A DNA stretch of 64,000 bases from Loigolactobacillus coryniformis subsp. coryniformis KCTC 3167 = DSM 20001 (GTDB lineage Bacteria; Bacillota; Bacilli; Lactobacillales; Lactobacillaceae): the NCBI RefSeq assembly GCF_002706425.1, contig NZ_CP017713.1, positions 2,046,001 to 2,110,000 of the forward strand. Reading direction: 5' to 3'. How positions within the stretch are numbered: the first letter of the stretch is position 1; every line of letters starts with the position of its first letter. The notes beneath the pieces were generated by a model that searched no databases, was not told where the DNA came from, and was given only the letters and a program-made list of their open reading frames with translations. Of the stretch, positions 1 through 64,000 are shown piece after piece. Both the position numbers and the translations under genes were made by a program.

Positions 1-2
1 TA

Positions 3-92
3 TTAAAACAAGTTTGCCAAGGTAATTATGAAGCTGCATTAGCAGCAAAAGATCCGATTAAAAATCGGCGACAAACCATTCATATTCTTTAA
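3..92 (+). CDS. C-terminal end of an unidentified protein (partial)
   Basis: An open frame enters from the left edge and stops with TAA at 90-92, giving 29 residues that end in RRQTIHIL. The gene starts outside the window. The frame is followed after about 30 bp by a terminator-like hairpin, which supports it being a real 3' end. I do not recognise the family from so short a tail. Confidence 0.5.
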   Translation, partial: LKQVCQGNYEAALAAKDPIKNRRQTIHIL

Positions 93-123
93 ATAACAGT
101 TGTTATAAGCACATGAAAAAGAC

Positions 124-160
124 GCTCTTTATCAAATTCTGTTGATAAAGAGTTTTTTAT
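124..160 (+). terminator. Terminator-like hairpin resembling an ISL3 terminus
   Basis: CTCTTTATCAA (125-135) pairs with TTGATAAAGAG (142-152), followed by a T-rich run. It would terminate the partial upstream gene. The sequence also closely matches the left terminus of the ISL3 element at 23151 (GGCTCTTTGTCAAATC...), so it may be a solo IS end acting as a terminator. Confidence 0.6.
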
Positions 161-190
161 TTAGATAATCGCTAAAATAGAAAATTGTAA

Positions 191-1249
191 TTGGCAGATT
201 GCAAGAAATAACTTGAACAAATTTAGTAACGCAGATTACGCAAAAAGATCTCAATCGGTGTTCGCCAATTTAAACATTTGAGTGGTCGGGAATTCAAATA
301 CCAGTTAATTTGAATCAATTCATCATCGGTAATCTCATCAATCGGTTGACCTTTGGGAATGAAGCGGCGTAGTACTCGGTTGCGATTTTCATTACTGCCT
401 CGTTCATGTGGCGAATAAGCGTGCGCAAAGTACAGCGGAACACCGGCCTGTTCTTCAATCAAATTGTAGTTGGCGAATTCTTTCCCATGGTCAACAGTAA
501 GGGTCTTGAGATTATCTCCTAACTGGTTAGCCAATTCTAAAATAGCCTTGGTCATTGAAGTACTATCTCGTCCATTAAGCCGTTTAACGATGGTAAGCCG
601 ACTCTTACGCTCGACAAACGTAGCTACTGCTTGACCTTTACGTTTTCCAGATAAAACTGTATCAACTTCGAAGTGACCTGAAGTATTACGATCAGAAATT
701 TCAGCTGGACGATCTTCGATGGAACGTCCATGACTAAAACTACCACGGGTTTCTTTAGATCGTTTGCGACGAATACCATGGTCAGGTAAATCAGTCACAT
801 TAATATCCAGTAGTCCCTGATCAATCCAGTTATAGATGGTTTTGTAGGCAATTCTAACTACATGAGCCACTTGTTCAATTGACCATTTTTGGATCTTGAT
901 TTTTTCTTCAATCAATCGCTTTAGGTTAGTCGTTAAGATGGTTTTACGACCACGATGACTAAGTTTAACTGCATGGTCAGTTTGAGCCTTAACTGCGTGA
1001 TACTCACCAGCTAAGCGATGAACCTCATTAAAGATAGTGGTTTTACTAAAGCCTAAATAATCGGCAATATATTGAAGTGAGTGCTTTTCATGATGAAGTG
1101 TTTCGATGACAACGCGGTCTTCAAATGATAAAATAGTGGTGCCCATAAAGGTCCTTCTTTCTAGTGGAATGTTGTGGTGATACCATTAAAGACCTTTATG
1201 GGTTTTTCTGTCCACTAATATGTTCAACTTAAATTTTACAATCTACCAA
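191..1249 (-). mobile_element. IS30-family insertion sequence (copy A, distinct type)
   Basis: The element is about 1.06 kb with one transposase gene. Imperfect terminal inverted repeats are visible: TTGGCAGATTGCAAG begins at 191, and the reverse complement of the right end begins TTGGTAGATTGTAAA at 1249. I found no clear target duplication, so the outer limits are uncertain by a few bases. The size and single gene fit the IS30 family. It lies within 40 bp of a second, different IS30-type element. Confidence 0.75.
223..1146 (-). CDS. IS30-family transposase
   Basis: This 307-residue DDE transposase catalyses movement of the element at 191-1249. The N-terminal third holds helix-turn-helix motifs (SLQYIADYLGFSKTTIFNEV, about residues 23-42) and a second HTH near residues 90-112 (WSIEQVAHVVRIAYKTIYNWI region). 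The catalytic core follows with FEVDTVLSG (first Asp), TVDHGKEFANY (second Asp) and SPHERGSNENRNR (Glu), the usual IS30 signature. The length is normal for IS30 and no frameshift is seen. AAGGA precedes the ATG by a few bases. It is not closely similar to the other two IS30 transposases in the window. Confidence 0.93.
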   Translation of the reverse strand: MGTTILSFEDRVVIETLHHEKHSLQYIADYLGFSKTTIFNEVHRLAGEYHAVKAQTDHAVKLSHRGRKTILTTNLKRLIEEKIKIQKWSIEQVAHVVRIAYKTIYNWIDQGLLDINVTDLPDHGIRRKRSKETRGSFSHGRSIEDRPAEISDRNTSGHFEVDTVLSGKRKGQAVATFVERKSRLTIVKRLNGRDSTSMTKAILELANQLGDNLKTLTVDHGKEFANYNLIEEQAGVPLYFAHAYSPHERGSNENRNRVLRRFIPKGQPIDEITDDELIQINWYLNSRPLKCLNWRTPIEIFLRNLRY

Positions 1250-1285
1250 ATAAAAAAAATCTAAGTTTTATGAGTTTTATTTCTC

Positions 1286-2521
1286 CAAATTGCAAGAACA
1301 AATTAGCCACACGATAAATCCTATTAAATCAGTATTTTCATTAATATTCATATTTTATGGACTTAACTTAACCGGCGGAAGCAGCGGAGAAAAGCTCTTT
1401 GGGTGTTTGATAGCCAGTTTGCCGGCGCGGTAAATTGTTTAGCTTTGACTCAACTGCTTGGATATCATGAGGACCCAAAATATCCATGGATAGACCCTTG
1501 GGTACATCGCGGCGGATCATTCGATTATGCGCTTCGTTAGTCCCACGCTCAGAGGAACGATATGGATGGGCATAATAAAGGTCAGCGACACCGGTAAGTA
1601 CAGCGTCAACTTCCGAGAACTCAGCGCCATTATCGGCAGTAACTGACTTCATGATTGATCCGTATTCTTGACAGATCTTGGCCAGCTCATAGTTGACTGA
1701 ATCGGCATCACGACCATCGATCAAACGTAGAATTTGGCAGCGGGATTGACGCTCGATCAGCGTTAAGATCACACTCTCTTGACCGTTGCGCTTGCCCACC
1801 ACGGTGTCCAATTCGAAATGGCCGAACTCTTGGCGCTGGTCGATACTTTTAGGCCGTTCATCAATACTCCGTCCGGCCAGACGCTTGTGCTTGATCGAGT
1901 GATGATGTTTAGCACGGTGGCGCGTTTTTTCGAGTAGATCAAGATTACGGACTTCAAGTAACTGGGCATCAATATAGTGGTATAGCGTCTTGGTCGAGAC
2001 CATCTCCTCAGGTTGATATAAGCCTTCAAGTTGGGCCCGTCCTACTGCTGCATCAGGCGACCAACCATCTTGACGCAAATGAGTCGTAAAATAGTCGATA
2101 AAATCAGCGACACCGACGAGTTTCAAAGGTCGATGACAGTGGGCTCGATTAGCTTCGTACTTAGCTTGTGCTGTTTCTGGTGAGTATACAGCGTAATATT
2201 GGCGTTGACCATTCACTTTTTTTACTTGGTCGATCTCGCCGCGGCACAATTCATTATTGATTGTTTGATGACAAACATTAAGCGCTCTGGCAATTGCACG
2301 ATTGGAATAGCCTTGGCTGTGCAGCGTAGCAATTCTGCCTCGTTCAAACGAAGTTAGGTGCTGACCTTTTTTTCTGACTGTGGTATTCTGTTCTTGCATC
2401 AAGACAATAACCTCTTTCATTGTTTGTGTAGGAACATCAATGATAACAGAGATTTGTCTTGGTGTTTTTTATTTTATCAATTAGCTAAAAGTATTTGGCT
2501 AACTTGATTATAAAACGCGCG
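1286..2521 (-). mobile_element. IS30-family insertion sequence (copy B1)
   Basis: About 1.24 kb, nearly the same element as the one at 37809-39044. Comparing the copies defines the ends: one terminus is CCAAATTGCAAGAACAAATTAGCC and the other, on the opposite strand, is CGCGCGTTTTATAATCAAGTTAGCC; they pair as imperfect inverted repeats of about 26 bp. The flanks are AGTTTTATTTCTC (1273-1285) and AGTTTTATTGATC (2522-2534), matching at 11 of 13 positions, which looks like an eroded 13-bp target duplication. It sits directly 5' of the T-box leader of the permease gene. Confidence 0.85.
1368..2399 (-). CDS. IS30-family transposase (copy B1)
   Basis: The protein has 343 residues from the chosen start. 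An N-terminal HTH (YSNRAIARALNVCHQTINNE) is followed by a DDE core: FGHFELDTVVGKRNG, SVTADNGAEF and SSERGTNEAHNR. I chose the ATG seven codons inside the longest frame because AGAGG lies about 11 bases upstream of it; the upstream ATG at 2420 lacks a comparable site. It differs at scattered positions from the copy at 37930-38958, including a stretch around residues 245-255, so the two copies are not a very recent duplication. The frame is intact and probably active. Confidence 0.92.
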   Translation of the reverse strand: MQEQNTTVRKKGQHLTSFERGRIATLHSQGYSNRAIARALNVCHQTINNELCRGEIDQVKKVNGQRQYYAVYSPETAQAKYEANRAHCHRPLKLVGVADFIDYFTTHLRQDGWSPDAAVGRAQLEGLYQPEEMVSTKTLYHYIDAQLLEVRNLDLLEKTRHRAKHHHSIKHKRLAGRSIDERPKSIDQRQEFGHFELDTVVGKRNGQESVILTLIERQSRCQILRLIDGRDADSVNYELAKICQEYGSIMKSVTADNGAEFSEVDAVLTGVADLYYAHPYRSSERGTNEAHNRMIRRDVPKGLSMDILGPHDIQAVESKLNNLPRRQTGYQTPKELFSAASAG

Positions 2522-2524
2522 AGT

Positions 2525-2776
2525 TTTATTGATCCTTAAATCAGCATCGATACCTTGACAAATACCTTGATTTCTAATACACTGAGTGACAATTGTTTTA
2601 ATCAGGTGAACAGAGAGATCAATACTGGCTGTGAATTGATCCACTTGAATGGCGTAACATATAGGTTGATCGCGTTATAGATCATTAGAGGCAATTCATT
2701 GAATTGCGAAACTTGGGTGGAACAGCGTTGAACAAACGCCCCTAGTGCAAAATAGTCTGCACTGGGGGCGTTTTTA
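2525..2776 (+). promoter_or_regulatory. T-box leader (tRNA-sensing) of the amino acid permease
   Basis: The T-box core GGGTGGAACAGCG lies at 2715-2727, just before a strong terminator, AACGCCCCTAGTGCA paired with TGCACTGGGGGCGTT plus a T run (2735-2775). Upstream there is an AGAGAG motif (about 2613) and a long stem I region with CAGGTG/CACTTG pairing. I could not resolve the specifier codon with confidence. By family, the leader senses uncharged tRNA and allows read-through into the permease gene. The IS30 insertion ends only a few bases before the leader begins. Confidence 0.88.
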
Positions 2777-2826
2777 AATACCGAAAAATAGTCACCAGTC
2801 GGAAAAATATAAGGAGGAGCTCTCTT

Positions 2827-4179
2827 ATGCAAGATCCACAAAAATTATCACGCTCGCTGAAAAGTCGACATATCCAAATGATCGCCATTGGTGGCGCCAT
2901 TGGCACTGGCCTATTTTTAGGCTCCGGTACTGCCATTCGTGCTGCTGGGCCATCAATTATCTTGTCATATCTGATCGTCGGCGTGTTCTGTTTTTTCTTG
3001 ATGCGGGCAATTGGTGAACTACTATTATCCGATACTAGTAAAAGTTCATTTCTCGATTTTGTTAAACTCTATTTAGGCAAACGAATGGAGTTTGTCGCTG
3101 GTTGGATCTACTGGCTATGTTGGATCAGTTTGGCGATGGCCGATTTAACTGCTACCGGAATCTACGTGAAATATTGGTTCCCCAGTTTCCCCCAGTGGGC
3201 AACACCACTGATCATTATATTAGTTCTCTTGATCACCAATATGGTCAACGTCGGCTTATTTGGTGAAATGGAATCCTGGTTCTCAATGATCAAAGTTGTG
3301 GCAATCGTTGCTTTAGTGGTTGTCGGCGTCGTGTTAGCGGTTATCCATTTTCCTGTTAGCACCGGACATGCCGGCTTCGCTAATTTGGTTAGTCATGGTG
3401 GTTTCTTCCCAACTGGGGCGGTTGGTTTCTTCATGTCCTTCCAGATGGTCGTCTTCGCCTTTGTTGGTATTGAAATGGTTGGTTTAACTGCTGGCGAAAC
3501 AACTAATCCAGAAATTAACTTGCCCAAAGCTATTAACAGTCTGCCGATTCGGATCGGGTTATTCTACATCGGCTCAATGGTCGCAATCATGAGTGTTTAC
3601 CCTTGGAATCACATTACGACCACTTCCAGCCCATTCGTTCAGGTTTTCTCCAGTATTGGTGTTGTCGGCGCGGCTGGCATCTTAAACTTTGTTGTTTTAA
3701 CGGCCGCAATGTCAGCCACTAATAGCGCTATTTTCAGCACAAGCCGAACGCTACATGCTTTAGCACGCAGCGGTAATGCACCAAAACGGTTCACCAAACT
3801 CGGCCGCAATAACGTACCCAACTTGGCCCTACGCTTCTCTTCAGCAATTTTATTTGTGATCGTCATTCTAAATTACTTGATGCCAGCCAGTATTTTCAAC
3901 CTGATTTCTGGTGTTTCAACGATCAACTTTGTTTTTGTTTGGTTGATTTTACTTTGGTGTCACATTAAATACCGGCAAAAATATCCCCAAGGTTATACCA
4001 AATTTAGTATGCCGGGCTACCCAATCACTGATTATCTTAGCATCTTTTTCTTCGCTACTGTACTCGTTTTCTTATTATTCGATCCGAGCACGAGAGTTTC
4101 TGTGATCATCGCCTTTGTCTGGTTTGTTTTAATGTTTATTGCTTATGAATGTATGCAGAAAACAAGTCGTAAAGCTTGA
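2827..4179 (+). CDS. APC-superfamily amino acid permease
   Basis: This 450-residue integral membrane protein has about 12 hydrophobic segments. The N-terminus carries the AAT-type signature (SRHIQMIAIGGAIGTGLFLGSG at residues 14-35), and GIEMVGLTAGET near residue 217 is typical of basic or neutral amino acid permeases such as CycA or LysP relatives. It would import an amino acid by proton symport. AAGGAGGAG is placed 8-10 bases before the ATG. Expression is expected to depend on the T-box just upstream, so the substrate should be the amino acid read by that T-box; I could not assign it. It ends before a bidirectional terminator. Confidence 0.9.
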   Translation: MQDPQKLSRSLKSRHIQMIAIGGAIGTGLFLGSGTAIRAAGPSIILSYLIVGVFCFFLMRAIGELLLSDTSKSSFLDFVKLYLGKRMEFVAGWIYWLCWISLAMADLTATGIYVKYWFPSFPQWATPLIIILVLLITNMVNVGLFGEMESWFSMIKVVAIVALVVVGVVLAVIHFPVSTGHAGFANLVSHGGFFPTGAVGFFMSFQMVVFAFVGIEMVGLTAGETTNPEINLPKAINSLPIRIGLFYIGSMVAIMSVYPWNHITTTSSPFVQVFSSIGVVGAAGILNFVVLTAAMSATNSAIFSTSRTLHALARSGNAPKRFTKLGRNNVPNLALRFSSAILFVIVILNYLMPASIFNLISGVSTINFVFVWLILLWCHIKYRQKYPQGYTKFSMPGYPITDYLSIFFFATVLVFLLFDPSTRVSVIIAFVWFVLMFIAYECMQKTSRKA

Positions 4180-4188
4180 TCAATACGC

Positions 4189-4232
4189 AAAAAGGCTTTC
4201 TACCAACAGTAAACGAGGTAGGAAGCTTTTTT
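4189..4232. terminator. Bidirectional terminator between permease and melA
   Basis: AGGCTTTCTACC (4193-4204) pairs with GGTAGGAAGCTT (4217-4228) around an AACAGTAAACGA loop, flanked by A and T runs. The genes on both sides converge on it. A near-identical but cut-off copy follows scrR at 13837. Confidence 0.85.
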
Positions 4233-4266
4233 TGATTAACCAAGTAACGATCCTCACTATACCCGT

Positions 4267-6444
4267 TCAAATTGCTTGAAAGTGATACGTATAAGTATAG
4301 AAATCAGCTTTGACCCACGGCAACGTTAAGCCGACCCGCATTAATTCATCGCCACCAAATATTTGCCCAGAATCTGTTCGATAATTCCGTTTCGGGTCTA
4401 GATAATGTAGTTTAAAAACAGGATATTGCTGTGCTGGTTGCACCAATTTTTGAAAAATCAATACATTAAATTCACTTTGATCAGCATTAATGATTAGCCA
4501 AGCTTGATAATTAATCGCTGCTGTTTCCAGCCGATAGAACCGGCCAAATTGCATTAGCACGCGGGTCTGTTTGGCTGTGCTGATCTGTTCCATTATTGCT
4601 TGCTTTTTATTTTCTGATAGCTTAGTTAAATCCAATTCATACCCCAGATTACCAAATCGCGCAACATCAAAGCGCGTCTGTAAGCTAGTTTGCCGACCGA
4701 CCTGCTGATTAGGCACCCTACTAACATGCGCACCTAAAGTGATCGGCGGATATAGCAAACTATAGCCATTTTGAATCATAACACGACTAAGCGCATCGGT
4801 ATTATCACTAGTCCAAGTTTGTGGCATATAATACAGCATTCCCAGATTAAAGCGGCCACCACCGCTGGAACAGCCCTCAAATAAAACATCTGGAAATTCC
4901 TTCGTCAGCACTGCTAAAATTCGATACAACCCCAACACATAACGATGCCAAGCTTCGCCCTGCTGTATATCAGCCAACTCAGCTGCGTAGACATCAGTTA
5001 AATGGCGGTTCATATCCCATTTGATGTAATCAACTTGCCCAGTACCTAAGTATCGCCGAAAAACAGTGATCAAATAGTCTTGGACATCATTTCTAGTTAG
5101 ATCTAAAACTAATTGACACCGACTTTCCGTTGCCGGATATGCCGGGACCTGTAAACACCAATCAGGATGACGACGATAAAGATCACTATTACGTGAAACC
5201 ATTTCCGGCTCAAACCATAACCCAAATTGAAGCCCGAGCTGCCTTATTTGTTGTGCCAATCGACTAATACCGGCTGGAAATTTAGTTTCATCCGCAATCC
5301 AGTCACCTAGTGACGATGTATCATCGTTGCGTCCTTTGAACCAACCATCATCCAATACAAATAATTCGATACCTAATTTGGCAGCTTGCCGCGCCAAGTC
5401 AAGGCACTTTTCTGCTGTCAGGTCGAAATGCATCGTTTCCCACGTATTGATCAAAATCGGCCGTGATCGTCGTCTAAATTGGGGAGCAACCAAATTTGCT
5501 TGATATAAATGTTGAAAATTTTGACTCATCCCATTTAAGCCACTCGTACTATAATTTATGATCACTTCTGGAGCAACAAAGGTTTCCTGTGCCGTTAATT
5601 GCCAAGTAAATGTATCCGGATTCAATCCTAGCTGTGCACGAATATTACCATACTGATCCACTTCAACTGCCCCCATAAAATTACCACTATAGATTAAATG
5701 AAAAGCGTAAACTTCACCATTATACTCGGTCGTTTCCGGCGCCATAAGCGCGAAAAAAGGTTGATGTTGTGGACTGCTAGTTCCGCGCGCACTTTCAATT
5801 TTTTGAATACCGGGATACAGTGGATGTCGGTTTAAATTAGCTTCCTTCGTATGCGCCCCATACAGTGATAGCCAATCAAGTTTTTGCGGAGGTAAATCAA
5901 GCGACAGACTTTGACAATTTTCAATCATAACCGGTTGCTGACCACAATTAGTCACTTCTTGATGCGTTGCAATAATATCAAGTGCCTGAAAAATCGTATA
6001 AAAAAGGGGCACTTTCACGTTCGCAATCTGGTCAACTAATTCAATTTTCAAAGTTTCCGCTGCAGCTACTTGCTCTACATAGGTTGCTGGTAATCCAGTT
6101 AGACCCGGTTTACCAGCTAAAATCTCATAACCGGCGTAGCTTAAGTCGATATGGCGGCGTTGCCCACTTTGCACAATTGTTAAGACAGGTAATCTATAAT
6201 CACCAGTTCCCCTAGTCGGACAAGCCAAAGGAAGCTCATTGACCGAAAATTTACGGTCAGTTGAATCTGGGTTACTGGCAAAACCCCTGTCAGTCAACCG
6301 CAATGAATTACTGTCATGAAAACTGCGAATAGCTGAACCCAAATAACGCTGCAAAACGTATTTCTCACGTATAATCGCCAGCACAAAACTTATTCGGCCA
6401 TTACTCAAATGAAAACTGGCTTGCCGTTGATCAAATTCAATCAT
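4267..6444 (-). CDS. melA: Alpha-galactosidase (GH36)
   Basis: This cytoplasmic enzyme of 725 residues removes alpha-1,6-galactose from melibiose, raffinose and stachyose. The GH36 landmarks are present: NTWE (333-336), LDDGWF (364-369), the nucleophile Asp477 in KWDMNR, CSSGGGRF (525-532) and the acid/base Asp547 in WTSDNTD. The length matches lactobacillus MelA/AgaA enzymes. A GGGGGA site lies 8 bases before the ATG. It is the last gene of the scrA-scrK-dexB-melA string, 114 bp after dexB with a small hairpin between, so it may be expressed at a different level. Together with ScrA/ScrB it would allow use of raffinose-family sugars. No signal peptide is seen. Confidence 0.95.
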   Translation of the reverse strand: MIEFDQRQASFHLSNGRISFVLAIIREKYVLQRYLGSAIRSFHDSNSLRLTDRGFASNPDSTDRKFSVNELPLACPTRGTGDYRLPVLTIVQSGQRRHIDLSYAGYEILAGKPGLTGLPATYVEQVAAAETLKIELVDQIANVKVPLFYTIFQALDIIATHQEVTNCGQQPVMIENCQSLSLDLPPQKLDWLSLYGAHTKEANLNRHPLYPGIQKIESARGTSSPQHQPFFALMAPETTEYNGEVYAFHLIYSGNFMGAVEVDQYGNIRAQLGLNPDTFTWQLTAQETFVAPEVIINYSTSGLNGMSQNFQHLYQANLVAPQFRRRSRPILINTWETMHFDLTAEKCLDLARQAAKLGIELFVLDDGWFKGRNDDTSSLGDWIADETKFPAGISRLAQQIRQLGLQFGLWFEPEMVSRNSDLYRRHPDWCLQVPAYPATESRCQLVLDLTRNDVQDYLITVFRRYLGTGQVDYIKWDMNRHLTDVYAAELADIQQGEAWHRYVLGLYRILAVLTKEFPDVLFEGCSSGGGRFNLGMLYYMPQTWTSDNTDALSRVMIQNGYSLLYPPITLGAHVSRVPNQQVGRQTSLQTRFDVARFGNLGYELDLTKLSENKKQAIMEQISTAKQTRVLMQFGRFYRLETAAINYQAWLIINADQSEFNVLIFQKLVQPAQQYPVFKLHYLDPKRNYRTDSGQIFGGDELMRVGLTLPWVKADFYTYTYHFQAI

Positions 6445-6507
6445 GTGTCGATTTCCCCCAAGTATTATTAAATCTAGAAACTTATTTCTTTACTCAGTAT
6501 GAAAATA

Positions 6508-6546
6508 TCCTAAAAGACAACACTACTGCGCAACTGACTTTTAGGA
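6508..6546 (-). other. Intercistronic hairpin dexB-melA
   Basis: ATCCTAAAAG pairs with CTTTTAGGAT around a loop of about 20 nt, with no T run after it on the minus strand. It is more likely an mRNA-processing or partial attenuation structure than a full terminator. Confidence 0.5.
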
Positions 6547-6558
6547 TAAACACCAATA

Positions 6559-8238
6559 TTAAATTAGCTCAAGAATAAAGGCTTCATACGGCTGAATATT
6601 TTCATCCAGCGCACAACGATGCGTATTATTTTTAAGCTTAAAGACAAATTCGGTTGTGACTAACTCCGCCAAACGAGTGATCGGTACGATTTGAGCTGAC
6701 AGATTAGCAACGATCAACCAACTTTGTTCTGCCGTTACCCGGCGATAAACAAACAACTGCTGATCAGTCGGTAATTCCAATTGATACCGTCCAGTAGTTA
6801 AAATTGGAAACTGATGACGTAGCTGAATTAGTTGTTGATAGTATTTAAAAATCGAAGCGTGTTGTTGCCGATCCGTAGCCACATTGATCTGACGATAATT
6901 TGGATTTAGTTGAAACCATGGTCGCCCGATGGTAAAACCTGCGTTGGCACTCGTATCCCATTGCATTGGCGTTCGCGCATGATCCCGGCTAAGCTTTTGC
7001 GCTGCAGCCAAGAACTCAGTCGCTGTCATCGTCTGATCTTGTTCCACATATTGCCGATAATTGGTCGTGATCTCAATATCTTCATAATCCGCCAATGCAA
7101 ACGTAGCATTGGTCATGCCGATTTCTTCACCTTGATACACAAAGGGCGTACCCTGCATACCATGTAAAACCGTTGCAAAAGCAGTTGCACTTTGATAACG
7201 ATATTTTTGGTCGTTACCCCAGCGCGAAACGATCCGCGCACGATCGTGATTTTCAAAGTACAGCGCATTCCAGCCATGATCGCGTAAATTATCTTGCCAT
7301 TTTGTTAAGCTATCTTTTAATTTTAAAAGATCAAAGTGATCATAATCCCATTTACCATTGACTCCACCAGCTTTACGGTCTGCGCGCATATGTTCAAATG
7401 AAAAGACCATATCCAGCTCTTTACGTTCTGGGTCAACAAACTTGCGGACATTTGCTGCTGTAGCCCCAGGTGCTTCACCAACACTCATCATATTAAACGG
7501 CGCCAAAACTTCCCGGTTCATTTCTTGAATAAATTCATGTAACCGTGGACCATTATTCTGATCACTTAACACATATGGTCGATTCAGCTTATCTGGATAA
7601 TCAGTGAAGTGCTGATCTTTAGAGATCGACGAGATCACATCCATCCGCCAACCATCAACACCCTGCGCCTTCCAAAACCGCATCATATCGTAAATCGCTT
7701 GGCGTACTAGCGGATTTTCCCAATTTAGATCGGGTTGTTCTTTAGCGTAATAATGCAAGTAATATTGTTGTCGTTCTGGCACATAAGTCCAGGCAGAACC
7801 GCCAAAGTTGGCGGCCCAATTATTCGGCTCACTACCATCCGACTTAGGATCACGCCAAATATAAAAATCACTGAAATAATTATGCCGTGATTTTTTACTT
7901 TCTTGGAACCAAACCGCTTGATCTGAGGTGTGGTTGGCCACTAGATCCATAACGATCTTTAAATGTCGTTGATGTGCCGCAGCAATCAATGCATACATAT
8001 CTGCATTAGTCCCAAAGCGCTGATCAATTTGCCGATAATCACTGATATCATAACCGTTATCAATCTGCGGCGAAACATAGATTGGGCTAAGCCACAACGC
8101 ATCCACACCCAATTGCTGTAAATAATCCAATTTACTGATGATACCTTGTAGATCACCGATTCCATCGCCATTAGCATCCATGAAGCTTTTAGGATAAATT
8201 TGATAGATCACAGCATTTTGCCACCACGATTGTGCCAT
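6559..8238 (-). CDS. dexB: Alpha-1,6-glucosidase (GH13; dextran/oligo-1,6-glucosidase type)
   Basis: This 559-residue cytoplasmic enzyme hydrolyses isomalto-oligosaccharides from the non-reducing end. The N-terminus (SFMDANGDGIGDLQGI, residues 18-33) is typical of the DexB/MalL group. The catalytic residues are visible: Asp200 in DGWRMDV (nucleophile), Glu255 in SVGEAP (acid/base) and Asp332 in ENHDRAR. The Val after the nucleophile (RMDV) is the residue associated with alpha-1,6 rather than alpha-1,4 specificity. It lies 17 bp after scrK in the sucrose operon. A trehalose-6-phosphate hydrolase or a sucrose-active relative is less likely. Confidence 0.92.
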   Translation of the reverse strand: MAQSWWQNAVIYQIYPKSFMDANGDGIGDLQGIISKLDYLQQLGVDALWLSPIYVSPQIDNGYDISDYRQIDQRFGTNADMYALIAAAHQRHLKIVMDLVANHTSDQAVWFQESKKSRHNYFSDFYIWRDPKSDGSEPNNWAANFGGSAWTYVPERQQYYLHYYAKEQPDLNWENPLVRQAIYDMMRFWKAQGVDGWRMDVISSISKDQHFTDYPDKLNRPYVLSDQNNGPRLHEFIQEMNREVLAPFNMMSVGEAPGATAANVRKFVDPERKELDMVFSFEHMRADRKAGGVNGKWDYDHFDLLKLKDSLTKWQDNLRDHGWNALYFENHDRARIVSRWGNDQKYRYQSATAFATVLHGMQGTPFVYQGEEIGMTNATFALADYEDIEITTNYRQYVEQDQTMTATEFLAAAQKLSRDHARTPMQWDTSANAGFTIGRPWFQLNPNYRQINVATDRQQHASIFKYYQQLIQLRHQFPILTTGRYQLELPTDQQLFVYRRVTAEQSWLIVANLSAQIVPITRLAELVTTEFVFKLKNNTHRCALDENIQPYEAFILELI

Positions 8239-8255
8239 TGATCATACCTCCTTAT

Positions 8256-9122
8256 TTAACGTAATTGTTCTTGTGCCAACAAAAGACAACCGGTGATCCC
8301 AGCGTTATCACCTAACTGCACGGGTACGATGTAATCATCTATCGCTGGTGTCGGCACGTAACCGGCTAATTGTTGGGCAAATTGTTGCCTGATCAACGGA
8401 AATAACTGCTGTTGCTTCATAACACCACCACCAAAGATGATCATTTCCGGCGATAATGTCACGGTCAGATCAACACAAGCTTGCGCCAAATAATTGGCTT
8501 CTAAAGTCCATGCCGGATCATCGCCAGCTAAAGTCTGTGCCTTGCGCTGATATCTTTGTTCTAAAGCTGGCCCAGCAGCTAACCCTTCCAAACAATCCGC
8601 ATGAAAAGGACAGTGTCCCTGGTAAGTATCAGCTGGATCATGGCGAATCAGCATATGCCCCATTTCGGGATGACCAAAGCCATGCAATAATTGACCGTTG
8701 ATCACTGCACCGCCACCGATTCCAGTACCAACAGTTAAATAGACACAACTTTTTAAGCCTTGGGCTGCCCCCAGCTTCAGTTCGCCATAAGCAGCTACAT
8801 TCACATCCGTAGTCCACACATATGGAATATCAAAAGCCTTTTTCATCGTTCCTAAAAAATCATAGTCGCGCCACCCGACTTTAGGCGTGGCTGTGATATA
8901 ACCGTAAGTTGCAGAGTTAACGGCAACATCGATTGGGCCAAACGAACCGATGCCCATTGCGTCTACTGGATTTTTTTGAAAAAAGGAAATAACTGCTCCC
9001 ATCGTTTCAGCAGGCGTCGTTGTTGGAATTTGTTCCCGCGCAACAATCGTTAACTGTTCATCGCTGACGGCACATACAAATTTCGTTCCGCCCGCTTCAA
9101 TTGCACCAATTTTCATTTGCAC
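8256..9122 (-). CDS. scrK: Fructokinase (ROK family)
   Basis: This 288-residue protein phosphorylates fructose released from sucrose-6-phosphate to fructose-6-phosphate. It has the N-terminal ATP loop IEAGGTKF (residues 8-15), the ROK sugar-binding stretch GFGHPEMGHM (about 148-157) and the zinc-binding motif GHCPFHADCLEG (about 168-179), with a C-terminal IIFGGGV motif. This layout is that of lactic acid bacterial ScrK rather than the PfkB-type fructokinases. The gene starts 6 bp after scrA and ends 17 bp before dexB, so it is translated from the same transcript. Confidence 0.95.
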   Translation of the reverse strand: MQMKIGAIEAGGTKFVCAVSDEQLTIVAREQIPTTTPAETMGAVISFFQKNPVDAMGIGSFGPIDVAVNSATYGYITATPKVGWRDYDFLGTMKKAFDIPYVWTTDVNVAAYGELKLGAAQGLKSCVYLTVGTGIGGGAVINGQLLHGFGHPEMGHMLIRHDPADTYQGHCPFHADCLEGLAAGPALEQRYQRKAQTLAGDDPAWTLEANYLAQACVDLTVTLSPEMIIFGGGVMKQQQLFPLIRQQFAQQLAGYVPTPAIDDYIVPVQLGDNAGITGCLLLAQEQLR

Positions 9123-9128
9123 ACCTCA

Positions 9129-11090
9129 TTATTGATTGATATTTTCGGTCAAGGCAATCAGCTGCTCGCCAGATTTAACAGTTTGATTATTGATCCGATC
9201 AACGCCACCATATGCTAATGTATTGGTAATGATCACCATGACTGTTGAATCGTAGCCCGCTGCTTTGATTGCCGCCACATCAAACGTACCTAATAGATCA
9301 CCTTGTTGTACGATTTGGCCTTTACGTACGCTAGTCGTGAAGTGAGCACCCGCTAAATTAACTGTATCGATACCTAAATGGATCAATATTTCGGCTCCAG
9401 CATCGGTTTTGATACCGTAAGCATGCATCGAATCGTAGGTCACCGTTACCGTACCACTAGCTGGTGCGTAAACATTGTTATCACTCGGAATAATTGCGGC
9501 ACCTTTACCCATGATCTCGGCAGAGAAAACTTGATCATCAACTTGTTGCAGCGGCACTGATTCACCTGCTACCGGCGCAGCAACGATTTCGTCTTGAACC
9601 TTACCAGCATCACTGGCTTCCGGTGCTAAATTGATGTCGGCGGCCGCATCAGTAACGGCGGCCATTTCCGGTGTAGCGTTCAAAACGCGCTTACCATAGA
9701 CAAAAGTCAATGCGAAACCAAGCACAAAACTGATAACGACCCCGATCAGAAAACCTGGTACTGATCTGGCTGAAATACAGATAAAGCCGATCACACTGGC
9801 TGGTCCCATAGAAACTGATAAGACGTGCATTGCCCCGATTACTGCACTAGCGATTCCAGAAGCGATCATTGCACAAACAAACGGGAATTTTAACTTTAAG
9901 TTGACCCCAAAAATTGCTGGTTCAGTAATACCAAGTAAAGCTGAAACACTAGCTGAAGAAGCCAACCCTTTTTGCTTTTTATTCTTAGTGACAAAGAATA
10001 CTGCCAAACAAGCAGCCCCTTGAGCAATATTCGCCATCGAAGCAATCGGGAAAATAAATGAACCGCCAGTTTGTTTAACATTGGCTAATAAGGTCGTCTC
10101 GATCGCCGGAAAAGTTTGATGTAAACCAGTGATCACAATCGCAGAATAGAAAGTCCCAAAAATTCCGGTACCAAACGCTCCTGCTGTGTTATAAAGCCAA
10201 ACTAATCCAGTCGTTAAGCCATCTGAAACGCCGCGCATCACCGGACCAACCACGATAAAAGTCAAAAAACCAGTAATGATAATAGCCAACATTGGTGTAA
10301 ATGTGAAATCAAACGCGCTAGAAATATGGCGATGGAAATACTTCTCTAAATTGGCTAAGATCCACGCAACAACTAATACTGGTAGGACAGAACCCTGATA
10401 GCCAGCTTGAGCAACGTTCAAGCCAAAAACGTTCCAGAAAACCATCTTACCAGCGGCCATTGTGGTCGCGACCGCATAGCCATTGATCAAATCCGGAGCA
10501 ACCATGATCATCCCCATAGCGGCCCCTAGATAAGGATTCCCCCCAAAACGCTTAGTAGCTGAGAACCCAACCAAGATCGGTAAGAACGTAAATGGTGCCG
10601 AAGCCATCGTATTGACAATCTGGGCAAAACCATTCAACGCGGGATAAGCTTGGACAACTGATTTTGCCATAAATAAATGTTCAGCAGTTAAAACATTATT
10701 TAAAGCCATTAACAAACCACCGGCAACTAACGCAGGAATGATCGGAATAAAAATATCAGATAAGACCTTGATCAAAGCCATAAACGGATTAATCTTTTTA
10801 CCATTAACTGCTGCAGCTTTGATATCATCCGGTGTCGCTTCACTCAATCCAGTTGTTTTGATCAGTTCGGCATATACCTTATCTACATCCCCTGGTCCAA
10901 TAATAATTTGAAATTGACCGTTAGTTTCAAACGTCCCCTTAACACCAGGATTCGCGTCCAATGCTTTCTGATTGATCTTACTTTCATCCTTGATCACCAT
11001 TCGTAAACGCGTTGCACAATGCGCTGCTGCTTGAATATTATCCGCACCAACAGCACTAAGAACATCCTTGGCCACCTTTGCATGATCCAT
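9129..11090 (-). CDS. scrA: PTS sucrose-specific EIIBCA
   Basis: This membrane protein imports sucrose and delivers it as sucrose-6-phosphate, using phosphate from HPr. The domains in order are EIIB (residues 1-80, phosphocysteine Cys25 in HCATRLRM), a hydrophobic EIIC (about 95-465) and a C-terminal EIIA (about 500-653, phosphohistidine His571 in [10 protein letters not shown]). I chose the ATG at 11090 (653 residues) because GGAGG lies 8 bases before it; a longer TTG frame would start inside that site. It is the first gene of the minus-strand operon and is transcribed from the promoter at 11135-11162. Confidence 0.95.
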
Positions 11091-11134
11091 TATCATTACC
11101 TCCAACTATTTTATGTAATCGCTTTATGTTTATT

Positions 11135-11162
11135 ATCATACTCACTTTTTTAAAATTGTCAA
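11135..11162 (-). promoter_or_regulatory. Promoter of scrA operon
   Basis: On the minus strand TTGACA (11157-11162) is followed after 16 bp by TATGAT (11135-11140). The -35 box abuts the ScrR-type operator at 11161-11175. Confidence 0.8.
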
Positions 11163-11175
11163 ACGTATATCATTT
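11161..11175. promoter_or_regulatory. Probable ScrR operator O1
   Basis: AAACGTATATCATTT is an imperfect palindrome and the inverted counterpart of the site at 11220-11234. It overlaps the -35 box of scrA, which fits repression by a LacI-family protein. Confidence 0.7.
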
Positions 11176-11219
11176 AAAAAATTAACAATCATCGATTCAT
11201 AATAAATAAAAGATCTAGT

Positions 11220-11234
11220 AAATGATTATCGTTT
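11220..11234. promoter_or_regulatory. Probable ScrR operator O2
   Basis: AAATGATTATCGTTT mirrors O1 (AAACGTATATCATTT) with one central difference and overlaps the start of the scrB -35 box. The two sites are arranged symmetrically in the divergent region. Confidence 0.7.
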
Positions 11235-11261
11235 GACATAAAATGGTATAAAAGCTAATAT
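11233..11261 (+). promoter_or_regulatory. Promoter of scrB-scrR
   Basis: TTGACA (11233-11238), a 17-bp spacer and TAATAT (11256-11261) form a near-consensus sigma-A promoter, about 70 bp before scrB. Confidence 0.85.
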
Positions 11262-11274
11262 AGCAAGTAAAGTT

Positions 11275-11300
11275 AACGATTGCATTTAAAATGGATCGTT
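11275..11300. promoter_or_regulatory. Dyad between scrB promoter and start codon
   Basis: AACGATTGCATTT is followed at once by the near-reverse complement AAATGGATCGTT. Each half resembles operators O1/O2, so it could be a third ScrR site downstream of the start of transcription. It could also fold as a leader hairpin. Confidence 0.5.
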
Positions 11301-11333
11301 ATATTCTAACTAGTAGAAATCGAGGAATCGAGC

Positions 11334-12830
11334 ATGACTTTAATTAAAAAATGGACACGCGCACTTAGATATCAAAGTTATTCAAAATGGCCCCCTGCTA
11401 CACAACAAGCACTTTTAGCAACTGTCAGCACATCTCCTTGGCGTTTGGGCTATCACATTCAATCCGATAGCGGACTACTGAACGATCCTAATGGTTTTGC
11501 TTATTTCAATAACAAGTGGCATTTATACTACCAGAACTTCCCTTTTGGCCCAGTTCATGGGTTAAAATCATGGCGTCATTTAACTTCCGATGATTTAGTC
11601 CACTGGCAAAAGACAGCTGGCGATCTGTTACCAGATTCTGCCTACGATAGTCACGGCGCCTATTCCGGCTCTGCCTTACCACTTGGCAATCAATTATTTC
11701 TGATGTATACCGGTAATGTGCGCGACGCAAATTGGCAACGTCACCCATATCAAAACGGCGCTGTGCTGGACCAGCATAACCAGCTCACCAAATTAAGTAA
11801 ACCATTGATCAGCGAACCACCAGCTGGTTACACCAGTGAATTTCGTGATCCGCAGATCATCGCAAAACAAGACCAATATTGGGCATTTATTGGTGGACAA
11901 ACTAACGACAAAGTAGGCACTATCCTTGTTTATCAGTCCAATGACCTACACCAATGGGATTTTATGGGCCCGCTACAACTAGACCAACCCAAAATTGGCT
12001 ATATGATCGAATGCCCTAATTTAATCCAAATCGGCAATACCACTGTTTTGATCAGTTGTCCCCAAGGTTTAGCACAGTCAACACTCGCTTACCAAAATAT
12101 TTATCCCAATACTTATTTGCTTAGTGACCAAGTCGACTGGGAAAACTTAACTTTCAACGCACAATACTCACTTAAATTACTAGATGATGGTTTTGACGTT
12201 TATGCCACGCAGGCGATCAATGCGCCGGATGGCCGTGCGTTAGCCGTGTCGTGGATTGGCTTGCCTGAGATCGACTATCCCACTGATCGTTACGGTTGGG
12301 CCCATTGTTTAAGTCTGATCAAGGAATTAACGATCAAGGACGGCCACCTTTATCAATACCCTGTCAGCGAGAATCAAAAATTACGCACTGATGAGCAACA
12401 ATTCAACGTTCAGGCAACGCCAGCACCGACAGTTATCCAAGCTAACAGTGGTCAACAATACGAGTTGGCTTTAAACCTTGCCGCAGATCAAGAAATTACA
12501 CTACACATCGCAGAAAATAGTGACGCTTCTGCCTTTTTTGAGGTAAAATTAAACAGTAAAACCGGTGTTGTCACTGTTGATCGCCAAGCTGCTGGTGAAC
12601 CATTTGCTGAAAAATACGGCACAGTCCGCACGAGTCAATTACCAGCCCATCACGCGATCACTTTAAATTTATTTGTTGACCATTCAGTTTGCGAGATGTA
12701 CCTCAATCATGGTTACACTACCCTGACTGCACGCTTTTTCCCCAAGCCGGGCCAACAACAACTATCAGTTAGCAGTCCCACAACGGCTGAGCTCACCGGA
12801 AAATTTTGGCAATTAAACGCCATAGATTAA
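11334..12830 (+). CDS. scrB: Sucrose-6-phosphate hydrolase (GH32)
   Basis: The protein has 498 residues and hydrolyses sucrose-6-phosphate to glucose-6-phosphate and fructose in the cytoplasm. The beta-propeller motifs are clear: LLNDPNG with nucleophile Asp51, FRDP with the transition-state Asp172, and ECPNL with acid/base Glu226; a beta-sandwich domain follows from about residue 340. GAGGAA lies 8 bases before the ATG. It is divergent from scrA, shares its operator region, and is followed 13 bp later by scrR. No export signal is visible, consistent with PTS uptake. Confidence 0.95.
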   Translation: MTLIKKWTRALRYQSYSKWPPATQQALLATVSTSPWRLGYHIQSDSGLLNDPNGFAYFNNKWHLYYQNFPFGPVHGLKSWRHLTSDDLVHWQKTAGDLLPDSAYDSHGAYSGSALPLGNQLFLMYTGNVRDANWQRHPYQNGAVLDQHNQLTKLSKPLISEPPAGYTSEFRDPQIIAKQDQYWAFIGGQTNDKVGTILVYQSNDLHQWDFMGPLQLDQPKIGYMIECPNLIQIGNTTVLISCPQGLAQSTLAYQNIYPNTYLLSDQVDWENLTFNAQYSLKLLDDGFDVYATQAINAPDGRALAVSWIGLPEIDYPTDRYGWAHCLSLIKELTIKDGHLYQYPVSENQKLRTDEQQFNVQATPAPTVIQANSGQQYELALNLAADQEITLHIAENSDASAFFEVKLNSKTGVVTVDRQAAGEPFAEKYGTVRTSQLPAHHAITLNLFVDHSVCEMYLNHGYTTLTARFFPKPGQQQLSVSSPTTAELTGKFWQLNAID

Positions 12831-12843
12831 GGAATGATACACG

Positions 12844-13824
12844 ATGGTCAAACTAACTGACGTCGCCAAATTAGCTGGCGTTTCCGCTACTACCGTTTCA
12901 CGAGTGATCAATAACTACGGTTCTTTATCGCAACACACTAAAGATAAAGTATTTGCCGCAATGCAGGAACTAAATTATCAGCCCAACAGTCTAGCACGTT
13001 CGCTGCAAGGTAAGGAAACAAAATTAATCGGCGTTATTTTCCCATCAGTTAGTAACCCTTTTTTTGGTGAGCTCGTTTCATTACTAGAAAGCCATCTTTT
13101 CGCCAAAGGCTACAAAGTCATCTTATGTAATAGCGCGGAGAATAAAGAAAAAGAGCGGGCGTATTTACAAATGTTGATTGCCAACCAAGTTGATGGTATT
13201 ATTGCCGGTGCTCATAATCTAGGCATTGCGGAATATGAACGCGTCGGTTTGCCCATCATTTCGTTTGACCGTGCCTTATCAAATACGATTCCAATCGTCA
13301 GCAGCGATAATTATACCGGCGGCGCATTGGCAACGGAAGCATTACTAAAAGCTGGGGCTAAAAAAATCGTCATCCTTTCTGGAATCAACCAGCCGAATTC
13401 TCCAACGACGGAACGCTTAAATGGCTATGCCGATACTCTAAAAGCAGCCGACCTACAACCAATCACTGCTGAGATCGATTTTCATACCGCCGCTAATATC
13501 AAAGCCTTAAAGATCCATCAGTTACTCGTTGATCAAAAACCGGACGGTGTCTTTTGTACCGATGATCTATCGGCACTTTTACTAATAAATGAAGCGCAAA
13601 AATTAGGCTTGGCTATCCCAACTGACTTACAAGTAGTTGGCTATGACGGTACTAAATTAATTCAAGATTATCATCCCGAATTAACTACGATCATGCAACC
13701 CATCGATGATATCGCTACTTTATTGATTGATCTGTTGCTACAAAGAATCAAAGACCACCATGTAGCTTTACAACCACGCTACCAATTGCCGGTCAAATTG
13801 ATCAATGGCCAAACAACGCGTTAA
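12844..13824 (+). CDS. scrR: Sucrose operon repressor (LacI family)
   Basis: This 326-residue DNA-binding protein has an N-terminal helix-turn-helix (LTDVAKLAGVSATTVSRVIN, residues 4-23), a hinge helix (NSLARSLQGK) and a periplasmic-binding-protein-like effector domain. It probably represses both scrA and scrB promoters through the palindromes at 11161 and 11220, and is relieved by a sucrose-derived phosphate sugar as in other ScrR proteins. AAGGAA precedes the ATG by about 9 bases. Its terminator appears to be cut by an IS3 remnant. Confidence 0.93.
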   Translation: MVKLTDVAKLAGVSATTVSRVINNYGSLSQHTKDKVFAAMQELNYQPNSLARSLQGKETKLIGVIFPSVSNPFFGELVSLLESHLFAKGYKVILCNSAENKEKERAYLQMLIANQVDGIIAGAHNLGIAEYERVGLPIISFDRALSNTIPIVSSDNYTGGALATEALLKAGAKKIVILSGINQPNSPTTERLNGYADTLKAADLQPITAEIDFHTAANIKALKIHQLLVDQKPDGVFCTDDLSALLLINEAQKLGLAIPTDLQVVGYDGTKLIQDYHPELTTIMQPIDDIATLLIDLLLQRIKDHHVALQPRYQLPVKLINGQTTR

Positions 13825-13836
13825 GTTGAATTAAAC

Positions 13837-13871
13837 ACGCAAAAAAGCTTCCTACCAACAGTAAACGAGGT
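13837..13871 (+). repeat. Truncated copy of the 4189 terminator
   Basis: The 35 bp ACGCAAAAAAGCTTCCTACC...GAGGT match 4185-4219 almost exactly, but the 3' arm (AGGAAGCTTTTTT) is missing and IS3 remnant sequence begins instead. The two copies flank the sugar module as direct repeats about 9.65 kb apart. Confidence 0.75.
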
Positions 13872-14110
13872 TGCGATAATCCCTCCATAATCATCAGATG
13901 AATTATTGTATTTCATCTGATGATTATGGAGGGATTATTATATGCCAAGATCCAAACTCACTGCCCTTGAAAAACTCAAACTGATCGAGGCGTTTCAACA
14001 GTCAGGTATATCGAGAACGCCACTTTTGCACGACAGCGTGGAATCGATGAGAAAGCGCTTGGAAGAAGCCAAAAAGAACATCCACTATAGCAAGGAATTG
14101 AAGCTCAGAA
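13872..14110 (+). mobile_element. IS3-family remnant (left end)
   Basis: It begins in the scrR terminator, contains a long perfect hairpin (13876-13902 pairing with 13912-13938, 27 bp each side, 9-nt loop), and then a decayed orfA. The right end is missing. The layout (end sequence, hairpin, orfA start) is the same as in the intact IS3 element at 49908. Confidence 0.65.
13942..14110 (+). pseudogene. Truncated IS3 orfA
   Basis: The ATG opens an HTH-like start (SKLTALEKLKLIEAFQQSGI). The frame then becomes a short Lys/Glu-rich stretch ending in HYSKELKLR, a phrase common at the start of other IS3 OrfA proteins, so it looks like an internal deletion or join. The open frame continues into the tRNA terminator and tRNA-Leu, which cannot be coding, so I end the relic at about 14110. 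Confidence 0.6.
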
Positions 14111-14114
14111 CAAA

Positions 14115-14155
14115 CAAAAAAGCAACCCTACTAAAAATTAATTTAGTAAGATTGC
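14115..14155 (-). terminator. Terminator of the rrn-tRNA operon
   Basis: On the minus strand GCAATCTTACTAAA pairs with TTTAGTAGGGTTGC, followed by TTTTTTGTTTG. It lies 34 bp after the last tRNA gene. Confidence 0.85.
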
Positions 14156-14188
14156 ACTTATTCGATTGTGTCCATATTCGGACATCAA

Positions 14189-14272
14189 TACCGGCGATCG
14201 GGGTCGAACCGATACTCCCGCGAGGGAACTGGATTTTGAATCCAGCGCGTCTGCCAATTCCGCCACGCCGGC
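14189..14272 (-). tRNA. tRNA-Leu (CAA)
   Basis: Class II tRNA with a long variable arm and anticodon loop TTCAAAA. It is the last gene of the array. No CCA end is encoded. Confidence 0.95.
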
Positions 14273-14319
14273 ATAATACTTATTTTTAAAAGCATGGATA
14301 CCATACCTTTTTAATACAA

Positions 14320-14390
14320 AGGCGGTAACCGGATTTGAACCGGTGATAGAGGTTTTGCAGACCTTTGCCTTACCACTTGGCTATACCGCC
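14320..14390 (-). tRNA. tRNA-Cys (GCA)
   Basis: Acceptor GGCGGTA/TACCGCC, discriminator U, anticodon loop CTGCAAA. Confidence 0.95.
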
Positions 14391-14424
14391 ATCATCAAGG
14401 TTCAAATACCTTGAAACTTTTAAA

Positions 14425-14496
14425 CTGGGATAGCTGGATTCGAACCAGCGCATGACAGAGTCAAAGTCTGTTGCCTTACCGCTTGGCTATATCCCA
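14425..14496 (-). tRNA. tRNA-Gln (TTG)
   Basis: Acceptor TGGGATA/TATCCCA, anticodon loop CTTTGAC, discriminator G. Confidence 0.95.
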
Positions 14497-14507
14497 ATAT
14501 GGTACAA

Positions 14508-14582
14508 GGGCGGTATGTGGGAATCGAACCCACGCGTGCCGGAGCCACAATCCGGTGCGTTAACCACTTCGCCAATACCGCC
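14508..14582 (-). tRNA. tRNA-His (GTG)
   Basis: Acceptor GGCGGTA/TACCGCC with discriminator C and anticodon loop TTGTGGC. The base before position 1 is T rather than G, so the extra 5' G of tRNA-His is not evident in the gene. Confidence 0.93.
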
Positions 14583-14586
14583 ATGG

Positions 14587-14657
14587 CAGGGATAGTAGGA
14601 GTTGAACCCACATCAACGGTTTTGGAGACCGTGATTCTACCATTGAACTATATCCCT
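14587..14657 (-). tRNA. tRNA-Trp (CCA)
   Basis: Acceptor AGGGATA/TATCCCT, anticodon loop CTCCAAA, discriminator G. Confidence 0.95.
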
Positions 14658-14667
14658 ATTATAAAAA

Positions 14668-14748
14668 TGGAGGAGAGTGGATTCGAACCACCGAACCCGA
14701 AGGAGCGGATTTACAGTCCGCCGCGTTTAGCCACTTCGCTACTCCTCC
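14668..14748 (-). tRNA. tRNA-Tyr (GTA)
   Basis: Class II tRNA with a variable arm, acceptor GGAGGAG and anticodon loop CTGTAAA. Confidence 0.95.
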
Positions 14749-14753
14749 ATAAA

Positions 14754-14826
14754 TGGCGCGGGACAGAATCGAACTGCCGACACATGGAGCTTCAATCCAT
14801 TGCTCTACCGACTGAGCTACCGAGCC
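14754..14826 (-). tRNA. tRNA-Phe (GAA)
   Basis: Anticodon loop TTGAAGC. The acceptor strands are GGCTCGG and CCGCGCC, which leave a T4-C69 mismatch where most relatives have T4-A69. Confidence 0.93.
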
Positions 14827-14844
14827 ATATGAAAATATTATAAG

Positions 14845-14918
14845 CGGTCCCAACGGGACTCGAACCCGTGATCTCCTGCGTGACAGGCAGGCGTCCTAAC
14901 CAACTAGACCATGGAACC
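14845..14918 (-). tRNA. tRNA-Asp (GTC)
   Basis: Acceptor GGTTCCA/TGGGACC with one G-U pair, anticodon loop CTGTCAC, discriminator G. Confidence 0.95.
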
Positions 14919-14926
14919 AATGTTGA

Positions 14927-14999
14927 TGGAGGTTACAGGGATCGAACCTGTGACCCCCTGCTTGTAAGGCAGGTGCTCTCCCAGCTGAGCTAAACCTCC
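14927..14999 (-). tRNA. tRNA-Val (TAC)
   Basis: Acceptor GGAGGTT/AACCTCC, anticodon loop CTTACAA. Confidence 0.95.
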
Positions 15000-15003
15000 A
15001 TAA

Positions 15004-15075
15004 TGACCCGTACGGGATTTGAACCCATGTTACCGCCGTGAAAGGGCGGTGTCTTAACCACTTGACCAACGGGCC
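15004..15075 (-). tRNA. tRNA-Glu (TTC)
   Basis: Acceptor GGCCCGT/ACGGGTC with one G-U pair, anticodon loop CTTTCAC. Confidence 0.95.
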
Positions 15076-15086
15076 AGCATAGCTGA

Positions 15087-15176
15087 CGGAGAGTAAGGGA
15101 TTCGAACCCTTGATACAGGCAATACCCGTATACATGATTTCCAATCATGCTCCTTCAGCCGCTCGGACAACTCTCC
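15087..15176 (-). tRNA. tRNA-Ser (GGA)
   Basis: Class II tRNA of 90 nt, acceptor GGAGAGT/ACTCTCC, anticodon loop TTGGAAA. Confidence 0.95.
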
Positions 15177-15185
15177 ATGACTCGA

Positions 15186-15258
15186 CTCCGGCTGTCGGAC
15201 TCGAACCAACGACATTCTGATTAACAGTCAGACGCTCTACCAACTGAGCTAAGCCGGA
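15186..15258 (-). tRNA. tRNA-Asn (GTT)
   Basis: Acceptor TCCGGCT/AGCCGGA, anticodon loop CTGTTAA. It is the first tRNA after the 5S gene. Confidence 0.95.
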
Positions 15259-15268
15259 ATTATAAACA

Positions 15269-15385
15269 GCGTGGCAACGTCCTACCCTCGCAGGGGGTGC
15301 TCCCCCAACTACTCTCGGCGTTAAGAAGCTTAACTTCTGTGTTCGACATGGGAACAGGTGTATCCTTCTTGCTATCGCCACCACA
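15269..15385 (-). rRNA. rrf: 5S rRNA
   Basis: About 117 nt, beginning TGTGGTGGCGATAGC on the minus strand with matching 3' end TTGCCACGC. It contains the conserved CCCATGTCGAACACAGAAG segment. It lies 10 bp before tRNA-Asn. Confidence 0.95.
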
Positions 15386-15411
15386 CCACTTTCTGAGAAC
15401 GTTACGCTCTC

Positions 15412-15430
15412 AAAACTGGATATTCAATTT
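15412..15430 (-). other. 23S processing stem, 3' half
   Basis: AAATTGAATATCCAGTTTT on the minus strand is perfectly complementary to the segment at 18493-18511 upstream of the 23S gene. The pair would form the RNase III-type stem that brackets 23S rRNA. Confidence 0.75.
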
Positions 15431-15464
15431 ATTTGCCCTTGAACTAACCTGCGTAAATGCTACT

Positions 15465-20168
<4,704 letters not shown>

Positions 20169-20303
20169 TGAAAATTGATTGCTCAATTGATTTTGTTGCT
20201 AGCGAGTTATAATTCAAATTGAATTGACTTCGCAAATGTTTGCTTTATCTCGAACCGGTCCGAAGGCCGGTAAAAAATAAAGACCCTACACATTTGATTT
20301 GTC

Positions 20304-20321
20304 GAAACTTTGTTCAGTTTT
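20304..20321 (-). other. 16S processing stem, 5' half
   Basis: AAAACTGAACAAAGTTTC on the minus strand pairs with GAAACTTTGTTTAGTTTT (18542-18559), with a single G-U wobble. Confidence 0.7.
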
Positions 20322-20356
20322 CAAAGGTCTACCTTGTTGCTCAACACAACTTAATC

Positions 20357-20385
20357 AGTTTATCATGACGAGCGAAGCTTGTCAA
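20357..20385 (-). promoter_or_regulatory. rrn promoter P2
   Basis: TTGACA (20380-20385), a 17-bp spacer and TAAACT (20357-20362) on the minus strand, about 190 bp upstream of the 16S gene. Confidence 0.85.
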
Positions 20386-20508
20386 GAACTTTTTGAATAA
20401 ATATTCAAGCCGTTCATTTCTGATTTCGTTATGCCTTGTTAAATCAAGCTTTTACTCTGCATCTTTATGCAAGTAGAAATGAATAACTCAACAAGTGACA
20501 ACTTTATT

Positions 20509-20537
20509 AGTTTATCAAGTTAAGCAAGATATGTCAA
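20509..20537 (-). promoter_or_regulatory. rrn promoter P1
   Basis: TTGACA (20532-20537), a 17-bp spacer and TAAACT (20509-20514). The hexamers are identical to P2 152 bp downstream, the classic tandem rRNA promoter layout. A-rich sequence lies upstream. Confidence 0.85.
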
Positions 20538-20697
20538 CAAAAAGTTTTAAAAACTTTTTTCAACGACACGAGCTATAACTGACAACAACAAATACTATAT
20601 CAACATTTCGCGGTAGCGTCAAGGATATTTATAATTAAAATTTGCTTTATTTCAGATTACGAATGCTAATTAATTTATCTTTATAATTGTACGTATT

Positions 20698-20740
20698 AAA
20701 AAAGCATAATTACCGTAAAAGGGTAATTATGCATTCGTTA
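20698..20740 (-). terminator. Terminator of serS
   Basis: GCATAATTACC pairs with GGTAATTATGC, followed by TTTTTTAA on the minus strand, just after the serS stop codon. Confidence 0.85.
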
Positions 20741-20753
20741 CTGTTCGTTTCTA

Positions 20754-22031
20754 TTATTTAGTGATTTTTTCTACACCACGCATATAAGGAACAAGAACTT
20801 TCGGTACGGTCACACTGCCATCTTCATTTTGATAATTTTCTAAAATAGCTGCAACAGTACGACCAACCGCTAAGCCTGATCCATTCAATGTGTGTAATAA
20901 ATTGACTTTGCCTTCACTATCACGGTAACGAATCTGTGCACGGCGCGCTTGGAAATCTAAGCAATTTGAACAACTTGAAATTTCACGATAAGTTTCTTGC
21001 GCCGGAATCCATACCTCTAGATCGTAAGTTTTCGCCGCAGAAAAGCCCATATCACCAGTTGATAAAGTAATAACATGATAGGGCAATTCAAGCTTTTGTA
21101 AGATATTTTCTGCATTAGCTGTCATTTTTTCTAATTCATTAAATGATTCTTCTGGCTTAACGTACTTGACCATTTCCACTTTATTGAACTGGTGTAGTCG
21201 AATCAAGCCACGAGTATCCCGACCAGCACTACCTGCTTCAGAACGGAACGATGGACTCAACGCTGTGAAGTAAACCGGTAATTGTGCTTCATCCAAAATT
21301 TCACCACGATAGTAATTAGTCAATGGTACTTCAGCGGTCGGAATCATGGTCATTTCTTTGTCATCAGTCACCGTTGAGAAAACGTCCTCCCGGAACTTAG
21401 GGAACTGGCCCGTCCCAAACATCGAATCATCATTGACCATATAAGGTGTGATCATTTCGGTATAGCCTTCTTTTTCATGCTCATCCAGCATGAAATTATA
21501 AACGGCACGTTCTAACTTAGCACCTAAACCTTTATAGAAGAGAAAACGGCTGCCGGCCACTTTAGCGCCGCGTTCAAAATCAAGAATATCGAGATCTTCA
21601 CCAATCTCCCAATGTGGTTTCGGCGTAAAATCAAACTGGCGCGGTGTACCGATCTTGCGCTCTTCATGATTAGCTGATTCGTCTGGACCGACTGGAATCG
21701 ATGCATCTGGTAAGTTAGGTAAACGAACTGCGATATAGCGAACTTGTTCATTTAGCCCGGCAAGCTTTTCATCAACTTGTTTAACTTGAGCACCAACCTC
21801 GCGCATTTCTGTGATCATATCTGTTGCGTCTGCTTTATTGCGTTTCAATTCAGCAATTTGCTTAGAAACCTCATTGCGTTTTTGCTTTAAGTTTTCAGAA
21901 ACGGCAATTTGTTCCCGCCGTGCTTCATCTAATTCAACTAAGTGATCGATCTCTGCTGGATCAACACCACGTGTTGCTAAGCGCTGTTTCACTTCTTCCT
22001 TGTTTTGCCGAATCATTTTAACATCTAACAT
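20754..22031 (-). CDS. serS: Serine-tRNA ligase
   Basis: This 425-residue cytoplasmic class II synthetase attaches serine to tRNA-Ser. An N-terminal coiled-coil arm that contacts the tRNA (about residues 25-105, rich in Glu, Lys and Arg) precedes the catalytic domain. Visible motifs are [34 protein letters not shown] (motif 2 region) and [18 protein letters not shown] (motif 3). The ATG at 22031 is preceded by GGAGG with 8-base spacing; the frame could open five codons earlier, but that start lies inside the Shine-Dalgarno. Expression is controlled by the T-box upstream. Confidence 0.97.
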
Positions 22032-22070
22032 GATTAAATCCTCCATTAATTAAATTTTAAACGCAATACA

Positions 22071-22286
22071 AAAAAAGCCGACTCATCCCCGTAATTGGGA
22101 CGAATCAGCTTCGCGGTACCACCCAAGTTTGACTATCATTAGCCACCCTCAATTGTCGATAACGATCGTTGACCGTGCAGGATTAACTGCCCGCTATTGT
22201 GCTGGAAGCGGTCCGAATGGCTTTGCAGCTACCACCATTTCTCTTAACAGACCTTAGGCACATCATCGCGTTTAAATAATGTAGTT
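22071..22286 (-). promoter_or_regulatory. T-box leader of serS
   Basis: The T-box core GGGTGGTACCGCG (22112-22124) is followed by a terminator, AGCTGATTCGTCCC...GGGATGAGTCGGCT with a T run (22074-22110). In stem I, GTGC/GCAC and GGTC/GACC pairs frame a loop containing GCUUCCA, so the specifier is plausibly UCC (Ser), which would fit the gene. The specifier reading is inference. Confidence 0.93.
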
Positions 22287-22315
22287 AGTGTACTCGAATT
22301 TTTAATAAAAGGCAA
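22287..22315 (-). promoter_or_regulatory. Promoter of serS leader
   Basis: TTGCCT (22310-22315), a 17-bp spacer and TACACT (22287-22292) on the minus strand, just upstream of the T-box. Confidence 0.7.
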
Positions 22316-22338
22316 CTCGAAAAAAGTTGTGCCACATA

Positions 22339-22366
22339 TTGCAATCGATTTTCAGCATGATACAAT
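22339..22366 (+). promoter_or_regulatory. Promoter of the deoxynucleoside kinase gene
   Basis: TTGCAA (22339-22344), a 16-bp spacer and TACAAT (22361-22366), divergent from the serS promoter. Confidence 0.65.
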
Positions 22367-22479
22367 ATATGGTGCTGTTCAGACCCATTTAAGGTTAAAC
22401 TTATTTGTACGGGCCTAAACTTGTGTTATTGCTCGTTAAACAATCCCAATTAAAAACCGAAAACAAGGAGCCTATTATT

Positions 22480-23145
22480 ATGATCGTACTTGCAGGAACA
22501 ATTGGCGCAGGTAAAACAAGCCTTACTACGCTATTGGCGGAACATTTAAATTCGCAAGCCTTCTATGAATCCGTTGATGACAATCCCGTTCTCCCTTATT
22601 TCTATCAGGATCCAAAAAAGTATGCCTTCTTACTCCAGATTTATTTTTTAAATAAACGGATGGCTCAATTAAAAGCTGCTGATCGCATCACTAACAGTGT
22701 GATGGATCGGTCAATCTTCGAAGATTCATTATTGTTCCACTTAAACGCGGATCTAGGCCGGGCGACTGAAACAGAAGTTGCCGTGTATGATTCATTATTA
22801 GATAACATGCTTCAAGAATTACCACAGCAAGACTACCATAAACGTCCTGACTTACTGGTCCATATCAACATTTCTTTTGAAACCATGTTAAAACGAATCG
22901 AAAAGCGTAACCGGCCTTATGAACAGATCACGCAAGACCCTAGCCTTTACGATTATTACCGGACGTTAAATCAACGTTATTCACAATGGTACGATGATTA
23001 TAATGAAAGTCCTAAAATCCAAATCGATGGTGATCAACTTGACTTCGTCAGCGATGAGCTTGCCCGTAAGCGGGTCATTGAGCTAATTGATCAAAAATTA
23101 GCTAGCCTCCGGCAACCAGCATCTGCTGCTAGCAATCACCAATAA
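22480..23145 (+). CDS. Deoxynucleoside kinase (dGK/dAK type)
   Basis: This 221-residue cytoplasmic enzyme phosphorylates deoxyadenosine and/or deoxyguanosine (or deoxycytidine) in the salvage pathway. It has an N-terminal P-loop GTIGAGKTS (residues 6-14), the DRSIFEDSLLF motif (about 75-85) typical of the dNK family, and a RNRPYEQI lid-like segment. I chose the ATG at 22480, with AAGGAG 9-10 bases upstream; a frame opening at 22405 has no such site. The stop codon TAA is part of the 8-bp target duplication of the ISL3 element, so the gene is intact but has lost direct contact with its terminator, now at 26133. Confidence 0.88.
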   Translation: MIVLAGTIGAGKTSLTTLLAEHLNSQAFYESVDDNPVLPYFYQDPKKYAFLLQIYFLNKRMAQLKAADRITNSVMDRSIFEDSLLFHLNADLGRATETEVAVYDSLLDNMLQELPQQDYHKRPDLLVHINISFETMLKRIEKRNRPYEQITQDPSLYDYYRTLNQRYSQWYDDYNESPKIQIDGDQLDFVSDELARKRVIELIDQKLASLRQPASAASNHQ

Positions 23146-23185
23146 TAAACGGCTCTTTGTCAAATCCTGTTGATGAATAGCTTTT

Positions 23186-23225
23186 ACAGAGTTGAAAGTC
23201 ATGCGACTTTCAACTCTGTTTTTTT
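23186..23225. terminator. Perfect hairpin at the 3' end of the ISL3 transposase
   Basis: ACAGAGTTGAAAGTC (23186-23200) pairs with GACTTTCAACTCTGT (23205-23219), followed by a T run on the plus strand. It can terminate read-through from the kinase gene and covers the transposase stop codon. Confidence 0.75.
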
Positions 23226-24182
23226 CATTGGTTTTGTTCTCATTTGCCGTAACTTAATACGTGAAATCATATGATGGTAATTACGGAATCCAAATGCTGT
23301 GCGTTGAATTTGTTTAATCATTCGATTCATGCCTTCGACTGGGCCATTCGTATAGTCCGATTCACTGGCGTTGAGTACAACCACTAAGTTCTTTTTGAAC
23401 GTTTGAAACACTGCTTTCATGTAGGGACTTATATTTTGATTTGTATATAGATCTTCCACAAGCTTGTCTTTGTCTTGATTCTTAAGGTTTTCCATGATGC
23501 TTTGCATCGACTCGTACGATGCTTTAAGTTCTTCGTTAATTGTCAGTCCTTGTTCTACACGTTCTAGTTGTGTGAGTTGTTTTCGCAGGTGTCGGTCATA
23601 AAAGACATGTTCCTCATCTAGATTTCCGGCATACTTCAAATAAAGCCGCCAGGCGAACTTTAACGTGCGATATTCATAGGATCTTTTATTGTACTTTTTC
23701 ATGGTTTGTACCCGAGTTTGATTAAAAGCTCGAGTCATCATTGCAATGATGTGAAAGCGGTCGATCACAATTTTTGCCTGCGGAAACATTGCCTTGGCAA
23801 TGTCTTGATAGTAACTATTTAGATCTACGGTAACTGTTTTGACACGTGCTCGAACACTTGCTGGAAATTGTTTAAAATAATCAGTAATACTTTGCTTGAA
23901 TCGGTCTGGCAGAATTTGTTGAATTTCGTGCTCACCAGCGCCATTAATACAGATGAAATGGAGCCGACCACCAATTCCTCTAAATTCATCCATGACGAGA
24001 TGAACCGGTAGATAGTTAAGATTTCTGCGAAATAAGTCATCATAGTTGTCTAAGTAACGACAGACAGTGCTAGCTGATATGCCGGCATCGATCGCAATGC
24101 TAGCTTGAGTGCGGTCGTCTTGTAGACTCATAAACACTTTCTGACGCGTGGCTCGGGAGATACAACAGTACTTGTCTACCAC
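23199..24182 (-). pseudogene. ISL3 transposase, C-terminal part
   Basis: This 325-residue piece contains most of the DDE domain (HLVMDEFRGIGG, TVDLNSYYQDIAKAMFPQA, IDRFHI, and NGPVEGMNRMIKQIQRTAFGFRN at the end), matching the ISL3 family. It lacks its own start; the apparent GTG start lies at the insertion point of the inner IS. Joining it to the N-terminal piece at 25645-25974, with one copy of TACCACAT removed, gives a continuous frame of about 427 residues, the usual ISL3 length. Confidence 0.88.
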
Positions 24183-24184
24183 AT

Positions 24185-25668
24185 CAGCACTTTACAGCTT
24201 TTTAAAAAAATTTGGATATAAAAAGGCACGAATGCCTATTCTTTGCTAAAATGAGTTCGACAAAAAACCATTTAGAAAGAAGGATTCGTGTTGAACTCAT
24301 TTTATCAAAAATCATCACTTTTAACCACCCTCCACGCCTATTTTTCTGATTTAAAAGCGGCTGGCTTGTCTAAGCCAATGGGCCTTAACTATTTTTGGTT
24401 GTGTCTAGCGTTGTTAGTGATCGGTGACCGCCACTCGATCCGCCACTTATTTGAACAATTTCTGGGCCGGGTGACGAAGCATTCTTTGAACACGTTTTAT
24501 CGGGCTTTGGCAGTGATCGGTAACCACTTGCCACAGTTAGAAGTGCGCAACTTGACGTATTTACTGACCTTGATTCCCACTACTTGTCAGGACTTGCCCT
24601 TATTATTGGTTCTGGATGACACGGTCCAACCCAAGTTCGGCCACAAATTTACCGGCGTCAAATATCTATTCGATCACGCCGCACATACGGGTAAGCGGCT
24701 CGTCAATGCCCATGATTTCGTTACTTTAGGTCTGATGATCCCAACACAGCGGGACCAAGATGACCAGCCAGTTTATACGTTCTTGCCGTTAGCCACGCAC
24801 CTTTATCAGGCGGAACAGGCGACCAAATACCAGCAAGCGGCGCAAATGATCAAGACGACTTTGAAATCGATCGCCAGCGACCAACAAGTGTTCCTACTGT
24901 GTGACAGTTGGTATCCCAAAGCTGAGATCAACCAACTGGTCATGACGCAACCTAATCTAGCTATGATCGCCAATGTGCGTAAAGATACCGCCATGTTTGG
25001 CTTACCCAAACGCACCGGTAAGCGCGGCCGGCCGCGGAAATATGGTGACCAGATCCATTTGGGAAATATTGCATTAAATCTTTGTTCGGCCGGAGATCAG
25101 ATCGGTATAGTGCGGTGTCTGACACGCTTGATGCCCCAGCCAGTTTACATGATCCGCGTACAACGCAAGACGACTTGTCGTCTGTTCATGGCGACGAGCG
25201 CGCCCGAAGAATTAGCGGCGATCACAACCGAAACCCTAGCCGTTGATCCGACCCAGCTCACCTATCGGACGCCGGAGACCAGCGCCCCTGCGCCAGCGCT
25301 ACGAGCGTTGGCCTACTATCAAAAACGTTGGGCGATCGAGACCTATTTTTATGAAATGAAAACATTCTGGCACTTCGGTGATTACGCCGTGCGTTCAGTA
25401 GCCAAGATTGAAGCCGATCATCATTTATTGAATACGGCGTATACCTTGATGATCGTATTGCCATTGACCCAACCTAGTTTAGCTTTTTTGGTAACCAAAA
25501 GTTTGCGTGAACGCAAACTCTGGTTAAGTCGGCAAATTCAAGCGGCGCTGTTTTTGGCTAGTTTAGCGCGGCAAGTGCAAAGGCGGTTAAAAACAACACC
25601 GGCCAAAGTGGTGATTCAGTGGTTGGCTTCTTGTTGGTCGGGGGTCAGTGAAAAGCTGTAAAGTGCTG
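24185..25668 (+). mobile_element. IS4-like insertion sequence nested in ISL3
   Basis: It is 1484 bp with perfect 18-bp terminal inverted repeats (CAGCACTTTACAGCTTTT) and an 8-bp direct repeat TACCACAT (24177-24184, 25669-25676). The repeats also share the next two bases, CA, with the element end. It carries one transposase gene. The repeat length fits IS4-type elements. Confidence 0.9.
24288..25661 (+). CDS. DDE transposase, IS4/IS701-like
   Basis: The protein has 457 residues. DDE residues are visible at Asp110 (LVLDDTVQP), Asp206 (LLCDSWYPKAEI) and the YQKRWAIETYFYEMK block near residues 344-358, which is the Y-R-E signature of IS4-type transposases. A basic GKRGRPRKYG stretch follows the second Asp. 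The frame is intact and the terminal repeats are perfect, so the element is probably active or recently moved. The final bases overlap the right inverted repeat. The exact subgroup is uncertain. Confidence 0.85.
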   Translation: MLNSFYQKSSLLTTLHAYFSDLKAAGLSKPMGLNYFWLCLALLVIGDRHSIRHLFEQFLGRVTKHSLNTFYRALAVIGNHLPQLEVRNLTYLLTLIPTTCQDLPLLLVLDDTVQPKFGHKFTGVKYLFDHAAHTGKRLVNAHDFVTLGLMIPTQRDQDDQPVYTFLPLATHLYQAEQATKYQQAAQMIKTTLKSIASDQQVFLLCDSWYPKAEINQLVMTQPNLAMIANVRKDTAMFGLPKRTGKRGRPRKYGDQIHLGNIALNLCSAGDQIGIVRCLTRLMPQPVYMIRVQRKTTCRLFMATSAPEELAAITTETLAVDPTQLTYRTPETSAPAPALRALAYYQKRWAIETYFYEMKTFWHFGDYAVRSVAKIEADHHLLNTAYTLMIVLPLTQPSLAFLVTKSLRERKLWLSRQIQAALFLASLARQVQRRLKTTPAKVVIQWLASCWSGVSEKL

Positions 25669-25974
25669 TACCACATCAGAAGTAGCCATAAACGACGCTT
25701 TACAATTACGACAAATGACGCGTTCTTTATGGAGTTCTAAATAAACTGGTTCACTCGCATTCGCTGCCAGATAGGTCACGCGTGATACGTAGTGTCCATT
25801 ATGACTTAGCTCGCAAAAGCCACAGTTAGCGCAATGTTTCTGGTCGAACTTAACCGTGGCTATATATACTTTTGCGCGCTTAGCTTTAATCACTTGATAG
25901 TTATATTTGTAAAAAACTACATTTGGGTCTTTAATACTGAGCACAAATTTTATATTATTATCTACAGGGTCCAT
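25645..25974 (-). pseudogene. ISL3 transposase, N-terminal part
   Basis: It begins with ATG after AAAGGA and encodes about 102 genuine residues ending in ATSDVV, followed by seven residues read from the inner IS. Two CxxC pairs (CANCGF near residue 49 and CRNC near 88) form the N-terminal zinc-binding domain of ISL3 transposases. Confidence 0.85.
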
Positions 25975-26132
25975 AAGTTTTCACGTCCTTTAAAAAAGAT
26001 GCTGTAGTGGGTGGATTTTTTAGGTGCGAGGCTTATGGGCCTTTTTTATTTTGCACTAAAAAATCCTGCTAATAGATTACCATGTTAAGTAAGCTATCAA
26101 CAGGAAAAAGTATAGAACCTAATAAACTTCTC

Positions 26133-26166
26133 AGTCTAAAGTCAGTCATTGATTTTAGGCTTTTTT
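26133..26166 (+). terminator. Displaced terminator of the deoxynucleoside kinase gene
   Basis: AGTCTAAA (26133-26140) pairs with TTTTAGGCT (26153-26161) plus a T run. It lies 6 bp after the ISL3 target repeat, so it probably followed the kinase stop codon directly before the insertion. Confidence 0.65.
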
Positions 26167-26264
26167 GTTAGTCAAAGTACGTTCAGCGTCGCTTTGCTTT
26201 TAGGTAATAGAATAGTAAAATGAGAAAAGTAGCCACAAAATAAATACTTGTAAGGAGCTTTGTG

Positions 26265-27770
26265 ATGCTGTTTGAAGAAATATTTTTAGAAAAAGCGGAT
26301 CTGCAGAAGTTTCAGATGTTTCGCGTTCTAAAATCAGCTGGTACTAATTCGTTTACGATCAATGATATTAGTGAACAGCTACACCTTTCATATCAACAAA
26401 CTTATAATACCTTTCAAGATCTATTACAGGATATGCAAACAATGAATCCACAACTCGATTCAACCCTTAATCGACATGAATTACTATCTCAACACACGTT
26501 CAAAACTTCTTTAGAGCGCTATCGCCTTTTTCTACTGGAACAATCCTTAGTCTTTCAGTTTATTGATTATCTAGTCCAAGAAGCAGCGCCTTCAGTTAGT
26601 GAGTTTTGTGAACAACACTTCGTCAGTAAATCAACCTTACTCCGCAAGTCAGCGGCTTTAAAACGTTTCATGTTGCAGTACTCACTGCGATTTTCTTATA
26701 CGGATCTGAAAATTGTTGGTGATGAATGCAATATTCGTTATTTTCTATTTATTGTTTATTGGATCGGTTTTCATGGTATGCGCTGGCCGTTACATCATTT
26801 TAGTGAAAGTTCACTCCAGCAATCACTTACAACCGTTAACACACCAGCAAATGACACGATCCTTACTTTACAAAAAAGATTGTTGCTTGGTATCATGCGT
26901 GTGCGCATCACCAATGGTTATTTGATCCACAATAATAATCTTTTCAAAATTCTCACCGCACATAATCCTAGTTTTGAACAATTAAGTCTACCAACTGAGT
27001 TATTTAATTATCTTTCCGCGCGCAATCGACAACGTGAGACTGAATTCTTCTTTTTCGCGCAATTTAGTTTGATCACTTCTGCAACGACTACCCAACAGCG
27101 TGCACACCAGCTGACGGCCTACCTAACTGAGCAGAAAAGTCCTTTATGGCAGTTAACTGTGGAACTTTTAGGTAACCTATCAACTACTTACAAGACTAAA
27201 TTGACTGTCACTAACGAACCAACATTAACTTATAATATTTTGCGGTTATTGATGACCACGACTGCGTTACAAGGTAATTACCCAAAAGTGATTGATTTTT
27301 ATCAGCCCGACTTGACTAGTTACACCCAAACACAACTTTATCAATATATACTAGCCTTTCTCAGCCGGACCACAGTAACGCAAAATGCCGCACAGCTTTA
27401 TCATCACCGTGAACAGCTTGCCACTTATTTATGCTATCTGCTGCAGCCGAAATTGCATCACTTTGAAGACCACCAAATGGTCCGCATTTGGCTAGTGGCT
27501 GAAAATAACGACCGCTTAACTGACGAGCTTCAACGCTTCCTAAAGTTCTTAAAAATCGCGCAAGTCATGCAACCACCGGCACAACCGACTGATGCTGATT
27601 TAATTTTATCTACTATTGATACTCAAGCCCCGCTAATACAACAAATGGCCACCACAGGTATTCCTATCCTACATTGGAATCTAGAAGCCCATGATACTAA
27701 TTTTTTTCAGTTATATACCGAGATCAAAACACTTTATATGGCTAAACAAACAACTACAAGATCCAACTAA
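26265..27770 (+). CDS. Mga-like transcriptional regulator
   Basis: The protein has 501 residues. Two helix-turn-helix regions lie in the N-terminal part (FTINDISEQLHLSYQQTYNTF, about residues 31-51, and VSEFCEQHFVSKSTLLRKSAALK, about 110-132), followed by a long helical middle and a C-terminal region (ADLILSTIDTQAPLIQQMATTGIPILHW) resembling the EIIB-like tail of Mga/AtxA proteins. The ATG at 26265 has AAGGAG 8 bases upstream. It stands alone between the kinase terminator and its own terminator, so its target is not clear; no surface-protein gene is next to it. The family is likely; the specific role is unknown. Confidence 0.75.
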   Translation: MLFEEIFLEKADLQKFQMFRVLKSAGTNSFTINDISEQLHLSYQQTYNTFQDLLQDMQTMNPQLDSTLNRHELLSQHTFKTSLERYRLFLLEQSLVFQFIDYLVQEAAPSVSEFCEQHFVSKSTLLRKSAALKRFMLQYSLRFSYTDLKIVGDECNIRYFLFIVYWIGFHGMRWPLHHFSESSLQQSLTTVNTPANDTILTLQKRLLLGIMRVRITNGYLIHNNNLFKILTAHNPSFEQLSLPTELFNYLSARNRQRETEFFFFAQFSLITSATTTQQRAHQLTAYLTEQKSPLWQLTVELLGNLSTTYKTKLTVTNEPTLTYNILRLLMTTTALQGNYPKVIDFYQPDLTSYTQTQLYQYILAFLSRTTVTQNAAQLYHHREQLATYLCYLLQPKLHHFEDHQMVRIWLVAENNDRLTDELQRFLKFLKIAQVMQPPAQPTDADLILSTIDTQAPLIQQMATTGIPILHWNLEAHDTNFFQLYTEIKTLYMAKQTTTRSN

Positions 27771-27806
27771 ACCGTTGCGCAGCTTTGCGCGGCGGTTATT
27801 TTTATG
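27771..27806 (+). terminator. Terminator of the Mga-like gene
   Basis: ACCGTTGCGC pairs with GCGCGGCGGT, followed by TATTTTTAT, immediately after the stop codon. Confidence 0.8.
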
Positions 27807-27813
27807 ATTCGCG

Positions 27814-27852
27814 ACAAAAAAAGTGCCAGCAACCATGACGGCTACTAGCACT
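27814..27852 (-). terminator. Terminator of lysP
   Basis: AGTGCTAGTAGCC pairs with GGTTGCTGGCACT on the minus strand and is followed by a run of seven T. Confidence 0.85.
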
Positions 27853-27868
27853 TCTTTCCCTTTAATCA

Positions 27869-29332
27869 TTAATCATGATGGATCTTAGTCAAGTCCACTT
27901 CATCCAATGGAATCATGTGGGTCTTGTAACGAATCTTGTAATACGTGAACAAGATAATGAACAGTGGCACACTCATATAACTGACCCCTAGCGCTTGCCA
28001 ATCAAAAGTCTTCACCGCATGTAGATCCTGGCCAATAATAACCAAAATACCTAGTACCATCGCCAAAATCGGTCCAAATGGGAATAACTTAGCGTGGTAT
28101 TTCAACTCACTTAGCTGATGGCCTTGCGCGATAAAGGCTTTACGGAACCGATAATGCGAAATCGCGATCCCTAGCCATGCAATAAAACCAGTTAGCCCGG
28201 AAGCCGAAACTAAGAACAGATAGATCCGTGGTCCCCAGATGCCAGTCAGGAAAGTGAACAAGCCAACAACGGTCGTCATCAATAAGGCAGCAACGGGAAC
28301 ACCACGGCCGTTCACACGACCAAAAATTTTCGGTGCGATATGTTGCTTCGACATGGCCCACAACATTCGTGTCGAAGCGTACATCCCGGAATTAGCTGCT
28401 GAGATCACTGACGTTAGGATCACGGCATTGATCACACTGGCAGCACTAGCTAAGCCAACGCGCCGGAATACCAACGTAAATGGACTGATCGCCACATCAC
28501 TGGCACCCGAACCAAGTAGATCCTTACTGGTATACGGTAAGATTGCTGCAATCACGAAAATTGCTAGGATGTAGAATAATAAAATCCGCCAGAAAACTTG
28601 TTTGATTGCCTTAGGAATACTAGTTTCCGGTGTGGCTGATTCTCCGGCTGTAATTCCGATCAATTCCGTTCCTTGAAAGGAGAAGCCGGCAACCACGAAC
28701 ACACTTAAAATTGCTGGAATCCCACCGACAAACGGTGCTTTACTGATCGTAAAGTTGTGTAGCCCAATTGCGGGGCCCTTACCGCCCATAATACCGAAGA
28801 TCGTTAAGAAACCAACAATCAAAAAGACGATAACCGTGACGACTTTGATGATCGATAACCAATACTCAGTCTCACCAAATGAGCGCACTGATAAGGCGTT
28901 AATAATAAAGATCACCGCTAAGAAAAACATACTGAAGATCCAACCAGGAATATGCGGTAACCAGAAATGCATCACGATCGCAGTCGTGGATACATCCACC
29001 GCCAAAGTGATCGCCCAGTTAAACCAATAATTCCAACCCATTGCAAAGCCCAACGCTGGATCCACAAAACGACCAGCATACGTGGCAAAAGATCCCGATA
29101 CCGGAATATAAGTTGCCATTTCGCCCAAACTAGTCATCAAGAAATACACCATCAAGCCAATCCCGATATAGGCGATCAATGCCCCACCAGGACCAGCAGT
29201 CGAAATTGCCGAACCTGAAGCGACAAATAAGCCAGTCCCAATACTGCCACCCAATGCGATCATCGACAAATGCCGCGTCTTCAGCTCACGCTTTACGCTG
29301 CCTTGTTCATGATCAATATGCTGTTGCGCCAT
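27869..29332 (-). CDS. lysP: Lysine permease (APC superfamily)
   Basis: This 487-residue membrane protein has about 12 transmembrane segments and imports lysine. The N-terminal signature KTRHLSMIALGGSIGTGLFVASG (residues 19-41), the GTELIGITAGESATPETSIPKAI block (about 225-247) and the overall pattern match LysP-type permeases. The assignment is strengthened by the lysine riboswitch directly upstream. A GGAGG-type site lies 8-9 bases before the ATG. It is a single-gene transcript with its own promoter, riboswitch and terminator. Confidence 0.92.
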   Translation of the reverse strand: MAQQHIDHEQGSVKRELKTRHLSMIALGGSIGTGLFVASGSAISTAGPGGALIAYIGIGLMVYFLMTSLGEMATYIPVSGSFATYAGRFVDPALGFAMGWNYWFNWAITLAVDVSTTAIVMHFWLPHIPGWIFSMFFLAVIFIINALSVRSFGETEYWLSIIKVVTVIVFLIVGFLTIFGIMGGKGPAIGLHNFTISKAPFVGGIPAILSVFVVAGFSFQGTELIGITAGESATPETSIPKAIKQVFWRILLFYILAIFVIAAILPYTSKDLLGSGASDVAISPFTLVFRRVGLASAASVINAVILTSVISAANSGMYASTRMLWAMSKQHIAPKIFGRVNGRGVPVAALLMTTVVGLFTFLTGIWGPRIYLFLVSASGLTGFIAWLGIAISHYRFRKAFIAQGHQLSELKYHAKLFPFGPILAMVLGILVIIGQDLHAVKTFDWQALGVSYMSVPLFIILFTYYKIRYKTHMIPLDEVDLTKIHHD

Positions 29333-29384
29333 CTAAAAATTCCTCCTGAACCAAGTCTAAATTTAGAGGTGCGCCACTTAAACA

Positions 29385-29622
29385 CAAAAAACCGCCCTTT
29401 TATGTAGCACCCACTGCTACACAAAAAGACGGTGTCTCTTTCTGTCAGTCGATAGCGCCCCGTGATGACTTCATCACGACAGTACTTGACTTATTCAGCC
29501 AAGCCCCAACACTTAATTGAAAAAGCAATTAAGCATTTCGGCAGATCACCCTTTTGCCAGCCCTCAATGACGCTTTTCGCCTCCGACTGGTGACTCATGA
29601 TCTCTGCAACCTCAATCTAATT
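29385..29622 (-). promoter_or_regulatory. Lysine riboswitch (L box) of lysP
   Basis: Read on the minus strand, the conserved L-box blocks are in order: GAGGTTGCAGAGATCATGAG, CGGAGGCGAAAAG, AAAAGGGTGATCTGCCGAA, TTGGGGCTTGGCTGAATAAG and CTGTC...GCGCTATC. A terminator follows, ACCGTCTTTTTGTGTAGCA pairing with TGCTACATAAAAGGGCGGT plus a T run (29385-29433). Lysine binding would favour termination. Confidence 0.93.
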
Positions 29623-29628
29623 GTTAAT

Positions 29629-29657
29629 AGTATACCGAATATTTAATTGTTTAACAA
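29629..29657 (-). promoter_or_regulatory. Promoter of lysP leader
   Basis: TTGTTA (29652-29657), a 17-bp spacer and TATACT (29629-29634) on the minus strand. It lies within 10 bp of the budA stop codon. Confidence 0.75.
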
Positions 29658-29666
29658 GGCTAGTGC

Positions 29667-30392
29667 TTATTTTTCTGCCTGGTTGATCGATTGACTCATA
29701 CCATCATAGTTAAAATTCTGGTGTAAGAAGTCGTGATTATCCAGTGGGAAATGCTGCTCCAACGTGGCAAATGGTTGGATCGCAACTTGACCTTTTTGCA
29801 AACGATAATCCAAAATATGACCACCGATCGTCTTATGATCGTCACTTAAGAAATGTACATGATAGCCTGCGACTGCTACCCCTTGGAACAATTCTGGTGC
29901 ATAGTAGCCGATCAAGGTGCCATGAATATTATCTTGGTTAAACTTTGGCTGCGTTTTAGTTGCTTCCGTCAAGCTCGGGTAAGGCTTTTGTTGCTCTTCA
30001 ACGACCCGCGTATGCATATGAGCAAATTCACCCGTAATTTTAACCGCGAAGAATACATTGCGGTACGGGTAGTTTTGCAATAAATAACGTTCAACTTCAG
30101 TCTTATTCAAATTAGATAATTCAATTTGTTCCAGCGGATCATCGAAATGGACCGTTGCAAAAGGTACGGATTGCTCCGCTGACAATTCATTGACCGCGCC
30201 CGACTCAACTACTTGATAAGCGTGGCCATCAAGTACGACCAACTCACCATTAAAGTCTTGCACTGTCCCAATACCATAATTACCATGTTGCAACAACTCA
30301 CCCACAGTCATTGTCCCTTCAAATAAACCGGGCACTAACAAACTAAGCGTACCGTGTTGAAAAAGAACTGACTGCTTTTTTTGCTCTGCCAT
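29667..30392 (-). CDS. budA: Alpha-acetolactate decarboxylase
   Basis: This 241-residue cytoplasmic enzyme converts alpha-acetolactate to acetoin. The zinc ligands of the family are visible in GYHVHFLSDDHKTIGGHILDY: His178, His180 and a third His at 192; Glu65/Glu253-type positions were not mapped. There is one residue more between the second and third His than in the Brevibacillus enzyme. It lies 94 bp after alsS on the same strand, with two short hairpins in the gap (GTGGCTAAA/TTTAGCCAC and CACTGATT/AATCAGTG). GGAGG lies about 11 bases before the ATG. With AlsS it disposes of pyruvate without acid. Confidence 0.95.
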   Translation of the reverse strand: MAEQKKQSVLFQHGTLSLLVPGLFEGTMTVGELLQHGNYGIGTVQDFNGELVVLDGHAYQVVESGAVNELSAEQSVPFATVHFDDPLEQIELSNLNKTEVERYLLQNYPYRNVFFAVKITGEFAHMHTRVVEEQQKPYPSLTEATKTQPKFNQDNIHGTLIGYYAPELFQGVAVAGYHVHFLSDDHKTIGGHILDYRLQKGQVAIQPFATLEQHFPLDNHDFLHQNFNYDGMSQSINQAEK

Positions 30393-30486
30393 TAAATAAA
30401 CATCCTCCCATTTAGAGAGTGGCTAAAATTTAGCCACGTTTTGTTAGCTTAATCATAAACGACACTGATTCAAAAATCAGTGATTT

Positions 30487-32166
30487 TTAATAGAATTGAT
30501 CTGGTAAAATCGTTTGTCCGAGTTTTTTGTTATCGGAATAATCGATCGGAATATCAACGATCACAGGACCCTTAGTTGCAAAAGCTTGATCGAGCACCTT
30601 TTCCAGATCACCAGCTTGATCAACACGTAAGCCAGTTGCACCAAAGCTTTCCGCATACTTCACGAAGTCAACTGGACCAAAATCAGTCCCCGCACTTTGA
30701 CCGTATTTCATTTCTTCTTGGAATTTGACCATATCATAAGCACCATCGTTCCAAATCAATTGGACGATGTTCAAATTCAAGCGCACCGCCGTTTCTAGTT
30801 CCTGACCTGTAAATAAGAAGCCACCGTCACCAGAAACGGAAACAATCTGTGTATTTGGTCGCAATAAAGCTGCTGAAATTGCCCATGGTAAAGCAACCCC
30901 TAGCGTCTGCATCCCATTAGAGAATAACAAATGCCGTGGTTCATAACTCCGGAAATGCCGTGCCATCCAAATGTAGAAACTACCAACGTCAACGGTTACC
31001 GTCATCTCGTCAGTCACCCGTTTTTGTAGCGCTGAAATAACCGCTAACGGATGGGTCAATTTAGTTTCTGGTGCGACAACTGGTGGTAAGTCACGCTTTT
31101 CAAACTGATCGTGTAATCCTTCCAAGTAATCCTTGGATTCGGCTTTAACTTCATAGCCGCGCAAATATGGCAATAAGAAGTCCAGCGTCTGGGCAATATC
31201 GCCGATCAATTCAGTTTCCGGTTGGAAATTATGATCGATTTCGGCCGCCATATCGTCGATCACTACGATCCGCGCATCGTTTTCTGCATTCCAGTTACGT
31301 GGTTCGTATTCGATTGGATCATAGCCGATCGTAATCACCAAGTCGCTTTGCTTCAACAACATGTCACCTGGTTGATTACGGAATAAACCGACACGACCAA
31401 AGAAGTTTTTCTCCAAGTTCCGTGAAATAATTCCCGCAGCTTGGAACGTCTCAACAACTGGAATATCGGAAACGTATAAAATATTGCGCAATGCCCGTGT
31501 TACTTCAGCAGAAGAAGCGCGCATCCCCACTAACAATACTGGCAGCTTAGCTTCCTTGATCTTGCGCGCTAAAATCGTAATATCAGCAGGACTAGCCGGC
31601 CCTAACTTAGGTGCCTGTAATGGCATTACAGATGGCCGTTCAATTTTTGAATCAACCACATCTTGGGGCACACTAACAAAACTGGCACCTTGTTTGGCAG
31701 ATAAAGCCGCACGATAAGCGTTGGCGATCACTTCAGAAGCATTTTCTGGTTCTTGGATTTCTGCACTATATTTCGTAATTGGTGCCATCAAAGCAGTATT
31801 AGCCATGCTTTGGTGCGTCAACCGTAGTAAGTCAGCGCGCTGTACTTGTCCAGAAATTGCTAAAACAGGGTCCCCTTCAGCAGTTGCAGTAACCATACCA
31901 GTTGCTAAGTTGCTGACCCCAGGACCAGAAGTAGTCATAACGACCCCAGGTTTACCAGTGATCCGACCAATCCCAGAAGCCATAAATGCAGCCCCTTGTT
32001 CATGGCGGGCAACAATTAATTCAGGCCGCTTCGCATTGTCGGCGTGAGCTAATAGTTCAAACAGACGATCGATTTTTGCACCGGGAATCCCGAAAACGTA
32101 TTTGACGTCATGGTTGATCAAACTTTCAAGGATGGCATCGGCGCCATAGCGTTGTTTTTCCGTCAT
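30487..32166 (-). CDS. alsS: Acetolactate synthase (catabolic)
   Basis: This 559-residue thiamine-diphosphate enzyme condenses two pyruvates to alpha-acetolactate. The pyrimidine-binding domain is N-terminal with catalytic Glu56 ([10 protein letters not shown]), a central dehydrogenase-like domain follows, and the C-terminal diphosphate-binding motif is GDGGFLF at 446-452 with LIWND near 471-475. No regulatory subunit gene is adjacent and budA follows, both typical of catabolic AlsS rather than IlvB. A TGGAGGG site lies just before the ATG. Confidence 0.95.
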
Positions 32167-32233
32167 TTATAAATCCCTCCAAAATAAAATTCTTTTCATG
32201 TTTTTAATTATTTTCAAAACCGGTTCTTATCAT

Positions 32234-32262
32234 AGCATACTCTTCTCATAATTTCTTGTGAA
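32234..32262 (-). promoter_or_regulatory. Probable alsS promoter
   Basis: TTCACA (32257-32262), a 17-bp spacer and TATGCT (32234-32239) on the minus strand, about 70 bp before alsS. A TATGAT four bases further on is an alternative -10. TTGTGAA-like words overlap the -35 region. Confidence 0.6.
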
Positions 32263-32405
32263 TTTAATTAAGTGAAATCATTTACAAATACCGTAATTGC
32301 TGAAATTCAATGTTTATGATTTTTCACAAGCGCGTAAACCACCAAATTTTTCTAATTTGTGAAATTACGCTAAAAATAAGTAACACACGACAAAAAATGC
32401 GTAAT

Positions 32406-32452
32406 AAAAAAGTGTGTCCGGATTTTTCAGATTAGAAAAATCAAGCCACACT
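32406..32452 (-). terminator. Terminator of the small Lys/Glu-rich gene
   Basis: AAGTGTGGCTTGATTTTTC pairs with GAAAAATCCGGACACACTT and is followed by TTTTTTA on the minus strand. Confidence 0.85.
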
Positions 32453-32468
32453 TAAACCATCGTCAAAT

Positions 32469-32615
32469 TTAATTACGACCACTAAGCTTTTCAGCTTCCT
32501 TATCAATTGTTTCAAAACCAGAAACAGCTGACTTAGGTTGTGGATGCTTAGCACGAGCCTCTTCAGCTTTTTGGATCAACTCTTTCTTCTCAGCTTTAGA
32601 GAGTTTCTTTGCCAT
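32469..32615 (-). CDS. Small Lys/Glu-rich protein (48 residues)
   Basis: It starts MAKKLSKAEKKELIQKAEEA and ends AEKLSGRN. A GAGGCGG site lies 7-8 bases before the ATG, and a strong terminator follows the stop codon by about 17 bp, so it is a complete transcription unit. It is highly charged, has no membrane segment, and the first half should form one helix. I do not recognise a function. It sits between the Rrf2 regulator and alsS. Confidence 0.75.
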   Translation of the reverse strand: MAKKLSKAEKKELIQKAEEARAKHPQPKSAVSGFETIDKEAEKLSGRN

Positions 32616-32736
32616 TGTTACCGCCTCTTTTAATATTGAAGTAACGGGCTAACACTCGTTAACTTTATTATAACGCTTTTTTTCTAAAAGCGTGCTCATT
32701 AATTCAGCATTTCAACCGTCAGCATCACAGTCGAAA

Positions 32737-33261
32737 TTACTTATCGCTACGAATATTACGTAATAATTTTTGAATCAATAATTCTCGCTTCTCATCAGAT
32801 TCATTCCAATTAACTAGTGGAATCTCACTATCACCAAGTGTTTCACTGATTACTTGGTAAACGGATTGCTTCTTCAACGACTCGCCCCATAACAAATCAG
32901 CCTGATGAAAAACTTGGTTGATCACTGAAGTTCCCTGCTTAGCGACCGGTTGAAAATCTTTAAAAACCATATCGATCAGACCAGAATCAGGGTAGGTATG
33001 GATATCCCCCTCAGTTGCCAATACAATATCATATAAACTGATTTCTTTCGGTGACCGGGCAATTGTGAAACCACCATTGTTCCCAGAAACGGACTTAATC
33101 AGCCCACCAACAACTAATTTACGCATAATTTTACGCAAATAAGTTTGTGATCCATTCAAGCGATGATGAATCACTTCAGATGAAATTGGAATTTCCGGAT
33201 CTTGTGTCGCCAACAATGTAATAATACAAGCAGCTTGTTCAAAACCACGGGTTAATTGCAT
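32737..33261 (-). CDS. Rrf2-family transcriptional regulator
   Basis: This 174-residue protein has an N-terminal winged helix: QAACIITLLATQ helix, NGSQTYLRKIMRKLVVGGLIKSVSG recognition region, and the GNNGGF wing motif typical of Rrf2 proteins (about residues 57-62). The cysteines that bind an iron-sulfur cluster in IscR/NsrR are absent, so it is more like the CymR/YwnA branch. The start at 33261 has AGAGAGG 8 bases upstream; a GTG three codons earlier lies inside that site. Its leader consists of about 2.7 tandem copies of a structured repeat (33272-33578). The neighbouring alsS genes are possible targets, but this is inference. Confidence 0.85.
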   Translation of the reverse strand: MQLTRGFEQAACIITLLATQDPEIPISSEVIHHRLNGSQTYLRKIMRKLVVGGLIKSVSGNNGGFTIARSPKEISLYDIVLATEGDIHTYPDSGLIDMVFKDFQPVAKQGTSVINQVFHQADLLWGESLKKQSVYQVISETLGDSEIPLVNWNESDEKRELLIQKLLRNIRSDK

Positions 33262-33271
33262 ACCAGACACC

Positions 33272-33578
33272 TCTCTACTTCACAATTAAGGAAATTTATT
33301 AGCTTTAACCCACTAATAAATTCTGACGTTACGGACGATGACCATTCAACTACGGCAAAGTACGCCAAGTTGAAACATGGCTCTACTTCACAATTAAGGA
33401 TATTTATTAGCTTAACCCACTAATAAATTCTGATGTTACGGACGATGACCATTCAACTACGGCAAAGTACGCCAAGTTGAAACATGGCTCTACTTCACAA
33501 TTAAGGATATTTTATTAGCTTAACCCACTAATAAATTCTGATGTTACGGACGATCGTTATTCACCTATTTGTTATGGA
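33272..33578 (-). repeat. Tandem structured leader repeat upstream of Rrf2 gene
   Basis: Units begin at 33272, 33381 and 33488 (109 and 107 bp); the third is complete only to about 33554 and then diverges. Read as RNA, each full unit has hairpin 1 (CAACT...AGTTG with inner GGC/GCC), the conserved linker AATGGTCATCGTCCGTAA, hairpin 2 (ATTTATTAG/CTAATAAAT) and the tail TTGTGAAGTAGAG. The last unit abuts the Shine-Dalgarno of the Rrf2 gene. The same architecture occurs at 42689-43009 and 54929-55012. Confidence 0.9.
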
Positions 33579-33615
33579 TATATCATATCACAAATATAAA
33601 TGTGGCGCAAAAAGA

Positions 33616-33661
33616 AAAAAGGCGCTTACACCAGATCATCATCTGATATAATCGCCTTCTC
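33616..33661 (-). terminator. Terminator of the 33719-34282 gene
   Basis: AAGGCGATTATATCAGAT pairs with ATCTGGTGTAAGCGCCTT and is followed by a T run on the minus strand. Confidence 0.85.
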
Positions 33662-33718
33662 CCTGCCAAGGGTGTAGTTTAAGTATACCGCAGCCACGTC
33701 TTTAAAAAAACAGTCAGC

Positions 33719-34282
33719 TTATTCTGCGAGTGTTAAATAAAAACTAGCTAACCCTTGCTGTGCATTTTGAATCTTAAATTCAAACCCAAATTTTTCAAAC
33801 AACGCCATAACTTTTTTTAAACTTTCACCATCAAATGAACTGACATTGCCGTCAATTTTTACGACTTGGTTAGCACGTGCAATTTTCAATAGATATTGCA
33901 ATGACAATTGCGCCAAACCATGATTTTGAAAATCGTAAAAAGCTAACTGGCTTTCAGCACCCAGAGTCTCCAATACTGTAATATGAACCGCTTTAGCCCA
34001 CGCATCATATTCAAATAACAATTCATTTTGATAATCAGTTTTCGAGTGCCCGTATTTATCTACATTTTCATAAGCTGTGTAGACAAAAATCGAGCTGCTT
34101 TTTTCATTGAGCTGAGCACGATTAAAATCGGTATAAACAATGTACGGTGTAACTGGTTGTGAATCCGCACTATAATCTACGACTTTATCTAATATCGTCA
34201 ACCGTGAATTAGCTTCAATTGCTGCCAGTCGTTCCCGATAAGCTTTTCCCATTTTTTTCAATTGCTCCTGTGACACGTCCAT
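33719..34282 (-). CDS. Hypothetical protein, possibly acetyltransferase-like
   Basis: This 187-residue soluble protein is not clearly assigned. The C-terminal half (GLAQLSLQYLLKIARANQVVKIDGNVS...LFEKFGFEF) has the helix-strand rhythm and a terminal 'FEKFGF' phrase seen in GNAT acetyltransferases, but I see no clear acetyl-CoA loop. GGAGG precedes two adjacent ATGs (34285 and 34282) by 5 and 8 bases; I used the second. It has its own terminator and is upstream of the repeat-led Rrf2 gene, but is not cotranscribed with it. Confidence 0.7.
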   Translation of the reverse strand: MDVSQEQLKKMGKAYRERLAAIEANSRLTILDKVVDYSADSQPVTPYIVYTDFNRAQLNEKSSSIFVYTAYENVDKYGHSKTDYQNELLFEYDAWAKAVHITVLETLGAESQLAFYDFQNHGLAQLSLQYLLKIARANQVVKIDGNVSSFDGESLKKVMALFEKFGFEFKIQNAQQGLASFYLTLAE

Positions 34283-34391
34283 CATTCCTACCTCCAATAT
34301 CTCTATCTCGGCTCATTATACCATAATCGACACTGAGCAAAAGCTAAACCTTACTATAGTTGCAATATTTTCATGATATTTTCATTTTCTG

Positions 34392-34931
34392 TTAACGCTG
34401 TCTAAAATCAGCCAGTGTCATTTTATAGTACATTTCGTCCACTGGTTCTTCATCGCTAAATAAGCGTGGTCGCTCAAATTCATACTCAAAATGAAAGCCC
34501 GTTTTTTCGATCACCCGCTGCGAACGCTGGTTATCCGCAAAATGACCCACCCAAATTTCTTGCAATCTTAAATGATTAAAACCAAAAGTTACGATTGCGG
34601 TGACTGCTTCCGGCATCAATCCTTGACCCCAGAAAGCTTCATTGAGCATAAAACTTAGTTCACGACTATCGTCTTTCGGCGTTGTCCCACTCGGTGCACG
34701 ACGATGTAAGCCGATCGTACCGATCATCTTACCGCTGACTTGGTCCACCACCGCAAAAACTTCATCGCTGCGCAAAAACATCGTCAAAACAGCTTCACTT
34801 TCAGCCTGTGAATGATGGGGTTGCCAGCCGGCCATGGCGCCTAAACGCGGATTTTGCATGAGTTCGTGTAAATCTGTTAAATCAGCTTCTATAAATGGTC
34901 GAATCACTAGACGCGGTGTCGTTAAACGCAC
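34392..34931 (-). CDS. GNAT acetyltransferase, RimJ/RimL type
   Basis: This 179-residue protein begins with the LTTPRLVIRPF motif characteristic of RimJ/RimL-type acetyltransferases. The acetyl-CoA region follows (ELSFMLNEAFWGQGLMPEAVTAIVTFGF, about residues 90-117), with the C-terminal NQRSQRVIEKTGFHFE motif. It would transfer acetyl from acetyl-CoA to an amino group of a protein or small molecule; the substrate cannot be read from the sequence. An AGGAG-like site is present a few bases before the ATG. Confidence 0.88.
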   Translation of the reverse strand: MRLTTPRLVIRPFIEADLTDLHELMQNPRLGAMAGWQPHHSQAESEAVLTMFLRSDEVFAVVDQVSGKMIGTIGLHRRAPSGTTPKDDSRELSFMLNEAFWGQGLMPEAVTAIVTFGFNHLRLQEIWVGHFADNQRSQRVIEKTGFHFEYEFERPRLFSDEEPVDEMYYKMTLADFRQR

Positions 34932-35084
34932 AGCAGTCAGCTCCTTAAATAAATTTAAATTTTTTCAACAATGCTGCTTAGGCCTTTCGCCTGCACAAAT
35001 TGATTAAAATCGCTACAATAGTTTTAGCAACTAACATCATACTAAATACTTTGACACTTAATTATGAGAGGTAGGTTTTATATT

Positions 35085-35873
35085 TTGCAAATTATTACGG
35101 TCCCTTTAACGACACCAGCTTACTTAAAAGCTTACATTCGCCAGCCTGATGACAATACACCGCAAACCACTTATCCAGCGATCATTATCGTCCCTGGTGG
35201 TGGCTATACTCATATTCCTGAAGCACAGGCAGAGACTTTGGCTTTGGCCTTTGCTGCGCGTGGCTTTCAAGCTTTTTACCTCCGTTATCATTTTAACACG
35301 GAAGTGAGTCCACTCTTGCCACAGCCACTGCTTGATTTGGCGGCAGCCGTTCAGCAACTGCGCCAAAACGCGACAGCTTGGCACCTTGATCCCAATAAAA
35401 TTGCGGCAGCCGGCTTTTCAGTTGGCGGTCATATTGTTAGTACCTACAATGGCAGTTGGCAGGAACACTGGCTGCAACAAGCAGCCCCAGATATTGATCT
35501 TCAGTTAAATGCCGCTATTCTTGCGTACCCAGTTATTCGATTGGATGCCGGTTGGCCCGCAGCAGACAAACTGGCCACTTTAAGTGCACAACCTGATCAA
35601 TTTGCCGCGGATAAATTAGTTAATTCGGCATGTGCACCAACATTTATCTGGCATACAGCTGATGATCCATTGGTGCCCGTGCAAAACAGCCTCTATTACC
35701 TCAACGCCTTAGCAAAAAATGGAATTCCTTTTGAAAGTCATATTTTCCGTCACGGCCCCCACGGCTTAGCATTAGCCAATCAGCAAACCGCGTGGAAGGC
35801 TGACGCTGACCAACCGCATGTCGCACACTGGCTTGATTTAGCAGTGGAGTGGCTACAGGACACATTAGCTTAA
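35085..35873 (+). CDS. Alpha/beta-hydrolase (esterase)
   Basis: This 262-residue cytoplasmic hydrolase carries VPGGGYTHI, an oxyanion-hole motif near residue 36, the nucleophile elbow GFSVGGH (Ser112), Asp194 in HTADDPLVP and His226 in RHGPHGLAL, a complete Ser-Asp-His triad. This layout matches the BD-FAE/acetyl-esterase-like group of Firmicutes. I prefer the TTG start at 35085 because AGAGGTAGG lies 8 bases before it; the ATG at 35064 lacks a ribosome site and would contain that sequence. The substrate is unknown, perhaps acetylated sugars or small esters. Confidence 0.85.
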   Translation: MQIITVPLTTPAYLKAYIRQPDDNTPQTTYPAIIIVPGGGYTHIPEAQAETLALAFAARGFQAFYLRYHFNTEVSPLLPQPLLDLAAAVQQLRQNATAWHLDPNKIAAAGFSVGGHIVSTYNGSWQEHWLQQAAPDIDLQLNAAILAYPVIRLDAGWPAADKLATLSAQPDQFAADKLVNSACAPTFIWHTADDPLVPVQNSLYYLNALAKNGIPFESHIFRHGPHGLALANQQTAWKADADQPHVAHWLDLAVEWLQDTLA

Positions 35874-35925
35874 GCTCGACACCATTCAGTAAAAATTAAT
35901 TTAGTCTAAGCAAAAACTTAATTAC

Positions 35926-35954
35926 TTGTACTTTTAAGCAGGACCACGTATAAT
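35926..35954 (+). promoter_or_regulatory. Promoter of the 36007 gene
   Basis: TTGTAC (35926-35931), a 17-bp spacer and TATAAT (35949-35954). Confidence 0.75.
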
Positions 35955-36006
35955 TTTTAACAAGGAAAACGTTACTTTTGTCACCCGTGAGAAAGAGGGA
36001 AATACT

Positions 36007-36285
36007 ATGCACAACCGCCATTATTTTCAACCTCGTCCTGCTTTTAGTGATGACGCTGCCGACTATGTACTCCATTTCATCGATGTTACCCGTCCGGATC
36101 TAACTCAGTATCCACAAATTAGTCAACTCGGTGATTGGATGCACTACGGCGAAAACGATTATCGCTTTTGGAGTCACATCAGTAAAAATGATTTAACCGC
36201 GACGATCAGCCAAGCCACTGGCATTACTGCTGATCATTTTGAAATTATCGATAGTGCTGATTTTAAAGGTTATTCTTACTTTTAA
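36007..36285 (+). CDS. Hypothetical protein (92 residues)
   Basis: It is acidic and aromatic-rich, with no membrane segment. The ATG is preceded by AGAGGGA and a good promoter lies 53 bp upstream, so it is probably expressed. The last 23 bp overlap the 3' end of the convergent pseudouridine synthase gene. I do not recognise a family. Confidence 0.75.
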   Translation: MHNRHYFQPRPAFSDDAADYVLHFIDVTRPDLTQYPQISQLGDWMHYGENDYRFWSHISKNDLTATISQATGITADHFEIIDSADFKGYSYF

Positions 36286-37156
36286 GCAACTGCTGTAAGT
36301 CCAGCGGCAATGGTGCAGTAAACGTTTGGGTTTGTTGTGTAAACGGATCAGTGAACGTTAATTGCCATGCATGTAGTGCTTGGCGGTGAATACCTCGATC
36401 CATTGGACCACCATATAAAGCATCGCCTAGCAACGGATGGCCTATAGCTTGCAGGTGGATTCGAATTTGGTGGCGCCGGCCAGTGTGTAACTTCACCTTC
36501 AAAACGCTAGCGTCCAATTGTGGCAAATAAGTTTGCCGCCAGAATTCAGTGCGTGCAGCTTTACCATTTAAATCGATGATACCAGCCGCTTGTGTCGGTC
36601 GTTGACCTAAAGGTAACGTGATCATACCATGTTCTGTGTGTACTGCGCCTGCAACTACCGCTAAATAAGTTTTTTCACGTACTAAATTAGTCGCTGAGTT
36701 AGCTAATCGACTATGAGCAAAAGCGTGTTTGGCCACTAATAACACACCACTAGTGGCATAATCTAGACGACTGACCAAATGTGGCACAATATTCTCAGCA
36801 CCTTGCCGCAACAGATACCCACGCACACGACTAACAACCGTATCGATACCTGTCTGTGGACCGGAAACTGAAGCCAAATTAGCCGGTTTATTGATCACTA
36901 GCCAGTCTGGTGTTTCATACAATAGCATTAACGGCTGTGAACTAATAGCTGCCAGCGGATCACCATTTTCCGCTGGCAGCTTTATTTTTATTTCCGCATT
37001 GGTTGGTAGTTGGTCGATCAGGCGACTGGGCTGCCCCGCAACCCAAACTTGACCATGATACTTTAAGCGCTGCAACATATGCTTACTTAAACCTTGGTGT
37101 TGTAAAAATCGCGCCACAGTAGTTTTTGGTCCTTGATTTCGCCAATTAAATTTCAT
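36263..37156 (-). CDS. RluA-family 23S rRNA pseudouridine synthase
   Basis: This 297-residue enzyme isomerises uridines in rRNA (or tRNA). It has an N-terminal S4-like RNA-binding region (residues 12-60, FLQHQGLSKHMLQRLKYHGQVWVAG) and a catalytic domain with HLVSRLDYATSGVLLVAK, where Asp132 is the catalytic residue, plus the C-terminal LHTGRRHQIRIHLQAIGHPLLGD block. Its start overlaps the end of recQ by 11 bp, suggesting translational coupling in an original recQ-rluA transcript that the IS30 insertion in recQ may now weaken. The specific target site cannot be assigned from sequence alone. Confidence 0.92.
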   Translation of the reverse strand: MKFNWRNQGPKTTVARFLQHQGLSKHMLQRLKYHGQVWVAGQPSRLIDQLPTNAEIKIKLPAENGDPLAAISSQPLMLLYETPDWLVINKPANLASVSGPQTGIDTVVSRVRGYLLRQGAENIVPHLVSRLDYATSGVLLVAKHAFAHSRLANSATNLVREKTYLAVVAGAVHTEHGMITLPLGQRPTQAAGIIDLNGKAARTEFWRQTYLPQLDASVLKVKLHTGRRHQIRIHLQAIGHPLLGDALYGGPMDRGIHRQALHAWQLTFTDPFTQQTQTFTAPLPLDLQQLLKSKNNL

Positions 37157-37808
37157 TGGCCGTACCCGCAGTTGCTAAAATCTCAAGAAAAGCAGCACCA
37201 TATTGTTCAGCTTTATGTTCACCAACACCCTTGACCTCTAAAAGTTCACTGGTATTTTGTGGTAAACGTGCGCACATCTCATGTAATGTCCGATCAGAAA
37301 AAATAACGAACGGTGGCACTTTTTGTGCTTGGGCTAATTCTGAACGTAACTGGCGCAGTTTTTCAAATAGCGCATCATTTTCTGGTTGGGCCGCTTGCGT
37401 TGCCACTGCAGTTTTACGTAGAACTTGCTGCTGCCCACGCAACACTTCCGCCCCACTAGCAGTGACCGTCAAAACCGGATACTGTCCACCACTAGCTTGC
37501 AAATAACCTGCGGCAGTCAAAAAATCGATCAAGCTGCCAACTTCTTTTTGCGTTTGTCCTTTTAGCAAGCCGTAAGTGGATAATTTAGTAAAGTCCAATT
37601 CACGCACCCGTTGATTATTAGCACCAGTCAGCACCTGAGTGACCAACGTTTTACCAAAGTTTTCGTGCATCCGATAAACGCACGATAATACTTTTTGCGC
37701 CGTCACCGTAATATCGACTGCTTCGCGTTGATCTAAGCAATTGCCACAGCGACCACATGGTTCAGCTTTTTCACCAAAATATTGTAAAATTGCTTGTTGC
37801 AAACAACC
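37146..37808 (-). pseudogene. recQ: recQ, 3' fragment
   Basis: It encodes the C-terminal 216 residues plus the duplicated target: the zinc-binding cysteines (CGRCGNC), the winged-helix RQC region (TAQKVLSCVYRMHENFGKTLVTQVLTG) and the HRDC domain (FEKLRQLRSELAQAQKVPPFVIFSDRTL...GVGEHKAEQYG). An apparent start (MANLIIKRAG) lies within the IS and has no good ribosome site. Removing the IS and one 13-bp repeat joins GCLQ to QAILQYFGE in frame, restoring a protein of about 591 residues, normal for RecQ. Confidence 0.93.
37796..37808. repeat. Target duplication, left copy (IS30 B2)
   Basis: GTTGCAAACAACC is identical to 39045-39057 on the other side of the IS. Confidence 0.9.
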
Positions 37809-39044
37809 CGCGCGTTTTATAATCAAGTTAGCCAATTAGATCCAGCTAATTGAAAAAATAAAAAACACCAAGACAAATCTCTGTTATCATTGATGTTCCA
37901 ACACAAAAATGAAAGAGGTTATTGTCTTGATGCAAGAACAGAATACCACAGTCCGAGAAAAAGGTCACCACCTAACTTCATTTGAGCGCGGCAGAATCGC
38001 CACGCTACACAGCCAAGGATACTCTAACCGCGCAATTGCTAGAGTTATCGGCGTTTGTCATCAAACAATCAGTAATGAACTACGCCGTGGTGAGATCGAC
38101 CAAGTTAAAAAAGTGAACGGTCAACGGCAATATCACCGCGAGTACTCGCCAGAAGCGGCACAGGCCAAATACGAAGCTAACCGAATGTCCTGTCATCGAC
38201 CTTTGAAACTCGCTGGTGTCGCTGACTTTATCCACTACTTTACGGCCCATTTGCACCAAGACGGTTGGTCGCCTGATGCCGCGGTGGGCCGTGCTAAACT
38301 TGAAGGCTTATATCAACCTGAGGAGATGGTTTCGACCAAGACGTTATACCACTATATCGATGCGCAACTACTTGAAGTCCGTAATCTTGATCTGCTCGAA
38401 AAAAACCGGCGCCGCACCAAACACCACCATTCACCCAAGCATAAGCGTCTGGCCGGACGAAGTATCGAAGAGCGACCTAAAAGTATTGATCAGCGCCAAG
38501 AGTTCGGTCACTTTGAGTTGGATACCGTAGTCGGTAAACGTAATGGCCAAGAAAGTGTCATTCTAACGCTGATCGAGCGCCAATCTCGCTGTCAGATCCT
38601 GCGTTTGATTGATGGCCGTGACGCCGATTCAGTCAACTACGAACTGGCTAAGATCTGCCAAGAATACGGGCACATCATGAAGTCCGTTACCGCTGACAAC
38701 GGGGCAGAATTCGCAGCGGCGGGGACGGTGCTTGACGGGGTTGCCGACCTTTATTATGCCCACCCTTACCGCTCTTCAGAACGAGGCACAAATGAGGCGC
38801 ATAATCGAATGATCCGTCGTGATGTGCCTAAGGGCCTGTCCATGGATACTTTAGGCCCTAGTGATATCCAAGCAGTGGAAGCCAAGCTAAACAACTTACC
38901 ACGCCGGCAGTCAGGTTACCAAACCCCAAAAGAGCTTTTCTCCGCTGCCGCTGGCTAAAGATTGAATCTTTAAAATATGAATATCAATGAAAATACTGTC
39001 TTGCCGGGATTTATTGCGTGGCTAATTTGTTCTTGCAATTTGGG
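37809..39044 (+). mobile_element. IS30-family insertion sequence (copy B2) inside recQ
   Basis: It is 1236 bp. The ends are CGCGCGTTTTATAATCAAGTTAGCC (left) and the reverse complement of CCCAAATTGCAAGAACAAATTAGCC (right), imperfect inverted repeats. It is flanked by an exact 13-bp direct repeat and carries the same transposase type as the element at 1286-2521. A duplication of 13 bp is long for IS30. Confidence 0.93.
37930..38958 (+). CDS. IS30-family transposase (copy B2)
   Basis: The protein has 342 residues, the same family and domain order as copy B1: N-terminal HTH (YSNRAIARVIGVCHQTISNE), then DDE blocks FGHFELDTVVGK, SVTADNGAEF and SSERGTNEAHNR. I used the inner ATG at 37930 because AGAGG lies about 11 bases upstream of it; the frame is open from 37909. 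The reading frame is complete, so the element could still move. Confidence 0.92.
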   Translation: MQEQNTTVREKGHHLTSFERGRIATLHSQGYSNRAIARVIGVCHQTISNELRRGEIDQVKKVNGQRQYHREYSPEAAQAKYEANRMSCHRPLKLAGVADFIHYFTAHLHQDGWSPDAAVGRAKLEGLYQPEEMVSTKTLYHYIDAQLLEVRNLDLLEKNRRRTKHHHSPKHKRLAGRSIEERPKSIDQRQEFGHFELDTVVGKRNGQESVILTLIERQSRCQILRLIDGRDADSVNYELAKICQEYGHIMKSVTADNGAEFAAAGTVLDGVADLYYAHPYRSSERGTNEAHNRMIRRDVPKGLSMDTLGPSDIQAVEAKLNNLPRRQSGYQTPKELFSAAAG

Positions 39045-39057
39045 GTTGCAAACAACC
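39045..39057. repeat. Target duplication, right copy (IS30 B2)
   Basis: GTTGCAAACAACC is identical to 37796-37808. Confidence 0.9.
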
Positions 39058-40167
39058 TTGGGTATTGGCGTATTGCATCAACGCTTGCAACTTCAAATAT
39101 TCCTGCTGCCGTGGTGCATCGGCCATATCAGAACGCTCAATAAAGAAGCGCTGCAACTGAATATCAGAAGGCCGGTAAAGCAAAATAGCTTCACTAGGTA
39201 AGCCGTCGCGCCCTGCTCGACCAGCCTCTTGGTAATAAGCTTCCAAGCTTCCCGGCGCCTGCGCATGAATAACAAAACGCACATTGCTTTTATCAATACC
39301 CATCCCAAAAGCGTTGGTCGCCACCATCACTAATTTACGATCATATAAAAAATCCTCTTGGTTTTGCCGCCGGACTTCTTCACTTAACCCGGCATGGTAC
39401 ATCGTCACACTTAGGTCATGTTGTTGAAATAACGTCGTCAACCGCGTGACTTCTTTACGAGTACTGGCGTAAATAATACCTGATTCATGTGCATTCAACT
39501 TTAAATAATCCAGCATGTAGCGATCGCGATCCTGTCCCTTAACAACTTGTAAGGCTAAATTATTGCGCGCAAAGCCAGTTTTTACTTCATTTTCAGCAGC
39601 AATACCTAATCGTTGACGGATATCAGTTGCCACACGTTCAGTTGCCGTCGCAGTCAAAGCAACAAGTACAGGATCACTCCGCAATTCTTGCAATCGTGCC
39701 GTTACTTGGAGATAACTTGGGCGAAAGTCATGACCCCATTGTGAAATACAGTGGGCCTCATCAATGGCCACCAGATCAATCTTTAATTGATTAAGTTCAG
39801 CCATAAAATCCGCCATTTCTAGGCGCTCTGGTGAGAGGTACAGTAACTTGACCTCACCGCGAGCAGCCATATCCAAGCGCTGATCAATTTCTGCATAAGT
39901 TAAAGAACTATTGATAAATGTTGCTGGAATCGCATTTTCATTTAACGCATCAACTTGGTCCTTCATTAATGAGATCAATGGTGAGATCACCAGCGTTAAA
40001 CCAGAAAATAATAGTGCGGGAATCTGGTAACAAAGCGATTTCCCGCCACCAGTTGGCATTAGCGCCAAGACATTTTCTCCGGCCATCAATTTATCGATCA
40101 CTAATTTTTGACCATGACGAAATTGTGTGTAGCCAAACTTTGTTTTTAATATTGTTGCCGCATCCAT
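39045..40167 (-). pseudogene. recQ: recQ, 5' fragment
   Basis: This ATP-dependent 3'-5' DNA helicase is split by an IS30 element. The fragment keeps the first 374 residues: GYTQFRHGQ, Walker A TGGGKS (about residues 38-43), DEAH box (AIDEAHCISQWGHDFR), the TATAT motif and the QEAGRAGRDG motif VI, followed by seven foreign residues before a stop in the IS. It lacks the zinc, RQC and HRDC domains. A truncated helicase core could be made but should be impaired. AAGGGG lies about 10 bases before the ATG. Confidence 0.95.
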
Positions 40168-40287
40168 CAAGTCCGTGCCCCTTTATTTAACGCTCTATAC
40201 TTAATCTACGCTGTTTTTGATAACTTTCGTCTGTGAATTTCAACCACCTATTCTAACCAATAACTGTAACTGATGCAAGGCAAGTAA

Positions 40288-40315
40288 AAAGACGGTCCAC
40301 ACGGGACCGTCTTAA
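40288..40315 (-). terminator. Terminator of the lipoprotein gene
   Basis: AAGACGGTCCC pairs with GGACCGTCTT around GTGT, followed by TTTTAC on the minus strand. Confidence 0.8.
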
Positions 40316-40323
40316 ATGGATCA

Positions 40324-40854
40324 TTATTCCAAGTTAACCGTTAAAGTTTTCGCGGTTCCTTTTTTAGGCACAATACTAATTTTCAATGGTTGTGTTTGGT
40401 TATCTAATTGGTAGGTAAATTCAAAATCCTCATCAGCTTGTGGCGCCACCGAGTCCGTAAAATCATCATCCCGTTCAACCATCGCTAATTCTGCATCCCC
40501 TTGGTGAACGGTCACTGTAGCTAAATCGGCAAAATGTTGATTACTAGTGGCCAAATTACGCCAACCAATTTCTAGTTCCATTTGCTGATCATCGTCTAAT
40601 TCACCTTTAACCGAGGTGATCGCCAGTTGTTCAAACTGCCAAGTCTGATTAAGTAGTACCTTTTGCTCATCCGCCTGACGGTTTAATGTTAAAGTGTTGG
40701 TTCCTGAATGTGAGGTCAGCGCTTGACTACTTGTGCTGCTGGTCACGCTGCTTGCTTTGCTACTAGATGATTCTTGATCTGAATCGGGTTGTGAACAGCC
40801 GGTCAGCAAACCAACCGCACTTAATAAAATAAATACGCGTAACTGTTTGATCAT
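40324..40854 (-). CDS. Lipoprotein with DUF5067-like domain
   Basis: This 176-residue exported protein starts with a signal peptide with a lipobox (LLTGC, Cys20). A Ser/Thr/Gln-rich linker (about residues 25-50) follows, then a domain with predicted beta strands that has the look of DUF5067/DUF4352-type lipoprotein domains. It would be anchored on the outer face of the membrane. The chosen ATG has AAAGGGTG 6-7 bases upstream; the longer open frame adds an unrelated N-terminus. The function is unknown. Confidence 0.85.
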   Translation of the reverse strand: MIKQLRVFILLSAVGLLTGCSQPDSDQESSSSKASSVTSSTSSQALTSHSGTNTLTLNRQADEQKVLLNQTWQFEQLAITSVKGELDDDQQMELEIGWRNLATSNQHFADLATVTVHQGDAELAMVERDDDFTDSVAPQADEDFEFTYQLDNQTQPLKISIVPKKGTAKTLTVNLE

Positions 40855-41028
40855 CGCCAGCACCCTTTCTGCTAAGTTATGTTCTAAGCATAACGAGAAA
40901 AAAGGCGCAGCGTCAATAAATATCCTTTTACGCGGTACACCGCCGGGAACACCTGTTGACCGCTTATTTGACAACAACAGCACCCTGATCTTTAATTTTT
41001 CTATTGTTGGGCAACAACCGGCCTAGCA

Positions 41029-41055
41029 AAAAATCCGCCAATCATGGCGGATTTT
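41029..41055. terminator. Terminator after the ABC-F gene
   Basis: AAAAAATCCGCC pairs with GGCGGATTTTTT around AATCAT; it is functional in either direction and abuts the ABC-F stop codon. Confidence 0.85.
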
Positions 41056-41056
41056 T

Positions 41057-42676
41057 TTAGTACAATGCGGCAACCTGTTTTTGAATATCATCGTGAGCCA
41101 AGAACTCATCATAGTGCGTATCAAAACGCTCAACGACGCCTTTAGCACTGACCTCGACAATATGATCAGCGATGGTTTGAATAAATTCGTAATCATGAGA
41201 AGTAAAGACTAATGCGCCACCAAAATCAACTAACGCATCGTTTAAAGCTGTGATCGATTCCAAATCCAAATGATTGGTTGGATCATCGAGTAACAAAACA
41301 TTAGCCTGGCTGAGCATAATTTTAGCTAACATACAGCGAACTTTCTCGCCACCGGACAACATGTTCAACTTTTTCAGCACTTCGTCACCAGAAAATAACA
41401 TTCGACCTAAGAATCCACGTAAGAAGGTGTTATCACTTTCTTCTTTGCTAGCAAATTGTCGTAACCAATCCAAGATCGTTAAGTCAGCAGTAAATTCCGC
41501 CGAGTTATCCCGCGGTAAATAAGCTCGTGAAGTGGTCACACCCCAGGTTACTGTTCCAGTATCAGGTTCTAATTCACCGGCTAGAATTTGCATCAAGGTT
41601 GTCGTCGCCACATCACTACGACTGATCAACGCCGTTTTTTCACCTGGTTTCAAAGTGAAAGTAATTTGGTCAAGAATTTTAACACCGGCAATCGACTTGC
41701 TGATATTATCGACCCGTAACAGATCACTACCGATTTCGCGTGCCGTTTCAAATTTAATAAATGGATACTGGCGACTCGACGGTTTAATATCTTCCAACGT
41801 GATTTTATCTAACTGTTTTTTCCGCGAGGTTGCTTGTTTGGATTTAGACGCATTAGCGCTGAACCGGGCAATAAATTCTTGTAATTCTTTGATTTGGTCT
41901 TCTTTTTTAGCGTTGGCTTGGTTCTTTAACTGCGCGGCTAACTGACTGGATTGTAACCAGAAATCATAGTTACCAACAAACAGCTCGATCTTGCCAAAAT
42001 CTACGTCACACATATGCGTGCAGACCGTATTTAAGAAATGACGATCATGGGAAACCACGATGACGGTATTAGGAAAATTCATTAGGAAATTTTCTAACCA
42101 TTGAATCGTGGGTGCGTCTAGCCCATTAGTTGGTTCATCCAATAGTAAAATATCGGGCTTGCCAAATAAGGCTTGGCCTAACAACACTTTGACCTTCTCA
42201 TTTTCAGTCAGTTCACTCATTTTTTGTTGCTGCATGGTTTCATCAATACCGAGTTCTTGCAGTAATTGTGCGGCCTCAGCTTCAGCGTTCCAGCCATCCA
42301 TTTCCGCAAATTCGCCTTCTAATTCCGCAACTTTGATACCATCTTCATCGTTAAAATCAGGTTTGGCGTACAAGGCATTTTTTTCCTGCATCACTTGATA
42401 TAACTTTTCGTGTCCTTGGATCACCGTATCCAGAACCGTATACTCCTCAAAAGCATAATGGTCCTGTTTCAAGCTCGTCATCCGTTCGTTAGGCGAAATT
42501 GTTACTTGACCAGTGGTTGGCGCTAATTGGCCGGAAAGAATTTTCAGAAAAGTCGACTTACCGGCACCATTTGCGCCAATAATGCCATAACAGTTGCCTG
42601 GGGTGAATTTTAAATTAACATCAGAATACAATTGGCGATCGGGGAAACGTAAACTAACATCACTTACAGTTATCAT
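41057..42676 (-). CDS. ABC-F ATPase, YbiT/YkpA type
   Basis: This 539-residue cytoplasmic protein has two nucleotide-binding domains and no membrane segment; ABC-F proteins act on the ribosome. NBD1 has Walker A GANGAGKST (34-42) and DEPTN (180-184). A charged linker (about 240-300, RFSANASKSKQATSRKKQL) precedes NBD2. In NBD2 the Walker A position reads SRSDVATTT (352-360) with no GxGKS, the catalytic Glu after Walker B is Asp (LLLDDPTNHLD, 462-472), and the LSGGEK signature (440-445) is intact; NBD1's signature is degenerate (LTENEK, 156-161). So one composite ATP site is canonical and the other is degraded. It is preceded by three tandem structured leader repeats. Confidence 0.93.
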   Translation of the reverse strand: MITVSDVSLRFPDRQLYSDVNLKFTPGNCYGIIGANGAGKSTFLKILSGQLAPTTGQVTISPNERMTSLKQDHYAFEEYTVLDTVIQGHEKLYQVMQEKNALYAKPDFNDEDGIKVAELEGEFAEMDGWNAEAEAAQLLQELGIDETMQQQKMSELTENEKVKVLLGQALFGKPDILLLDEPTNGLDAPTIQWLENFLMNFPNTVIVVSHDRHFLNTVCTHMCDVDFGKIELFVGNYDFWLQSSQLAAQLKNQANAKKEDQIKELQEFIARFSANASKSKQATSRKKQLDKITLEDIKPSSRQYPFIKFETAREIGSDLLRVDNISKSIAGVKILDQITFTLKPGEKTALISRSDVATTTLMQILAGELEPDTGTVTWGVTTSRAYLPRDNSAEFTADLTILDWLRQFASKEESDNTFLRGFLGRMLFSGDEVLKKLNMLSGGEKVRCMLAKIMLSQANVLLLDDPTNHLDLESITALNDALVDFGGALVFTSHDYEFIQTIADHIVEVSAKGVVERFDTHYDEFLAHDDIQKQVAALY

Positions 42677-42688
42677 TGCTTATCCTCA

Positions 42689-43009
42689 CTCTACTTCATA
42701 ATTAATGGTAATTCATTAGCACAGTACGCTAATAAATTTTGATATTACGGGCGATGACCATTCTTGTGGCAAAAAACGTGCCGCAAGAAACATGGCTCTA
42801 CTTCATAATTAATGGTAATTCATTAGCACAGTACGCTAATAAATTTTGATATTACGGACGATGACCATTCTTGTGGCAAAATTCGTGCCGCAAGAAACAT
42901 GGCTCTACTTCATAATTAATGGTAATTCATTAGCACAGTACGTTAATAAATCTTGATATTACGGACGATGACCATTCTTGTGGCAAAATTCGTATCACAA
43001 GCAGAATGG
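42689..43009 (-). repeat. Tandem structured leader repeat upstream of ABC-F gene
   Basis: Three units of exactly 107 bp begin at 42689, 42796 and 42903. Read as RNA, each has hairpin 1 (CTTG...CAAG with inner GGCA/TGCC), the linker AATGGTCATCGTCCGTAA, hairpin 2 (AATTTATTAGC/GCTAATGAATT) and the tail TTATGAAGTAGAG. The tail of the last unit ends 7 bases before the Shine-Dalgarno. Hairpin sequences differ from those at 33272 but pairing is preserved, while the linker and tail are nearly identical. Confidence 0.92.
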
Positions 43010-43057
43010 CCTTTTTCATAGTAGCTTTCACTTTAGCACAGAAACGTCTTAACGACA

Positions 43058-43107
43058 ATCAAAAAAGTGCAGCCGCTGAGTTTTTCTCTCAACAACTACA
43101 CTTTAGG
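43058..43107 (-). terminator. Terminator of the glutamine ABC operon
   Basis: AAAGTGTAGTTG pairs with CGGCTGCACTTT around GAGAGAAAAACTC (itself pairable), followed by TTTTTTG on the minus strand. Confidence 0.75.
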
Positions 43108-43108
43108 T

Positions 43109-43765
43109 TTAAGCGCCCATCCGCCGATCCAGTACACGGGAAAGCCAGGATAGTGCGTAACAAACAATAAAATAAAGCACTGCTAACGCTAAAAACATTG
43201 GCAACACAAAATTCGTATTTTGTCCGTAAATGATCTGCGCGTGGTACATCAGTTCTGGTAACATGATGATCGTTGCTAAAGAAGTATCCTTGATCAACGA
43301 GACGAATTGACTGACCAGCGGCGGAATCATTTTCTTGATTGCCTGCGGTAAAATAATATGTTGCATCGCTTGGCGATAGGACATCCCGTTACTCCGCGCA
43401 GCCTCCATTTGTCCAGGATCAACAGCTTGGATCCCACTACGAATGATCTCGGCAACCATCGCTGATTCAAAGACTGTCATCGCCAAGATCGCCGCCATAA
43501 CAACATCAGGCTTGATCCCGATATTCGGCAAACCGAAGAACGTAAAGAACAAAATCAACAGTAGCGGCAAATTACGAATAATATCGATCACAAAACCCAC
43601 TAACGCGGATAGATATTTGATCTTCACGTAACGTAACAAGCCAAGTAAACCGCCGATAATAAAACTCAGCACGATTGAGATAGCGGAAATTTCAACGGTG
43701 ATCCATAGCCCTTCCAGGAGATAACGGATGTTCAGCCATGAATATGCTTGAATAAAATTATTCAT
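43109..43765 (-). CDS. glnP: Amino acid ABC transporter permease (glutamine type)
   Basis: This 218-residue permease with about five membrane helices is of the HisM/GlnP type. The conserved EAA loop is AARSNGMSYRQAMQHIILPQAIKKMIPPLVSQFVSLIKDTSLA (about residues 133-175), which docks the ATPase. It pairs with the neighbouring 212-residue permease to form the channel. It is the last gene of the four-gene operon, and AGGGGG precedes the ATG. Confidence 0.92.
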   Translation of the reverse strand: MNNFIQAYSWLNIRYLLEGLWITVEISAISIVLSFIIGGLLGLLRYVKIKYLSALVGFVIDIIRNLPLLLILFFTFFGLPNIGIKPDVVMAAILAMTVFESAMVAEIIRSGIQAVDPGQMEAARSNGMSYRQAMQHIILPQAIKKMIPPLVSQFVSLIKDTSLATIIMLPELMYHAQIIYGQNTNFVLPMFLALAVLYFIVCYALSWLSRVLDRRMGA

Positions 43766-43780
43766 TAGTTATTCCCCCTT

Positions 43781-44419
43781 CTAAGCCCATTTCTTTTCTA
43801 GATAACGCATAAAATAGCTCAATGGTAGTGTTAGGATCAAGTACAATAACCCAATTGCTAAATACGTACTTGTGGTATCAAAAGTCGTCGAGGCGATCAG
43901 ATTACCTTGATACATTAAATCAAAACCAGCCACAAAGGCTAAGACTGATGAGTTTTTAACCAAATTAATGAATTGGTTACCCAACGGTGGAATCGTAATT
44001 TTAATCGCTTGTGGAAAAACAATGTGCGCCATTGCCTGAGTATAAGTCAGACCGTTGGAACGTGCCGCTTCCATTTGCCCTGGATCGACCGCTTCAATAC
44101 CCGCACGAACAGTTTCAGCAATAAAAGCTGAAGTATAGATCGTCAAGCCGATTGTCCCAGCAGTAAATCCGCTGACCCCAGTAAGAAACATTGGAATCAC
44201 AACGTAGAAAAACATGGTAATAACTAACAAGGGAATATTACGGAAAACTTCTACATAGATGCGACCGAGGGCATGAACCCATTTACGCTCACTGATCTCC
44301 ATAAACGCAAAGAACGTCCCCACAATCAAACTACCAACTAAAGCTAAAATACTAGAACCAAGGGTAAACAGAAAGCCAGACCAAAGTTCCGGCCAATGAT
44401 TAACTAAAATCGAAATCAT
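43781..44419 (-). CDS. glnM: Amino acid ABC transporter permease (glutamine type)
   Basis: This 212-residue permease is a paralogue of the next gene, with the EAA loop AARSNGLTYTQAMAHIVFPQAIKITIPPLGNQFINLVKNSSVLA. About five transmembrane segments are expected. It starts 2 bp after the binding-protein stop codon, with GGGGGG as ribosome site, and ends 15 bp before glnP. The operon carries ATPase, binding protein and two permeases, a layout typical of glutamine/glutamate/aspartate importers. Confidence 0.92.
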   Translation of the reverse strand: MISILVNHWPELWSGFLFTLGSSILALVGSLIVGTFFAFMEISERKWVHALGRIYVEVFRNIPLLVITMFFYVVIPMFLTGVSGFTAGTIGLTIYTSAFIAETVRAGIEAVDPGQMEAARSNGLTYTQAMAHIVFPQAIKITIPPLGNQFINLVKNSSVLAFVAGFDLMYQGNLIASTTFDTTSTYLAIGLLYLILTLPLSYFMRYLEKKWA

Positions 44420-44421
44420 TT

Positions 44422-45249
44422 TTAGTTCCCCCCTTCGTCAAAACCAGGTACTTTACCAAACCACTTATTTTGCAAGCGTTGATACTCACCTGATTTTTTC
44501 ATATCGTCGATAGCCTTATTAACGGCAGCCGTCATATCTTTTTGACCATTATTAACAGCGATCCCATAAGGTTCCTTGGTGAAGGTACCACCCACAACAA
44601 CGTAACCTGGATTTTCTAGCGACATCCCATAAAGGATCCCGTTATCTGTAGTCAACGCCTGTCCTTGACCTGATTGCAAAGCGGTAAAGGCCTGCGCGTA
44701 ATCAGATAATTCCAAAACGCTGGCTTTAGGTGCAAACTTTTTAACGTTTAAAGCTGAAGTTGATCCTTGAACCGCCAGGACTTTAGCACCTTTATAATTC
44801 AGATCACGAATGTCTTTGATCTTACTGCCCTTTTTAACCAAGATCGCTTGGCCGGCATTAAAATATGGTTGCGAAAAATCAACCTGCTTAGCCCGTTCTG
44901 GCGAAATTGTCATTGTGGCAATGATTGCATCAATATTACCATTCTTTAACATTGGAATCCGAGTATTACTGGTCACTTGGATAAACTTAGCTTTACCATC
45001 TTTACCTAAGATCTGTTTGGTGATTGTCTTAGCCATATCAATATCAAAGCCTTCAATATTGCCGGTTTTGATATTCATCAGGCCGAATAAGCGGGTATCG
45101 GCTTTTACGCCCCAAGTCATCGTTTTGCTGGCTTGATCGACTTTTAAAACATTCTGTTTCGATAAACTTTGATTACCGCAGCCACTCATCAGTAAAACCA
45201 AACTCAATAAGAAGGCAAGCGGCAGTATGCGTTGGACAAACTTTTTCAT
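44422..45249 (-). CDS. glnH: Glutamine-type substrate-binding lipoprotein
   Basis: This 275-residue binding protein has a signal peptide and lipobox (LLLMSGCG, Cys near residue 24). The SBP_bac_3 motif GFDIDMAKTITKQILG (about residues 68-83) follows, with ligand-binding segments SNTRIPMLKNGNIDAIIATMTISPERAKQVDFSQPY. It is held at the outer membrane face and delivers the amino acid to GlnMP. I chose the ATG at 45249 with GGGAGG upstream; the frame is open from 45267, where it overlaps the glnQ stop. Confidence 0.92.
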   Translation of the reverse strand: MKKFVQRILPLAFLLSLVLLMSGCGNQSLSKQNVLKVDQASKTMTWGVKADTRLFGLMNIKTGNIEGFDIDMAKTITKQILGKDGKAKFIQVTSNTRIPMLKNGNIDAIIATMTISPERAKQVDFSQPYFNAGQAILVKKGSKIKDIRDLNYKGAKVLAVQGSTSALNVKKFAPKASVLELSDYAQAFTALQSGQGQALTTDNGILYGMSLENPGYVVVGGTFTKEPYGIAVNNGQKDMTAAVNKAIDDMKKSGEYQRLQNKWFGKVPGFDEGGN

Positions 45250-45266
45250 GTCCAAGCCTCCCTTCA

Positions 45267-46004
45267 TTAATGATTAATGATTTTACTTAAGAACTGCCGC
45301 GCCCGTTCTTCTTTTGGATGAGCAAAGAAGGACTTTGTATCGTCATCTTCCAAGATTTCACCGTCGGCCATGAAAATCAACCGGTCAGCAACTTCTTGGG
45401 CAAAGCCCATTTCGTGGGTAACCACAATCATTGTCATCCCTGCATCAGCAGCGACTTTTTTCATAACGTCCAGTACATCACCAATCATTTCTGGATCCAA
45501 TGCAGAAGTTGGTTCATCAAACAGTAAAGCTTTCGGTTTCATCGCCAAACTACGTGCAATCGCCACCCGCTGTTCTTGACCACCAGACAACATACTTGGA
45601 TAAGATTGTGCCTTATCGGCTAAACCAACTAAATCCAATAAGTCCATTGCTTCTTTTTCACTTTGTGCTTTATCCTCTTTTAAAACTAAGCGTGGTGCTA
45701 AGGTGACATTTTCCAGCACGGTTTTATTGGCATATAAATTAAAATGCTGGAAAACCATGCCGACATCCCGGCGAATCTTATTGATATCCGTTTTCTTATC
45801 TGCTAAATCAAAATTATTAACAATTAACTTCCCGGAAGAAACTGTATTAAGGCCATTCATCGTTCGGAGTAGCGTGCTTTTACCAGAACCTGATGGGCCG
45901 ATAATAACAACGACTTCTCCTTTATCGATCGTCAAGTTGATATTTTTTAGGGCATGAAAATCGCCATAATATTTTTCAACATCGTGAAACTCGATCATTG
46001 ACAT
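45267..46004 (-). CDS. glnQ: Amino acid ABC transporter ATPase (glutamine type)
   Basis: This 245-residue ATPase energises the importer. Walker A is GPSGSGKST (36-44), the signature LSGGQEQRVAIARSLA (about 139-154), Walker B LLFDEPTSALD and the H-loop THEMGFA. It is the first gene of the operon, with GGAGGG before the ATG. Its promoter is at 46108-46136. Confidence 0.95.
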   Translation of the reverse strand: MSMIEFHDVEKYYGDFHALKNINLTIDKGEVVVIIGPSGSGKSTLLRTMNGLNTVSSGKLIVNNFDLADKKTDINKIRRDVGMVFQHFNLYANKTVLENVTLAPRLVLKEDKAQSEKEAMDLLDLVGLADKAQSYPSMLSGGQEQRVAIARSLAMKPKALLFDEPTSALDPEMIGDVLDVMKKVAADAGMTMIVVTHEMGFAQEVADRLIFMADGEILEDDDTKSFFAHPKEERARQFLSKIINH

Positions 46005-46107
46005 AACTTTCCCTCCAAACTTGAGTACACCCGATCACTGGTAATTGCTGTTAATAATTACCAAATAATCGCGTAGCTAATTTCTGTGGTCCAAAGCCAC
46101 CTTTTTA

Positions 46108-46136
46108 ATTTTAATTTATTTTTAATCTCTACGCAA
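46108..46136 (-). promoter_or_regulatory. Promoter of glnQHMP
   Basis: TTGCGT (46131-46136), a 17-bp spacer and TAAAAT (46108-46113) on the minus strand, about 105 bp before glnQ. Confidence 0.6.
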
Positions 46137-46219
46137 ATAAATCTGGTTAATTTCTGGATATTTTTTTAAAATTAAAATTAATATGAGAAAAATCTCATTT
46201 TAAACATGACGATCTGTCA

Positions 46220-47209
46220 TCACTTTACCGGATGCTGCGCCTGACCTGTTTCAAGAATACTTTTAGTATCATCCAAACTGATATCGACCATGTTTTGTAC
46301 TGCCATATTGGTGTAAAAAGCAATGTGTGGTGTAAAAATAACGTTTGGCATAGCTTGTAATGCTAGCACATTGGGATTAGTTATTTTAGTCTTTGTGAGA
46401 TCACGATTGTTGAATTCCTGCTCGTCTTCGATGACATCGATTGCTGCGCCAGCGATTTGTTTATTTTTTAATGCCGCAACTAAAGCGGGGGTATCCACTA
46501 CTGGACCACGCGAAGCATTGATTAAAAAGGCGGTTGGTTTCATCTGTGTAAATTGCTCGGCACCGATCAAATGAGTCGTTGTTGGCAATAACTGTGTATG
46601 TAACGTCACCACGTCAGCTGTTTTTAATAAACTTGCTTGATCCATGTAGGTAACAAACTCAGCAAGTTCTGTATTTTCTACTGGATCAGTTGCAATCACC
46701 TTAGCACCTAAAGCATGGAACAAACGAGCAACGGTCCCACCAATACGGCCTGCCCCAATAATACCAATCGTCAATGTATGTACTTCATGGGCCATTAGAC
46801 CACCCCAACGAAAATCATGGTGTGCCGTCCGTTCATCGAATAATTCCAAATTACGAATTAAACGCATAGTTTGTGTCAATGCATATTCAGCCACTGAACG
46901 CGGCGAATAAGCTGGCACATTGGTAATGATCAAATCGTTAGCTTGAGCTACTGCTAGATCAACAACATCATAACCCGCACTGCGCAAACTAATTTGCTTA
47001 ATGCCAAATCCGTGTAGCTTCTGATAAACTTGATCACTGTCGATTTTAGCATGCTGAACGATCACAATACCGTCATAACCCTTAGCACGCTCAACCGTAG
47101 CTAAACTCAGATCTTGATCAAAAGTATCAACCGTTGCTTGATTGCGTTGTGCCCAAGCCTTGATTGCGGGTTGCTCATCATCACGAACACTGTACATTAA
47201 GATTTTCAT
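46220..47209 (-). CDS. D-2-hydroxyacid dehydrogenase (D-lactate dehydrogenase type)
   Basis: This 329-residue NAD-dependent enzyme reduces pyruvate or a branched 2-oxoacid to the D-hydroxyacid. It has the substrate Arg-type motif SLRSAGYDVVDL (about residues 73-84), the Rossmann loop IGIIGAGRIGG (about 146-156), INASRGPVVDTPAL with catalytic Arg, and FTPHIAFYT with catalytic His near the C-terminus. The pattern matches the D-LDH/D-2-hydroxyisocaproate group; which substrate is preferred cannot be told. Start chosen at 47209, with GGAGG 8 bases upstream. It is preceded by a structured leader with a terminator. Confidence 0.88.
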   Translation of the reverse strand: MKILMYSVRDDEQPAIKAWAQRNQATVDTFDQDLSLATVERAKGYDGIVIVQHAKIDSDQVYQKLHGFGIKQISLRSAGYDVVDLAVAQANDLIITNVPAYSPRSVAEYALTQTMRLIRNLELFDERTAHHDFRWGGLMAHEVHTLTIGIIGAGRIGGTVARLFHALGAKVIATDPVENTELAEFVTYMDQASLLKTADVVTLHTQLLPTTTHLIGAEQFTQMKPTAFLINASRGPVVDTPALVAALKNKQIAGAAIDVIEDEQEFNNRDLTKTKITNPNVLALQAMPNVIFTPHIAFYTNMAVQNMVDISLDDTKSILETGQAQHPVK

Positions 47210-47267
47210 TTTAAATTCCTCCATTGATTAAGCCGACTTAAAATATTCACCTGTACTACACAAATAA

Positions 47268-47430
47268 AAAAAGCCCACAGCATAAGCGCTGTGAGTTAAA
47301 AGCAATCACACTTTTGACTGCATTAATGCCATTAGAAGTTACTGCTGTGTGATTAGAACACTAAATTCCTTGATGTTCATCCACTAAACTATCAGCAGTC
47401 CGCAGTCACCGCTACAGTTATGATGCAATT
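47268..47430 (-). promoter_or_regulatory. Structured leader with attenuator upstream of the dehydrogenase
   Basis: Read on the minus strand: a hairpin AATCACAC (47347-47354) paired with GTGTGATT (47304-47311) encloses about 35 nt; then a terminator CACAGC/GCTGTG with a run of seven T (47268-47294) about 60 nt before the gene. Upstream GAACA/TGTTC and GGACTGC segments can also pair. It fits no riboswitch class I know (no T-box or L-box motif). Confidence 0.65.
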
Positions 47431-47510
47431 AATTATTAGCTTATTTTAATTTAAGTTTAACCTTGTTATTAGAAATCGTCAATCATTTTCGTGTTCAGCA
47501 TTTATCCGTA

Positions 47511-47555
47511 AAAAAAAGAAGGAGTTGGACATAAATTACTTATGTCACAACTCCA
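47511..47555 (-). terminator. Terminator of the exported-protein/DUF6681 operon
   Basis: GGAGTTGTGACATAA pairs with TTATGTCCAACTCC, followed by TTCTTTTTTTT on the minus strand. Confidence 0.85.
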
Positions 47556-47563
47556 TTTTAAGG

Positions 47564-48487
47564 TTAGCGATTACGCCGCGACATACGCGTTGGTTCAGCA
47601 GACGACGTTGGTGTTGATAGATTATTGGCAGCCACTTGCTCTGCCTTTACAGCACTGGTTGGGGCTGCTGTTGGATCCTTATACGCTGCTTGGATCACAA
47701 GCTTAAATGGTTCACTGCCAGAAACAGCACCCGAGCGTCCAGCAATCTTATACGGCCCACCAGTTAATTGCGCACTGGCCAACACGATCTGATATCTAGC
47801 CGCTGCTTCTTTAGTCGGCATCAAACCAACTTCAGTAACTTCCCCAACGGGTAAACTATCAATTGCATTCCGGCCGGCATAAACCAGATAGTGATCGCCC
47901 TGCTGCCGTAATTCATAAAATGGTAATTGGACTAAATCACCAAGCGCATAAACCGGCTGACCTGTTTTTTGTGCTTGCTCATAAATTTGTTCATCCGAGC
48001 GGTTAGCATAATTTAATTGTAAATAGCCATTAGCCACTAGACTATCAGCTAGCTGCTCAAGATTGGCCTGTTGCGTTGCATCCACCGTTAGTTTAGCTGG
48101 TAATAAGCTCTGTTCGTGAAACAAACCAGCTGCTGGGATTACAGTTGTCGTATGTGCAGCATGCTTCCCGCCGATCATCGGGTCATCAGCAGCGCTAGCA
48201 GCACGACCACCTAATAGCTTTTCGATCTTCGGCGAAATGTCAAACTTAGCGGTTTTCGTTGTAAAGTAATAAATGACATTTAACACCGTAAAGTAAACCA
48301 AGATGACAAAAACCAGTAAAAATAGTAAGCCCCGTGTCCAGGCGCCAGCACGGAGGAAATAAATAGCAAGATAACCTAGATAAAGGACACCAACTACACC
48401 GATCAATGTATACACACGGTTTTTTAATTTAACGTTCATGTTGAAATAGCCTAAATAGTGATTCAACATATCAAGCAAAGATAACAC
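47564..48487 (-). CDS. DUF6681-type membrane protein
   Basis: This 307-residue protein has two N-terminal membrane helices (about 25-47 and 52-76) and a soluble C-terminal part. The start (MLNHYLGYFNMNVKLKNRVYT) and the FTTKTAKFDISPKIEKLLGGR motif after the second helix match a conserved lactobacillus family that I recall as DUF6681. Residues 76 onward are probably cytoplasmic, and the tail is Ala/Thr/Ser-rich and basic at its end (SRRNR). It is 14 bp downstream of the Ser/Thr-rich exported protein gene, so the two are likely made together. The function is unknown. Confidence 0.8.
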   Translation of the reverse strand: MLSLLDMLNHYLGYFNMNVKLKNRVYTLIGVVGVLYLGYLAIYFLRAGAWTRGLLFLLVFVILVYFTVLNVIYYFTTKTAKFDISPKIEKLLGGRAASAADDPMIGGKHAAHTTTVIPAAGLFHEQSLLPAKLTVDATQQANLEQLADSLVANGYLQLNYANRSDEQIYEQAQKTGQPVYALGDLVQLPFYELRQQGDHYLVYAGRNAIDSLPVGEVTEVGLMPTKEAAARYQIVLASAQLTGGPYKIAGRSGAVSGSEPFKLVIQAAYKDPTAAPTSAVKAEQVAANNLSTPTSSAEPTRMSRRNR

Positions 48488-48501
48488 CCAATCACCTCCA
48501 A

Positions 48502-48981
48502 TTATTCAGTTGTTGTGTCATTTGTCGTGGTTGTTGTCGTACCCGTACCTGTCGTGTTACCAGTCTTTGTTGTGTTTGAGGTCCCACCGGCTGATGACGA
48601 ATCAGCAGCTGCAGAACTTGAACTAGCACTAGTTGCACTTGAAGAATTAGCCGTTGTGCTTTGACTATTTTGTGTTGGCGTCGTCGTTGTTTGTGCTTCT
48701 GAGCCATCATCATTAGTTGTCTGTGAATTATCATCAGTCGATTCTTGCACGCTATTGCTACTCTCCTTCACCGATTGACTGCTTTCAGGATGTGTAGAAC
48801 TACTACTTTGACGCAAGCTGCTGGAACCGCTTGTGACTGATGAACTATCAACTTGACTTGTCTGTTCAGTTTTGCTTTTAACTGGGGCAACTTTGTCAGC
48901 CACAACATTGGTCGCGGCTAAACCTAAAACGATTGAAACAATCGCAAATGGGGTGATAAATGGCGGTGTCCGGTAAGCCAT
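48502..48981 (-). CDS. Exported Ser/Thr-rich low-complexity protein
   Basis: This 159-residue protein has one N-terminal hydrophobic stretch (FITPFAIVSIVLGLAATNVVA, about residues 8-28) that is either a signal peptide or anchor. The rest is almost entirely Ser, Thr, Asn, Gln, Asp and Gly. It has no sorting motif. The composition suggests an unstructured cell-wall-spanning or glycosylated region. AGGAGG precedes the ATG. It is the first gene of a pair with the DUF6681 gene. Confidence 0.8.
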   Translation of the reverse strand: MAYRTPPFITPFAIVSIVLGLAATNVVADKVAPVKSKTEQTSQVDSSSVTSGSSSLRQSSSSTHPESSQSVKESSNSVQESTDDNSQTTNDDGSEAQTTTTPTQNSQSTTANSSSATSASSSSAAADSSSAGGTSNTTKTGNTTGTGTTTTTTNDTTTE

Positions 48982-49425
48982 TCAAAAACCTCCTCCTTCG
49001 TATTGATCTTCTAATGTTTCATTAAACCATATCTGCTTTAACATTGCGCGTCTTATTGGTAAAGAATTATTAAAATTTAGTGTCGGTAAAATTACATTAA
49101 GTATTGGCCTCATTCGAGTCTACTTTTAAACCACGACCAAGTCTAGCCATTTCAGCTTAATTTAAACTTAAATCAAACTAAAACGCGCCGAAAAATTAGC
49201 AATCAGCTAATCCTTCTGCGTGCGGCTGAACATTTGTTCTTAAGTCTAGTTTAGCATATCGCGTCTAACTTGCAAGTTGTTGAATTGAAAACAAAAATGT
49301 AAATAATTGACTATATTTCAAAGGCTTTCATAAAAATAGACTTAGTGAAAACTTATAGTCAATGATAGTTTGTATTAGCTGTAGGGGTTAGTAAAACAGC
49401 AATTTAAATTTGTGTTGCATTTCAC
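48982..49425. other. Intergenic region between divergent genes
   Basis: AT-rich, with no convincing open frame. ATTAGCAATCAGCTAAT (about 49197-49213) is a short hairpin without a T run. The promoter of the minus-strand exported-protein gene must lie here, but I could not choose one. Confidence 0.5.
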
Positions 49426-49454
49426 TTGCTAATTTTGAAATGATATTGTAAACT
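49426..49454 (+). promoter_or_regulatory. Promoter of the 49691 gene leader
   Basis: TTGCTA (49426-49431), a 17-bp spacer and TAAACT (49449-49454). It implies an untranslated leader of about 230 nt before the small gene. Confidence 0.7.
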
Positions 49455-49460
49455 ATTCTG

Positions 49461-49690
49461 TAAGCTGTTACGTTAACCGTTTACAAAGAAGCGAGTGATT
49501 TTTATTATGTTTTATGCAAAGACAATTTTACAGCTAAATCCTTGCGTAAAATTCATTTTGGTTGTAGACTATTGAACACGTGCTGGGCGTTACAAAATTA
49601 ACGTAACATCTTAGTCACCGTTAACCTATTGCTTCGGTTGGCGGGACTAACTCACAAGGACATTTTCCTTGATACAAGGAGGTATACACC
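49461..49690 (+). promoter_or_regulatory. Long 5' leader of the HicB-like gene
   Basis: GTTACGTTAA near the start of the leader is perfectly complementary to TTAACGTAAC about 125 nt later (near 49600-49610). Between them is a 22-codon frame (49507-49575) with no good ribosome site. The leader ends with AAGGAGG before the gene. No known riboswitch motif was found. Confidence 0.55.
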
Positions 49691-49885
49691 ATGAAATTTG
49701 GTAATTTTAGTGATAGTTGGTATCGGATCTCATTAGACACCGATCAACAAATTTTTTATGCAACTTCCAAGCAACATCCGGAACAAGTTGCCAGCGGTGT
49801 CACCATTGATGAGGCAGTACGTAAATTAGCGTTACAAGCACATCAACCCGTGACCCTTAATAATCACGCCGATCAAACGGCCTAA
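49691..49885 (+). CDS. Small HicB-like protein (orphan)
   Basis: This 64-residue protein has the pattern WYRISLDTDQQIFYATSKQHP...SGVTIDEAVRKLALQA, two strands, a turn and a helix. It resembles the short partial RNase H-like fold of HicB antitoxins (the 'G-x-T-x-x-E-A' element is visible near residues 36-42). There is no HicA-type toxin frame next to it and no DNA-binding tail. AAGGAGG lies 8 bases before the ATG. The fold is plausible; a toxin-antitoxin role is not supported. Confidence 0.65.
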   Translation: MKFGNFSDSWYRISLDTDQQIFYATSKQHPEQVASGVTIDEAVRKLALQAHQPVTLNNHADQTA

Positions 49886-49895
49886 TCGATAATCT

Positions 49896-49907
49896 AAAAA
49901 GCGCTGA
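49896..49907. terminator. Left half of a terminator split by the IS3 element
   Basis: AAAAAGCGCTGA ends at the insertion. Joined to the sequence after the IS (from 51370) it forms AAAAAGCGCTGACTTGAT paired with ATCAAGTCGGCGCTTTTT, a bidirectional terminator for the HicB-like gene and the guanylate kinase-like gene. Confidence 0.75.
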
Positions 49908-49915
49908 TGAAGTGA

Positions 49916-49950
49916 ACCCCCGGTATTGGACCAAAATCCAATACCGGGGG
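49916..49950 (+). other. Hairpin between left IS3 end and orfA
   Basis: CCCCCGGTATTGGA pairs perfectly with TCCAATACCGGGGG around CCAAAA, and extends up to 8 bases before the orfA ATG. A similar hairpin sits in the IS3 remnant at 13876. Confidence 0.8.
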
Positions 49951-49957
49951 TTTTACT

Positions 49958-50479
49958 ATGACCAAATATACCAAGCAGTTTAAACTACATGTTGTTCAAG
50001 ACTATCTGACGTCCTCATTAGGTTTTATCTTGATCGCTAGAAAGTACCAGATCAAAAGTCATGCGACCGTTAATAAATGGGTCCGGCAATACCAGCGTTT
50101 CGGTGTTAGGGGGCTTGAGGTTCGCCGACCAGAGAAAGTTTATGATGGCACTTTTAAGGTGACTGTTTTAAACTGGATGAAAACGAATCAGGCATCCATA
50201 ACTGAAACTGCCCTTAACTTTGATATTTCTGCGCCGTCAACTATTTGGCAATGGCAACGAACTTTCGAAAATGAAGGTCTTGATGCCTTGTTTCGTAACC
50301 GAGGACGGTCAAAAATTATGTCAGCTGATAAACAAAGCAAGAAAACGAAACAACCAGATGAATTAACCCGCTTACGTGACGAAAACGAATTACTAAAGAT
50401 CGAGAATGAATACCTAAAAAAATTGAAGGCCTTGGCTCAATCACAAGTAGACAACGAGCACAAATCATCCAAGAACTAA
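49958..50479 (+). CDS. IS3-family transposase OrfA
   Basis: This 173-residue protein has two helix-turn-helix regions (residues about 5-48 and 70-105) and a C-terminal leucine-zipper-like coil (LTRLRDENELLKIENEYLKKLKAL, about 136-159). A run of seven A (50416-50422, CCTAAAAAAATTG) lies in this coil where -1 slippage would join the frame to OrfB; the -1 frame is open from there. No strong ribosome site was seen because the hairpin occupies that space. Confidence 0.92.
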   Translation: MTKYTKQFKLHVVQDYLTSSLGFILIARKYQIKSHATVNKWVRQYQRFGVRGLEVRRPEKVYDGTFKVTVLNWMKTNQASITETALNFDISAPSTIWQWQRTFENEGLDALFRNRGRSKIMSADKQSKKTKQPDELTRLRDENELLKIENEYLKKLKALAQSQVDNEHKSSKN

Positions 50480-50520
50480 GGCCTAATTATCGGCTCGGTA
50501 AGATCCTTAAAGTCGTTGGC

Positions 50521-51336
50521 ATGGCCAAGAGCACCTATAGCTACGCGATAAAGTCTGTCCCAACTGAAAACGATCCGGATGCGATCCTTAAACAAACCAT
50601 TACAGACATTAAAGCTAACGCGACTGCGGCCGGTTACCGCCAGGTCACTGGCCAATTGCGTGAAATGGGGCTGGTGGTCAATCATAAGAAAGTCTTGCGC
50701 TTAATGCGTGAACTAAACCTGTTATCAACGGCGTATAATAAACAAACCCGTAAGTATAACTCTTACAAAGGAACGGTTGGAGCTGTCGCTAAGAATCGAC
50801 TTAAACGACGCTTTATGACCAATCGACCGTATCAAAAGTTAACGACTGATATTACTGAGCTTCGTTGGGGCAATAAAACGATTGAAGAACGGGCTTACTT
50901 TACGTGTGTTTATGATCTATTTTCCAGTGAAGTCCTGAGCCATGATATTGCTTTAAAACCAACTGTGGCGTTCACCACCGATGTTTTAACAACAGCGATC
51001 AACCTGATTCCCAAACAACTAGGTTATCGGACAACGGTCCACTCTGACCAAGGCTTTCAATATCAAAATCCACGTTGGGTCCGTATTTTAAAGCAACAAC
51101 ATCTTTTCCAGAGTATGTCACGCAAAGCAACCTGCTTAGATAATGCGGCTATGGAAAGTTTTTTTCACATTCTAAAAGCAGAAGTTTATGATCAAAAACA
51201 GTTCGATACCTTGGCGGAATTAACCCAAGCCGTAGCGAGCTGGATTCAATATTATAATTTCACGAGAATCAAAACAAAACTGGGTGGTAAGAGCCCGGTT
51301 AAATACCGTGTTCTTACCACCCAGAAAGTTGCTTAA
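50521..51336 (+). CDS. IS3-family transposase OrfB (catalytic part)
   Basis: The part from the internal ATG has 271 residues; the frame is open upstream to the A7 slippery site in orfA, so the active product is probably an OrfAB fusion (49958-51336). DDE residues are in TTDITELRWG, VHSDQGFQYQ and DNAAMESFFHILKAE, the usual rve-domain order. The C-terminal YYNFTRIKTKLGGKSPVKYR tail is typical. The frame is intact. Confidence 0.93.
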   Translation: MAKSTYSYAIKSVPTENDPDAILKQTITDIKANATAAGYRQVTGQLREMGLVVNHKKVLRLMRELNLLSTAYNKQTRKYNSYKGTVGAVAKNRLKRRFMTNRPYQKLTTDITELRWGNKTIEERAYFTCVYDLFSSEVLSHDIALKPTVAFTTDVLTTAINLIPKQLGYRTTVHSDQGFQYQNPRWVRILKQQHLFQSMSRKATCLDNAAMESFFHILKAEVYDQKQFDTLAELTQAVASWIQYYNFTRIKTKLGGKSPVKYRVLTTQKVA

Positions 51337-51377
51337 AGTTTCGTCCAATATTTGGGGTTCACTTCATGACTTGATTT

Positions 51378-51959
51378 TTATATCAAGTCGGCGCTTTTTG
51401 TTAGGCCATAATTTTGCATGATTTGATCCAACTGCCTTTGTGCAACTAGCCAGTCATCATTAACGATCACTTGCGCCTGATCTGCTAACGCCGTTGGTAG
51501 CCGCAGATCGCGCTCATACTCAGGACTAGCTACCCGCTGTGCGATCATTTCCCGCTGATCGCCGCGCTTAGTTAACCGCGTCACCAGTGACGCAGGCTGT
51601 TCAACCGTCAGAAACAACGGTATCACCTGTGCACCTAGCGTCTGTACGTAAGTCACTGCACCTTTGGTATCCAAAACGATACTGGCATAAGCGCATTTTT
51701 CCCAGGCTGCAGCTAGGGCTTCACGTGATGAACCATAGTAATAATCAGCGTAGCGCACCGATTCAATATAATGCTTAGTAAAGAAGCTGACTTCATTTTC
51801 AAAATAATAGTCGACACCATTTTCCTCACCGACCCGTGGTGGCCGTGTTGTATGAGTGATGACCCGCGGAATTTGATAATACTTAGTTAAGTACTGACTC
51901 ACGGTTGTTTTGCCCGTTCCTGTCGCCCCGGTGATCACGAATAAGCGCTGTGGCAACAA
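51378..51959 (-). CDS. Guanylate kinase-like protein
   Basis: About 193 residues with a P-loop GATGTGKTT near the N-terminus, followed by the guanylate-kinase motif HTTRPPRVGEENGVDYYF (about residues 35-52) and YYGSSREAL. The usual later part of Gmk is shortened (a canonical enzyme has about 205 residues and an IxxRL..R lid). I chose a TTG start at 51959 (or 51956), with GGGAGG just upstream; no ATG fits. It may be a second, divergent Gmk-like protein rather than the essential enzyme. The 3' end abuts the IS3 element. Confidence 0.75.
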   Translation of the reverse strand: MLPQRLFVITGATGTGKTTVSQYLTKYYQIPRVITHTTRPPRVGEENGVDYYFENEVSFFTKHYIESVRYADYYYGSSREALAAAWEKCAYASIVLDTKGAVTYVQTLGAQVIPLFLTVEQPASLVTRLTKRGDQREMIAQRVASPEYERDLRLPTALADQAQVIVNDDWLVAQRQLDQIMQNYGLTKSADLI

Positions 51960-52047
51960 CGCCACCTCCCTCAAAATAGACTCAGCTACTACTCTACAAT
52001 AGAAACGGCGTGTTGGCAAAGCAAATTTTTCTGTACACTACGATTAA

Positions 52048-52602
52048 TTAAGCACGCCGCCGTACGGTTTGTAGACTACCGCGTAAAGCAAAATACAGTA
52101 TTGGCACCAGAATGGCAGTCGAAATTGAATTGATCACCGTCGCTGGCAAGCTTAAAAATGAATTGATCAATGCTACTTTAAAGCTAGTCCCAACCATTAG
52201 TGCTTCAACGATCGACACTGCATAAGTCGTCACGATCTTCATCAATCCAGCAACGATACCTAAAATCACAATGTGGCTAGCGCGATCGTCCCGCTGAAAG
52301 AGGTTAAAGCCGGTGTTGACCACTAAAGCGATCACGATCACTTCTAGCGCGGTCAACCACGACGTCGCCGCATAACCATTTAATAAATCAAAACCACCTA
52401 AACCAATAATGCCCGCTAACGCACCATTACGACCACCTAGGAATAAAATCGCTAAAACGGTCAAAGAATTGCCAAAATGGATAAATGGCCGCCCAACTAA
52501 CGCTGGTATTGGAATTCTTAATAAAGATATCCCGATAAAAATGATGGCCGCAAATAAACCTGTAAAAATAATCGCCCGTAAAGTATTCTTCTCTTGTCGC
52601 AT
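52048..52602 (-). CDS. ECF transporter S component (probable vitamin B6 type)
   Basis: This 184-residue membrane protein has about six hydrophobic segments, and the ECF S-component signature (residues about 36-65, GRPFIHFGNSLTVLAILFLGGRNGALAGIIG) is visible. It would bind a vitamin and use the general EcfAA'T module encoded elsewhere. The upstream gene encodes a pyridoxine/HMP-type kinase, which suggests a pyridoxine or pyridoxal substrate by context only. A GGGGAGAG site precedes the ATG; a terminator separates it from the kinase gene. Confidence 0.8.
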   Translation of the reverse strand: MRQEKNTLRAIIFTGLFAAIIFIGISLLRIPIPALVGRPFIHFGNSLTVLAILFLGGRNGALAGIIGLGGFDLLNGYAATSWLTALEVIVIALVVNTGFNLFQRDDRASHIVILGIVAGLMKIVTTYAVSIVEALMVGTSFKVALINSFLSLPATVINSISTAILVPILYFALRGSLQTVRRRA

Positions 52603-52626
52603 CTACATTCTCTCCCCAAAAATAAA

Positions 52627-52653
52627 GGGCTACGGTAATATTCACCGTAACCC
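52627..52653 (-). terminator. Terminator between kinase and ECF genes
   Basis: GGGTTACGGT pairs with ACCGTAGCCC around GAATATT, followed by TTTATTTTT on the minus strand. Confidence 0.75.
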
Positions 52654-52717
52654 AGTAAATTATTTTCCCAATTGATCAGGTCATTACCTAAATCAAAATT
52701 TTACGCTAAGTCACTAT

Positions 52718-53563
52718 TTAAACTGGTAGTACTTGTTCTAATAATTGTTGGAATCCAGCTGCATAATCAACACCAAAACGCACATCCGTTGCCGCAGTGG
52801 CTGTTCGTTTGATTGCTTGCTGTACAAATTCCATAGCCTGCTGACTGGCACTTTGCAGCGTTGATCCATGTAACCACAAGCCAAAGCAAACACTAGCAAA
52901 AATATCACCAGTCCCAAAATAATGGCCTGCTAATTGTGGTGTTGACCAATGCCAAATCGTCCGTTCAGTATAACCAACTACACCAATTTGACCATCATTC
53001 AATGGTACACCGGTTAGAATCACATTGGCAATCGACAATTGTGCGCTTAACTGTTGCACTAATTTTTCTGCTGCCGCAAGCGTCAATGGCTGCTCATCTT
53101 GGGGCAATTCCAATAGTAACCGTGCTTCGGTCACATTCGGTGTAATAACAGTGGCCCGATGAGCTAGTTGGCGCATGCCCGCCACATAGGAACGGCCAAA
53201 GCCCTTGTATAAACGACCGTGATCTCCCATCACGGGATCTAGTAGAATCCGCGCCGCGGGTGTTGCTAAAGTCGGTAAGTGCTGTCTCATTACTGGTAAA
53301 GCGGCGGTACCTAAATAGCCTAAGTACACCGCAGAAAAATTCAGCTCCAGCGTTTGCCAATGAGCGATGATCCGTTGCATTTCCTGACTGAGATCAAGGT
53401 AGGTGTTAGCACCAAAGCCGCCAGTATGCGTTGATAATAATGCAGTTGGCAAAATAGCCGGTTGTAGACCGAGCGTTGCCACGATCGGTAATGCCACACC
53501 TAAAGAAACTTGACCAACACAGGATAGATCCTGGCTGATCAAAACTTGGTTCGGTAAAGTCAT
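52718..53563 (-). CDS. Pyridoxal/pyridoxamine kinase-like (ribokinase family)
   Basis: This 281-residue kinase has ILLDPVMGDHGRLYKGF (about residues 115-131), TPNVTEARLLL (about 153-163) and HYFGTGDIFASVCFG (about 235-249, anion-hole GTGD), the PdxK/PdxY/ThiD arrangement. It would phosphorylate pyridoxal, pyridoxamine or a related pyrimidine. The start lies 2 bp after gdhA, with only weak AAGG upstream, so translation is probably coupled. Its 3' neighbour is the ECF S component. Confidence 0.83.
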   Translation of the reverse strand: MTLPNQVLISQDLSCVGQVSLGVALPIVATLGLQPAILPTALLSTHTGGFGANTYLDLSQEMQRIIAHWQTLELNFSAVYLGYLGTAALPVMRQHLPTLATPAARILLDPVMGDHGRLYKGFGRSYVAGMRQLAHRATVITPNVTEARLLLELPQDEQPLTLAAAEKLVQQLSAQLSIANVILTGVPLNDGQIGVVGYTERTIWHWSTPQLAGHYFGTGDIFASVCFGLWLHGSTLQSASQQAMEFVQQAIKRTATAATDVRFGVDYAAGFQQLLEQVLPV

Positions 53564-53565
53564 GG

Positions 53566-55023
<1,458 letters not shown>

Positions 55024-55078
55024 CTATACGACAATATATATACAGAATTCAGTCGGCGCACGACAAATTCATGGTAGT

Positions 55079-55107
55079 ATTATAGCACAATTAAAACACT
55101 CATTGAA
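55079..55107 (-). promoter_or_regulatory. Promoter of gdhA
   Basis: TTCAAT (55102-55107), a 17-bp spacer and TATAAT (55079-55084) on the minus strand. Confidence 0.75.
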
Positions 55108-55127
55108 TTATAATTTTATCTTTTCAG

Positions 55128-55158
55128 AAAAAAAGCAGGATCACATCTGTGATCCTGC
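55128..55158 (-). terminator. Terminator of eno
   Basis: AAGCAGGATCAC pairs perfectly with GTGATCCTGCTT around AGAT, followed by TTTTTTC on the minus strand. Confidence 0.9.
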
Positions 55159-55177
55159 TTAAAATCGTTATATTTGA

Positions 55178-56470
55178 TTAGTCAAAGTCAACGTTGTGTG
55201 GAAAATGAGCAACGTGTGCTTGGCCTTCAAGTTCTTCTTCGATGCGTAATAATTGGTTATATTTCGCAACACGTTCTGAACGTGCCATAGCACCAGTCTT
55301 CAATTCGCCACCAGAAACGGCAACGGCGAAGTCAGCAACAAATGTATCTTCTGTTTCACCTGAACGATGAGAGATCATTGTTGTGTAGCCGTTGTTCTTA
55401 GCCAAACGAATTGCTTCGATTGATTCAGAAACAGTACCGATTTGGTTCAACTTGATTAAGATTGAGTTAGCAACACCCTTCTTGATCCCTTTACGGAAGA
55501 TAGATGGGTTTGTAACGAAGATATCGTCACCAACTAATTGAACACGATCGCCAACTTCTTCAGTGAACTTAGCGAAGTTATCCCAATCATTTTCGGAGAA
55601 TGGATCTTCGATAGAAATGATAGCTGGGAATTTCTTCAATAAGTCATTTACGTAATAATCACGTAATTGGTCAGCATTGAATTCATGGCCTTCAAATGTG
55701 TAAATGCCAGTTTCTTCGTTGTAGAATTCTGATGAAGCAGCATCTAAAGCGATACCGATATCTTCACCAGGCACGTAACCAGCTTGTTCGATTGCTTTGT
55801 AAAGCATTGAAACAGCTTCGTCAGTGTTCTTCAAGTCAGGAGCAAAGCCACCTTCGTCGCCTAAGCCAGTTTGGAAACCAGCATCTTCCAAGACTTTTTT
55901 CAAAGTATGGTAAGTGTCAGCGATTTTTTCGATACCATCACGGAAGCTAGTCTTCTTGATCGGTGTGATCATGAATTCTTGGAAATCGATACCGTTGTCG
56001 GCATGCGCACCACCGTTGATAACGTTATGGAATGTTTGTGGTAATTCAATGTTTACCCCGCCCAAATAACGGTACAATGGTGTATCCAATGAAAGTGCAG
56101 CAGCACGTGCAGTTGCCATAGAAACGCCTAAGATAGCATTGGCACCCAAACGTGCTTTGTTAGGTGTACCATCCAAGTCGATCATGATTTGATCAATTGC
56201 AGCTTGGTTGTATGGTGAAACACCCTTCAAGGCATCATTGATTTCTGTGTTAACGTTGTTAACGGCTTTGCTAACGCCTTTACCTAAAAGACGGCTACCA
56301 CCATCACGTAATTCAGTTGCTTCTAATTCACCTGTTGAAGCACCTGATGGAACGGATGCACGGCCCAAAGTACCGTCAGTTAAAACAACATCAGCTTCGA
56401 CAGTTGGGTTACCGCGAGAATCAAAGACTTCACGTGCTTTAACACTTTCAATTACTACTGATTTAGACAT
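55178..56470 (-). CDS. eno: Enolase
   Basis: This 430-residue glycolytic enzyme converts 2-phosphoglycerate to phosphoenolpyruvate. It has the [13 protein letters not shown] start (residues 16-28), [10 protein letters not shown] (about 42-51), the Mg ligands in ALDAAS, EDPF and DD, and the signature [13 protein letters not shown] (about 338-350). The length is normal. GGAGG lies about 8 bases before the ATG. It is monocistronic with its own promoter (56543-56571) and terminator, rather than part of a gap-pgk-tpi operon here. Confidence 0.97.
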
Positions 56471-56542
56471 TAAATATGTCCCTCCTTAGTGATTATCGGT
56501 GTGATTAAATAGGGCGACACCAGCACCCACAATTCATCTAAA

Positions 56543-56571
56543 ATGATATCATCTTACATTTCAAATAACAA
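56543..56571 (-). promoter_or_regulatory. Promoter of eno
   Basis: TTGTTA (56566-56571), a 17-bp spacer and TATCAT (56543-56548) on the minus strand. Confidence 0.6.
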
Positions 56572-56629
56572 CAAAATATGACCGCTTTTTTTGAAAATAA
56601 GTTTAGGAAAACGCTTACTTGATGCTATT

Positions 56630-57925
56630 TTAATCTAATACCTGTTTTAAGTCGGTGAAAAAACTGGGATAAGAGACATTAATCGCAGCGGCATCATGCA
56701 GCGTTAATTGGCTGTGACTCAATAAAGCAGCCACTGCCAACATTAAACCAATACGATGATCACCATGTGAATCTACCGTATCGCTAGTTACTGCACGCAA
56801 TGGTGTTGGCCCATGAATGATCATCCCATCCGGCTTAGTTTCGATGTTAGCTCCTAATTTACGTAGCTCTGTCGCCACGGTTTCGATACGGTCAGTTTCT
56901 TTGACCCGTAATTCAGCGGCATCACTGATCTCGGTAGTGCCTTCGGCTTGCGTTGCCGCCAATGCGATCAAAGGAATTTCGTCGATCACGTTGGCGATCT
57001 CAGTGCCATGAACCGTAGTTGCCTTTAAAGCACTTGAAATTACCACCAGATCACCACTAACTTCGTCGATACGCGAATCAACATTTTCAACGTGAATGTC
57101 GGCACCCATGCGACTCAAAACATCCAAAAAGCCTGTCCGCGTCTTATTCAAGCCAACTTGGGCCAGCCGCAGTTCACTATTAGGAACGAGGGTCGCTGCC
57201 AAGGCAAAAAAGGCCGCTGACGACATATCACCTGGTACACGGAATTGTTGCGCGACAAAATGATTCTGTGGTTTGGTGGTCAGCGTTAACCCATCTTTTT
57301 CGATTTCACCGCCGAATTGGCGTAGCATCCGCTCAGTATGATCACGTGTCTGGGCAATTTCAGTTAATTTCGAAATACCATCGGCTTGTAAGGCGGCAAA
57401 AATCAGCGCGCTTTTAACCTGCGCACTAGCCACCGGTACTGTCATTTCAACTGCATTTAGTTGGGTATTCGCTGCAATCGTCAACGGTAAAAAATCATCA
57501 GCAGTCGCCGTGATCTGCGCCCCCATTTGACTTAATGGGCCGATCACCCGTTGCATCGGCCGCTTGCTCAAAGAAGCATCACCAAAAAAATCGATTGGAA
57601 ATGGCTGCTTACTCAGTAAACCCAGCAATAAACGCGTGGACGTGCCTGAGTTACCGAGATCAATTGGCTCTTTGGGCGCCTTTAACCCGTTCAAACCAAC
57701 CCCAGTGATCGTGACTTGATCACCCTCGATCGTGATCGGTACCCCCAACGCTTGAAACGCAGCTAATGTGCGCTTGCAATCATCAGAGAAAAGAAAATGA
57801 TCGATCACCGTGGTTCCTTCAGCTAATGCACCAAACATGATGCTACGATGCGAAATACTTTTATCACCAGGAATCGTTAAGGTCCCGTGTAGCCCTTGCG
57901 CATTGGCAATTAATGCTTTATCCAT
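56630..57925 (-). CDS. aroA: 5-enolpyruvylshikimate-3-phosphate synthase
   Basis: This 431-residue shikimate-pathway enzyme transfers enolpyruvyl from PEP to shikimate-3-phosphate. It has the GDKSISHRSIMFGALAEG N-terminal block (residues 19-36), LGNSGTSTRLLLGLL (about 92-106), and RVKETDRIETVATEL (about 343-357) in the C-terminal half. It lies 34 bp after aroC on the same strand, so GNAT-aroC-aroA is probably one transcript. No other aro genes are present here. Confidence 0.97.
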   Translation of the reverse strand: MDKALIANAQGLHGTLTIPGDKSISHRSIMFGALAEGTTVIDHFLFSDDCKRTLAAFQALGVPITIEGDQVTITGVGLNGLKAPKEPIDLGNSGTSTRLLLGLLSKQPFPIDFFGDASLSKRPMQRVIGPLSQMGAQITATADDFLPLTIAANTQLNAVEMTVPVASAQVKSALIFAALQADGISKLTEIAQTRDHTERMLRQFGGEIEKDGLTLTTKPQNHFVAQQFRVPGDMSSAAFFALAATLVPNSELRLAQVGLNKTRTGFLDVLSRMGADIHVENVDSRIDEVSGDLVVISSALKATTVHGTEIANVIDEIPLIALAATQAEGTTEISDAAELRVKETDRIETVATELRKLGANIETKPDGMIIHGPTPLRAVTSDTVDSHGDHRIGLMLAVAALLSHSQLTLHDAAAINVSYPSFFTDLKQVLD

Positions 57926-57959
57926 AATAACCCCCTATTTTGATCGCAAAAGTCTAGTT

Positions 57960-59135
57960 TTAGTATGCGGCTAATTCTTTCCGATAAGCTGCAACTTGTG
58001 CTTGTAGACGTGGTAAGGCATCAGCGTCAAATTTAGCTAAAACGGCTTCCGCTAACGTGATCGATACCATTGCTTCAGCGACGACTGCTGCTGCCGGCAC
58101 CGCCGTGGTATCGGAGCGTTCTACATTGGCTTTATAAGCTTGCTTAGTCGCGATATCGACACTATTCAGTGGTTTGTACAACGTAGGAATTGGCTTCATG
58201 ACCCCTTTAACAATAATCGGCTCACCATTGGTCATACCGCCTTCAAAACCACCCAAATGATTGCTGCCTCGGTAGAAGCCACGTTCTGGTGTGTACAAAA
58301 TTTCGTCCATATCTTCACTACCGGGATGATCCGCTAAACCGAAGCCGTCACCAAATTCAACCCCTTTAAAGGCATTGATACTAATGATCGACTGGGCAAT
58401 TTTTGCATCTAATTTAGTATCTGCGCTCACATAACTCCCCAAACCAGCTGGTAGATTAGTGGCAACGACTTCGACAACACCACCTAAGGTATCACCAGCT
58501 TTTTTAGTGACATCGATCAGATCGCGGATCTTAGCGGCAGCAGCTTCATCATAGGTTCTGACGTCACTGGCTTCGGTGACTGCACGAACGGCCGCTAGAT
58601 CACCTAATTCTGGTAATTTAGTTGGATCAGCGTAGATACCACCTAACTGTTGAACAAACCCGAGCACTTCGACATCGATTGCTGCCAATAACTGCTGGCA
58701 AACACTACCGACCGCCACACGCATCGTTGTTTCCCGCGCACTAGAGCGTTCCAAAATATTGCGTAGATCACGTTGTTGGTATTTTTGTCCCCCAACTAAG
58801 TCCGCATGGCCAGGCCGTGGCTTGGTCACCTGGCGGATCGTATTTTCCGGTGTTGCTGCTGCAGTTGGGCTCATGATTTCATCCCAATGGGCGTAATCGC
58901 GGTTAGTCACCTGTAACGTAATCGGTGCACCTAACGTTTTTTGGTGGCGTACGCCAGAAACGATCTCCACTTGATCATGTTCGATCTTCATCCGATTACC
59001 GCGACCATAGCCTTGCTGGCGCCGCGCCAATGCTGCATTGATTTTATCCGCAGATAAAGTTAAACCAGCGGGTATCCCTTCGATCACTGCCGTTAGTTTA
59101 GGCCCATGTGATTCTCCTGCTGTTACATAACGCAT
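57960..59135 (-). CDS. aroC: Chorismate synthase
   Basis: This 391-residue FMN-dependent enzyme makes chorismate from EPSP, the step after AroA. It shows the AGESHGPKLTAVIEGIPAG start (residues 6-24), RRQQGYGRGNRM (about 38-49), SARETTMRVAVG and FEGGMTNGEPI signatures. The gene order aroC then aroA is the reverse of the pathway order. It starts 15 bp after the upstream GNAT gene. Confidence 0.97.
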   Translation of the reverse strand: MRYVTAGESHGPKLTAVIEGIPAGLTLSADKINAALARRQQGYGRGNRMKIEHDQVEIVSGVRHQKTLGAPITLQVTNRDYAHWDEIMSPTAAATPENTIRQVTKPRPGHADLVGGQKYQQRDLRNILERSSARETTMRVAVGSVCQQLLAAIDVEVLGFVQQLGGIYADPTKLPELGDLAAVRAVTEASDVRTYDEAAAAKIRDLIDVTKKAGDTLGGVVEVVATNLPAGLGSYVSADTKLDAKIAQSIISINAFKGVEFGDGFGLADHPGSEDMDEILYTPERGFYRGSNHLGGFEGGMTNGEPIIVKGVMKPIPTLYKPLNSVDIATKQAYKANVERSDTTAVPAAAVVAEAMVSITLAEAVLAKFDADALPRLQAQVAAYRKELAAY

Positions 59136-59150
59136 GTTAATTCCCCGTTT

Positions 59151-59648
59151 CTAATTGATTTGTTTACCTAAAATGACCAGATCACGAAACTCACCATCTA
59201 ATTCAGCTACTTGGGGTAACTTTCCCCATTGACGATAACCTTGCTTCGTAAATAAATGTAGGCTAGGTTGATTGTGACCAAAAATAAAACTCAAAACCGT
59301 TTTGATACCTAATGTCGGTGCTTGTTGCTCAACAAAAGCCAGACTTTGCTGACCGATATGTTGACCGCGAAACTGTTCATCAATATAGAGACTGATTTCA
59401 ACCGTATTGTGGTACGCCGCGCGTCCATAATAATCCGATAAACTCAGCCAACCAGCTGGTTGCCCGTCTGCTGTGATCAACCACAAAGGCCGTCGCCGTT
59501 GTTGATGTGCCGCAAACCATGGCTCACGCTGGACCACCGTCACTGGTTCTAAATCAGCAGTCACCATTCGGCTCGCCACTGTTTTGTTATAAACTTTAAC
59601 AATAAACGGCAAATCGCTATGTTGTGCCCGCTGAAACTTTATTTGCAT
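59151..59648 (-). CDS. GNAT acetyltransferase (phosphinothricin-acetyltransferase-like)
   Basis: This 165-residue protein has VYNKTVASRMVTADLEPVTVVQREPWFAAH (about residues 20-48), the acetyl-CoA site EQFRGQHIGQQSLAFV (about 95-110) and a C-terminal LFTKQGYRQWGKLP motif, all as in the PAT/YncA branch of GNAT enzymes. It acts on an amino group of an unknown small molecule. Start chosen at 59648, with GGGGGA upstream. It is 15 bp before aroC and likely cotranscribed. Confidence 0.85.
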   Translation of the reverse strand: MQIKFQRAQHSDLPFIVKVYNKTVASRMVTADLEPVTVVQREPWFAAHQQRRRPLWLITADGQPAGWLSLSDYYGRAAYHNTVEISLYIDEQFRGQHIGQQSLAFVEQQAPTLGIKTVLSFIFGHNQPSLHLFTKQGYRQWGKLPQVAELDGEFRDLVILGKQIN

Positions 59649-59797
59649 GTAAATTCCCCCATTACACCAGCTAAACCTGATCAAGCACAATTTCTCAACC
59701 ATAAATTTAGCCACAACCTGTCTTTTACGACATTCTAATTATTAAATATTTAACCATCTTTACGCCTAAATTGCTAATCTAACTTTAATTAATTAAC

Positions 59798-59826
59798 TTA
59801 GTAATCGTTTTCTTTAGGATTATATT
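59798..59826 (+). promoter_or_regulatory. Candidate promoter of the RNA at 59833
   Basis: TTAGTA (59798-59803), a 17-bp spacer and TATATT (59821-59826). The -35 is weak. Confidence 0.45.
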
Positions 59827-59832
59827 AGGCTT

Positions 59833-60085
59833 TATTCACACAAAATTCATACCTTCCTGGTAGACTTTTAAGTGTTGGGAAAAGTGAGTGAATAAAATTG
59901 CTGTGCGCCGTTGATCGGCTTGAAGGCCTTTGAACGTATAAAAATTTTACCATGTCACTTATAGAAATTTGAAAATATGAATCAAGCATAGATAGGAGCA
60001 TCCACTTCTGCGCATATATTAATTAATTGCGGTGGGCCAAAACAACGGTTACGTTAGGTAACGCTTGTTTTGGTCTTTTTTATTG
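59833..60085 (+). ncRNA. Candidate structured non-coding RNA with strong terminator
   Basis: About 250 nt with no open frame. AAGTGA...TAAAAT (near 59885) can pair with ATTTTA...TCACTT (near 59955), ATTCATA with TATGAAT further out, and GCCGTTGATCGGC forms an inner hairpin, giving a rod-like fold. It ends with a terminator, CCAAAACAACGGTTAC (60037-60052) paired with GTAACGCTTGTTTTGG, plus a T run. A 6S-type RNA is one possibility; the class is not established. Confidence 0.5.
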
Positions 60086-60255
60086 CTAAAAATTGATAAG
60101 CCACCTGTGTTTTCCTGATAAAATGAGACCATTATGTGACTTATCATTTTCTTTTCATTGTTAGATAGCTATGCTATGATGAAAAGCATCTAAATAACGA
60201 GTTGATAGTAGCGAAAAACTGCTATTTGACCTGACTCATTGGAGGGGGAAATGAA

Positions 60256-61644
60256 TTGTCGATCAAAGATAAAATGTGGCAAAAGCAAAGTCTAGATAAA
60301 TATCTAGCTAAAGATAATCAATTCATCAAATCAATGAACGCATTTGACTTGATGGCATTAGGAATCGGTGCGGTAATCGGAACGGGGATCTTCATCTTGC
60401 CTGGTACTGTAGCTGCCCTAAAAGCAGGACCGGGGATCATGCTTTCATTCGTAATTGCCGCAATTGTTTGTTCTTTAGCAGCCATGTGTTACGCGGAGTT
60501 TTCATCCGCGATGCCCATTGCCGGTTCGGCTTATTCTTACGGTAATGTGATCTTTGGTGAATTTATTGGCTGGATCCTTGGTTGGGCGCTGATCCTCGAG
60601 TATATGTTAGCCGTCGCTGCTGTTTCAACTGGTTTTTCGGCTTACTTTAGTTCTCTACTACAGGGCTTTGGCCTCGCCATACCGAAAGTACTCAGCGGGC
60701 CGTTCGACCCCACACACGGCACTTATATTAATATTGTGGCAGTTATTATCGTCTGGTTGATTACTTGGTTATTAAGTCAAGGCATGAAACAATCGGTGCG
60801 CATTAACAACATCATGGTAATTGTTAAAATTAGTATCATCGTCATTTTCTTGTTGGTCGGTGTCTTCTATGTCAAGCCCGCTAATTGGCACCCATTTTTA
60901 CCATTTGGTAAGCTTGGGGTCTTACACGGCGCTTCAACCGTCTTCTTTGCTTACTTAGGTTTTGACGCCGTTTCATCATCAGCCGCTGAAGTTAAAAATC
61001 CACAGCGTAATATGCCGATCGGAATTATCGGAACTCTAGTGATTGCAACCGTACTGTACATTTTAGTTTCTGTGGTTCTAACTGGGATGGTTTCCTTCCG
61101 TGAATTGGATGTTGCCAACCCCGTAGCGTTCGCCTTACAAAAGGTGGGGCAAAATTGGACGGCCGGTATTATTTCTTTAGGCGCCTTAGCGGGTATGTTT
61201 ACCATGATGGTCACTATGATTTACAGTAGTTCACGTTTGATCTACTCAATTGGTCGTGACGGTTTACTACCTAAATTTCTCGGCCGTTTACAAGGAAAAA
61301 ATCACTTGCCACAACATAGTTTATTACTGGCTACGTTGATCATTTCCTTCTTAGGTGGATTAGTTCCATTAGATCAACTGACTAGTTTAGTCAATATTGG
61401 CACGTTGATCGCCTTCACCTTTGTCTCAATCGGTATTATTCCATTACGCAAGCACACTGAGATCACACATAATGGCTTCCATGTGCCCTGGTCACCTATT
61501 CTACCGATCATCTCAGCCTTAGCTTGTATTGGATTAATGCTCACTTTATCTTTAGAAACTTGGATTGCTTCTTTGATCTGGTTTGCCATCGGTATGGTAA
61601 TTTACTTTACTTACGGCATTCATCATGAGAATATCTCTGATTAA
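60256..61644 (+). CDS. APC-superfamily amino acid permease (CAT/YfnA type)
   Basis: This 462-residue protein has about 12 transmembrane segments. The N-terminal stretch FDLMALGIGAVIGTGIFILPGTVAAL (residues 30-55) and FFAYLGFDAVSSSAAEVKNPQRNMP (about 229-253) identify the cationic amino acid transporter branch (YfnA/YhdG). The start is TTG, with GGAGGGGG 7 bases upstream; an ATG 5 bases earlier is out of frame. A short nested hairpin (GAG...CTC around TAGTAGC/GCTAT, 60200-60240) lies just before the ribosome site. The substrate is not assigned. Confidence 0.88.
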   Translation: MSIKDKMWQKQSLDKYLAKDNQFIKSMNAFDLMALGIGAVIGTGIFILPGTVAALKAGPGIMLSFVIAAIVCSLAAMCYAEFSSAMPIAGSAYSYGNVIFGEFIGWILGWALILEYMLAVAAVSTGFSAYFSSLLQGFGLAIPKVLSGPFDPTHGTYINIVAVIIVWLITWLLSQGMKQSVRINNIMVIVKISIIVIFLLVGVFYVKPANWHPFLPFGKLGVLHGASTVFFAYLGFDAVSSSAAEVKNPQRNMPIGIIGTLVIATVLYILVSVVLTGMVSFRELDVANPVAFALQKVGQNWTAGIISLGALAGMFTMMVTMIYSSSRLIYSIGRDGLLPKFLGRLQGKNHLPQHSLLLATLIISFLGGLVPLDQLTSLVNIGTLIAFTFVSIGIIPLRKHTEITHNGFHVPWSPILPIISALACIGLMLTLSLETWIASLIWFAIGMVIYFTYGIHHENISD

Positions 61645-61659
61645 CGAAATTTTTGATAC

Positions 61660-61702
61660 GCCAAACGGAGCTCCGACAGCCAATGTCGCAACTCCGTTTT
61701 TT
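61660..61702 (+). terminator. Terminator of the permease gene
   Basis: AACGGAG pairs with CTCCGTT enclosing a CCGACA...TGTCG hairpin, followed by a run of eight T. Confidence 0.8.
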
Positions 61703-62066
61703 TTATTTATGACAGCCTTGCCCCTTTTTCGATTTTTTGCTTGATTGATCACGTTCAGCAAAGCGAAAAAATCTTTTGCCGCCAGTAGCCTTTACAGATA
61801 GGTACTTGGTTGATCTCCCAATCCATAATACCAACATCCCTTCCCTTAGGATATTTTTAGAATAGCATGTTAGTCTTTTTTCATTGGGCTTCATGAGCAG
61901 TTTTTTATAAAAAAATCACTTATCAAACACTTCCCCAACTAATTTAGGATAGAAAACATCGTTAAAGCCTAAGTTGACAATCTCTAGTATAAATCAACTA
62001 TTTACTTTTTTTACCTTGTATTTCTTAGTAAATTCTTTTTTCCGTATGACGGTGTACAAAAAAGTC
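61703..62066. other. Intergenic region with no confident gene
   Basis: AT-rich. On the minus strand a 23-codon frame (about 61768-61839, starting MDWEINQ, with two cysteines) follows a purine-rich AAGGGAAGGG by 11 bases; I could not decide whether it is translated. A 63-codon minus frame lacks a ribosome site. Confidence 0.4.
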
Positions 62067-62101
62067 GCTTCTACTCAAATCTAGAAGCGACTTTTTTGAT
62101 T
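62067..62101 (-). terminator. Terminator of the ABC exporter gene
   Basis: AAAAGTCGCTTCTA pairs with TAGAAGCGACTTTT around GATTTGAG-like sequence, with a T run on either side; it abuts the gene's stop codon. Confidence 0.85.
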
Positions 62102-62105
62102 AACT

Positions 62106-64000
62106 TTATTCTGAACGCAGCGCGATCGCAGCATCTTTCTTCGAAGCCATACGTGCTGGTAAATGACCACCGATGATCGTCAAAACCGTACTCAATACAA
62201 TCAAAATTAAAGCATGAACAGGATTTAGCTGCGCAACGTTAGACAAATCAGTTAGCTTATACAGCAAACTATTGATCGGGAACGTCGCCAGATAGGCGAT
62301 CACAACACCCAGGATACCGGAACCGACACCGAGAATACCCGTTTCCGCATCAAATACGCGGGTAATATCTTTTTTCCGTGCGCCAAGTGCTTTTAAGACC
62401 CCGATTTCCTTGGTCCGTTCTAACACTGAGGTATACGTTAAAATACCGATCATGATCATACTAGTTACTAACGAGATACCAGCAAAGGCCACTAGAACAT
62501 ACGTGATAGCGTCCATTAAACCACCCGTTAAATCAGTCATCGTTCCCGCCAAGTCGGTGTAAATAATCTTGTCAGCTTTATCTTTGCCCTTATTATATTT
62601 GTCCAAATAAGTCAAAACATGATCTTTATCCTTAAAATTATTCGGATAAATTAGGATACTGTAAGGAATGCCACTGCCACCCAAAGTAGCCATTAACTGT
62701 GATTTAGTCTGTGCCGTTAGCGTCTCGCCAGTCAGCACATTAGTGTTGCTCTGCTTTTGTGCTTGCACGATCGCTGAGTTTTTATTATCTTGAATAATTT
62801 GTCGAACTAACTTGTCCGAATACGCGATTCCTGGTGCCAACAGCCCCATATTAGTGCTCTTTTTAGCACGGATCACCCCAACGATCTTCAGCTGGTGTTT
62901 GCTATTGTTATAAGCGCTGGTCAAGTTTTGATTAGGAATGAAGTTATCAGACGGTAATTTTTGATAATAATCATCATTGCTGGCAACTTTGATCGTTGTC
63001 CCAATAATTTTACTGAAATCAACTTTTTGACCATTTTTTACGTCAAAGCCTAGATTTTTCAATGCATTGATATTCGTATGGTTTTTACTGTCCACAACGA
63101 CCACAATATCTGTTGCGGTTTTGGGATAAGCGCCTTTAAGTAATTTGTAATTAGATTGCAGGAAATTATTTTTACCGGCCGTCAACGGTTCTGGAAATGA
63201 AGAAACGCCCACGCCTGACGATGAAGATAGACTTTGCTGAATGCTTTGTGTATCGCCGTCTGAGTTAGAGAATTTAACGGCCGTCACTTTACCCTCTACT
63301 TGACGTAACAAATTCATCCCAGTTAATCGAGTATAGCCAATATTATTGCTATACTCAGGATCAATATTTTTAACATAATTCAAAAATTTAGTATTGATCT
63401 TATTGACATGCTGGGCACTTTCACTTTGATCTTTAGCCGCGACTAAATAACCCCTATTTTTAGCCGTTTTATCGGAATCACTCATACTACTTTGTGCTTT
63501 AGATTGATCGGTGGTCACTTGCGAAATTGTAATTGGAAACTTGGACAGTGTTTCCGTTTGCGTATCATTGATTTGCTTTTGGAAACCGTTGGATAAACTT
63601 AAAACGATCGCGACACCAATAATTCCAATACTTGAAGCAAATGCGGTCAGGAACGTCCGCCCTTTTTTCGTCCGAATATTGTTAAATGATAACTTGATGG
63701 CGGTGGCAAAAGTCATTTTAGTTCGCTTTAATGTAAACGCACTGCTAGTTGCACTTTCCTGGTATGGATCAGAATCTTGCTGAATTTTACCATCAGCAAA
63801 TTCAACGATCCGATCAGCGTACTGGTGCGCTAATTCAGGATTATGCGTGACCATTACGACTAAGCGTTCATGCGATAATTCTTGGATCAATTGCATGATT
63901 TGCTCGCTAGTGACCGTATCCAGTGCCCCAGTTGGTTCATCACACAATAGAATATCTGGATCGTTAACGATTGCGCGAGCGATTGCGACACGCTGCATTT
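62106..64000 (-). CDS. MacB-type ABC transporter, fused ATPase-permease (partial)
   Basis: At least 630 residues; the N-terminus lies beyond the right edge. The visible part begins inside the ATPase signature helix ([14 protein letters not shown]), with Walker [13 protein letters not shown] and the H-loop MVTHNPE. A membrane helix follows near residue 115-140, then a large extracytoplasmic domain (about 140-490) and three C-terminal helices of the FtsX type, ending in a Pro-Ala-Arg-rich tail. Such fused proteins export peptides or act in antimicrobial resistance and cell-envelope tasks; the substrate is unknown. Confidence 0.85.

What the first reader, a model, noticed from the sequence alone, without database searches (positions are those of the whole stretch)
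42689..43009. Tandem structured leader RNA upstream of the ABC-F gene
Three exact 107-bp units end just before the Shine-Dalgarno. Each has two hairpins joined by a nearly invariant linker (AATGGTCATCGTCCGTAA) and a conserved tail. Compared with the related repeat at 33272, the stems change sequence but keep pairing (CTTG/CAAG against CAACT/AGTTG; AATTTATTAGC/GCTAATGAATT against ATTTATTAG/CTAATAAAT). Such covariation suggests a real RNA element, and tandem copies suggest graded or cooperative control. I know no named family with this linker.
Basis: partly seen in the sequence, partly recalled or inferred. Interest (0 to 1): 0.8.

Follow-up and report, generated by a model that had tools for sequence, protein, structure and literature searches.

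The report
Mobile hairpin repeats beside ribosome-binding sites
The three repeats in front of this gene belong to a family of small hairpin-forming DNA elements that seem to have inserted, again and again, just in front of the ribosome-binding sites of unrelated genes in this lactic acid bacterium, so they look like a spreading mobile repeat rather than a dedicated switch for this gene.

Summary
The array is real: three ~107-nt units (90-97% alike, not exact) whose sense strand carries a strongly covarying structure. But it is not a leader peculiar to the ABC-F gene. The unit is a genome-wide family: at least 136 model matches here, 8 of 8 genomes of the genus, 18 of 397 genomes of the family in 7 of 40 genera. 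Of 82 catalogued own-genome clusters, 64 have an ORF start just downstream; of 56 gene-linked clusters with a tail TAG, 54 place it 9-20 nt before the start codon, against the Shine-Dalgarno. Orthologues in two sister species lack it in 49 of 53 and 36 of 36 fetched cases; the ABC-F gene lacks it in 6 of 6 relatives. Filled and empty sites show a practically blunt insertion. The unit's last base pairs with a base of its own linker (131 of 137), and that linker base also complements the base left of the insertion (44 of 58), as guide sequences do in IS608-type transposons. No Y1 transposase is resident. Predicted Shine-Dalgarno accessibility is unchanged. Best reading: a new non-autonomous mobile hairpin repeat; its enzyme is unknown.

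The parts
42690..42796 (-). proximal unit (107 nt), ends against the Shine-Dalgarno of the ABC-F gene
   Evidence: 119.5 bits
42797..42903 (-). middle unit, 97.2% identical to the proximal one
   Evidence: (120.2 bits)
42904..43010 (-). distal unit, diverged (90-92.5%)
   Evidence: (98.6 bits)
42758..42795 (-). first hairpin of the proximal unit (CCAT...ATGG closing stem)
   Evidence: structure counted; fold
42690..42754 (-). second, irregular hairpin of the proximal unit: linker base at 42754 pairs with last base of the unit at 42690, the AATTTATTAGC stem lies inside
   Evidence: top covarying column pair 45-121. The pair 51-116 is Watson-Crick in a minority only (mostly G-A)
42684..42689 (-). 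native Shine-Dalgarno (GTGAGG), directly next to the unit; start codon at 42676-42674
   Evidence: the empty site in relatives keeps TGAGG
43011..43019 (-). left (5') flank ATGAAAAAG, matching ATGAATAAG of the empty site in relative G003
41057..42676 (-). ABC-F family ATPase gene downstream
33274..33381 (-). proximal unit of the second array, before an Rrf2-family gene
33382..33488 (-). second unit of that array
33489..33589 (-). 5'-decayed third unit of that array (good match only from about 33557 downward)
   Evidence: 66.5 bits

Best explanation
The array is a locally amplified copy of a small (about 95-112 nt) non-autonomous mobile element made of two hairpins in series (hairpin 1, a three-base spacer, an irregular hairpin 2 whose closing pair is the linker base and the element's last base). 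Shown by comparison: the element is dispersed, is absent at most orthologous sites in sister species, and joins its flanks with practically no target duplication (at most 1 nt), with its 3' end placed directly against the Shine-Dalgarno, or at fixed sites in another hairpin repeat. Inferred, moderately: a linker base acts as a guide that must pair both with the last base of the element and with the base left of the insertion, so sub-families prefer different targets; tandem arrays follow because the target-like end (TAGN) is kept by every copy, or simply by replication slippage. Inferred, weakly (about 0.35): movement was by an IS200/IS605-like single-strand transposition with the enzyme supplied in trans and now lost or in another cell. 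The downstream gene gets a longer structured leader; a regulatory use is possible but not shown.
For: Dispersed family. Catalogue: 82 clusters scoring 25 or more, 64 with an ORF start under 60 nt downstream; tail TAG to start codon 9-20 nt in 54 of 56. Absence at orthologues: G003 49 of 53, G002 36 of 36, G004 1 of 1; ABC-F 6 of 6. Near-blunt joins: L089, L093, L021 and others against relatives; host-hairpin site 1 CCGCTT/AGCTACG (empty L026, L115; filled L110) and site 2 CCTCAGA/ATCTAA (empty L053; filled L070, L071). Self-pairing of last base with linker base 131 of 137, five standard types besides the commonest one. Linker base against base left of the first unit: 44 of 58 Watson-Crick, 49 with G-U, 0 of 20,000 permutations; without the T sub-family 15 of 25, 160 of 20,000. 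Base left of unit equals the unit's last base 40 of 52 or 46 of 58 with a finer de-duplication. In sister species without the element the native base equals the own last base in 56 of 64 alignments (35 of 41 loci all equal) and complements the linker base in 35 of 42. Sense-strand structure: G-U 127 against A-C 19.
Against: No Y1 transposase in the own genome; only 2 of 8 genomes of the genus have one, and no unit lies near them (best match E 0.37). No variable guide in front of hairpin 1, which an IS200/IS605 left end would need. The few units outside gene starts show no clear replication-strand bias by eye. 12 of 52 first units do not match at the left base, and L026 carries a T unit at the site that otherwise holds A units. 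The matching could also come from selection on the closing pair after insertion, or from a 1-nt duplication. Some 'empty' orthologues keep tail-like remnants (at least L140, L127 and L176 of G003), so part of the absence is loss, not lack of insertion. 4 of 53 G003 orthologues do have a unit or remnant.
Confidence: 0.72

Rival explanations
1. A cis-acting regulatory leader (a new riboswitch-like or protein-binding RNA family) that controls many genes as a regulon; tandem copies give graded control.
For: Sense-strand covariation; sense orientation and fixed distance to the start codon; whole array lies between a promoter-like stretch kept in relatives and the Shine-Dalgarno (by eye).
Against: Genes are unrelated (N-termini; functions read by eye, not searched, except two); absent before most orthologues; Shine-Dalgarno accessibility unchanged; about 13 clusters lie in terminator-like hairpins without a gene start; no terminator or anti-terminator pattern found in the array.
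Confidence: 0.12
2. Mobile repeat moved through RNA: the structured sense transcript is copied and inserted by a reverse transcriptase (for example of the resident group II introns) acting in trans.
For: Sense-strand structure; blunt, sense-oriented insertions next to an mRNA feature; the own genome has 20 RT-domain matches; two arrays (L010, L011) and L213 lie a few hundred bases from a group II intron.
Against: RT matches in only 4 of 8 genomes of the genus, while all 8 carry the unit; most own arrays have no intron nearby (positions compared by eye); no intron splice-site or domain V similarity in the unit.
Confidence: 0.1
3. Mobile repeat moved by a bridge-RNA (IS110-like) recombinase, the unit being a reduced bridge RNA.
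For: Short common bases at both joins; an internal loop next to the joining base; IS110-type transposases in the own genome (2 matches).
Against: IS110-type transposase in 4 of 8 genomes of the genus; no loop was found that pairs with the Shine-Dalgarno side of the target; unit shorter than known bridge RNAs (recalled).
Confidence: 0.06

Closest known systems
BOX, RUP and SPRITE repeats of Streptococcus pneumoniae (PMC3049150; passages seen)
   Same: Small interspersed repeats, many copies per genome, under 200 bp mostly, structured when transcribed, BOX with tandem modules, nested insertions, judged parasitic by the authors.
   Different: BOX and RUP have terminal inverted repeats and target duplications (passages); here none beyond possibly 1 nt. 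Here the whole unit is repeated and the place is fixed against the Shine-Dalgarno. No sequence comparison with BOX was made.
IS608 and other IS200/IS605 transposons and their guide sequences (PMC5934647; abstract and passages seen)
   Same: Target kept in the left flank, no target duplication, hairpin ends, guide bases 5' of a hairpin that pair with the cleavage site and the target.
   Different: No transposase gene, none resident; the guide seems to be one base plus a few weak ones; no left-end guide; two hairpins fill the whole element.
REP/TnpA-REP system (PMC8266576; search listing only)
   Same: Short palindromic, non-coding, high-copy sequences proposed to be moved in trans.
   Different: Y1-type enzyme not found in the own genome; tetranucleotide rules of REP not tested.

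Membership tests
Rfam RNA families (release 15) | match at or above a family's gathering score | tested here: not met
   window; 42600-43110, E up to 10: 8 matches, none at gathering score; six loci of other genomes: only a group II intron elsewhere in L213
IS200/IS605-type (Y1) mobile element, non-autonomous | no target-site duplication, target retained on the left | tested here: met
   a 1-nt duplication cannot be told apart
IS200/IS605-type (Y1) mobile element, non-autonomous | guide bases 5' of a hairpin pairing with cleavage site and target | tested here: inconclusive
   one strong position: 131 of 137 with own end, 44 of 58 with left flank; no second guide before hairpin 1
IS200/IS605-type (Y1) mobile element, non-autonomous | Y1 transposase that acts on the ends | tested here: not met
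   0 in own genome, 2 of 8 in genus without units near
BOX-like small interspersed repeat | terminal inverted repeats and target duplication | tested here: not met
   near-blunt joins; no terminal inverted repeat seen in the alignment
cis-regulatory leader RNA | conserved at orthologous or functionally related genes | tested here: not met
   (85 of 89 orthologue regions of G003 and G002 without it)
cis-regulatory leader RNA | changes expression of the downstream gene | not testable with these tools
   no expression data; predicted accessibility unchanged
group II intron derivative | domain V or intron ends | tested here: not met
   intron models match neighbouring introns, not the units

The most novel reading that the evidence does not exclude
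Each unit is a minimal self-addressing mobile element: a base (or few bases) in its linker reads both its own 3' end and the target, so that sub-families with different linker bases colonise different sites (purine, in front of Shine-Dalgarnos; T or A, at two different sites of one host hairpin), and an enzyme not yet known, encoded elsewhere, moves the naked structured strand. Because every insertion rebuilds its own target at its right end, it grows into tandem arrays inside 5' leaders.
Probability: 0.3. Interest if true: 0.8.

Novelty: new variant of a known kind. Interest (0 to 1): 0.58.

Why it matters
If right, dozens of unrelated genes of one bacterium have been given a 100-500 nt structured leader by a mobile repeat that stops exactly at the ribosome-binding site, a place where most insertions would be harmful. 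It offers a natural set of filled and empty sites for asking what a 5' leader does, and the linked change of linker base, element end and target base is a testable lead to a very small guided mobile element. It also warns that covariation plus a place upstream of a gene is not proof of a dedicated regulator.

Tried and rejected
Rejected or weakened: (1) ABC-F-specific attenuator or leader: absent in 6 of 6 orthologues. (2) Shine-Dalgarno occlusion: no difference in accessibility. (3) Replication-strand bias as a sign of lagging-strand insertion: 55 of 61 gene-linked clusters run with a guessed replication direction (terminus guessed at 1.57 Mb), but this follows gene orientation and no genome-wide baseline was computed, so it was not used. 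(4) A resident Y1 transposase: none in the own genome. (5) Plasmid or phage carriage: no match in either collection with the 344-base query. (6) Long forms with an extra stretch in the linker looked at first like a full-length RNA; they look like other hairpin repeats nested in the unit, not followed up. (7) A tail wholly made of duplicated target, my first idea from the ABC-F site, fails at most empty sites, which have no GAAG before the join. (8) Literature: searches gave listings with no description of this family that I could recognise; only passages of PMC3049150 and of PMC5934647 were seen. Subscription papers are not in that library.

Limits: one search scored 150 candidates and at most 9 per genome with strict filters, so counts are lower bounds. 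Of the sister-species hits, all those of G003 that I noted were fetched, but about 20 of G002 were left unfetched. The printed output was cut in the middle; its totals were printed and one search lists the empty sites. One search holds 81 rows from 51 loci; 64 rows (41 loci) passed my alignment score of 0.45. In the left-flank test 38 of 96 first units were set aside because their left flank itself ends in a TAGN copy. Alignment A2 holds 150 of 167 matches.

Full report
What is there. Between 42690 and 43010, on the minus strand, three units of 107 nt stand head to tail and end directly against the Shine-Dalgarno of the ABC-F family gene 41057-42676. The units are 90-97% identical, not exact. 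A second array of the same family (33274-33589) stands before an Rrf2-family gene.

A dispersed family. A DNA search with one unit gave 77 matches in the 2.95-Mb genome. A covariance model from 62 units gave 136 matches at E up to 0.001 (150 candidates scored). All 8 genomes of the genus carry it and 0 of 33 genomes outside the genus did in that draw; in a wider draw 18 of 397 genomes of the family had it, in 7 of 40 genera (strict filters). One more genus is Pediococcus: P. ethanolidurans record L072 has three units in 8 kb. Three of the ten genomes outside the genus hold one copy each, in near-identical surroundings (L219, L220, L222), which looks like transfer of one locus.

Structure. On 62 own-genome units, 92.9% of cells of a 25-pair structure are paired and 14 pairs have changes on both sides; all five measures exceed 500 of 500 shuffles. 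On 137 distinct units of several genomes, 94.0% and 21 pairs (fitted to the model). The paired columns hold 127 G-U and 19 A-C cells, so the strand under selection is the one read as mRNA. Thus linker and tail close a second, irregular hairpin; its pair 51-116 is mostly G-A, not standard (119 of 137).

Position. In the own genome I catalogued 82 clusters with a profile score of at least 25: 48 with one profile match, 34 with two to five. 64 of 82 have an ORF start less than 60 nt downstream. For 56 gene-linked clusters with a tail TAG, the distance from TAG to the start codon is 9-20 nt in 54. The genes look unrelated (names read by eye). About a dozen others carry T as last base and lie in terminator-like hairpins.

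Empty sites. The ABC-F gene has orthologues (74-95% identity) in six other genomes of the genus; none has a unit. For 61 downstream genes I looked at two sister species: no unit in 49 of 53 orthologues of G003 and in 36 of 36 fetched from G002, plus 1 of 1 in G004. At least three 'empty' G003 sites keep a tail-like remnant (L127, L140, L176), so some absence is loss. At clear sites the two flanks join to the native sequence with nothing or at most one base duplicated, for example L089 (native ATTATTTTAG/GAGG) and L093. The cleanest cases are paralogues of another hairpin repeat in the same loci: CCGCTT/AGCTACG empty in L026 and L115 and filled in L110, and CCTCAGA/ATCTAA empty in L053 and filled in L070 and L071.

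Target and guide. The base left of the first unit equals the last base of the unit in 40 of 52 (46 of 58 when de-duplicated on whole units). The linker base complements that left base in 44 of 58 (49 with G-U), against 0 of 20,000 permutations; 33 of the 58 are T units that sit largely in related host hairpins and are not independent, and without them the figure is 15 of 25, 160 of 20,000 permutations. In sister species without the element, the native base equals the own unit's last base in 56 of 64 alignments (35 of 41 loci throughout) and complements the linker base in 35 of 42. Within the one host hairpin, site 1 (T) carries T units and site 2 (A) carries A units in L055, L063, L069, L070 and L071 (some of which may be one ancestral event in close species), with one exception, L026. 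In IS608, target and cleavage sites are read by base pairing with guide bases 5' of a hairpin, and the target stays in the left flank (PMC5934647, passages). The geometry here is similar. But no Y1 transposase is found in the own genome (the control genomes rang), only 2 of 8 genomes of the genus have one, no unit lies beside them, and no second guide is seen before hairpin 1. Reverse transcriptases and IS110 transposases are each found in 4 of 8 genomes of the genus. The enzyme is therefore open.

Tandem arrays. Units within one array are 95% identical, between loci 72%: arrays grow locally. Many arrays start with a 5'-shortened unit or a bare tail.

Effect on the gene. In three relatives a promoter-like stretch (TTTCTRTGMTARAGT, read by eye) lies shortly before the start codon, so the array probably lies inside the transcript. 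The predicted unpaired probability of the Shine-Dalgarno/start region is 0.474 with and 0.455 in orthologues without the element (n 54, Wilcoxon p 0.65). No expression data were at hand.

Verdict. Real, structured and new to Rfam, but a dispersed mobile repeat rather than a dedicated leader. The closest known kind is the small interspersed repeats such as BOX (PMC3049150, passages) and, for the way of insertion, IS200/IS605 elements. The Shine-Dalgarno-adjacent, practically blunt insertion and the linked change of linker base, end and target make it a new variant.

Noticed in passing
L115 around 1400-1660 (minus strand), L026, L110, L014, L048, L064: A second repeated hairpin element of about 120 nt (AACGTG..CATAAGGCAACTTTTTCCGCTTAGCTACG...CTAGGCTAATGCTCAAAAGTTGGGC..CCTTATGTCACAC) that folds as one long hairpin (-39 kcal/mol) and serves as host for the units at two fixed sites.
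   Followed up: partly
L011, L023, L106, L107, L108, L109, L111, L112, L118: Long forms of the unit with extra structured stretches inside hairpin 1 and inside the linker (CTTGCCGATGTCGATTGGACT...CAAGTCCAAGTCG), probably other nested repeats.
   Followed up: no
L213:614-796 (another genus): One unit lies inside hairpin 1 of another unit, so units insert into each other.
   Followed up: partly
own genome, for example L010:1100-2923 and L011:904-2727: At least a dozen near-identical group II introns with reverse transcriptase (20 RT-domain matches); two stand a few dozen to a few hundred bases upstream of arrays.
   Followed up: partly
L103, L219, L220, L222: The same single unit upstream of a gene beginning MNETSHSEATLSIEDILLTL in four genomes of different genera, which looks like horizontal transfer of the locus.
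   Followed up: no
window 29445-29623: Lysine riboswitch (113.7 bits) on the minus strand; also a complete rRNA operon with twelve tRNA genes at 14188-20166.
   Followed up: no
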